29,034 nt of DNA from a virus: IMG/VR virus record IMGVR_UViG_3300023117_000068, positions 1 to 29,034 of that record. The stretch is one strand, 5' to 3'. Position 1 is the first letter of the stretch. Each line of letters starts with the position of its first letter. Positions 1 through 29,034 of the stretch are shown piece after piece. Position numbers and translations under genes: made by a program. The notes beneath the pieces are model-generated. The model was given only the letters and a program-made list of their open reading frames with translations. It was not told where the DNA came from and did no database searches.

Positions 1-246
1 TGGTTGACCAGCGATGGATATGTTGAGGTTGGTGTGTATCTTGGCGAGGGTGCTTGTGAGCCTTGTCATATCGATAAGGTAAGTCTTCTCGACTTGATCG
101 ACAAAGACCTTCAAAGTTATACTGTTCCTTTCTCAGACCAGATCGTTGAAGGTCATTTCGAAGATGTTGAGGAGCTTCTCAAGAGTCTGAAAAAAGCATA
201 CAAGTATGCCAAGAAACGTGCCAAGGAACTGGGTTATGAAAATTGA
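1..246 (+). CDS. Hypothetical protein, 5' end outside the window
   Basis: The frame is open from the first base, so the true start may lie upstream; a TTG at 4 is the only start-like codon near the edge. The visible 80 residues are mixed and end in a Lys-rich helix (KKAYKYAKKRAKEL). I see no catalytic motif or membrane segment and do not recognise the family. The 3' end overlaps the next gene by 11 bases, which suggests translational coupling. Confidence 0.6.
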   Translation, partial: WLTSDGYVEVGVYLGEGACEPCHIDKVSLLDLIDKDLQSYTVPFSDQIVEGHFEDVEELLKSLKKAYKYAKKRAKELGYEN

Positions 247-448
247 AGTGATTTCAGTAGACGAAGAAACCGGTAAAGTAGAGTTAGACCTCGACGAAGA
301 AGCACGAGTGTGGTTAATAGAAGTCGGGTTCAATAAAGTTCTGCGTGATGCGATAGAGGCGAGTAATGAGCGTCAGAAGTCTGTGGGTAGGCGACTAATG
401 GACAAATACTCCGGAGCACTCTCTGGTCTTGAGGCGAGTGATGATTAA
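236..448 (+). CDS. Small acidic hypothetical protein (70 aa)
   Basis: I chose the ATG at 236, which lies in the last codons of the upstream gene, over a weaker start at 206. The predicted product starts MKIEVISVDEETGKVELDLD, a short beta-rich acidic N-terminus, followed by a helix with the pattern FNKVLRDAIEASNE. No known catalytic motif is seen. It sits in a chain of overlapping small genes, typical of a phage early operon. Function unknown. Confidence 0.65.
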   Translation: MKIEVISVDEETGKVELDLDEEARVWLIEVGFNKVLRDAIEASNERQKSVGRRLMDKYSGALSGLEASDD

Positions 449-647
449 ACCAGCACTAGATAAACCTTACATTACATTAATTTGTAATCCTTACGAGTAT
501 GAGTCGTCAACGAACACACGAGTAACAATTGATGTAATGGAAAAAGATTTGAGTCGAGATGATATGATTGGAGTCCTAGAAGACTTTATGAAAGTAATAG
601 GCTATCATTTTGATGAAGGTGAGCATTTAGGAATTGAATGGGAGTAG
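441..647 (+). CDS. Small hypothetical protein (68 aa)
   Basis: The start is the ATG at 441, which overlaps the end of the preceding gene; a purine-rich stretch (GAGGCGAG, 431-438) sits directly before it. The protein is acidic and ends HLGIEWE, with a predicted helix (SRDDMIGVLEDFMKVIGYHF). I recognise no family. It is part of the same co-directional chain as its neighbours. Confidence 0.6.
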   Translation: MIKPALDKPYITLICNPYEYESSTNTRVTIDVMEKDLSRDDMIGVLEDFMKVIGYHFDEGEHLGIEWE

Positions 648-650
648 TAA

Positions 651-1016
651 ATGAAAGCAGGTAAGATATGGGGTAACACGGAACTCATCGAGCATAATAG
701 TACGTTTGAGTTTCATCGAATCGAGTTTATGGCAAACCATTGCTGTAGCGAACACTATCATAAGACCAAGTGGAATGGTTTTTACGTTGAGTCTGGTGTT
801 CTAATGGTACGCACTTGGCCTGATGGTACTGAGCCAAACACGTCTCGTCCGACTGTCTGTGATCAGACGATTTTGCGAGCAGGCGAGTATTACAAAGTCG
901 AGCCTGGCAAGTGGCACCAGTTCGTAGGTATTGACGACGGTGTTGCTTTTGAGTTATACTGGGCTGAGTTTAATGCAGACGATATCGTTCGCCGTACTCA
1001 AGGACACAAGATGTGA
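651..1016 (+). CDS. Cupin-fold protein
   Basis: This 121-residue protein has the layout of a small single-domain cupin. The first motif region reads CCSEHYHKTKWNGFYVESG (about residues 31-49), with the HxH pair at H35/H37 and a later Glu as likely metal ligands. The second reads KVEPGKWHQFVG, with a His typical of cupin motif 2. Cupins bind a metal or small sugar-like ligand. The substrate cannot be read from sequence, and a role in nucleotide-sugar or host-metabolite handling is only a guess. The gene overlaps the next by 4 bases (ATGTGA junction). Confidence 0.75.
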   Translation: MKAGKIWGNTELIEHNSTFEFHRIEFMANHCCSEHYHKTKWNGFYVESGVLMVRTWPDGTEPNTSRPTVCDQTILRAGEYYKVEPGKWHQFVGIDDGVAFELYWAEFNADDIVRRTQGHKM

Positions 1017-1294
1017 TTAAGAAAAATCCTAGTATATTTGATCTTGAGCAAGAGATCATGTCATGTTGGAATGTCACAGATGATCTCGATATGATCACTG
1101 CGCATTTTGTTGACAGTCCAGAATATACTCATATGCCTCCTGATATTGCAGATTCGATTATGAATAAATACTTCGGACTAAAGGAGGTTTATGATGTCAG
1201 GTTTAAAAAATTATGGGCTACGTTTGAAGTCGTTTGCAAAGAACATCATCGCCTTCGTAAAGAGCGTGGGGACTTCGATGATGCAAAAGATTAA
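1013..1294 (+). CDS. Conserved T4-like phage hypothetical protein (93 aa)
   Basis: GTG start overlapping the cupin stop. The sequence has the pattern FDLEQEIMSCWNVTDDLDMI, then MNKYFGLKEVYDVRFKKLWATFE. From memory, this resembles a small helical protein widespread in T4-like cyanophages and other marine myoviruses. I know of no assigned function. No membrane segment or metal site is seen. Its 3' end overlaps the next gene. Confidence 0.75.
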   Translation: MIKKNPSIFDLEQEIMSCWNVTDDLDMITAHFVDSPEYTHMPPDIADSIMNKYFGLKEVYDVRFKKLWATFEVVCKEHHRLRKERGDFDDAKD

Positions 1295-1490
1295 GAACTG
1301 GCTCAAAACTCTTTTTACTGAAGAGTATGAAGTAGTTATCTGGTATGATCCTGCTAAAAGACAGGTGTACAAGATGAAGTCAATTCAGAAACTCAATCAA
1401 AACAATTTAGTGGGTGTTTTGGTCACTGGTGAGAAGTTTACGATGCAGACCCAAGAGCCCTTCAATTATCAGGTGCGAAAGATTCATTGA
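1278..1490 (+). CDS. Small phage protein with EEYEV..WYDP motif (70 aa)
   Basis: The frame is open from ATG 1191, which is preceded by AAGGAGG, but that start would overlap the upstream gene by over 100 bases. I prefer the paired ATGs at 1278/1281 because proteins of this type, as I recall them, begin just before a short helix (KIKNWLKTLF) followed by EEYEVVIWYDP. The rest is beta-rich and ends QEPFNYQVRKIH. Function unknown. If the 1191 start is used, the product gains a basic amphipathic helix at its N-terminus. Confidence 0.7.
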   Translation: MMQKIKNWLKTLFTEEYEVVIWYDPAKRQVYKMKSIQKLNQNNLVGVLVTGEKFTMQTQEPFNYQVRKIH

Positions 1491-1699
1491 GTGTATTCAA
1501 TCGAATTGTAAAAGTGTTTGAGAGACCTATCGAAGAGAATCCTATCGACAAAGCGATTGTCGAGAATCTGCCTCAGGAAGGTGAAGTCGAAAAAGTCTAT
1601 CAAGCACGTTGGGTGTGGTATCACACGTTGTTAGCAGTAGAACTGTTCTTCACTAACGTTCTCCTGCTCTTAATTCTTTTTGTTATGGCGTTGAAATAA
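1487..1699 (+). CDS. Small single-pass membrane protein (70 aa)
   Basis: TTG start at 1487 overlapping the preceding TGA (TTGA). The first 45 residues are soluble and acidic (IEENPIDKAIVENLPQ). A C-terminal hydrophobic helix (LLAVELFFTNVLLLLILFVM) gives a tail-anchored inner-membrane topology. It resembles small membrane proteins recalled from marine T4-like phages. No function is known to me. It is too short and too one-sided to be a confident holin. Confidence 0.7.
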   Translation: MSVFNRIVKVFERPIEENPIDKAIVENLPQEGEVEKVYQARWVWYHTLLAVELFFTNVLLLLILFVMALK

Positions 1700-1715
1700 T
1701 GAGTGAAGATGACAC

Positions 1716-2177
1716 GTGAAGAAAAAATTTCTTGATGCTTATATGGACACCGCGAAGCGATTCGCAGAACTCAGTACAGCCCGTCGAGCAAAAGTCGGCG
1801 CGATCATTGTAAAGAACAATCGCATCATTTCTATTGGCTACAACGGCATGCCCGCCGGATGGGATAACAATTGTGAACATGAAGATCGACCTCATTGGGC
1901 AAAAGATTATAAAGAGATCGATCCAATATATGTTCGATTAACCAGCAAGAAGGAAGTGTTACACGCAGAATCAAATGCCATTGCAAAGATGGCGAGAAGT
2001 CCTGAGTCTTGCGAAGGCGCAACAATGTTCTGCACACACCTGCCTTGTATGGAGTGTGCCAAACTGATCTATCAAAGTGGCATATCTCACGTTTACTATG
2101 ATGTAGAGTACGAAGCCGCGAAAGGATGCGGCAAAGAGTTTTTGAAACAATGTGGAGTAGCGGTAATTAAATTATGA
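1716..2177 (+). CDS. dCMP deaminase
   Basis: A zinc-dependent deoxycytidylate deaminase that would convert dCMP to dUMP and feed dTTP synthesis for phage DNA replication. The zinc and catalytic signature is complete: H83-A84-E85, and P110-C111-x-x-C114 (PCMEC). An additional C53/H55 cluster matches the extra zinc-binding region of T4-type deaminases. The 153-residue length is normal for the family. The start is GTG 1716; a later ATG at 1743 would remove the first helix. It overlaps the downstream cytidylyltransferase by 4 bases (ATGA), so the two are probably co-translated. Confidence 0.93.
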   Translation: MKKKFLDAYMDTAKRFAELSTARRAKVGAIIVKNNRIISIGYNGMPAGWDNNCEHEDRPHWAKDYKEIDPIYVRLTSKKEVLHAESNAIAKMARSPESCEGATMFCTHLPCMECAKLIYQSGISHVYYDVEYEAAKGCGKEFLKQCGVAVIKL

Positions 2178-2587
2178 AGATCGGATTCACATGTTCAACC
2201 TTTGACCTGTTACATGCGGGTCATGTCCAAATGCTTCGTGATGCCAAACAGCATTGCGACTATCTTATTTGCGGGCTTCAGGTCGATCCCTCGTTAGATC
2301 GTTCCGAAAAGAACTCGCCCGTTCAAACCCTAGTCGAGCGATACACGCAACTCAAGGCTGTCAGTTACGTAGACGAAATCATTCCGTATCAGACAGAAGA
2401 AGACCTTAAAGACATCCTTGAACTGTACCACCTCGACGTTCGTATTCTAGGCGATGAGTATCGAGACCGTGAGTTTACGGGCAAGGATATCTGCCGTCGC
2501 CGCGACATTCAACTGTACTTTAACAAGCGGGATCATCGGTTTAGCTCCAGTGACCTCCGCCAGCGAGTAGTGAACGTAAGTGCTTGA
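2174..2587 (+). CDS. Glycerol-3-phosphate cytidylyltransferase-like nucleotidyltransferase
   Basis: The 137-residue protein is a compact Rossmann-like nucleotidyltransferase. It has the signature H14-A-G-H17 (FDLLHAGH), a mid-region YVDEIIPY, the GDEYRDREF segment, and FSSSDLRQR near the C-terminus, equivalent to the ISTTxI(R/K) motif of TagD-like enzymes. These enzymes use CTP to activate an alcohol phosphate such as glycerol 3-phosphate. The true phage substrate is not evident; sugar or glycerol modification of DNA or envelope is possible. The ATGA overlap with the dCMP deaminase suggests one operon ending here. Confidence 0.85.
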   Translation: MKIGFTCSTFDLLHAGHVQMLRDAKQHCDYLICGLQVDPSLDRSEKNSPVQTLVERYTQLKAVSYVDEIIPYQTEEDLKDILELYHLDVRILGDEYRDREFTGKDICRRRDIQLYFNKRDHRFSSSDLRQRVVNVSA

Positions 2588-2610
2588 TTTTATTGATTAT
2601 TGATAAAATC
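2586..2610. repeat. AT-rich inverted repeat after the cytidylyltransferase gene
   Basis: GATTTTAT (2586-2593) and ATAAAATC (2603-2610) are perfect inverted arms of 8 bp around a 9-base spacer. The left arm overlaps the stop codon. There is no GC-rich stem or T-tract, so this is at best a weak terminator; an operator for the promoter 45 bases downstream is equally possible. Confidence 0.45.
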
Positions 2611-2655
2611 GATTAATGTTTCGAAAACGATAGAAAAAATTCATGAAGAAAGTGG

Positions 2656-2684
2656 TTGACTCTGATGCTGGTCTGTGGTAGGAT
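2656..2684 (+). promoter_or_regulatory. Sigma70-like promoter P1
   Basis: TTGACT (2656-2661), a 17-base spacer and TAGGAT (2679-2684) lie just upstream of the HExxH gene at 2711. It is the most divergent member of the five-promoter set described in the findings, but shares the GTTGAC context, the TAGGAT box of P2 and a GTGAGAGGA leader. Confidence 0.75.
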
Positions 2685-2710
2685 AGCATTTTCAGTGAGA
2701 GGACATGCCT

Positions 2711-3145
2711 ATGCTAGTTGCTTTTGACGGTCGTATCAAAAACGAGACCCTTGTTGCTGATCACTATGTTCCAGCTCTGATCAAAGCCCTTGGTCTCAGC
2801 CGTCTACGTAAGCCTCTGCTTGAGATCGATTTCGTCAACAAGCTTGACGCATACGGTCTCTGTGAAGGTGACCGCGACTATGCCAAGATCACCATTGCCA
2901 AAAAGTGTCCAGTGACTGGTCGCAAGCTTGGCTTTACCGAGATGATGTACACTCTGGCTCATGAGATGGTTCATGCTCGCCAGTTTTTACGTGGTCAGTT
3001 AGTCGCAGAAGGTGCCTGGAAGTGGAAGGGTCGTAACGCTGACGGCTATGAGTATGATAATCAACCGTGGGAGAAAGAAGCATACCGTCTTGAGAAAGAA
3101 TTGTTCCAAGACTGTTTCCCCTTCCATCTACCGTTCAACAACTAG
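2711..3145 (+). CDS. SprT-like putative zinc metalloprotease
   Basis: Of two in-frame ATGs I choose 2711, because the ribosome-binding site AGAGGA (2698-2703) is 7 bases from it but only 1 base from the ATG at 2705. The 144-residue product carries H84-E85-M-V-H88 in a helix (LAHEMVHARQFL) and a downstream PWEKEA with E123 as a plausible third zinc ligand, the arrangement seen in SprT-type peptidases. A soluble cytoplasmic protease is likely; its target is unknown. It is the first gene after promoter P1. Confidence 0.75.
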   Translation: MLVAFDGRIKNETLVADHYVPALIKALGLSRLRKPLLEIDFVNKLDAYGLCEGDRDYAKITIAKKCPVTGRKLGFTEMMYTLAHEMVHARQFLRGQLVAEGAWKWKGRNADGYEYDNQPWEKEAYRLEKELFQDCFPFHLPFNN

Positions 3146-3153
3146 GAGTTTTT

Positions 3154-3417
3154 ATGAGCGAAGAAAAGTATGTGTGGCACCGCCCTCACAAGGCCGAAGA
3201 GTGGTATGAGAATCAAATCTGTAATCAAGTGTGGGAACAGATCACTGAACACTTTGGCGTTGATGAGATCACCGAAATCACTCCTGGTCAGATCAGAGAG
3301 ATTGAAGAGTGGCGTGAGGAGAATCTGAGCGAGTACAGTGTGCTTCAGGTAGGTTTCTCTAACTTCATGTCACATTGGGAAAGCGAATGTTGGGAAGCAG
3401 GATTATATGAGCTTTAG
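3154..3417 (+). CDS. Small hypothetical phage protein (87 aa)
   Basis: TAGGAG lies just before ATG 3154. The protein is acidic and tryptophan-rich (KAEEWYENQICNQVWEQITEHFGV, broken here only by prediction of two helices). No metal site or membrane segment is seen. It resembles proteins I recall from marine phages, without assigned function. It overlaps the next gene by 11 bases. Confidence 0.7.
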   Translation: MSEEKYVWHRPHKAEEWYENQICNQVWEQITEHFGVDEITEITPGQIREIEEWREENLSEYSVLQVGFSNFMSHWESECWEAGLYEL

Positions 3418-3862
3418 TAAACTCCAAGAACGTTTAACTGAAGAGGGCTGGTTCGTAGGTTGGAATCTGCCGTGCTGTCAGACCTGTGCATGGGCTGAAG
3501 TCGAGCATGATGATCTGTCGAAGGTGCTGTTCAATCACTCGCAAGACTGTGAAGTCTACATGGAAGGCGAAGAGTGCCCAGCTTGTGACGGTGAAGGCTA
3601 CGACATGGACACCGATGAAGAGTGCATGGAATGTTTCGGTTCTGGTGAAATCGAAGAAGGTTTTGATCGATCTGAGTACGACACTTCGGTGAGTGGATTC
3701 ATCTGTAACACGCCTGAGCAACAATCATCCAGCTACTTTTGTTTTGATGGCGACAAAGAAGGCGTTAAGAATCTGAAAGCGATTCTGCCCATCATCGAAG
3801 AGACCGGTTGTTCTTGGCACTGGGATCAAACAGGCAAATCACGTATTGAAATCAGTTGGTAA
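3407..3862 (+). CDS. Cys-rich protein with two DnaJ-type CxxCxGxG motifs
   Basis: The N-terminal region GWNLPCCQTCAWAEV with the later LFNHSQDCE resembles the DUF6891-type Cys-rich domain. Inserted after it are two zinc-finger repeats of the DnaJ kind: C57-P-A-C60-D-G-E-G and C73-M-E-C76-F-G-S-G. The C-terminal third (residues 85-151) is a mixed domain ending WHWDQTGKSRIEISW. The four repeat cysteines can form one zinc site, half of a DnaJ zinc domain. A chaperone-adaptor or zinc-binding role is inference. It starts with ATG at 3407 inside the end of the preceding gene. Confidence 0.75.
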   Translation: MSFSKLQERLTEEGWFVGWNLPCCQTCAWAEVEHDDLSKVLFNHSQDCEVYMEGEECPACDGEGYDMDTDEECMECFGSGEIEEGFDRSEYDTSVSGFICNTPEQQSSSYFCFDGDKEGVKNLKAILPIIEETGCSWHWDQTGKSRIEISW

Positions 3863-3874
3863 ATGTGAGATAAT
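3846..3874 (+). promoter_or_regulatory. Possible sigma70-like promoter
   Basis: TTGAAA (3846-3851), a 17-base spacer and GATAAT (3869-3874) overlap the end of the Cys-rich gene. The predicted start falls at or next to the ATG at 3882, so an mRNA made here would be essentially leaderless. The overlap with coding sequence lowers confidence, and it lacks the conserved leader of P1-P5. Confidence 0.35.
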
Positions 3875-3881
3875 ATTTGTC

Positions 3882-4211
3882 ATGAAATACTATTCGCTAA
3901 ACCACGACTATGCTGGTCGTCGAAGAAAGAAACGCAAACCGAAGGGAGAAGTCTATGGCAAATATGCGCCACCGAAATTTACAGAGATGTCAACAGCAAA
4001 GCAACCGACGTACGCAGATGTTCGCCGTGCAGAAGCAGAGCGATACCCCAGTCGGTCTGACGTTGTTGGACGCTCGGATGCAGGTCGCAAAGTCGAAAGC
4101 CAAAAGTACACGGGAGACTACGTAATCGGCATCGCAACGATGCACAAGTCTAATGCAGTACCCGTGACCAATCCTAAACACGCAACTGAAATTTCGGAGA
4201 TGGGCAAGTGA
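3882..4211 (+). CDS. Basic hypothetical phage protein (109 aa)
   Basis: I chose ATG 3882 over an upstream TTG at 3846 because the extra residues look non-native. The N-terminus is strongly basic (GRRRKKRKPKG), then YAPPKFTEM and a C-terminal YVIGIATMHKSNAVPV. From memory this pattern is conserved in marine T4-like phages near replication genes. The basic stretch could bind nucleic acid, but no fold is recognised. It ends in a GTGA overlap with the next gene. Confidence 0.72.
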   Translation: MKYYSLNHDYAGRRRKKRKPKGEVYGKYAPPKFTEMSTAKQPTYADVRRAEAERYPSRSDVVGRSDAGRKVESQKYTGDYVIGIATMHKSNAVPVTNPKHATEISEMGK

Positions 4212-4360
4212 AAAAGAATCAAAGAGCGCGTCAACAAGGCGCATTGCAACGCCTCAAAGAGTCACAATTCTTTGAGAAGAATGGTCGCACTGTAGAAGCG
4301 TGGCAAAAACGAAAAGATCGTGAGATCGAAATCCTAGAGAAAAAGGTGTCGATGCTGTGA
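4208..4360 (+). CDS. Short conserved basic protein (50 aa)
   Basis: A GTG at 4208 overlaps the previous stop (GTGA) and an uninterrupted 50-codon frame runs to the TGA at 4358-4360, which in turn overlaps the next GTG start. The product is helical and charged, with the pattern QRARQQGALQRL, then FFEKNGRT, then EAWQKRKDREIEILEKK. I recall this pattern in small proteins of marine T4-like phages. The double overlap fills an otherwise empty 150-base gap exactly, which supports it being real. Confidence 0.8.
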   Translation: MKKNQRARQQGALQRLKESQFFEKNGRTVEAWQKRKDREIEILEKKVSML

Positions 4361-4785
4361 AGATCGAAGTTGGTAAACAGTATGAGATTCGACCGTTGCA
4401 TAAGCGGTCGATGTGCGAGATATTATGTTTTCAAAAAGACAATCGATATGTGATCGTCGAAAACGTATTGCAAGCCGGTGGTGTTTGTGTTAGAATTGAT
4501 AATGAATCTGAGGCGCAATTGCTAAAGAATCATTTGAACAGTGAGAGCCCAAATCGATTGCTGGACTTCTCATACTTTACCAACGTTATGCCAACCGACG
4601 ATCTTGAAGAAGGCTATCAAGGTTTTTCATATACGGGCTTTGACAATGTTCATGATGAGGAAGAACTTGATGAGCGTTTGGTCGAAGACGGATACATGTG
4701 TTTGTACGATGAAGGTTGGGACGAAATGTATCCGAAGTACTACATTGAAGGTCGTGTCTTGATTAAGGATCCTAATGATGGCTGA
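4357..4785 (+). CDS. Acidic hypothetical protein (142 aa)
   Basis: GTG start in a GTGA overlap. The N-terminal half looks like a small beta domain (KIEVGKQYEIRPL, then RYVIVENVLQAGGVCVRI). The C-terminal half is very acidic (HDEEELDERLVEDGY) and ends YYIEGRVLIKDPNDG. No catalytic motif is recognised. It is coupled to the next gene by an 8-base overlap. Confidence 0.65.
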   Translation: MKIEVGKQYEIRPLHKRSMCEILCFQKDNRYVIVENVLQAGGVCVRIDNESEAQLLKNHLNSESPNRLLDFSYFTNVMPTDDLEEGYQGFSYTGFDNVHDEEELDERLVEDGYMCLYDEGWDEMYPKYYIEGRVLIKDPNDG

Positions 4786-4996
4786 ACGTTATCGGCAAGA
4801 AATAACTGAGTGGTCGGACAGCACTCCGAATCACATATATATTACCAATGGTCGAACACTACTCGGCTATATTCCTCGTGGTACAATGAAAGAGCATCGG
4901 TTCAAAACGCCCAGCAAGTGCTGGTCTCCGTCTCGTAGAAAGTTCCGCGATCTAACCAAAAAAGAACTTCTAGCAATTAAGGAAAACAACGTATGA
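4778..4996 (+). CDS. Small basic hypothetical protein (72 aa)
   Basis: Two adjacent ATGs (4775, 4778) are possible; AAGGA at 4765-4769 favours 4778 with an 8-base spacing. The product contains ITEWSDSTPNHIYITNGR and a basic C-terminal part (KCWSPSRRKFRDLTKKEL). I recall similar small phage proteins without a known function. The stop overlaps the start of the exported nuclease gene (ATGA). Confidence 0.68.
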   Translation: MAERYRQEITEWSDSTPNHIYITNGRTLLGYIPRGTMKEHRFKTPSKCWSPSRRKFRDLTKKELLAIKENNV

Positions 4997-5415
4997 AAAG
5001 GATTATTGGCGCACTACTTTTGACGGGTGCTGTAACTGCACAAGCAGAACCCTATGACATGGTGGTCACGAAGGTCACGGATGGCGACACGATTCGCGTA
5101 GATGTGAGCGACTGGGTTCTGCCTGAACTTGGTGACACCATGGGCGTTCGAATCATGGGCATTGATACGCCCGAGAAAGGTGGTCGTGCGCAGTGTGAGG
5201 CTGAGGCTGAACTGGGTGAAAAGGCGACCGAATTCGCTAAGTCTATGATCAAGGTTGGTGACACGGTCCAGGTCGAAGTCGTTCAGTGGGACAAATACGG
5301 CGGTCGCTTCAACGGTATTGTGATGGTAAATGGCGAGAACTTCGCTCAGATGCAGATCGACCGTGGGCTGGCGAAGCCCTATGACGGTGGCACCAAAGAG
5401 TCTTGGTGCGACTGA
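4993..5415 (+). CDS. Exported staphylococcal-nuclease-like (thermonuclease) protein
   Basis: Residues 1-18 form a classic signal peptide (MKRIIGALLLTGAVTAQA, cleavage before EPYD). The mature domain is an OB-fold nuclease with the key residues: D30 and D32 in VTDGDT, R53, D58-T59-P60-E61 in RIMGIDTPE, and R105 in DKYGGRFNG. This matches the calcium-dependent catalytic set of the family. C68 and C139 could form a disulphide, consistent with export to the periplasm. It probably degrades DNA or RNA outside the cytoplasm; scavenging or excluding incoming phage DNA are both possible. AAGGA precedes the ATG by 9 bases. Confidence 0.9.
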   Translation: MKRIIGALLLTGAVTAQAEPYDMVVTKVTDGDTIRVDVSDWVLPELGDTMGVRIMGIDTPEKGGRAQCEAEAELGEKATEFAKSMIKVGDTVQVEVVQWDKYGGRFNGIVMVNGENFAQMQIDRGLAKPYDGGTKESWCD

Positions 5416-5423
5416 TATTCCGG

Positions 5424-5455
5424 AATGTTCTAAGTATATAACAAAATATTCTAAG
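5424..5455 (+). promoter_or_regulatory. Tandem upstream elements of promoter P2
   Basis: AATGTTCTAAG (5424-5434) and AATATTCTAAG (5445-5455) are near-identical direct repeats spaced 21 bases start to start, two helical turns. The second lies 28 bases upstream of the -35 box. Similar elements precede P3, P4 and P5. A perfect 10-base palindrome (5417-5426) overlaps the first copy. Confidence 0.6.
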
Positions 5456-5472
5456 AACATCGCAAAAAGTGC

Positions 5473-5501
5473 TTGAACTCCTCTCCCGACTATGATAGGA
5501 T
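5473..5501 (+). promoter_or_regulatory. Sigma70-like promoter P2
   Basis: TTGAAC (5473-5478), 17 bases, TAGGAT (5496-5501). The predicted transcript starts at the G of GTAGTTGAGAGAGGAG, the leader shared with P3, P4 and P5, and leads directly into the metallohydrolase gene at 5531. Confidence 0.8.
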
Positions 5502-5530
5502 AGTATTGTAGTTGAGAGAGGAGTTGTTTT

Positions 5531-6130
5531 ATGAGCATGTATGACGAAATCGAATATAAGACCTATCTGCTGAAGCACGAGAAAAAGCAGAATCGTGGTG
5601 CGAAGCGTTCTCAGGACAGTGAGCGCCTGAAGACCTACCGCGCTGAGTGGGCATTTCTGAGTCAGTATGACGCACCTGAATTCAAAGACTTGGCTGAGGC
5701 TCAAAAGTACGCCAAGAAAATCTACAAGTCTAAGACTTGGCAAAAGCTGTGGTCAGAAGGCATCAACAAAGATGTGACTCGCATGTTTGCTTCTAATCCC
5801 GGAATCGTTGCAAAGCAACGGTCGTCTGGTCGAGGGACTGCTGGTCACACTAACGGATACACCGTAACCCTGGACCTGAAAGTCGGTCTCAACGTCTACA
5901 CTCTGCTTCACGAGTTAGCCCACTGTCTGGGTCATATGCACCACGGTCGTTCGTTCCGTCAGTGCCTGCTGAAGCTAGTGTCCCGATTCATGGGTCGTGA
6001 GGCGGCTTCTATTCTGAAAGCAGAATTCAAGAAGGCTAAATTAGCATGTGGCGAACCACGTAAGCCACTCACGTTTGAACAATGGAAAGCGGCTCGTGAC
6101 CGCATGAGCAAAATGCGGGAGCAATTATGA
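5531..6130 (+). CDS. Putative zinc metallohydrolase with HExxHxxGxxH motif
   Basis: The 199-residue protein has H127-E128-L-A-H131-C-L-G134-H135-M-H137, an exact HExxHxxGxxH zinc-binding signature. It is followed by a His-Gly-Arg-Ser-Phe segment and a Cys-containing helix. It resembles the small putative metallohydrolase family seen in actinobacteria and their phages (TIGR04338-like) in motif placement. The N-terminal 110 residues are basic and helical, and there is no signal peptide, so it is cytoplasmic. AGGAG sits 7 bases before ATG 5531. It is first in a unit with the membrane protein and the DUF262-HNH gene. Confidence 0.78.
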   Translation: MSMYDEIEYKTYLLKHEKKQNRGAKRSQDSERLKTYRAEWAFLSQYDAPEFKDLAEAQKYAKKIYKSKTWQKLWSEGINKDVTRMFASNPGIVAKQRSSGRGTAGHTNGYTVTLDLKVGLNVYTLLHELAHCLGHMHHGRSFRQCLLKLVSRFMGREAASILKAEFKKAKLACGEPRKPLTFEQWKAARDRMSKMREQL

Positions 6131-6429
6131 CACCACCCAAAGGAAAAGGCGATCCGATGGTTCGTGCAGAAGGACGCACAAAGCCAGATCGCAACTGGTA
6201 TCCTGATAACTTCGATTGGTATCTCAAGTGGGTAGCATCGATTCTAATTTTGATTTCACTTGCAATGCGATCCGCAGGTGTCGAGTATCGAATCTATGAT
6301 CTTGCTTTCGGCTTCGTCGGCATTCTGTTGTGGACATGGGTGTCGATTATCTGGCGTGATCGAGCGTTGATCATGCTGAATGCAATATCTGGTTTCATGT
6401 TAGCAGTAACGTTACTGAGGGAAATGTAG
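6127..6429 (+). CDS. Small multi-pass membrane protein (100 aa)
   Basis: ATGA overlap with the metallohydrolase. A soluble N-terminus (to about residue 32, ending WYPDNFDWYLK) precedes three hydrophobic segments: WVASILILISLAM, IYDLAFGFVGILLWTWVSII and ALIMLNAISGFMLAVTLL. The last two are separated by a basic RDR loop. The family is not firmly recognised and the function is unknown. It is sandwiched between two enzyme genes in one operon (TAGTG junction with the next gene). Confidence 0.75.
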   Translation: MTPPKGKGDPMVRAEGRTKPDRNWYPDNFDWYLKWVASILILISLAMRSAGVEYRIYDLAFGFVGILLWTWVSIIWRDRALIMLNAISGFMLAVTLLREM

Positions 6430-7790
6430 TGTACAAGTATTACAAGCAACAAATGACTATTCGTGATTTTCTCGAGGAGTATTATCGTAACATCGACGTT
6501 CAGCCCGTGGGTCAACGTCTTGATACCGAACTGACGCTTGAGAGTGGTAGTCGCGAAACGAAAGCCCAAGGAATCATTGGCTCGATACTGCGAGGCATTG
6601 ATCTCGGTCAGATCACCCTGCACGAAGTCTGGCGCGATGACTTTAAGTACGAGAGCATCGATGGTGGTCATCGTAAGCGTTATATCAAGGCTTTTTATAA
6701 TGACGAGTTTCGTGTGGATGGCAAGTTCTATCGTGACTTGACTCAAGAAGAGAAAAAAATGTTTCTGAACACGGAGCTTACTTTCTGCATTTACACGAGT
6801 CTGAAAGTGTGGGACATTGGCTATATCTTCCGTTCGCTCAATAAGACGACCGACGTGAACCATCAAGAGATGCTTAACTCGTACGGCAACATTCCGATTG
6901 CGAATGCGATTCGTGAGATGGTGCGTCCAGTTGCTCGTGTCAACAATAAGTATCACAGCCTCTTTGAGTACACGCAACGTGAGGGCAAGCCTCGCAACTT
7001 TATCAACTTGCAGTTCGACAACAAGCGGCTTCGAATCGATGAGATTGTAGCCCGCATCTACTATCGCTACTATGATGGTGGTGGTCTGGGACGGTCTGAC
7101 GATCTAGCCCTTGAAGAAATGTACGAGTCAAATCTGAGTCAAGAAGAAGTTAAGAAGTTGACTGCTAAGGTCACCAAGTGTCTTAACTTTCTTGAAGACA
7201 TGGCTGTTATCCGAAAGCGTTATAACACCTCAGCACTCAGTGGGAAAGAGTTTTCACTCTTCACTCGTATTTGGATGTACATGGAGCAAGAGTATGGCAC
7301 GTTCAAAATCAATGACAATGAGCAGTTCTATCTGACAGTTGCTCAACAAGCCGCTGAGTTCTTCAAGCCCTATGACAGTCAAGAGCCAGCACTGCAAGAA
7401 GCCTCGCCGTTTGATGCAAATAAAACTAGAGGTCAGCAGTTCAATGATTCTCTCGGCGAGCATGGCAAGTCACAGCGAAATCGTGAAGCAATCTTCACCA
7501 CGTTGATGTGGTTAATCGAGCGAATCGATATGACCTCGCTTGTCACTCTGAAAGATCCGAAGCGACTCTTTCCTCGCGAGTGGCGTGAGGCTCGACTTGC
7601 TGAACAAGGCTTCAAGTGTGCAGTTGACGGTAAGCCTCTGACTATGGAGAATGCTCAAGGCGGGCACATCATCTCTCATGCCAATGGCGGTCTTACGACC
7701 TATGATAATCTGGCGATGATTAGCACCGAGCATAATCGCAAGATGGGATCGATGTCGCTTGAGAAGTATAAGGAACTGCTTGCGATATAG
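6429..7790 (+). CDS. DUF262 + HNH nuclease (GmrSD-like architecture)
   Basis: GTG start at 6429 overlapping the previous stop. The 453-residue protein begins with a DUF262/ParB-like domain: SILRGIDLGQITLHEVW, then the diagnostic SIDGGHRKRYI at about residues 76-86. A helical middle follows. The C-terminus has an HNH nuclease with H413, H417 (GGHIISHANGG), N427 and H435 (STEHNRK). DUF262 with a C-terminal HNH/DUF1524 nuclease is the layout of GmrSD-type modification-dependent enzymes and related defence nucleases. Here it is phage-borne, so it may exclude competing phages or attack host DNA. No frameshift is seen. Confidence 0.85.
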   Translation: MYKYYKQQMTIRDFLEEYYRNIDVQPVGQRLDTELTLESGSRETKAQGIIGSILRGIDLGQITLHEVWRDDFKYESIDGGHRKRYIKAFYNDEFRVDGKFYRDLTQEEKKMFLNTELTFCIYTSLKVWDIGYIFRSLNKTTDVNHQEMLNSYGNIPIANAIREMVRPVARVNNKYHSLFEYTQREGKPRNFINLQFDNKRLRIDEIVARIYYRYYDGGGLGRSDDLALEEMYESNLSQEEVKKLTAKVTKCLNFLEDMAVIRKRYNTSALSGKEFSLFTRIWMYMEQEYGTFKINDNEQFYLTVAQQAAEFFKPYDSQEPALQEASPFDANKTRGQQFNDSLGEHGKSQRNREAIFTTLMWLIERIDMTSLVTLKDPKRLFPREWREARLAEQGFKCAVDGKPLTMENAQGGHIISHANGGLTTYDNLAMISTEHNRKMGSMSLEKYKELLAI

Positions 7791-7793
7791 CAA

Positions 7794-7839
7794 AATGTTC
7801 TAAAAAAGAGTTGCATTTGTTTTGAAAATATCGTATACT
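7794..7839 (+). promoter_or_regulatory. Sigma70-like promoter P3 with upstream element
   Basis: An AATGTTCTAA element (7794-7803) lies 17 bases before TTGCAT (7811-7816). After a 17-base spacer comes TATACT (7834-7839), the best -10 of the set. A perfect 14-base palindrome (ACTACTTAAGTAGT, 7837-7850) overlaps the -10 and the predicted start. The upstream element begins 4 bases after the stop codon of the DUF262 gene. Confidence 0.8.
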
Positions 7840-7878
7840 ACTTAAGTAGTTTGAGATTAATCCTCTAGGAGATACATT

Positions 7879-8817
7879 ATGGCACATATGGTAGAAACAA
7901 TGGCTTACGCGGGCGAAGTGCCCTGGCACGGACTCGGCGTAGCAGTTCCCGCAGACTTGTCGCCCCGTCAGATGATGGAGAAAGCAGGCTGTGACTGGCA
8001 AGTTCGCAAAGAGGTCATGACGACCGCCAGCGGCGTTCAAGTCGAAAGCAAGCAAGCCTTGGTTCGCTCAAGTGACAACTCGATCCTTGACGTGGTTGGT
8101 GACAACTGGGAGCCTGTGCAGAACATTGAAGCGTTTGACTTCTTCAATGAGTACTGTGCGGCTGGTGACATGCAGATGCACACTGCTGGCTCGCTCGCTG
8201 ACGGCAAGATTGTCTGGGCTCTAGCGAAAGTCAACGAGTCGTTTGACGTGTTGGGTGACGACCAGGTCGATTCGTACCTGCTGTTCTCTAACCCACATCA
8301 ATACGGCAAGTCGCTGAACGTGCGGTTCACTCCCATCCGTGTGGTGTGCAACAACACGTTGACTCTCTCGCTCAGCCAGACGGCTAAGAATGAGGTCGTT
8401 CTGAATCACCGTCGAGCGTTCAATCCTGACATGGTGAAAGAGCAACTGGGTATCGCCCACGAGAAGTTCGCTCAGTACAAGGAGATGGCTCAGTTCTTGG
8501 CCAAGAAGACTGCGAAGCTTGAGGACGTTGTTATCTACCTCAACGAAGTCTTCCCTGTCGCCAACTCTAAGGGTCGGGCTGTCGATTCGTACGCTGATCT
8601 GAGCCGCACTGCGAAGCAAGCCTTCGACGTGCTTGAGACTCAGCCCGGTGCTGACATGGCGATGGGTACCTGGTGGAACGCCGTGAATGCGGTCACCTAC
8701 CTGACTGACCACAAACTGGGTCGATCTGCTGACACTCGTATGCAGTCCGCTTGGTTCGGGTCAAATCAGGCTAAGAAGGTCAAAGCAATGAACCTAGCCG
8801 TCGAAATGGCGGCATAA
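7879..8817 (+). CDS. DUF932 family phage/plasmid-like protein
   Basis: The 312-residue product matches the DUF932 (TIGR03299-like) pattern. It has an N-terminal PWHGLGV segment, VVGDNWEPVQNIEAFDFF in the first third, a central VNSYLLF-like VDSYLLFSNPH, and FTPIRVVCNNTLTLSL, followed by a helical C-terminal region with TWWNAVNAVTYLTDHK. The family is common in phages and plasmids and has no established biochemical role that I know of. It has its own promoter (P3), an AGGAG site and its own terminator, so it is a stand-alone accessory unit. Its codons look GC-richer than those of its neighbours. Confidence 0.92.
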   Translation: MAHMVETMAYAGEVPWHGLGVAVPADLSPRQMMEKAGCDWQVRKEVMTTASGVQVESKQALVRSSDNSILDVVGDNWEPVQNIEAFDFFNEYCAAGDMQMHTAGSLADGKIVWALAKVNESFDVLGDDQVDSYLLFSNPHQYGKSLNVRFTPIRVVCNNTLTLSLSQTAKNEVVLNHRRAFNPDMVKEQLGIAHEKFAQYKEMAQFLAKKTAKLEDVVIYLNEVFPVANSKGRAVDSYADLSRTAKQAFDVLETQPGADMAMGTWWNAVNAVTYLTDHKLGRSADTRMQSAWFGSNQAKKVKAMNLAVEMAA

Positions 8818-8827
8818 GGTCCGCTCT

Positions 8828-8875
8828 GGGGAGGCTCGCGGTCATGGGAAGACGTGATCGGCCTCCCCCTTTTTT
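8828..8875 (+). terminator. Rho-independent terminator after the DUF932 gene
   Basis: GGGGAGGC (8828-8835) pairs perfectly with GCCTCCCC (8861-8868) and is followed by a T-run to 8875. The 25-base loop is long but the GC-rich stem and T-tract are typical. It separates the DUF932 unit from promoter P4. Confidence 0.85.
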
Positions 8876-8903
8876 ATGCTTTTTCGTTATGTTCTTATAA
8901 CAA

Positions 8904-8959
8904 AATAGTCTAAAAAACCTCAAAAAAGTGTTGACGATGTTCCGAAATCATGAGACAAT
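8904..8959 (+). promoter_or_regulatory. Sigma70-like promoter P4 with upstream element
   Basis: An AATAGTCTAA element (8904-8913) lies 27 bases before TTGACG (8931-8936); 17 bases later is GACAAT (8954-8959). The inverted repeat AATTAC-CCC-GTAATT (8957-8971) covers the -10 edge and predicted start. The leader GTAATTGAGAGAGGAG carries the ribosome-binding site of the HNH gene. Confidence 0.8.
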
Positions 8960-8988
8960 TACCCCGTAATTGAGAGAGGAGAGTTGTG

Positions 8989-9426
8989 ATGTCAGAAGTC
9001 TTTACTTTGCCCCCCATGAGCGAGCGTCCTATCTGCTCGGTCCCTGGTTGTGGTCGTACTGCTCAACCGTCAGGTAAGCGAGGCGAGATTCGCTGGCGGC
9101 GTCCCAAGTGGATGAAAGAACAGTTTCCTGAGTCTGAGGGCTATGCTTGTAACAAGCACCACTCAATCAAGCACGGTCTCGGTGGCTGGGAATACAAGAT
9201 CCACCGTAAAGATTACTGTGAGAATGTCGATGGTCGACTCGGCTTTACTTGCACCACTAACATCGTCGATCCCGAATGGCAGTTAGACGCTGACCACATC
9301 AACGGTGATCCGTCTGTCAACACTGCTGACAACATTCAAACCCTTTGCAAGTGCTGTCACGCCATCAAGACCCGTGATTCACGTGACTACGCTACTGCTG
9401 GTCGTAAAACTTTAGGAGTTGCTTAA
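8989..9426 (+). CDS. HNH endonuclease
   Basis: Start at ATG 8989, 7 bases after AGGAG (8977-8981); a GTG at 8986 is less well placed. The 145-residue protein has a DADH motif with H103, N115 and C120/C123/H124 (ADHINGDPSVNTADNIQTLC then KCCH), a standard HNH nuclease core. Extra cysteines (C16, C21, C54 with H57) suggest a structural zinc site. Free-standing HNH genes in phages are often homing endonucleases or packaging-associated nicking enzymes; the isolated promoter suggests an independent mobile or accessory gene. Confidence 0.88.
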   Translation: MSEVFTLPPMSERPICSVPGCGRTAQPSGKRGEIRWRRPKWMKEQFPESEGYACNKHHSIKHGLGGWEYKIHRKDYCENVDGRLGFTCTTNIVDPEWQLDADHINGDPSVNTADNIQTLCKCCHAIKTRDSRDYATAGRKTLGVA

Positions 9427-9427
9427 T

Positions 9428-9577
9428 ATGGGTATTATCGTTAACGTAAAAACTGGTGAGTTCGTCGCTACTGGCGACATCGGCAATCTTGCCGAAACTC
9501 TCATGGTGTTGAGCGAGATGGGTCGCGCAGATGATCTGCGCATCTATCCCGAGGATGAGGCTTACGCCGAGTTCTAA
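9428..9577 (+). CDS. Short hypothetical protein (49 aa)
   Basis: ATG 9428 is preceded by AGGAG (9414-9418) at 9 bases and follows the HNH stop directly. The 49-codon frame reads MGIIVNVKTGEFVATGDIGN and then a helix AETLMVLSEMGRADDL, ending YAEF. The coding quality and ribosome-binding site are good. It is a small soluble acidic protein of unknown function, co-transcribed with the HNH gene from P4. Confidence 0.78.
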   Translation: MGIIVNVKTGEFVATGDIGNLAETLMVLSEMGRADDLRIYPEDEAYAEF

Positions 9578-9616
9578 TATACGCAAAAGTGCGTATTCAG
9601 ATTCAACTTAATTTTT

Positions 9617-9624
9617 TATAAATA
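9617..9624 (+). promoter_or_regulatory. T4-type late promoter (TATAAATA)
   Basis: An exact TATAAATA box in the 85-base gap before the first secreted-protein gene. In T4, late promoters use this single box with the gp55 sigma factor and the gp45 clamp. The start would fall near 9630. It marks the switch from early-type to late-type genes. Confidence 0.8.
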
Positions 9625-9654
9625 CTCTCGTAATATATTATTATTTACGGGAGT
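9624..9654. repeat. Inverted repeat covering the late start site and ribosome-binding site
   Basis: ACTCTCGTAA (9624-9633) and TTACGGGAGT (9645-9654) are 10-base arms with one T/G wobble. The right arm includes GGGAG (9649-9653), the ribosome-binding site of the gene at 9663. Only part of the left arm would be in an RNA starting at 9630. Confidence 0.6.
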
Positions 9655-9662
9655 TTATTTAT

Positions 9663-10223
9663 ATGCGTTACATGATTTTCTTTAGTATGGCGATGCTTTC
9701 ATTCGCAACTTTTGCACAAGAAGCAGAACCAATTGATGACGTGATTCGAACTGAAGCAGTAACAACGAGTACGGTAATTACGGAGGGAAAAACTGAGACA
9801 ACACTTAAGTCACCACCCGCTAGTGCGATCTCGCCTACCATAAATACTTCAAACTCGGATCTTTGTACGTTCGGTGTTGCGGGTGCTGTACAGACTCAAA
9901 TTCTGGGCATCTCTACAGGCACACAAATCACGGACGAAAACTGTGAAAGATTGAAGAATGCTAAGACCTTGTACGACATGGGTATGAAAGTTGCAGCCGT
10001 ATCTGTTATGTGTCAAGACCGTCGAGTTTTCGACGCTATGATGAATGCAGGCACACCGTGTCCTTATGACGGTCTTATAGGTCCTGAAGCGAAAGCGGCA
10101 TGGGAAGTAAACCCGGAACTAAAACCGGGCGAGACGAAAGAAGGAGAAATGGACAATGGTACTAAAACAGCAATTGCTGGCGGCGGGCTTCTTGCTTTGC
10201 TTGCCCTTCTACTCGTCCTTTAG
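9663..10223 (+). CDS. Secreted, membrane-anchored surface protein with Cys-rich core
   Basis: A signal peptide (MRYMIFFSMAMLSFATFAQ) is followed by a Thr/Glu-rich segment, then a conserved core: SPPASAISPTINTSNSDLC, GVAGAVQTQILGIS, NCERLKNAKTLYDMGMKVAA, VSVMCQDRRVFDAM and a Cys-Pro turn (CPYDGLIG). The C-terminus is a hydrophobic anchor (AIAGGGLLALLALLLVL). I recall this core from many marine T4-like phages, always near other secreted proteins, without assigned function. Four cysteines in the exported domain suggest disulphides. The final 68 bases overlap the next gene. Confidence 0.78.
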   Translation: MRYMIFFSMAMLSFATFAQEAEPIDDVIRTEAVTTSTVITEGKTETTLKSPPASAISPTINTSNSDLCTFGVAGAVQTQILGISTGTQITDENCERLKNAKTLYDMGMKVAAVSVMCQDRRVFDAMMNAGTPCPYDGLIGPEAKAAWEVNPELKPGETKEGEMDNGTKTAIAGGGLLALLALLLVL

Positions 10224-11040
10224 TCACGCACAGACAGAGGTTGTTTATGGTGTCACCAACAATGCCGCAAATTCTGGTTTAGCATGGGTCATGACCAACG
10301 TACTGCCTCAGCAAGCAGGCTTGACGGTGGGCAACGTAATTTATCAGTACACTACAGTAAAGAACGCCGAAGACGACATGCTGGTTCACGTACAGAACGA
10401 AGACGCACAAGGCAATGGCTATATCTTCCGTGAGACCGATGATTGGTCTGGACTGCCTGGTAACACTATCAACAAAGCAGTATCAGTGGGTGGCATTCCG
10501 ATCAATCGATGGGGTCCTGGCTCTATCGAAGTAGAAGGCGAAGGCAAAGTCACCGATCCCTCTGTCATCTACACGTATCAGTACGACCCGTGTTTCGATC
10601 CTCAAACAAATCCACAGTGTCCGGGCTACAAGGATCCCTTTGATCTGACGCTACAACAGCCCGAAGTGTATGATCCTTTAGACGATCAATTTATTCAAGA
10701 CGAACTGGATCGCAAGGCTACACTCAAAGACGAAGACCAAGAAGATCGAGATCGTAGAAAAGTAAAATCGAAAGAGGTCGCAAAAGAGACTTTAGAAAAA
10801 TTGCTTGGTGACGTAAACAGTTCCGCACTTGCGGTTGCAAATCAGAACAAGCATTTAGAATTGATGGCACTAAGTTTTATGCCAACGACATATTATGAAA
10901 CCATACCCGGTGGTGAGTACAAAGAAGCAGTGACTTTGGTAGATGCTGAATTGCCCGACAACAAAAAAGGTCGAAGGCAACAGTTCGCTCAGGAAGTGCT
11001 TCATGAGAAATTGGTTGATTCACAGTATGAGAACCGATAG
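10156..11040 (+). CDS. Secreted protein of marine-phage surface cluster (294 aa)
   Basis: AAGGAG (10141-10146) is 9 bases before ATG 10156. The signal peptide runs to about residue 25 (FLLCLPFYSSFSHA). The mature part has SGLAWVMTNVLPQQAG, the pattern HVQNEDAQGNGYIFRETDDW, and YDPCFDPQTNPQCPGY with two cysteines, then a long charged helical region (DELDRKATLKDEDQEDRDRR). I recall the N-terminal half as conserved in marine phages beside the preceding protein. Function unknown; export suggests modification of the infected cell's envelope or a virion-surface role. Confidence 0.78.
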   Translation: MVLKQQLLAAGFLLCLPFYSSFSHAQTEVVYGVTNNAANSGLAWVMTNVLPQQAGLTVGNVIYQYTTVKNAEDDMLVHVQNEDAQGNGYIFRETDDWSGLPGNTINKAVSVGGIPINRWGPGSIEVEGEGKVTDPSVIYTYQYDPCFDPQTNPQCPGYKDPFDLTLQQPEVYDPLDDQFIQDELDRKATLKDEDQEDRDRRKVKSKEVAKETLEKLLGDVNSSALAVANQNKHLELMALSFMPTTYYETIPGGEYKEAVTLVDAELPDNKKGRRQQFAQEVLHEKLVDSQYENR

Positions 11041-11061
11041 AGTAATAAAAAGGAGAACGTA

Positions 11062-11559
11062 ATGTTCAAGAAAATTGGTGCGGCAATTTTAGCCGTTTTT
11101 GCAACTCATGCTGTCGCTGAAGATGTAAACATTACAGGTACAGTGGAGTCTAAGTGTCTCGTGGTAACAGACACAGCAGGCATTTATGGCAACCCTACGC
11201 CAAATGTTCTGACAACAACACGTGCTGATGGCGGTGTTATGCCTATTGTTCGTTATGACGTGATCATTGCAAATCACTATAAAGCCCGTATCACTCATCC
11301 GAATTCGTTTTCAGAAGCTCCTTCGTTATCTGATGTGGTAACATGGACAGGTGACACTTCAGTGGCAGAAGTCTCTGACGCTGGAATGTCTGCTTATGAT
11401 ACTGACAAAATTGAATTCGACAACGTGACAGAGATTGCACTGACGATTGCTGGTTCTACTTGGTTTCAAGTACAATCAGAGGCTGATTATGGCTACGACA
11501 AGGCTTTCCCTGCAGGAACTTATCGTACAATTGTCACTGCTGAGTGTATCGCCATATAA
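11062..11559 (+). CDS. Secreted pilin-like beta protein
   Basis: AAGGAG precedes ATG 11062. The signal peptide MFKKIGAAILAVFATHAVA ends before EDVNITGTVESKC. The mature protein (about 146 residues) is beta-rich, with one cysteine near its start and one four residues from its end (TAECIAI). This resembles the size and layout of fimbrial or spore-coat-U-like subunits. It contains GNPTPNVLTTTRADGGV, a pattern I recall from marine phages. The neighbour at 11565 looks chaperone-like, which supports a pilin-like role, but no sequence match has been run. Confidence 0.7.
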   Translation: MFKKIGAAILAVFATHAVAEDVNITGTVESKCLVVTDTAGIYGNPTPNVLTTTRADGGVMPIVRYDVIIANHYKARITHPNSFSEAPSLSDVVTWTGDTSVAEVSDAGMSAYDTDKIEFDNVTEIALTIAGSTWFQVQSEADYGYDKAFPAGTYRTIVTAECIAI

Positions 11560-11562
11560 ATA
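11555..11562 (+). promoter_or_regulatory. T4-type late promoter box overlapping a stop codon
   Basis: An exact TATAAATA overlaps the TAA of the pilin-like gene. The T4-rule start (about 6 bases downstream) would fall at 11568, just inside the next gene whose ATG is at 11565. It therefore may serve genes further downstream or be fortuitous. Confidence 0.45.
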
Positions 11563-11564
11563 AC

Positions 11565-11942
11565 ATGAGAACATTTTTCGTTATTGCTTTATTGGTATTG
11601 CTGAGTGGGCAGGCGACTGCCCACCAGTTTACACCAACATATCCAAAGTTGAAGCCTTCGTTTGTTCCAGGTGTACTCGTAGCAGAGATGGACCTGTTTA
11701 ACGGTAGAACGGATGTAGAATACTACGGAATCGAAGTGTTTGATGCTGATTGGAATAAAGTCGCGTTTGCAACCGAGGCAAAAATTCTTAGATTAAAGCA
11801 TCTAGATAGTACAAAGGTGAACATTTATATTCGTGAAAAGGATCGCAATAAAGCGGTTTATATTTGTTCTGTATCGAAATTGTTAGGCGAAGGATCGAGT
11901 CTAACAATGGTTGCATCTAAAATATGTTCTAAAATAAAATGA
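11565..11942 (+). CDS. Secreted pilus-chaperone-like protein
   Basis: I choose ATG 11565, giving a clean signal peptide (MRTFFVIALLVLLSGQATA). The 105-residue mature part reads as one beta-sandwich domain: HQFTPTYPKLKPSFVPG, EMDLFNGRTDVEYYGIEVFD, then a KVNIYIREKDRNKAVYICS edge and a second Cys in SKICSKIK. This resembles the N-terminal domain of PapD-like periplasmic chaperones, in particular the conserved edge strand. It follows the pilin-like gene. The family call is by pattern only. The stop overlaps the next start (ATGA). Confidence 0.65.
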   Translation: MRTFFVIALLVLLSGQATAHQFTPTYPKLKPSFVPGVLVAEMDLFNGRTDVEYYGIEVFDADWNKVAFATEAKILRLKHLDSTKVNIYIREKDRNKAVYICSVSKLLGEGSSLTMVASKICSKIK

Positions 11943-12391
11943 CAAGATTTAAATTTATATTATTCATTACACTGTATTTCGTTATTGGTTTTTGGGCTGG
12001 TGCCGCGTATGGTCAATCGAGTTCTCTGAACTTAGCCATACCTCAGACATCTCCTAATTTCCAGACTGATAGAATTAGAGCGGGTGACATTGAATGCTCT
12101 ATGGCTATTGGGTCTTCTACGAACGTAGAATTTGGCGTTGTGGGAATTATGAATCAAGAGGATCCGTTGTTCAATCTTGCGCAACAAGATCCGTCGTTTC
12201 GATATAACAATGATCAGTTTTTACGGGATGTTGGTGTGTACGGAAGAATTACAATTCCAATTGGCGCACCAAAAGAAAGGCTCAACTGCAACGTTCTATA
12301 TCAGTTGGAGTTAGAGAAAAAGAGGCTTGAAGTCATGAGACTTCGACAAGAGATTGAAAATTTAAGGGCACTGAAGTTCGAAGAAAATTAA
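11939..12391 (+). CDS. Secreted beta protein with C-terminal coiled coil
   Basis: ATGA overlap with the chaperone-like gene. The signal peptide (FILFITLYFVIGFWAGAAYG) is followed by SLNLAIPQTSPNFQTDRIRA, then GDIECSMAIGSSTNVEFGVV, a pattern I recall from marine phages beside the other secreted genes. The last 40 residues form a charged heptad helix (LELEKKRLEVMRLRQEIENL). It is probably exported or periplasmic. Five consecutive exported products from 9663 to here make a functional unit likely. Confidence 0.75.
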   Translation: MTRFKFILFITLYFVIGFWAGAAYGQSSSLNLAIPQTSPNFQTDRIRAGDIECSMAIGSSTNVEFGVVGIMNQEDPLFNLAQQDPSFRYNNDQFLRDVGVYGRITIPIGAPKERLNCNVLYQLELEKKRLEVMRLRQEIENLRALKFEEN

Positions 12392-12400
12392 GGAATAATC

Positions 12401-12868
12401 ATGGTAGAAATAGCCGCGGCATTGTCGATGGCTGGTTCTGCATATAACATGATAAAGAATGCAGTTGAGAAGGGACAAGAAGTACAAGACTTGTACGGAG
12501 TATTTTCGAAATTTTTTGATGCGAAGGAACATGTAGCAGAAGCGGCAATCGCAAATAGTAACCCGTCACTAACAAGCAAATTGTTTTCGGGTAAAAGTGT
12601 AGAGGCTCAGGCACTAGAAGTGACTGCGGCTAGACATAAGATGATGCAACTTGAAAAGGAGTTGCGCGAATTCTTAATCTATACTGGTCAACAACAGTTC
12701 TATGAAGATATGATGAAAGAGCGTAGAGTAATCCGCCAGCAACGTATCGCCTTAGCCAAAAAGAAAGCAGAACAAAAAGCACTCATGATTGATCTTGCAA
12801 TAGGCGGCGCCGCCATTATTGTGGGAATCGTTGTCATTACAGGTCTTGTGGTAGCGGTGTCATCATGA
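12401..12868 (+). CDS. Helical protein with C-terminal membrane segment (155 aa)
   Basis: The N-terminal half is Ala-rich and helical (EIAAALSMAGSAYNMIKNAV, then VQDLYGVFSKFFDAKEHV). A basic helix RRVIRQQRIALAKKKAEQK precedes a C-terminal hydrophobic segment (AIGGAAIIVGIVVITGLVVAV). I recall homologues in marine T4-like phages as uncharacterised proteins following the secreted cluster. The topology suggests a membrane-anchored or virion-internal protein. The stop overlaps the next ATG (ATGA). Confidence 0.75.
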   Translation: MVEIAAALSMAGSAYNMIKNAVEKGQEVQDLYGVFSKFFDAKEHVAEAAIANSNPSLTSKLFSGKSVEAQALEVTAARHKMMQLEKELREFLIYTGQQQFYEDMMKERRVIRQQRIALAKKKAEQKALMIDLAIGGAAIIVGIVVITGLVVAVSS

Positions 12869-13065
12869 GAAGAGGAAAGAAACATGATTTCAGAGAGTAT
12901 ATTGACATTCGCATATCTCAACTTGCGTCTGACATGCTCAAGGCGAAACACGAATACGACAAGCAATGGTACAACCGCATAATTCAGGAGTTGAGTTGGG
13001 TTAGATCACAAGATCACAATTGCTATATGGAGCACATTACAGATGAAGACTACCGTAAGTTGTAA
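12865..13065 (+). CDS. Small conserved helical protein (66 aa)
   Basis: The protein has the pattern HDFREYIDIRISQLASDML, then HEYDKQWYNRIIQELSWV. I recall it as a small conserved protein of marine myoviruses. It has no signal peptide and one Cys; the function is unknown. It overlaps a newly noticed small gene at its 3' end. Confidence 0.75.
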   Translation: MRRGKKHDFREYIDIRISQLASDMLKAKHEYDKQWYNRIIQELSWVRSQDHNCYMEHITDEDYRKL

Positions 13066-13168
13066 CGATCTTGGTGTGAAAACATATACGGTATATGATG
13101 AGAACAACAAAATAATAATCAGAACCACTTGCAGAAAAGTGGCGGAAGGAATTCTAAATGGCAGATAA
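13043..13168 (+). CDS. Short hypothetical protein (41 aa)
   Basis: An ATG at 13043, with GGAG at 13029-13032, opens a 41-codon frame through the otherwise empty 93-base gap to a TAA at 13166-13168, inside the next gene's start. The product is beta-like: KTTVSCNDLGVKTYTVYDEN, then IIIRTTCRKVAEGILNGR. The pairing of TVYDENNKII with a TTCRKVAEGIL helix looks like a genuine compact domain. It is a candidate because it fills the gap and overlaps both neighbours. Confidence 0.68.
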   Translation: MKTTVSCNDLGVKTYTVYDENNKIIIRTTCRKVAEGILNGR

Positions 13169-13700
13169 AGATTTAGGAGATACCCTAGACAATATCGAAG
13201 AGGGAGTAGAAAATCTTAAGAACACTAAGATGAAGTTGTTTGGCATCACCATGACGCCGACAACAATCAGTGCGGCATTTGCACTTGTGACTGCTGTACT
13301 TGGTTCTCTCTACGGCGGCTTTGAGACATACAAAGCGTTCCAAGAAATGGCTGAGAAACTTGAAGTCTTGGACTTGGAGGCTGTCGAAGCCCGAAACGTA
13401 GCCATCGAGCGCAAACTAGACGATGCGATTGAGTATACACGAGACATCAAGAACAGTCTCAAAGACGATATTATACGCATTGAGCAAGTCACTGAGCGTA
13501 CCAGCAATCGGATGAAAACCGTACAAGATGAAATTGACCAGCGCCTGAGACAGGTATCTGATCTGAGCCGAGAAACGGAGAAAGATGTCAGAGATAGCCT
13601 GAGAGAAGTCGAAGATAGAATCGACAACAAGATGGAGAAGCTGGATGAAGACCTTAGAGATACTTTGCAAAAAGCACTTGACAACCCTTTGTCTGACTAG
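13158..13700 (+). CDS. Membrane-anchored long coiled-coil protein
   Basis: Of 180 residues, about the first 30 are acidic and soluble. One membrane segment follows (TPTTISAAFALVTAVLGSLYGG, residues about 33-54, given here in two pieces by prediction), then roughly 120 residues of heptad-rich charged helix (IEQVTERTSNRMKTVQDEID and similar) to the end. The design resembles a phage membrane spacer such as an i-spanin, but the heptad part is on the C-terminal side and no outer-membrane partner gene is visible. The role is inferred only. Confidence 0.72.
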   Translation: MADKDLGDTLDNIEEGVENLKNTKMKLFGITMTPTTISAAFALVTAVLGSLYGGFETYKAFQEMAEKLEVLDLEAVEARNVAIERKLDDAIEYTRDIKNSLKDDIIRIEQVTERTSNRMKTVQDEIDQRLRQVSDLSRETEKDVRDSLREVEDRIDNKMEKLDEDLRDTLQKALDNPLSD

Positions 13701-13709
13701 TATAATGCT

Positions 13710-13934
13710 TTAAATACGTTTTCGTACTCTACCACGATACCAAAACGGGATGTACCACCATGGTTGACGGCGAGGTAATGGCACAGTAAATTCCCAAGTA
13801 ACACCGTCTTGGTCAGTCCAACTATTATGGAATCCCCACCAGGTGTCACTTTTATGCCAATTGATTCGACCACCATGATATAAGCGTTGGCGAACAACCC
13901 ATACTAGGCAATTACTTTTGAAACTTTTTTTCAT
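13710..13934 (-). CDS. Trp-rich small phage protein on the opposite strand (74 aa)
   Basis: This is the only convincing minus-strand gene. It reads MKKSFKSNCLVWVVRQRLYH, then GGRINWHKSDTWWGFH, then GVTWEFTVP and PWWYIPFWYRGRVRKR. The order SNCLVWALR / GGYL..R.S..W.PHF / FFRGRV is one I recall from small proteins common in T7-like and other phages, often near lysis genes. The competing overlapping frame (13697-13897) lacks this pattern. A GATAAATA box lies 5 bases upstream of the ATG. It is convergent with the coiled-coil gene, with only 9 bases between stops. Confidence 0.75.
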   Translation of the reverse strand: MKKSFKSNCLVWVVRQRLYHGGRINWHKSDTWWGFHNSWTDQDGVTWEFTVPLPRRQPWWYIPFWYRGRVRKRI

Positions 13935-13939
13935 AGAAT

Positions 13940-13947
13940 TATTTATC
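13940..13947 (-). promoter_or_regulatory. Late-promoter-like GATAAATA box on the minus strand
   Basis: Read on the minus strand, GATAAATA ends 5 bases before the ATG of the Trp-rich gene. By T4 spacing the start would coincide with the A of that ATG, giving a leaderless mRNA. It differs from the T4 consensus at its first base, a position reported as variable in cyanophage late boxes. Confidence 0.5.
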
Positions 13948-13993
13948 GGATGAATCTTAAAGTAATATTAAGACTCAAGAGGGAGGACAAATA

Positions 13994-14020
13994 ATGGCAG
14001 GTGGCACTGCTCGCTTATAA
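13994..14020 (+). other. Eight-codon mini-ORF with a strong ribosome-binding site
   Basis: GGGAGGA (13981-13987) is 6 bases before an ATG that opens MAGGTARL and stops at TAA 14018-14020. It lies in the 194-base gap between the minus-strand gene and the gene at 14129, upstream of P5. It could be a leader peptide, a relic of a truncated gene or a chance start. The rest of this gap holds the P5 elements and a 6-base inverted repeat (TCTTAA...TTAAGA near 13955-13973). Confidence 0.4.
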
Positions 14021-14053
14021 CCAAAAGTTCAAAAAAGTGCAAAATTCACACAA

Positions 14054-14099
14054 AATAATCTAAGAAAAGTGTTGACAAATCTCCAGATCCTGCGATAAT
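14054..14099 (+). promoter_or_regulatory. Sigma70-like promoter P5 with upstream element
   Basis: AATAATCTAAG (14054-14064) lies 18 bases before a perfect TTGACA (14072-14077). After 16 bases comes GATAAT (14094-14099) with an extended TGC. The inverted repeat AATTAC-TAT-GTAATT (14097-14111) is in the same register as in P4. The leader GTAATTTGAGATGAGG leads to the gene at 14129. Confidence 0.85.
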
Positions 14100-14128
14100 T
14101 ACTATGTAATTTGAGATGAGGTGTTGTT

Positions 14129-14350
14129 ATGGTTCGTTTGATTGGTCGTCGAGTTCAGATGGTTTGTGGTGCTATGCATCCTGTCGAAGAGGGTGTTGTC
14201 TACGCTGACAAGCCTGAGTCTGTCTGGGTTCGTTTCGAAGATGGCTCTAAGCAGTTCTTCGCCAAGTGGCGGTTGCTCTGCAACGAGCGCAGTGAGATTG
14301 ATGTGATCAATGCACCGATCGGTGTCTATTTAGTTCGGGAGAATGTGTAA
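14129..14350 (+). CDS. Small beta-rich hypothetical protein (73 aa)
   Basis: First gene after P5. The sequence (MVRLIGRRVQMVCGAMHPVE, EGVVYADKPESVWVRFEDGS, KQFFAKWRLL) has the alternation of a small SH3-like beta barrel. I do not recognise the family. The stop overlaps the next ATG (TAATG). Confidence 0.7.
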   Translation: MVRLIGRRVQMVCGAMHPVEEGVVYADKPESVWVRFEDGSKQFFAKWRLLCNERSEIDVINAPIGVYLVRENV

Positions 14351-14640
14351 TGAGTCAGTCTTTTTTAGTTCAACAGGTTTGCAATGTCTACCGCATTTCT
14401 TTTCGTCCAAACGATCCAGTCATCACTGAAGATGATGTGATCGAGTTTGTGACTTACTGTTTGGATTTCTATGGTCACGGTGGTATCTACGACTACGGGT
14501 TTTCTTTCGAAGAAGTTTGTGAAGGCTTGATCAAGCGATTCGCATATCGTCCTAGTGTTGACTTTGACGGTGACACTGTTGATCGTGAGTATGTCCGTGA
14601 CATGGTGTTTGAGATTCGTGCTCGACAGGAGGTGGCGTAA
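14350..14640 (+). CDS. Hypothetical protein (96 aa)
   Basis: TAATG overlap with the upstream gene. The protein is acidic and aromatic-rich: PNDPVITEDDVIEFVTYCLD, FYGHGGIYDYGFSFEEVCEG, ending RDMVFEIRARQEVA. No motif is recognised. It is in the P5 operon. Confidence 0.68.
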   Translation: MSQSFLVQQVCNVYRISFRPNDPVITEDDVIEFVTYCLDFYGHGGIYDYGFSFEEVCEGLIKRFAYRPSVDFDGDTVDREYVRDMVFEIRARQEVA

Positions 14641-15005
14641 TGTATAGAGACCATAAAGAAATTCCAGCCAAGTATCGTCGAGTCATTCTTGACGAGGTTC
14701 TTGAGAAACGTGTCGCTAAGGTGCCACTTTCTACATGTAATGAAATCATCGCCGAGTATCTCCGCGAAGAAGAAGAGATGGAATCGCTGAAAGATTTTGA
14801 AGTGGTTGTGTCTAAGAACGGTGCACAACGAGTGCAAAATTTTAAAGATGTTGAGTCGGCTTTTGTTGCATTAGACCGTGAAATAGGTTATGATGAACCA
14901 GACAGTAAAGTTATTGCTGTCATAAAGCAAGCCGATCGAATCATCAAGGCTTATGTGAAAGGAAAGTATATTAATGGAAGCCGAAGCATCTACGACCTCG
15001 ATTGA
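14640..15005 (+). CDS. Hypothetical charged helical protein (121 aa)
   Basis: TAATG overlap with the gene before. The first half contains an acidic helix (EIIAEYLREEEEMESLKDF). The second half has FKDVESAFVALDREIGY and a basic helix KQADRIIKAYVKGKYI. No catalytic motif or membrane segment. The last 32 bases overlap the HD-hydrolase gene. Confidence 0.65.
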   Translation: MYRDHKEIPAKYRRVILDEVLEKRVAKVPLSTCNEIIAEYLREEEEMESLKDFEVVVSKNGAQRVQNFKDVESAFVALDREIGYDEPDSKVIAVIKQADRIIKAYVKGKYINGSRSIYDLD

Positions 15006-15513
15006 ATTCGCACGTGAGTTCGCTCGCACAGCGCACGAGGGTCAAGTTCGAAAGTACACTGGCGAGCCTTACGTTGAACACGTATACGCTGTCGCTGACA
15101 TGGTAGCGGCTCACACTAATGACGAAGCCGCAATCATCGCCGCAATTCTACATGACACTGTTGAAGACACCGCAGTCAGTATTGAGACAATTCAAGAAAC
15201 GTTTGGTGACACTGTTGCTGAGTACGTTTGGTATTTGACTAAGCCTCCTGCGTTCGTCGGTAATCGAGCGAAGCGAAAGGCTCTTGATCGAGCGCGACTG
15301 AAAGAAGCGCCTGAGATTGTACGCTTCATCAAAGTGATGGACATCTGGCACAATTCTACCAGTATTCGCGAATTCGATAAGAAGTTTTACGAGACGTTCC
15401 GTGAAGAAGTTCGTGATCTACTATATATCATGAACGCATTGATTGTTGTGAATCAAATTGCTGGTGATGAGTTTGGTTACAACGAATTTGTACCTTGGTT
15501 TGGAGACCTTTGA
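14974..15513 (+). CDS. HD-domain hydrolase, RelA/SpoT (MESH1)-type
   Basis: The 179 residues form one HD domain: H21 in the AHEGQVRKYTGEPYVEH segment, H36, H60-D61 with E64-D65 (AAILHDTVEDT), and D123 in KVMDIWHNS. This is the order and spacing of the (p)ppGpp hydrolase domain of SpoT and of stand-alone MESH1-type enzymes; no synthetase domain is present. It could hydrolyse host (p)ppGpp or a related nucleotide and so keep transcription and translation active during infection. The start (ATG 14974) lies in the preceding gene, with AGGA upstream. Confidence 0.88.
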   Translation: MEAEASTTSIEFAREFARTAHEGQVRKYTGEPYVEHVYAVADMVAAHTNDEAAIIAAILHDTVEDTAVSIETIQETFGDTVAEYVWYLTKPPAFVGNRAKRKALDRARLKEAPEIVRFIKVMDIWHNSTSIREFDKKFYETFREEVRDLLYIMNALIVVNQIAGDEFGYNEFVPWFGDL

Positions 15514-15514
15514 T

Positions 15515-15757
15515 ATGTTGAATGTTTTTAGAATGGACGCTTTACCCGATGATGTTGCTATTAGCGCAATCGGTTCTTTTGATGATCGTATCAATATTCG
15601 ACCTCTGTACGAATTCGTAAAGATTCAAGCAAAGTCAATTGCAAAAGAATATCCTCGTGCCCTCGTTGATATGGGTGAGCAGAATGGATACCCTCATGCA
15701 TCGATTTATGTCGATGATAAAATCAAACATCAAATTGTTTGTGAATTTGGAAACTAA
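15515..15757 (+). CDS. Small hypothetical protein (80 aa)
   Basis: I choose ATG 15515, 9 bases after GGAG (15502-15505), rather than an upstream TTG inside the HD gene. The product reads MLNVFRMDALPDDVAISAIG, then a helix FVKIQAKSIAKEYPRALVD and a short beta part HASIYVDDKIKHQIVCEFG. The family is not recognised. It is in the P5 operon, 1 base after the HD stop. Confidence 0.68.
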   Translation: MLNVFRMDALPDDVAISAIGSFDDRINIRPLYEFVKIQAKSIAKEYPRALVDMGEQNGYPHASIYVDDKIKHQIVCEFGN

Positions 15758-15759
15758 AA

Positions 15760-16173
15760 ATGATAACAAAATTTCTTTGGCGGGCTCTCGGTTTACTGTT
15801 CGTAGGGTGTGCTTATATTGGTGCGATTGTGCCGGGCATCCCTACAACAGTCTTTTTGGTTCTAGCACTATGGTGCTTTAGTAAAAGTTCAGAGAAACTT
15901 CGTCTCTGGATCTGGGAGCATCCTGTCTTCGGCAAGTATGTTCGCGACTGGACTGAAAAGAAAATTTATCCTACACGTGCCAAATGGATTATGTTTGGTT
16001 GCTGTGCCCTTAGTTATGCGTGGCTACTAGCGATTCCTTTGAGCAATGCAGGATTGATTAGTGTTGGTCTGTTTATGCTCTTCTGGTTGGTTTGGGCTTG
16101 GAGATATCCTGGCTCTGAAGATGAGTATCAGTACCGAGTAGATAATGGTAAACGAGTAGGATGGCTAAAATAA
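15760..16173 (+). CDS. YbaN/DUF454-family inner-membrane protein
   Basis: The family pattern is clear. An N-terminal helix LGLLFVGCAYIGAIVPGIPT and TTVFLVLALWCFSKSSEKL come first, then a basic amphipathic stretch LRLWIWEHPVFGKYVRDW. Two further membrane helices follow (WIMFGCCALSYAWLLAIPL, LISVGLFMLFWLVWAW). The length (137) is normal. The biochemical role of this family is unclear. Phage copies exist in marine genomes as I recall; they may alter the host envelope or respiratory membrane. Confidence 0.88.
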   Translation: MITKFLWRALGLLFVGCAYIGAIVPGIPTTVFLVLALWCFSKSSEKLRLWIWEHPVFGKYVRDWTEKKIYPTRAKWIMFGCCALSYAWLLAIPLSNAGLISVGLFMLFWLVWAWRYPGSEDEYQYRVDNGKRVGWLK

Positions 16174-16301
16174 CTGAATGTAACTACCAAGTATGTGTGG
16201 TGTGTGAAAAGAAGTTTAGAGTAGTCATCCATCACCCTTCAGTTGTATACTGTTCATATGAGTGTGCGGAGAAACATGCAAAACGATCTGAAAAGAACTA
16301 G
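16161..16301 (+). CDS. Small zinc-finger-like protein (46 aa)
   Basis: An ATG at 16161 inside the end of the DUF454 gene opens 46 codons to TAG 16299-16301. It has C12-V-V-C15, H24-H25 and C31-S-Y-E-C35 followed by H39, a compact treble-clef-like zinc site (CVVCEKKF...YCSYECAEKHA). Overlap with both neighbours and the ordered cysteines argue that it is real. It may bind nucleic acid or a partner protein; the target is unknown. Confidence 0.82.
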   Translation: MAKITECNYQVCVVCEKKFRVVIHHPSVVYCSYECAEKHAKRSEKN

Positions 16302-16488
16302 CGTAATTCGTCAAGTGCCAGTTCGTGGCAAGAAAAAAGACTCAGACGGTCCTGATGTGATGTACGTAGTCGATCTCTGGGAAAATGATGTACTAGTGGA
16401 AAAGAGAGAGTTGCCTGGCTATAACGTCTACTATGCCAAAGACGTAGCCGAAAACTGGGAAAACGGCATCATTCAAATCTCCGAGTAG
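16276..16488 (+). CDS. Small conserved phage protein (70 aa)
   Basis: Among possible starts I choose ATG 16276, preceded by GGAG (16268-16271). The product contains TSVIRQVPVRGKKKDSDGPD, then VMYVVDLWENDVLVEKRELP, then NVYYAKDVAENWENGI. I recall the same order in marine T4-like phages. It is beta-rich with no metal site. Its last 10 bases are also the first 10 bases of tRNA-Pro. Confidence 0.75.
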   Translation: MQNDLKRTSVIRQVPVRGKKKDSDGPDVMYVVDLWENDVLVEKRELPGYNVYYAKDVAENWENGIIQISE

Positions 16489-16556
16489 TTCAGTCTGGTT
16501 AGAATACATGCTTTGGGAGCATGGGGTCGTAGGTTCGAATCCTACCTCGGAGACCA
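16479..16556 (+). tRNA. tRNA-Pro (anticodon UGG)
   Basis: Acceptor arms CTCCGAG (16479-16485) and CTCGGAG (16546-16552) pair fully, followed by A and an encoded CCA. The anticodon stem CATGC/GCATG closes the loop TTTGGGA, giving anticodon TGG with G37, as in proline tRNAs. The T arm is GTAGG-TTCGAAT-CCTAC. Its 5' end overlaps the stop of the preceding gene. Confidence 0.95.
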
Positions 16557-16560
16557 ATTA

Positions 16561-16634
16561 GCCGGATTAGTATAATGGTATTACAGTTGACTTGTAATCA
16601 TCTGACGGGAGTTCGATTCTCTCATCCGGCACCA
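16561..16634 (+). tRNA. tRNA-Thr (anticodon UGU)
   Basis: Acceptor arms GCCGGAT and ATCCGGC pair fully, followed by A and an encoded CCA. The anticodon loop CTTGTAA gives TGT. The anticodon stem has one T-T mismatch (GTTGA/TCATC) and the D stem is short. The T arm is GGGAG-TTCGATT-CTCTC with one G-T pair. The length of 74 bases is normal. Confidence 0.93.
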
Positions 16635-16635
16635 T

Positions 16636-16712
16636 GTCCTCGTGGCGCAATTGGATAGCGCAACAGCCTTCTAAGCTGTGGGTTATAGGTTCGAATCCTA
16701 TCGGGGGCACCA
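16636..16712 (+). tRNA. tRNA-Arg (anticodon UCU)
   Basis: Acceptor arms GTCCTCG and CGGGGGC pair with two G-T wobbles, then A and an encoded CCA. The anticodon stem ACAGC/GCTGT closes the loop CTTCTAA, giving TCT for AGA codons. The T arm is TATAG-GTTCGAA-type. One base separates it from tRNA-Thr, so the three are cut from one transcript. Confidence 0.93.
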
Positions 16713-16717
16713 ATTCT

Positions 16718-16725
16718 TATAAATA
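16718..16725 (+). promoter_or_regulatory. T4-type late promoter (TATAAATA)
   Basis: An exact TATAAATA lies 5 bases after the tRNA-Arg CCA. The start by T4 spacing would be near 16731, giving a 21-base leader for the gene at 16752. Confidence 0.8.
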
Positions 16726-16750
16726 AATGCAAATTACTTGAGTTTGCATT
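16726..16750. repeat. Inverted repeat between late box and start codon
   Basis: AATGCAAA (16726-16733) and TTTGCATT (16743-16750) are perfect 8-base arms with a 9-base spacer. The left arm begins directly after the TATAAATA box and the right arm ends 1 base before ATG 16752. No ribosome-binding site is visible between them. Confidence 0.6.
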
Positions 16751-16751
16751 C

Positions 16752-17717
16752 ATGACGCTAAACGATATTGAAAACACGCTAAAGGGAGTCGGTTACACGC
16801 TGAAGCGAGTGACCGGTTCTCGTGTTGCTATTGTCACCGATAAGCGACAAGCCGCTATCGATCACGTCATGGAGATATTCAAAAACAACAGACCGGAGGT
16901 TGTAAAAGACGCACCTGCTCTGCGCATATCGTCACTGGGTGTTGTTAAGATAGACCGCTTTCAAGTCATCGCAAAGCCTGCTTCAAAGAATGTTTTGAAA
17001 GCAGAACAAGAAGCGACCGAGACTCTGATCAAGTTGATTAGAGACGCATGTGATCAAGAAGGTAAAGCGATTGACATTAACATTGGTCGCTATAAACTTG
17101 CTAGTTGCGACAACGCAGGAGCAGATCAGATCAAGGGCGATCCAAAGGCTGACATTGCCATCATCAACAACAAAGGCGTCGAAGTAGGATTTATCTCGCA
17201 CAAGAAAGAAGGTGGTGCGAAAGCGTTTCAGCAGTACGGCGGTATTTCAAGCAGTGCAGGTAGTAACATCTACAACGATAAAATTGTAAAAGACTTTGTA
17301 ACAGACCTAAAAAAAACTATGCAGACAACGTTTGGTGATAATCGAGCGAAGTCTGGCTTTAGTGCGTTTCGATATGTTCCAAATACACGTGCGGGACAGC
17401 AGTTAGTGTCTCGCTCGGTTTATGGTCCTGACTGGGCAGAAGGGCGCAAATTCAATCGACAAAGCGTACACTGCATCGGACAAGGCACACCTATTCTTAC
17501 CAGACAACCTAACGGCTCATATACGTTAACATTTTCTGAGTCTACTCATTACGCTAACGAATATGGCTGGGCGTTTCAAGGCGACTACAAAGCCGTGCTT
17601 GCTGTAACGTATCGTGCAGGTCGAAAGGTTGAAAATGGTGATGTCACACTTCTAGACGTACGAGGCGGTATCTATCCTTATGACTTCATCAAATCAAGAA
17701 ATAAGATAGAGATATAA
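16752..17717 (+). CDS. Conserved phage protein with PD-(D/E)xK-like nuclease signature
   Basis: The 321-residue protein has an N-terminal helical/beta part, an E90-containing helix (EQEATETLIKLI), then D134 in KADIAIINNKG, E144, and S149-H150-K151 in EVGFISHKKEG, followed by FQQYGGIS. The order E...D...(S)xK resembles a PD-(D/E)xK fold with Ser in place of the usual acidic residue; activity is therefore uncertain. I recall ISHKDG...FQQWGG-type proteins as common and uncharacterised in marine T4-like phages. It is the first gene after the tRNAs and the late promoter. Confidence 0.65.
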   Translation: MTLNDIENTLKGVGYTLKRVTGSRVAIVTDKRQAAIDHVMEIFKNNRPEVVKDAPALRISSLGVVKIDRFQVIAKPASKNVLKAEQEATETLIKLIRDACDQEGKAIDINIGRYKLASCDNAGADQIKGDPKADIAIINNKGVEVGFISHKKEGGAKAFQQYGGISSSAGSNIYNDKIVKDFVTDLKKTMQTTFGDNRAKSGFSAFRYVPNTRAGQQLVSRSVYGPDWAEGRKFNRQSVHCIGQGTPILTRQPNGSYTLTFSESTHYANEYGWAFQGDYKAVLAVTYRAGRKVENGDVTLLDVRGGIYPYDFIKSRNKIEI

Positions 17718-17723
17718 TAAATA
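17716..17723 (+). promoter_or_regulatory. Possible late promoter box AATAAATA
   Basis: A one-base variant of TATAAATA in the 31-base gap before the gene at 17749; the start would be near 17729, just before GAAGGA. It matches the looser NATAAATA form reported for cyanophage late promoters. Confidence 0.45.
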
Positions 17724-17748
17724 ACAACAACGAAGGATATCGATAACC

Positions 17749-18078
17749 ATGACTTGGAGAAGAATACCCGGCAATCCATATTGGGAATTCAATGACGAAA
17801 CTGTCAATGCCAAATATGAGAATATGAATGTCGTTGCGGGCGTTAGAACTGATGGAATTAATCAGATTTACGCACGTGTTCGCCGTGTCGGAGATCCAAT
17901 CAACGCAAATCGTGGTGAGATTGTGGCTACGTTTCACAATGCAAATGCAGGTGTTATTGGTGTTCAGCCGTCTTCGTTTTATCTAAGTCAACCAGAAGCT
18001 ACCGTACCTTTCATTTTAAGTAACGGGGACGCAATGATAACCGCAGATGGACTTACGTTTACAGTTTTAGAACAATAG
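17749..18078 (+). CDS. Small structural-type protein preceding the tail fibre (109 aa)
   Basis: The protein starts MTWRRIPGNPYWEFNDETVN and is beta-rich throughout (VVAGVRTDGINQIYARVRRV, then ATFHNANAGVIGVQPSSFYL). Gly, Asn and small residues dominate, as in adhesin or virion-surface domains. It sits directly before the tail fibre gene, so a tail or adhesin accessory role is likely. No family is recognised. Confidence 0.65.
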   Translation: MTWRRIPGNPYWEFNDETVNAKYENMNVVAGVRTDGINQIYARVRRVGDPINANRGEIVATFHNANAGVIGVQPSSFYLSQPEATVPFILSNGDAMITADGLTFTVLEQ

Positions 18079-18087
18079 GGGCTAAAA

Positions 18088-19509
18088 ATGGCTAACTACA
18101 ATTCAATATACACAGGGGCTGAGGTAGACTCTGCTTTGGGTAAAGCCAATACAGCTCTGCAACCAAACACCGAAATTAGTGTAAACAATATTACAACGAC
18201 AGGTTACATAAGAGGACCAAGCACTTTTGTAATTGATCCTGCTGTCCATGGAGACAGTTCGGGAACTCTAACAATTTTGGGTAATCTTCAAGTTGATGGC
18301 ACGACAACTACGATTAATAGTACAACCGTTGAAGTTGATGATAAAAATATTGTTCTAGCAAATGGTGCGATTAACGCATCGGCAGCGGATGGTGCAGGTA
18401 TTACAGTCGATGGTGCTTCTGCTACGTTGATCTATAATTCAATACCAGACGCTTGGTCGTTTAATAAAAAATTGTTGGTTGGGAAAAATTCATCAAGCAT
18501 CACAACTGCTGGAACTGAAATAACAAGCTCCTCACTACTTCAATCTGTATCTGATACTTCAACAAATCTTGCCACAAATGGCGGCGCTGTACTCAATCTA
18601 TGCAACACCTCGGCTACTGACGGTAACTTTTCAAACATAGGTGGGTACAACAGTAATGGTTTAGTTGTATCTCAAATGAACTTTATTAATTTAAACCACG
18701 CAAGCAGAACAGGTGCTATTACTTTTTCTACGCATAACGGCTCAAGTATGCCAGAGCGCATGCGTATCGACGCCAGCGGCAATGTGCTGGTTGGGAAGGA
18801 TACAACTGCCATTGAAACCGTTGGTATTGATTTCCTCGCCACAGGAAGAATTATAGCGACAGCGGATGGAGATGATGTTGCAGTATTCAATCGCAAAACT
18901 TCGGACGGCGACATTGCAGTATTTAAAAAAGACGGCATCACTGCGGGAAGTATTGGTGTTGCCTCTGGCCCTGTTTCGTACATCGTACTTAATAATACCG
19001 TAACTGATAATGTAGCTGGGTTAAAAGGCGCTAGTGGGGCGATTTTGCCTTCGACAAGTACAGGTGCTGACAAAGACGGAACTATGGATTTAGGCTCTAG
19101 TGGTGCTCGCTTTGAGAACCTTTATCTTTCAGGTGACGTTATACAAGGAAGTACTGCCGCAGGATTCATTAATTTTAACACAGGTCAGCAGACCGTTTCC
19201 ACTGGCCAATCTGTGCAAACAAATTTGTTCGATAGGACTACTACAGGCACAGCGGCGACAGGCACTGTATACGTAGCTTGTGAAAATTCTGGACAAGACG
19301 TTTTGTTTGGATACATTATTGATTTCTTCTATAGCAACAGTACTCTGACTACAACAGCGAGAGAAACAGGAAATAGCCAAGGTACAACAACGTGTACTGT
19401 ACAAGAAAATGGCACAGCTATTTCTGTAACAGTTGATTACGTCGGCGGTCTTGGTGGCAATATTCGATTTAATGCAGGAGGTCAAGCTTCTGTCTTCAAC
19501 TACACTTAA
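18088..19509 (+). CDS. Tail fibre protein
   Basis: The 473-residue protein starts MANYNSIYTGAEVDSALGKA and contains GTLTILGNLQVDGTTTTINS, then VEVDDKNIVLANGAINASAA, a segment typical of marine myovirus tail fibres. Further on are repeated VGK-type units (LLVGKNSSSITTAGTEI and VLVGKDTTAIETVGIDF) and MRIDASGN. The C-terminal third is Thr/Ser/Gly-rich. These are trimeric beta-structured shafts with a receptor-binding tip. There is no obvious chaperone or intramolecular protease domain. GGGGCT precedes the ATG weakly. Confidence 0.9.
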   Translation: MANYNSIYTGAEVDSALGKANTALQPNTEISVNNITTTGYIRGPSTFVIDPAVHGDSSGTLTILGNLQVDGTTTTINSTTVEVDDKNIVLANGAINASAADGAGITVDGASATLIYNSIPDAWSFNKKLLVGKNSSSITTAGTEITSSSLLQSVSDTSTNLATNGGAVLNLCNTSATDGNFSNIGGYNSNGLVVSQMNFINLNHASRTGAITFSTHNGSSMPERMRIDASGNVLVGKDTTAIETVGIDFLATGRIIATADGDDVAVFNRKTSDGDIAVFKKDGITAGSIGVASGPVSYIVLNNTVTDNVAGLKGASGAILPSTSTGADKDGTMDLGSSGARFENLYLSGDVIQGSTAAGFINFNTGQQTVSTGQSVQTNLFDRTTTGTAATGTVYVACENSGQDVLFGYIIDFFYSNSTLTTTARETGNSQGTTTCTVQENGTAISVTVDYVGGLGGNIRFNAGGQASVFNYT

Positions 19510-19531
19510 AGAATAATAAGGTAAAAATCTA

Positions 19532-20245
19532 ATGGCAGCATCACATTACATTGACGATTTTCAATTGAATGTCGCAAGAGGTTTGGTTTTAAATACCAGT
19601 GTTCGTAATATTTTTGGAACAACTGGTGCAAGTGCAAATATTGTCACCGGTGGATTCAGAACGCCTTGGGAAGAAGCTAGTGATTATACTTTTCCCGGCT
19701 CTGCCTTAACCATGTCAGTTGTCAGTAGTGATGCTGGTGATACAGCGGTTCTGTTACTTTTAGTCGGATTAGATGCTGATTATGCTGAGATATCTGAAAC
19801 TTTGACAGTCAACGGAACAACACCTGTTACTACGACTAAACAGTTTTTTAGAATTAATGATGCTGTAGTTCTGGCAGGTAATGCTGTAGGAAATATTACA
19901 ATATCGAATACTGGTGTCACATACGCAAAAATTCTTGCGGGAAATGGTAGAGATCAAAAAGCGGTATACACGGTGCCTGCAGGACACTGTTTCTATCTGA
20001 CTCGTATCGATGCATTCTGTACGGATGCGAACGGCGGTAAAGCGGCTCGATTCAGAAACTTTTTGGCGTCTTCAAATGGACGAGAACTCAGAGTCGCAGA
20101 TACAACTTTTTTTGAAAACATGAATATTCTAAGGCAAAGTCCGTTTAAGTATGGGGAAAGAACTGATATTAAAATGCAGTTAATATCTTTATCAGGCTCT
20201 GTAAACGGTTCTGTATTTGCTGAAGGCATCTTGATTAATGAATAA
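19532..20245 (+). CDS. Virion structural/adhesin-type protein (237 aa)
   Basis: AAGG precedes ATG 19532. The sequence is beta-rich: MSVVSSDAGDTAVLLLLVGL, DADYAEISETLTVNG, GTTPVTTTKQFFRINDAV, AVYTVPAGHCFYLTRI, then RQSPFKYGERTDIKM. I recall this motif order from marine phage structural proteins, without an assigned position in the particle. It follows the tail fibre gene and is probably part of the tail fibre or its decoration. The stop overlaps the next start by 8 bases. Confidence 0.75.
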   Translation: MAASHYIDDFQLNVARGLVLNTSVRNIFGTTGASANIVTGGFRTPWEEASDYTFPGSALTMSVVSSDAGDTAVLLLLVGLDADYAEISETLTVNGTTPVTTTKQFFRINDAVVLAGNAVGNITISNTGVTYAKILAGNGRDQKAVYTVPAGHCFYLTRIDAFCTDANGGKAARFRNFLASSNGRELRVADTTFFENMNILRQSPFKYGERTDIKMQLISLSGSVNGSVFAEGILINE

Positions 20246-21461
20246 TTTTTTAGATTACATCACTGAGCAGAAAAACACTCACATGACTCACATTGAGGAT
20301 AAGGTGCTGTACGGTGGTGTCGATGGGACTCGGCAAGCGATCTTCGCTCTGCGTGATCTTCGGAACATGCTTGGTGGTAAGAAAGAGGGTCGAGTGTCCA
20401 TGAAGTGGGACGGAGCGCCAGCTATCTTTGCTGGCACTGATCCACGTGATGGTAAATTCTTTGTAGCGAAGAAAGGAATCTTCAATAAAAATCCGAAGGT
20501 CTACAAGACTGAGGCTGATGTCGATGCAGACACTTCAGGCGACCTTGCAACTAAGCTAAAGGATGCACTACGATATTTACCCGCATTAGGGATTGAAGGC
20601 GTGATCCAAGGAGATTTTCTCTTTGGGCAAGGTGATGTTCAACGAGAAACAATCGATGGAGAATCCTATGTTACGTTTCACCCTAATACTCTTGTATATG
20701 CTATTCCCGTTAAAATGGCTTCTGCTGTTCTAAACGCTAAAATCGGGATTGTATGGCATACTACATATACAGGCAATAGCTTCGAAACGATGCGAGCATC
20801 GTACGGAGTTGATGTAAGTAAATTGAATCCATCCACTAAAGTATGGTCACAGGATGCAATGCTACGTGACGTTCGCAATGCGACTTTGACTAAACGAGAA
20901 ACGGAGCAAATAAATGAATATCTTTCGCAAATTGGTAAATTGTTTAACGGGATCTCGGGCACAACCCTCAGAGCCCTCGAAGCCAACCAGTCCCTCGCCC
21001 AGCACATCGAGCAGTTCAACAACACCTACGTCCGAGCCGGAAGTCAAATCAAAGACACCCGAGCCCACACCGAAAAGCTCATCCGCTGGATCAAAAACAA
21101 GTACCAGAAAGAGATCGACAGCCGCAAAACCCCGCGCGGCAAAGCCACGCAAAAAGCGAAGCTCGACGACCTCCTCAAGTTCTTCAGCAACAAAAACAAA
21201 GTAAACTTAGTTAAGATGTTTGAACTACAAAAATTAATTGTAGTTGTCAAACTAAAACTTATAAATAAGTTAAACAGACTCAGTAGTCTTGAAACTTTTG
21301 TTAAAACTCGCAACGGGTTCAAGACTACTGGTCAAGAAGGTTATGTAGCAATTGACACACTTGGTGGTGACGCAGTGAAATTGGTTGATAGGCTAGAGTT
21401 TAGCTATAACAACTTTTCACCCGATATATTAAAGGGATGGGACAAACCAACGAGAAACTAG
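20238..21461 (+). CDS. KxDG covalent-nucleotidyltransferase-like protein (DUF6267-type)
   Basis: The 407-residue protein has, after a short N-terminal peptide (MNNFLDYITEQ), a HIEDKVLYGG helix. Then comes K56-W-D58-G59 (SMKWDGAPAIFAG), the motif I pattern of DNA/RNA ligases and capping enzymes, FFVAKKGIFNKNP, GIEGVIQGDFLF (motif IV-like EGVxxxD) and KIGIVWHTTY. I recall marine phage homologues under DUF6267. Residues about 239-325 are helical and are encoded by the anomalous C-rich segment described in the findings. The C-terminal conserved part is GYVAIDTLGGDAVKLVDRLE. Ligase or nucleotidyl-transfer activity is inferred, not proven. Confidence 0.75.
   Translation: MNNFLDYITEQKNTHMTHIEDKVLYGGVDGTRQAIFALRDLRNMLGGKKEGRVSMKWDGAPAIFAGTDPRDGKFFVAKKGIFNKNPKVYKTEADVDADTSGDLATKLKDALRYLPALGIEGVIQGDFLFGQGDVQRETIDGESYVTFHPNTLVYAIPVKMASAVLNAKIGIVWHTTYTGNSFETMRASYGVDVSKLNPSTKVWSQDAMLRDVRNATLTKRETEQINEYLSQIGKLFNGISGTTLRALEANQSLAQHIEQFNNTYVRAGSQIKDTRAHTEKLIRWIKNKYQKEIDSRKTPRGKATQKAKLDDLLKFFSNKNKVNLVKMFELQKLIVVVKLKLINKLNRLSSLETFVKTRNGFKTTGQEGYVAIDTLGGDAVKLVDRLEFSYNNFSPDILKGWDKPTRN
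20914..21204 (+). CDS. Candidate overprinted gene inside the KxDG gene (96 aa)
   Basis: In the +1 frame relative to the host gene, ATG 20914 follows GGAG (20903-20906) with a 7-base gap and opens 96 codons to TAA 21202-21204. The product starts MNIFRKLVNCLTG and is then low-complexity: SEPSKPTSPSPSTSSSSTTP, then KPRAAKPRKKRSS, ending in a Ser/Thr/Lys tail. It is basic and disordered in character. The host gene's strong use of C-ending codons spans almost exactly this frame. The openness of the frame partly follows from that codon bias, so this may be a shadow. Confidence 0.4.
   Translation: MNIFRKLVNCLTGSRAQPSEPSKPTSPSPSTSSSSTTPTSEPEVKSKTPEPTPKSSSAGSKTSTRKRSTAAKPRAAKPRKKRSSTTSSSSSATKTK
21224..21246. 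repeat. Inverted repeat in 3' part of the KxDG gene
   Basis: AACTACAA (21224-21231) and TTGTAGTT (21239-21246) are perfect 8-base arms with a 7-base AT spacer. The flanks extend the pairing to TTTGA/TCAAA with one bulged base. Confidence 0.6.
21260..21267 (+). promoter_or_regulatory. T4-type late promoter (TATAAATA) inside a gene
   Basis: An exact TATAAATA within the palindrome AACTTATAAATAAGTT (21256-21271). It lies 203 bases before the basic-protein gene at 21463 and could supply extra transcripts for the internal-protein cluster. Confidence 0.55.
21281..21330. repeat. Long perfect inverted repeat downstream of the internal late box
   Basis: CAGTAGTCTTGAA (21281-21293) and TTCAAGACTACTG (21318-21330) are perfect 13-base arms around a 24-base loop, the longest perfect inverted repeat I found. 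It would be near the 5' end of an RNA started from the 21260 box. Confidence 0.7.
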
Positions 21462-21462
21462 T

Positions 21463-21903
21463 ATGTTAAGTTTTAAAGATTTTCTAACAGTTGACTACAC
21501 GCCTGGCATGCCAGAAGAAATCTCATACGCCGCTATGAAGCGTAAGAGAGGACGTATTGGCGAAGACGTAGACGAAGCGTTGAACTTTCAACAGCGCCGT
21601 GCACGTGCCAGAGCGATGAAGAAGAATAAAGCAAAGATTGCTATGGGCAGAAGGAGAGCGGCTAGAAAAGCGGCTGATCCTAAGCGTCTTATGAAACGCG
21701 CCCGCAAAGCCGCAATCAACACCCTGTTCAAGAAACTAGCAAAGGGTCAGTCTCGATCTGATTTGCCCGCTGGTCGTCGCCAAGAAATTGAAAAGCGCAT
21801 CGAAAAGATGAAGCCGAGAGTCGATAAGATTGCTCGCAAGATGTTGCCTCAGATTCGTAAATTGGAAAAAGAACGCAGAATGGGTGGTTCAGACAAGAAA
21901 TGA
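21463..21903 (+). CDS. Highly basic putative internal head / DNA-binding protein
   Basis: The N-terminus MLSFKDFLTVDY is of the cluster's CTS-like kind. The body is extremely Arg/Lys/Ala-rich (FQQRRARARAMKKNKAKIAM, then RRRAARKAADPKRLMKRARK) and helical, ending PRVDKIARKMLPQIRKLEKE. I recall this pattern as conserved in marine myoviruses. The composition suits condensation of DNA inside the head. The function is inferred from composition and place in a late gene cluster. ATGA overlap with the next gene. Confidence 0.75.
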   Translation: MLSFKDFLTVDYTPGMPEEISYAAMKRKRGRIGEDVDEALNFQQRRARARAMKKNKAKIAMGRRRAARKAADPKRLMKRARKAAINTLFKKLAKGQSRSDLPAGRRQEIEKRIEKMKPRVDKIARKMLPQIRKLEKERRMGGSDKK

Positions 21904-23285
21904 GTTTTCCGTCTTTTAAAGACTATCTCGTTGAAGAACAACGCGAGGTATTTTTCACATTCGGCAGAATGAATCCGCCGACTATTGGTCATGGCAAACT
22001 AATGAAAGTCATGGCTACAAAAGCGGGCAAGAATCCCTACAAAGTTTACTTGTCACAGTCAAGTGATGCTAAAAAGAATCCTCTCACTTACGAACAGAAA
22101 ATTAAGCACGTTCGTAAGATGTTCCCAAAACACGCACGTAACGTAATCATGGATAAGAAACTTCGAAACGTATTCGAAGTCGCGACTAGTCTCTACGATC
22201 AAGGCTTTAATCGCATTACCATGGTTGTCGGTGCTGACCGTATTACCGAATTCAAAACACTCCTAGAAAAGTACAACGGTGAGAAAGCGCGACATGGTTT
22301 CTATAACTTTGAGCGTATCACTGTAGTTTCTGCTGGTGAGCGAGATCCAGATGCCGATGACGTGACAGGCATGTCTGCATCAAAGCAACGTGAAAATGCT
22401 AAGAATAATGATTTCACAACGTTCGCACAAGGTGTGCCATCTACGATGAGTAGCCGTGACGCGAAGAAACTGTTTAATGATGTGCGCTCTGGCATGGGCT
22501 TAAAAGAAATGACTCAGTTCAAGAATCACGTTGAACTTAAGCCCGTATCTGACATGCGAGAAAAATTTGTTGAAGGAGAACTATTTAATGAAGGAGATCA
22601 AGTCATCGTTAAAGAGACTGGTGAAATGGGTCGAGTATCGCGCCTTGGTACCAATTACCTTATTCTCGATATGGCTGATGGCAGTTTCTCTCGCAGATGG
22701 ATTACGGACGTTGAATTAATCGATGAAGCAGGTTGGGGTGGCAGTGGTATCATGCGGGATCTCATGCCTGGAGTTGATGCTTTCCTTGATCGAACAATCA
22801 ACAAGAAGAAGTACAAGTTTGCTGTACGTACGTTCCTAGACTTGCGTAAAAAGAATCCAGGCGATGCTAGAAACAATCTGATCAAAACTGCTAAGATGAC
22901 CGACACTGACGTTCGCACACTTGACAAGATGTTTCGACAGATGGTTAAGAAAGGCGTCATGCCTAAGCATCTTGTTAACTATCAGCCAACGTTTGCTGAA
23001 GAGAAGACAGACGATTGGTACAAAGATCAGCCCGAATGGGGCACCCCCGCCGCTACTAAGAAAGCAAAAAAGAATATCGCTGGTCAAGAAAAAGCTGACG
23101 TAAAAGAAGTGCGCGGTGACGAAGTAGATGCGGCAATGAAGCGTATCTCATTTGACAAGAGACAAGATCGACTACAGAATCGTCGAGAGCGTGACCGCAA
23201 AGAGCGCGAGTACGATAAAGTGCTTGATCGTGCGCGACTTGCTAGGGCTCGTCGAAAGAATAATCAAACGAACCGAGTTGTATAA
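21900..23285 (+). CDS. Nucleotidyltransferase fused to KOW-like and helical domains
   Basis: The 461-residue protein starts MSFPSFKDYLVEE (CTS-like). An adenylyl/cytidylyltransferase domain follows: FGRMNPPTIGH with T28-x-G30-H31, KVYLSQSSDAKKNPL, ITMVVGADRITEF, and SAGERDPDA..GMSASKQRE, the ISSTxxR-like motif. Residues about 228-275 form a KOW/SH3-like unit (EGDQVIVKETGEMGRVSRLG, NYLILDMADGS). A helical region (residues 280-355) and a charged tail complete it. The NTase resembles NMN adenylyltransferase-like enzymes. Its place in the late cluster suggests an enzyme packaged in the virion. The substrate is unknown. Confidence 0.8.
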   Translation: MSFPSFKDYLVEEQREVFFTFGRMNPPTIGHGKLMKVMATKAGKNPYKVYLSQSSDAKKNPLTYEQKIKHVRKMFPKHARNVIMDKKLRNVFEVATSLYDQGFNRITMVVGADRITEFKTLLEKYNGEKARHGFYNFERITVVSAGERDPDADDVTGMSASKQRENAKNNDFTTFAQGVPSTMSSRDAKKLFNDVRSGMGLKEMTQFKNHVELKPVSDMREKFVEGELFNEGDQVIVKETGEMGRVSRLGTNYLILDMADGSFSRRWITDVELIDEAGWGGSGIMRDLMPGVDAFLDRTINKKKYKFAVRTFLDLRKKNPGDARNNLIKTAKMTDTDVRTLDKMFRQMVKKGVMPKHLVNYQPTFAEEKTDDWYKDQPEWGTPAATKKAKKNIAGQEKADVKEVRGDEVDAAMKRISFDKRQDRLQNRRERDRKEREYDKVLDRARLARARRKNNQTNRVV

Positions 23286-23288
23286 ATA
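23281..23288 (+). promoter_or_regulatory. T4-type late promoter (TATAAATA)
   Basis: An exact TATAAATA overlaps the stop of the nucleotidyltransferase gene. The start near 23294 gives a 25-base leader containing TAAGGG (23304-23309), well placed for GTG 23319. A small inverted repeat, TATTA-CTT-TAATA (23293-23305), lies at the start site. Confidence 0.75.
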
Positions 23289-23318
23289 AACGTATTACTT
23301 TAATAAGGGTTTTCTTCA

Positions 23319-25247
23319 GTGAAAAAATTCTCAGAACTACCGGAAAAACTTAAGAAAGACAAGGATGACCCTTGTTGGAAAGGTTACGTGCAAGTAGGCA
23401 TGAAAAAGAAAAACGGCAAAGAAGTGCCTAACTGTGTGCCTAAAGAAAGCACGAACGAAAAGTTCGATGTTAAGTATGCTAAGTCCAAGCGCGGACCTAT
23501 CAGTGTTCGCTCATTCGATTCTGCGAATGATGCCAAGAAGTTTCTTGATAGCATGAGAAAGCAAGGTTTTAACGGTATTATCTCTAAGAAAGGTCAACCC
23601 GTATCGATGCAACGCATGAAAGACATGCAAAAGGAGTCGGTTGACGAAGCGATGTCATTGGCTGACATTCGCCGTAAGAAAGAGCGTGAAGATAGACGTA
23701 AGAGAGATCATGGTGACGAAACTCAACATCAAAGAATGATGCGTAAAGTCTATGGCAATATGATGGGTGGTCTTAAGAAAGAAGAAGTCGAGGGGATTGA
23801 TGAAGACTACATGAAGTCCAATCAGCATCCTATGGATCGTTCAGATGCGCATCACACGCAAGCAACTTATCACACGCAACAAGCGGCGCAGGCAAAGAAA
23901 GCGGGAGATAATGTCGCACATGGGCAACATAGAAATGCCGCAAGACATCATACAGCCGCTGGCGATGCTTGGGCGCGTCATGCCACGAAAGTAAAGAAGG
24001 GGATGAATGTTTCTCCTCCGCATCAGATGTCGAAGGTTGCACATTCTTCTACTCAGAACGCGCACGGGCAAAATGAAGAAGTAGGCATCAACGAAGCGCC
24101 GGGCAAATACAGTAGACGCGGCGACAAAGAAATGTATCAATGGGGTGATATTAATCAAGCATTAATGGCTGTAGGTATGAGGACAGCGCAAATTGCTAAT
24201 GTTCTGACTAAGCTTTCACAGAAAGAAGTGGGTGTTAAAGAAGATTTAGATGAAGCAGTGAATTACTTCAATGTCGCAAAAGCATTTGATGACTATGCAA
24301 AGAAACATGGCGGCATCGACAAGAAAGACTTTATGAAGGTCGGTGCGTTTGTTCGTCAACTTGGTAGAGAGTCTGACGTAAACAAGCAAGACAAGACGTT
24401 CATGGCGATGAAGAAGTACATTAGTGCTATGGACACTGATCCTCGCGATGGCGTAATTCAGATATTCCAAAAACATGGCATGTGGAAGAATGGTCGTATC
24501 ATGCGCGAAGGTCTTGAAGAAAAGGCTGTATCAAAAGCACAGCAGAAGTTTTTTGGCATGGTGCGAGCAAAGCAAAAGGGCGAGATGGATGATGCATCTC
24601 CTGAAGTAGCAAAAGCCGCTAAGTCTATGTCAAAGAAAGACGTAAAAGATTTTGCAAAGACCAAACACAAAGGTCTGCCTGACAAAGTTGATGAAGTCAA
24701 CAAAGCACACAACACGATGTTTAAAGCCGCGTTCAGAAAGAAAGAAGCAGAACGTGAAAAAGCTGAAAGAGAGAATCGACTAAGAGCTAAGGGCTGGGTC
24801 AGAAATGATCGTGGCGGTATGTCAAAGGTCAAAGAGTCGACCGAACTAACTGAATTCTCTGATGCTCAGTTGCAACAACTCAAGAAGGCTTATGCTGATC
24901 TTGAGAAGATCAATGTAACTTCTCCTACTTACAAAAAGCTGAAAGCTATGATTGCGCGTATGGACAAAGGCGCACTTGAGAAAGTTGCTCGTGCAAAAAT
25001 TAGATTCGTGTCTCAGATTGCGGCACGTGAACTCGCCGCTAAAGGCGTTAAGTTGAAAGCTGGCGAGTACATGGAATCTGTTCAAGAAGGTGTCATTGAC
25101 GATTACAATGCATTAAAAGCAAAGGGCAAGTCTGACTCTGCCGCAATTGATATCATGATGTCTATGGCGAAGTATAGAAATATGACTCGTGATCAATTAT
25201 CAAAGAAAGTCGGTGATGCTCGCAGAAAAGGAATTTTCAAGCGATGA
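23319..25247 (+). CDS. Modular polyprotein-like internal head protein with DUF3008 domain
   Basis: GTG start, 642 residues. Modules in order: DPCWKGYVQVGMKKKNGKEV (17-36); a KYAKSKRGPISVRSFDSAND domain (53-100); a basic helix (MSLADIRRKKEREDRR, 112-150); a His/Gln/Ala-rich segment (170-250); a YFNVAKAFDDYAKKHGGIDK domain (316-396); DUF3008 (VSKAQQKFFGMV to TKHKGLP, 404-454); a basic helix (460-500); and a C-terminal helical domain (513-582) plus tail. Acidic linkers separate them: KESVDEA, KEEVEGIDED, NEEVGINEA, VKEDLDEA, REGLEEKA, KESTELTEF and MESVQEG. This suits cleavage by a prohead protease, by inference. Confidence 0.8.
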   Translation: MKKFSELPEKLKKDKDDPCWKGYVQVGMKKKNGKEVPNCVPKESTNEKFDVKYAKSKRGPISVRSFDSANDAKKFLDSMRKQGFNGIISKKGQPVSMQRMKDMQKESVDEAMSLADIRRKKEREDRRKRDHGDETQHQRMMRKVYGNMMGGLKKEEVEGIDEDYMKSNQHPMDRSDAHHTQATYHTQQAAQAKKAGDNVAHGQHRNAARHHTAAGDAWARHATKVKKGMNVSPPHQMSKVAHSSTQNAHGQNEEVGINEAPGKYSRRGDKEMYQWGDINQALMAVGMRTAQIANVLTKLSQKEVGVKEDLDEAVNYFNVAKAFDDYAKKHGGIDKKDFMKVGAFVRQLGRESDVNKQDKTFMAMKKYISAMDTDPRDGVIQIFQKHGMWKNGRIMREGLEEKAVSKAQQKFFGMVRAKQKGEMDDASPEVAKAAKSMSKKDVKDFAKTKHKGLPDKVDEVNKAHNTMFKAAFRKKEAEREKAERENRLRAKGWVRNDRGGMSKVKESTELTEFSDAQLQQLKKAYADLEKINVTSPTYKKLKAMIARMDKGALEKVARAKIRFVSQIAARELAAKGVKLKAGEYMESVQEGVIDDYNALKAKGKSDSAAIDIMMSMAKYRNMTRDQLSKKVGDARRKGIFKR

Positions 25248-25540
25248 AATCATTTAAAAATTTCATTGAAGCCCGAGGTTCGAATTACGAAGTCTATCAC
25301 AAAGACTTCTCTACTGCTGTGCAATACGCAAAGAAAGAAGTAGAAAAGAAAGGCTACGAGATTGACGATGACGAATGGTTCCGTAAAGTCGCATCGGGTC
25401 CTCGTAAGCCATCAAAGGGCAAGACTAACTCATACAACATCGAACTGACCAAGGGTGGCAAGCCTACCCGTCAAAGACTGCATATGCAAGTGTTTGGCAT
25501 GGACAGTGGCAAGTATGAACTGAACATGTATGTGAGCTAA
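25244..25540 (+). CDS. Conserved small late protein with CTS-like start (98 aa)
   Basis: ATGA overlap with the polyprotein gene. It starts MKSFKNFIEARGS, very like the T4 internal-protein targeting peptide MKTYQEFIAEA. The body has YEIDDDEWFRKVASGPRKPS, then NSYNIELTKGGKPTRQRLHM and MDSGKYELNMYVS, which I recall from marine phages. It is probably a small virion or internal head protein. Function unknown. Confidence 0.75.
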   Translation: MKSFKNFIEARGSNYEVYHKDFSTAVQYAKKEVEKKGYEIDDDEWFRKVASGPRKPSKGKTNSYNIELTKGGKPTRQRLHMQVFGMDSGKYELNMYVS

Positions 25541-25544
25541 TGTT

Positions 25545-25790
25545 ATGAAAACGTTTAAGAACCTAAGACTGCGAGAAGAAAAAGACCCCAACGAATACGA
25601 CAAAGAAGGGGAGATGGCAAAGACTCAACTCAAGACCATTGTGCGGAATGCACAAGACTTGATGAAGATGTTGGGCGACGATGACAACTTGCCAGAATGG
25701 GTTCAGAACAAGATTACAAAAGCCAACGACTATCTTGATAGTGCAACTGACTATCTAAAGTCGAATGGAGAGGACGATGAAGAAGTTTAA
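25545..25790 (+). CDS. Conserved small helical late protein with CTS-like start (81 aa)
   Basis: It starts MKTFKNLRLREEK. The body DPNEYDKEGEMAKTQLKTIV, then QDLMKMLGDDDNLPEWVQNK and ITKANDYLDSATDYL form a helical unit. I recall it widely in marine phages, as a separate gene or as a module of larger proteins. Likely internal or structural; the exact role is unknown. Confidence 0.77.
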   Translation: MKTFKNLRLREEKDPNEYDKEGEMAKTQLKTIVRNAQDLMKMLGDDDNLPEWVQNKITKANDYLDSATDYLKSNGEDDEEV

Positions 25791-26124
25791 GGAACATCGT
25801 GCAGACGAAATCGATTGTACTTGCGAGTCAATGTACGAAGACCTCGTGCAGGAAGCCGCAGAGTATCAAGGCAAAAAAGTAAAGCTGAACGATCCATTTC
25901 GTACGCCTGGTGGTCCTAGAAAGTTTTCTGTCTATGTCAAGAACGACAAGGGCAATGTAGTAAAAGTTAATTTCGGTGATCCTAATATGGAGATCAAGCG
26001 CGACGATCCCGGGCGAAGAAAAAGTTTTAGGGCTAGGCACAACTGTGACAATCCTGGTCCAAAGTGGAAAGCAAGATATTGGTCTTGCTATCAATGGCGT
26101 GGGGGCGCAAAAGTAGACAACTAA
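25777..26124 (+). CDS. Conserved late protein with PGRRKSFRARHNC motif (115 aa)
   Basis: I choose ATG 25777 (MKKFKEHRADEIDCTCE), preceded by GGAGAGG, over ATG 25765, because it restores the cluster's K-x-F-type start. The conserved body is VKLNDPFRTPGGPRKFSVYV, NFGDPNMEIKRDDPGRRKSF and RARHNCDNPGPKWKARYWSC. This unit, as I recall, occurs in many marine phages, sometimes fused to other virion proteins. Cysteines (C18, C20, C92 and C106 approximately) could bind metal. Function unknown. Confidence 0.77.
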   Translation: MKKFKEHRADEIDCTCESMYEDLVQEAAEYQGKKVKLNDPFRTPGGPRKFSVYVKNDKGNVVKVNFGDPNMEIKRDDPGRRKSFRARHNCDNPGPKWKARYWSCYQWRGGAKVDN

Positions 26125-26161
26125 GTCTACATGCAAGATCGAATGGGAGCACTGAACTAAA

Positions 26162-26506
26162 ATGGCTACTACAAAAGAACTTATCGAAGGACTCGATAAC
26201 AAAATTGATAAGCATATCATTGATACTGCTGATCACGAAGCACGGATGGCGGCAATTGAAAAGCACATGGAGAAACTCACCGAAGCAGTCATTATGATTG
26301 CAAAGGTTGAAGAGAAGATCAATGTGCTAGAAGAGCGCCGTGAAGAACAGCACGAAAGAATAAATAGAATGTCGTTGAAAACCGACGGTATTGAAAAGAA
26401 TGTTTCAGCCTTAGTTGAGAAAGTCAACTTTGGTATGAAAGTAAGCTGGCTAGTTATAGCTGTCTTTATTACGGCAATTGCCACACAATTAGGATTACCT
26501 ACTTAA
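26162..26506 (+). CDS. Coiled-coil protein with C-terminal membrane anchor (XhlA-like layout)
   Basis: The 114-residue protein is helical and heptad-rich (AIEKHMEKLTEAVIMIAKVE, then INVLEERREEQHERINRM). It ends in one membrane helix (SWLVIAVFITAIATQLGL). This is the layout of XhlA-type accessory holins and of many tail-anchored phage proteins. There is no direct proof of a lysis role; no endolysin gene is visible in this window. Confidence 0.7.
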   Translation: MATTKELIEGLDNKIDKHIIDTADHEARMAAIEKHMEKLTEAVIMIAKVEEKINVLEERREEQHERINRMSLKTDGIEKNVSALVEKVNFGMKVSWLVIAVFITAIATQLGLPT

Positions 26507-26517
26507 CGGAGAAAGAA

Positions 26518-27414
26518 ATGAACTCTGAATACATCAAAAGAATTACAGCCCTGTGGCAGGATGTCGTAGAAGGCAAGAAGAAGAAGGAGATGGATCCTGT
26601 CGGTAAAGCTGATGCTGACATCGACAACGATGGTGACGTTGATTCTTCTGATGAGTATCTGCACAAGCGTCGAAAAGCCATTGGTAAAGCCATGAAAAAA
26701 GAAGAGACCGATCAGATTGACGAACTGTCAAAGAAGACTCTCGGTTCATATGTAAAGAAAGCAACAAAGTCTGCGGTTGGCGCTACACGTGATATCGCAA
26801 CCGGTAATAAGCCTGATGACGCTCATAGAACCAGCAACAAAAGAGCAAAGGGAATCAATACTGCTGTCAATAAGCTGACAAAAGAAGCTTCTGATATGGA
26901 CACGAAAGAAGTCGATAAAGCACTCAGTCACGATTGCGCCAAGCACGTAACTTCAGAGCAATGGGGTTTCGGAGAGTGTATCTCTGGACAGCATACGCTC
27001 GTTGAAAACGAAGACGGCACTGCTACTGTCACTCACTATGACGTGATGTTTGAGCATGGCGTTGAGTTTGACGTTCCTGTCGAAGACCTTGACATTCTTG
27101 TGTCTGAGTCTCACAAGCACACTGCCAAGAAAAAGATGAAAGAGTCGAAGCAACCCAATCAATCTGGTTCTAAAGCAGAAACGATGAAAGACAAGCGCAA
27201 AGGCAAAGGTGCTGACGATATGGCGAAAGACCTTGATGCTGATAATCCTAATCTTGAAAAGGATGATGCGCAAGGTCACGAAGATGCGACTAAAGCTGGT
27301 CGTGCTGTAAAGGGTCAAGCACCTGCACGTCCTGGTGAAAAGCGCATGGGCGACATGAAGATCATTAATCCTGTTAAAGGTGCAGTGACATCTACTACTG
27401 GTAAGGAGGGCTAA
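26518..27414 (+). CDS. EF-hand-like and IDELS-motif late protein (298 aa)
   Basis: AACGGAGA precedes ATG 26518. Residues 25-50 hold a dockerin/EF-hand-like loop, DADIDNDGDVDSSDEY (D34, D36, D38, D40 and D45 as calcium ligands). Then comes an acidic linker EETDQIDELSKKTLGSYVKK (62-81). The middle contains a compact GTATVTHYDVMFEHGVEFDV domain, and the C-terminus is Lys/Asp/Gly-rich and probably disordered. The EF-hand and IDELS units are, as I recall, common modules of marine myovirus virion proteins. Confidence 0.75.
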   Translation: MNSEYIKRITALWQDVVEGKKKKEMDPVGKADADIDNDGDVDSSDEYLHKRRKAIGKAMKKEETDQIDELSKKTLGSYVKKATKSAVGATRDIATGNKPDDAHRTSNKRAKGINTAVNKLTKEASDMDTKEVDKALSHDCAKHVTSEQWGFGECISGQHTLVENEDGTATVTHYDVMFEHGVEFDVPVEDLDILVSESHKHTAKKKMKESKQPNQSGSKAETMKDKRKGKGADDMAKDLDADNPNLEKDDAQGHEDATKAGRAVKGQAPARPGEKRMGDMKIINPVKGAVTSTTGKEG

Positions 27415-27711
27415 ATGGCTATCAAAACCCCACCTTGGGCTCCCAAGGGTACTGAACCAACTGCGAAGGGCTGGGTAGCTCCGAGCGGTGAGGTTATTAA
27501 GAAGCAGAAATTTACTGCTGAACAAATCGCTGAGTGGCATGGTGAAGAAGCAATGGCATCTGCACCAGCACCAGCACCCAAGCCTAAAGCAAAGCCTAAG
27601 AAGCAGACTTTGCACGAAGCACCTGTTGTCGAAACTGTGATCGACGAAGCGACTGAAGAATTTCATTATGGAGAAGATGACGGCGACGACGACCTAAAAG
27701 ATATTGGTTAA
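27415..27711 (+). CDS. Pro/Ala/Lys-rich late protein (98 aa)
   Basis: ATG 27415 follows AAGGAGGGCTAA. The N-terminal half has the pattern TPPWAPKGTEPTAKGWVAPS and GEVIKKQKFTAEQIAEWHGE, a small unit I recall from many phages. A linker SAPAPAPKPKAKPKKQ follows and the C-terminus is strongly acidic (YGEDDGDDDLKDIG). Function unknown; likely a virion-associated adaptor. Confidence 0.75.
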   Translation: MAIKTPPWAPKGTEPTAKGWVAPSGEVIKKQKFTAEQIAEWHGEEAMASAPAPAPKPKAKPKKQTLHEAPVVETVIDEATEEFHYGEDDGDDDLKDIG

Positions 27712-27720
27712 GGAGCAGTC

Positions 27721-28053
27721 ATGGCCGAAGAAAAAAAAGAAGAAGTAAAAGGCTACCATCCAGCAGACACTAACGGAGACGGACACGTCTCTGAAGAAGA
27801 ACATGCGATGTATATGGAATTCAAGCGCAAAGAGCTTGAAGATGCGGATGCGATGCGAGATGCACAACGAAGTATGACATGGTTCGCCCTGTTTGGTCTA
27901 TTGCTTTATCCATTTGCAGTTGTACTTGCAGATTGGGTAGGGTTAGACGGAGCGTCTAAAATTCTAGGCGACATGGCGGCTACGTACTTTGTTTCTGTTG
28001 CGGCTATTGTAGCGGCATTCTTTGGGGGTCAAGCGTACTCTGCTAAGAAATAA
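27721..28053 (+). CDS. EF-hand protein with two membrane helices (110 aa)
   Basis: TAAGGAG precedes ATG 27721. An EF-hand loop is clear at residues 16-27 (D16, N18, D20, H22, E27; DTNGDGHVSEEE). A charged helix (YMEFKRKELEDADAMRDAQR) follows, then two membrane segments: FALFGLLLYPFAVVLADWVG and YFVSVAAIVAAFFGGQAYS. I recall close relatives in marine T4-like phages. Calcium sensing at the membrane is an inference. It is the last gene before the terminator. Confidence 0.8.
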   Translation: MAEEKKEEVKGYHPADTNGDGHVSEEEHAMYMEFKRKELEDADAMRDAQRSMTWFALFGLLLYPFAVVLADWVGLDGASKILGDMAATYFVSVAAIVAAFFGGQAYSAKK

Positions 28054-28070
28054 ACGTAACTTTCGTTTTT

Positions 28071-28098
28071 AAAAGCCCGCCGATTGGCGGGTTTTTTT
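28071..28098 (+). terminator. Strong Rho-independent terminator
   Basis: CCCGCC (28076-28081), a GATT loop, GGCGGG (28086-28091) and seven T residues, with AAAA upstream of the stem. A second weaker hairpin (AAACG/CGTTT, 28052-28068) with a short T-run lies just before it. It ends the late block that starts after the tRNAs. Confidence 0.93.
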
Positions 28099-28138
28099 AT
28101 ATACATAAAAACATAGTCCATCTATCAACAAGGTAAAA

Positions 28139-28510
28139 ATGCAACTATTTAATGAGATTACAGAAGAAAATTTTCTTCTATTTGCCGCGAAAAACTATTA
28201 TAATCCTAGATGCATAGACGCAGAAGAACTCTATGAAGACCTTAAGAGATTCAAGTATCTGAAACGTCTGATCAAAAGATATCAAGATGGCGGCAAGCTG
28301 GCTGTGAACTTGATCATGAATCATCTTGTGGTTATTTTCAATGTGTTCGGCGTTGAAGCTGGCTTGAAAATGCTTGAATTCAAATTGACTAGCACAGACG
28401 ATTTAGTTGTAGTCAAACCGTTTTTGATTTATTTGAACGCCATAACAAATGATAAATATACTGGCATACCAATGGACAATCACGTCATTGAAGAACTGAG
28501 GAAAATATAG
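28139..28510 (+). CDS. Conserved T4-like phage protein (DUF7207-like, 123 aa)
   Basis: It starts MQLFNEITEENFLLFAAKNY and has YNPRCIDAEELYEDLKRFKY, then LIMNHLVVIFNVFGVEAGLK and KPFLIYLNAITNDKYTGI. I recall this as a strongly conserved helical protein in T4-like marine phages, next to the gene that follows here. The DUF7207 assignment is from memory and tentative. Function unknown. It ends in a TAGTG overlap with the next gene. Confidence 0.8.
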   Translation: MQLFNEITEENFLLFAAKNYYNPRCIDAEELYEDLKRFKYLKRLIKRYQDGGKLAVNLIMNHLVVIFNVFGVEAGLKMLEFKLTSTDDLVVVKPFLIYLNAITNDKYTGIPMDNHVIEELRKI

Positions 28511-29034
28511 TGTCACTAGCAACACGAGCAGGCGATATTTATTATTCGTTTCGATTTGTAAAACTGCTGACTACTCCATGGTCAGAAACAGACGCCTACA
28601 AACTAGGCATCATTGATGAAAACGGCAAGCGCGATAAGTCTGTCAAGTTAGACAACGACGAAAAGAAGACCGCTTACTCTACATTCATTCGTCTCGTATT
28701 TAATCTCAAAAGACTTCTAGAAAAGATTCCGGGCGGTAGAAATACGTTAGCATCATATGCCGCCGCACTTTTTCTGCTCAAAGAAAAGTACGAATTGTCA
28801 GACAAAAGTATTGACAAAATTTTAAAACAGTGTAAAATAGATCCGCTAGACTTAATGGCTGAGTCTTCTACGTGGTACGTATTAGAAGACGGGCAACTGT
28901 CACCCGGAGTGTATCGATTGCGAGAAGATCGTGTGACCTCATTAGATGTTGATGTCAACTCAAAAGACACTGTACGTGTTCTTCCTGAATCATATCCGAT
29001 TGGTGAAATGCTCGGATTAGCTATATATGAAGTG
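28510..29034 (+). CDS. Conserved T4-like phage protein, 3' end outside the window
   Basis: A GTG at 28510 overlapping the previous stop opens a frame that stays open for 175 codons to the window edge. It starts MSLATRAGDIYYSFRFVKLL and has TTPWSETDAYKLGIIDENGK, LVFNLKRLLEKIPGGRN, SYAAALFLLKEKYELSD, then TWYVLEDGQLSPGVYRL. This order is familiar to me from marine T4-like phages, where it is uncharacterised and placed near virion genes. The pairing with the preceding gene is also typical. Confidence 0.82.
   Translation, partial: MSLATRAGDIYYSFRFVKLLTTPWSETDAYKLGIIDENGKRDKSVKLDNDEKKTAYSTFIRLVFNLKRLLEKIPGGRNTLASYAAALFLLKEKYELSDKSIDKILKQCKIDPLDLMAESSTWYVLEDGQLSPGVYRLREDRVTSLDVDVNSKDTVRVLPESYPIGEMLGLAIYEV

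What the first reader, a model, noticed from the sequence alone, without database searches (positions are those of the whole stretch)
9663..12391. Five consecutive exported proteins, including pilin-like and pilus-chaperone-like members, in a late operon
Seen: five genes in a row with signal peptides behind a TATAAATA box. One has a Cys near each end of its mature domain like a fimbrial subunit, and the next resembles the beta domain of a PapD-like chaperone. Export during late infection is unexpected for structural proteins, which assemble in the cytoplasm. Inference: a phage-encoded surface appendage or envelope remodelling system on the infected cell, perhaps affecting aggregation, superinfection or release.
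Basis: partly seen in the sequence, partly recalled or inferred. Interest (0 to 1): 0.75.

Follow-up and report, generated by a model that had tools for sequence, protein, structure and literature searches.

The report
Phage-borne chaperone and pilin-like envelope module
A large family of marine T4-like viruses of bacteria carries, under late control, a set of exported genes whose core (a pilin-like protein, a mini pilus chaperone and a third unknown protein) is also an undescribed three-gene operon on bacterial chromosomes and recurs in unrelated Vibrio viruses, so lytic phages have apparently taken up a surface-structure system several times.

Summary
In detail: five consecutive late genes (9663-12391) encode exported proteins. 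It is also a conserved module. The order g1-g2-g3-g4-g5-g7 (g7 at 13158) was kept in every one of >100 IMG/VR contigs long enough to show it; five of eight large ones carry the T4-like capsid gene. A TATAAATA late promoter lies before g1, not before the internal genes.

g4 is a single PapD-like chaperone domain (best chain Caf1M, Z 10.8; HHalign 93%). g3 is an Ig-like protein with a disordered N-terminal strand of donor-strand pattern; its pilin kinship is weaker.

New here: the g3-g4-g5 triad exists as a stand-alone operon on proteobacterial chromosomes (three tandem sets in Nitratireductor soli) and in unrelated Vibrio siphophages, T5-like phages and, in another gene order, a jumbo phage. 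No Pfam or NCBIfam model covers it. No usher was found in the phages or in nine of twelve carrier genomes; no CsgG in the phages.

Best reading: an usher-less chaperone/pilin-like system on the infected cell's envelope, g5 perhaps the outer-membrane base. Fibre formation, surface location and benefit are inferred; an envelope or lysis role without a fibre remains open.

The parts
9617..9624 (+). T4-type late promoter consensus TATAAATA in front of the module
   Evidence: 6 in window vs 0.74 expected; 44 of 84 distinct relatives have it upstream of g1, 0 upstream of g2, g3, g5, g7
9663..10223 (+). g1: exported protein, ~90-aa conserved domain with four invariant Cys, C-terminal hydrophobic segment (probable inner-membrane anchor)
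   Evidence: phrog_20531 E 1.4e-15; homologues in pelagiphages, roseophages
10156..11040 (+). g2: exported 294-aa protein with N-terminal domain, acidic coiled-coil-like stretch and conserved C-terminus; start overlaps the end of g1
   Evidence: no family or structure match
11062..11559 (+). g3: pilin-like Ig-fold protein, residues 20-31 an N-terminal extension with donor-strand pattern, Cys32/Cys162
   Evidence: AF2 pLDDT 85.6, fold searches, alignment, N-terminal pattern, HHalign to SCPU pilins 62% (6.7% without signal-peptide columns)
11565..11942 (+). g4: single-domain PapD-like periplasmic chaperone, Cys101/Cys121 in the last two strands, C-x-K at the end
   Evidence: AF2 pLDDT 91.7; VIA Z 10.8 to Caf1M; HHalign to PapD 93% (77% without signal-peptide columns); C-x-[KR] in 41 of 45
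11939..12391 (+). g5: exported protein, Cys-flanked amphipathic beta-hairpin and C-terminal helix/coiled coil; candidate outer-membrane base
   Evidence: alignment, hydropathy alternation; with g3/g4 in phages and bacteria; role inferred, no structure model
12401..13065 (+). two small genes inserted in this subgroup (155 aa with C-terminal transmembrane segment; 66 aa); found in only 14 and 7 of 63 loci respectively
13158..13700 (+). g7: transmembrane segment followed by coiled coil and a C-terminal NPL motif; last conserved gene of the module
   Evidence: also paired with g1 in HTVC115P and roseophage CRP-810

Best explanation
The region is a late operon that installs an exported envelope module in the infected cell. 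Its core g3-g4-g5 is the phage form of a small proteobacterial chaperone/pilin-like operon. Shown by sequence and model: all five proteins are exported, g4 has the PapD chaperone-domain fold, g3 is Ig-like with a free donor-strand-like N-terminus, the triad is conserved as a unit in phages and bacteria, and it comes without an usher. Inferred: in the periplasm g4 shields g3 by lending it its last strand; g3 subunits are then linked head to tail, or to g5, by their N-terminal strands; g5 is the outer-membrane base or outlet; g1, g2 and g7 are phage-specific parts that tie the structure to the inner membrane or add to it. The likely product is a short fibre or coat on the infected cell late in infection, which could exclude competing phages, aggregate neighbours or help release.
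For: Conserved order in all informative contigs; single late promoter; g4 fold and profile match to PapD chaperones, with shuffles far below; Vibrio-phage g4 ends AKLRLYWP like the PapD G1 strand (PapD motif recalled); F/G-strand Cys pair and C-x-K as in FGL chaperones; g3 N-terminal V-x-[IF]-x-G-x-V-x-S-x-C alternation in 49 sequences in a stretch AF2 leaves unstructured; best Foldseek hit of g3 is the PapG pilin domain bound to PapD (E 0.012); bacterial stand-alone triads; recurrence in unrelated Vibrio phages.
Against: g3's fold match is not specific: adhesins, integrins and carbohydrate-binding modules score as high (Z 5-8), and its profile match to SCPU pilins drops to 6.7% without the signal-peptide columns. 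MSP domains match g4 almost as well as chaperones. No usher or CsgG was found, so the route across the outer membrane is unknown. The g5 role rests on hydropathy only. No complex was modelled, and no experiment shows a fibre.
Confidence: 0.5

Rival explanations
1. An envelope module that acts in lysis or outer-membrane opening rather than building a fibre: g4 folds g3, which with g5, g7 and g1 spans periplasm and membranes and helps release, like a spanin or membrane-disrupting complex.
For: In Vibrio phages the triad lies just upstream of holin and M15 peptidase genes (Bennett, VPG01) or an endolysin (D87); g1/g7 relatives lie near peptidase or lysozyme genes in other phages; g7 is a transmembrane coiled coil with a weak spanin-like PHROG hit (E 0.062).
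Against: The same triad stands alone on chromosomes away from phage or lysis genes; no lipobox in any of the five; a pilin/chaperone-like pair is not needed for known spanins; late genes sit near lysis genes in many phages anyway.
Confidence: 0.22
2. A surface-exclusion or receptor-masking system: g3-g5 form a non-polymeric surface complex that blocks adsorption of other phages.
For: In Vibrio phages the triad follows a large late gene of phrog_10818 (tail-fibre-like position); late expression and recurrence across phage families fit a competition trait.
Against: Exclusion proteins are usually single lipoproteins expressed early (general knowledge); here several chaperoned proteins are made late. 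Not exclusive of a fibre.
Confidence: 0.15
3. Virion or virion-attached proteins that pass through the periplasm before meeting particles at lysis.
For: Placement beside probable structural genes in Vibrio phages.
Against: Tailed-phage virions assemble in the cytoplasm (general knowledge); signal peptides are conserved in nearly all family members; bacterial homologues lack any phage context.
Confidence: 0.06
4. A variant of the curli (type VIII) secretion system known from pelagiphages.
For: Same kind of phages and the same idea of a phage-encoded surface system (PMC7029224, PMC9599517, PMC9004378).
Against: No CsgG in the window or eight module contigs; the reported curli clusters have CsgF, CsgG and curlin repeats, none recognised here; g3/g4 are Ig-like.
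Confidence: 0.02

Closest known systems
Chaperone-usher pili (classical Pap/Fim, FGL Caf/Saf/Dr, archaic Csu/CupE with SCPU pilins)
   Same: Exported Ig-like subunit with N-terminal alternating donor-strand motif; PapD-like periplasmic chaperone domain, with the F/G disulfide position typical of FGL chaperones
   Different: Chaperone is one domain instead of two; g3 Cys lie in first and last strands instead of A and B; no usher; a new third protein g5; not recognised by Pfam PapD_N, SCPU or Fimbrial models
Phage-encoded curli / type VIII secretion in pelagiphages (HTVC008M, Melnitz, HTVC023P-type)
   Same: Multi-gene exported system in lytic marine phages, foreign to the host, proposed for surface fibres, aggregation or lysis control
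   Different: Built on CsgG pore and amyloid repeats; none of these found here; our module is chaperone/pilin-like
Rz/Rz1 spanins and late lysis cassettes
   Same: Late, exported or membrane-anchored, near lysis genes in several relatives; g7 is a transmembrane coiled coil
   Different: No lipoprotein partner, five secreted proteins, chromosomal stand-alone operons

Membership tests
Chaperone-usher pathway | Periplasmic chaperone with PapD N-domain fold | tested here: met
   g4 AF2 model pLDDT 91.7; leading rows Caf1M, SafB, FimC at Z 10.3-10.8 with 97-105 residues aligned; MSP domains close behind; HHalign 93% (77% without signal-peptide columns), shuffles max score 14.8 vs 50.3
Chaperone-usher pathway | Two-domain (boomerang) chaperone | tested here: not met
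   g4 is 125 aa with a single domain; relatives 111-147 aa
Chaperone-usher pathway | Conserved basic residue in the last strand (PapD K112, Caf1M K139) | tested here: met
   C-x-[KR] in 41 of 45 g4 sequences; role of K112/K139 from PMC4133393; positional equivalence not proven by superposition
Chaperone-usher pathway | Conserved N-terminal anchoring Arg (PapD R8, Caf1M R20) | tested here: inconclusive
   Arg present in alphaproteobacterial g4 (MTPMRG) but Tyr-Pro in the T4-like phage g4
Chaperone-usher pathway | Ig-like pilin with N-terminal donor-strand extension | tested here: met
   Ig-like model with residues 20-31 at pLDDT about 56; alternating hydrophobic pattern with Gly in 41 of 49; specific pilin kinship by profile only weak; groove and strand insertion not tested
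Chaperone-usher pathway | Pilin disulfide between strands A and B | tested here: not met
   Invariant Cys are in the first and the last strand; A-B rule from PMC5625045
Chaperone-usher pathway | Outer-membrane usher | tested here: not met
   PF00577 absent from 5 phage contigs of 116-160 kb and from 9 of 12 triad-bearing genomes; in the other 3 it lies far from the triad
Pfam PapD_N / SCPU / Fimbrial | Match to the curated model | tested here: not met
   No hit for window, Vibrio-phage or bacterial triad proteins; carrier genomes give no PapD_N hit at the triad
Curli / type VIII secretion | CsgG pore | tested here: not met
   PF03783 absent from the window and 8 module contigs
Rz1-type spanin | Outer-membrane lipoprotein with lipobox | tested here: not met
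   No lipobox in the five signal peptides (translations, read by eye)
T4-like (Straboviridae/Kyanoviridae-type) phage | Gp23 major capsid protein in module-bearing genomes | tested here: met
   5 of 8 large module contigs, E down to 1e-151; the window itself is a 29-kb fragment in which it was not sought

The most novel reading that the evidence does not exclude
The triad is a new class of surface-fibre assembly: a single-domain PapD-like chaperone and a donor-strand pilin that use a ~130-aa oligomeric beta-hairpin protein in place of an usher. It is native to Proteobacteria and was captured repeatedly by lytic phages, which build the fibre on the host late in infection.
Probability: 0.3. Interest if true: 0.9.

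Novelty: new variant of a known kind. Interest (0 to 1): 0.72.

Why it matters
A chaperone/pilin-like operon without an usher, on proteobacterial chromosomes and in hundreds of lytic marine and Vibrio phages, is described by no family model searched here. If it builds a surface structure it would be a minimal route for donor-strand fibres and a second case, beside phage curli, of lytic phages remodelling the outside of the cell they are about to kill. Cultured Vibrio phages and easily cloned three-gene operons make it directly testable.

Tried and rejected
Curli: CsgG search negative in the window and module contigs. Spanin/lipoprotein: no lipobox. Pfam, NCBIfam, PHROGs: nothing informative beyond unnamed PHROGs. 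Sequence-profile search of PDB with g2-g5: only chance hits. Whether the bacterial hits are phage contamination: L146-L152 carry the phage module in MAG contigs and look like phage, but L153, L162-L166, L173, L174, L176 and L178 lie among ordinary chromosomal genes and L259 on a Mesorhizobium plasmid, without phage context; L177 does sit near a recombinase and a transposase. HHalign g4-g2 at 48% (48 columns) was taken as unspecific. The BFVD search with the g4 model gave one clear nearest protein without a name and a Klebsiella phage protein, not followed. TATAAATA at 11555 was dropped as a promoter: it overlaps the g3 stop and ends 2 nt before the g4 ATG. Literature searches found no report of this triad in the held library, which lacks most subscription papers.

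Full report
Observation. A simple signal-peptide rule picks 7 of 48 window genes, including these five in a row, and holds in 83-97% of members of each of the five families. A TATAAATA box lies at 9617-9624; the motif is eight-fold over-represented in the window. Across distinct relatives it occurs within 120 nt upstream of g1 in 44 of 84 and never upstream of g2, g3, g5 or g7, so the set is most likely one late operon that starts at g1.

Conservation. A search of IMG/VR with g3 gave 60 loci. In every contig with enough sequence the order g1-g2-g3-g4-g5 is kept, and g7 follows in nearly all. Identity to the window falls to about 40-50% while order is kept. Five of eight large contigs carry T4-like Gp23; other parts of the window resemble cyanomyophages and related marine T4-like phages. 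The host is not known.

g4. The AlphaFold2 model has pLDDT 92. VIA-align ranks chaperone N-domains (Caf1M, SafB, FimC; Z up to 10.8, about 100 residues) at the top, with MSP domains, which share the PapD-like fold, close behind; in Foldseek's own order MSP domains come first. A profile of 45 g4 sequences aligned to 23 PapD-family chaperones scores 93% over 90 columns, 77% without the first 20 (signal-peptide) columns; 60 column permutations reach at most score 14.8 against 50.3, and g4 gives under 2% with two pilin families. Two Cys in the last two strands are present in all 45, with Lys/Arg two residues after the second in 41. FGL chaperones have a disulfide between these strands and a conserved lysine in the last one (PMC4133393; PMC3706281). 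In Vibrio phages g4 ends in AKLRLYWP, like the end of the PapD donor strand (recalled). g4 lacks the second PapD domain.

g3. The model has pLDDT 86: an Ig-like sandwich from residue 32, with the mature N-terminus (20-31) at about 56. In 49 phage and bacterial sequences this stretch alternates: hydrophobic at -10, -8 and -4 (71-96%) and Gly at -6 (41 of 49) relative to the first Cys, with polar residues between, the pattern expected of a donor strand (compare Saf, PMC5700814; CupE, PMC10104325). Foldseek's top hit is the PapG pilin domain from its complex with PapD (E 0.012, probability 0.98), but VIA-align puts adhesins, integrins and carbohydrate-binding modules as high. The profile match to SCPU pilins is 62% over 125 columns but drops to 6.7% without the first 20 columns. 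'Pilin-like' is therefore likely, not proven. The two invariant Cys are in the first and last strands, unlike the A-B disulfide of known pilins (PMC5625045).

g5, g1, g2, g7. g5 has two Cys 41-72 residues apart that bracket two amphipathic strands joined by a variable loop, then a helix with coiled-coil character. An oligomeric outer-membrane hairpin is an inference. g1 has a four-Cys domain and a C-terminal hydrophobic segment, g2 has no known relative, g7 is a transmembrane coiled coil. g1, in some cases with g7, occurs without the triad in pelagiphage and roseophage relatives, near peptidase or lysozyme genes.

The triad outside these phages. The genome scan with g5 found Nitratireductor soli with three tandem g3-g4-g5 sets on a 253-kb scaffold, flanked by corrinoid and methyltransferase-type genes. 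Sampling gave matches in 6 of 297 genomes of that order and 10 of 398 of the phylum; nearly all loci read have the triad, as g3-g4-g5 or g4-g5-pilin, mostly among ordinary chromosomal genes. A Mesorhizobium plasmid carries it too. No Pfam or NCBIfam model recognises the triad proteins tested. In cultured phages the triad is in T5-like Vibrio phages (Bennett, VPG01) and smaller siphophages (vB_VhaS-tm, K478b; g3 and g4 in D87), and in the jumbo phage 2.275.O in the other order. g3 homologues occur in 179 Vibrio phage records. Two gene orders in unrelated phages suggest more than one uptake; no tree was built.

No usher. PF00577 is absent from five phage contigs of 116-160 kb and from nine of twelve carrier genomes; in the other three it lies elsewhere. 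CsgG is absent from the phage contigs. PapD_N is found in only one carrier genome, away from the triad. The triad therefore does not serve a classical pilus in most carriers.

Mechanism. The best reading is a late envelope system in which g4 chaperones g3 and g3 is attached or polymerised through its N-terminal strand at a base formed by g5, with g1, g2 and g7 as phage additions. Shown by sequence or model: export signals, late promoter, conserved unit, chaperone fold, Ig-like g3, no usher. Inferred: strand exchange, polymerisation, g5 as base, surface location, benefit. A lysis or outer-membrane role is the main rival, because the module lies near lysis genes in several relatives.

Comparison. 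Phage-encoded surface systems are not new in kind: pelagiphages carry curli genes, with proposals of sibling capture, exclusion or lysis timing (PMC7029224, PMC9599517, PMC9004378). This module is of different descent and works, if at all, like a reduced chaperone-usher pathway. It is not a member of that pathway as defined, since the two-domain chaperone, the A-B disulfide and the usher were tested and not met.

Noticed in passing
L153:3343-8432: Three tandem copies of the g3-g4-g5 triad on the Nitratireductor soli chromosome, suggesting paralogous fibres or subunit variants.
   Followed up: partly
L177:5938-13229: In a bacterial locus the triad lies beside a second, divergent pilin-like gene and a 1783-aa lipoprotein; a recombinase and a transposase are nearby. 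The large protein might be a surface partner.
   Followed up: no
window 4993-5415: A staphylococcal-nuclease-like protein with a signal peptide (MKRIIGALLLTGAVTA...), an exported phage nuclease; homologues near the module in some relatives.
   Followed up: no
window 16479-16712: tRNA-Pro, tRNA-Thr and tRNA-Arg cluster in the phage.
   Followed up: no
L002:7647-10702, L066:4615-6641, L064:1250-4746: g1 relatives in a pelagiphage podovirus, roseophage CRP-810 and pelagimyophage Mosig stand near g7-like or other small membrane genes and peptidase/lysozyme genes, an unnamed late cassette of its own.
   Followed up: partly
L065:1644-4103: In several Vibrio phages (Bennett, D87, K478b) the triad follows a large late gene of phrog_10818 (unknown function), perhaps a tail fibre.
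   Followed up: partly
L254:2188-4885: Jumbo Vibrio phage 2.275.O has the triad in the order g4-g5-pilin, preceded by a gene annotated as S1 peptidase with a lipoprotein-like N-terminus and a transmembrane protein.
   Followed up: partly
L146-L152: MAG contigs labelled Bacteroidetes, Rhodobacteraceae or Gammaproteobacteria carry the phage module and are probably mis-binned phage contigs.
   Followed up: partly
window 11565-11942 (model m4faa84b8d0cb): BFVD lists an uncharacterised protein of Klebsiella phage vB_KvM-Eowyn among the nearest folds to g4; its neighbourhood was not read.
   Followed up: no
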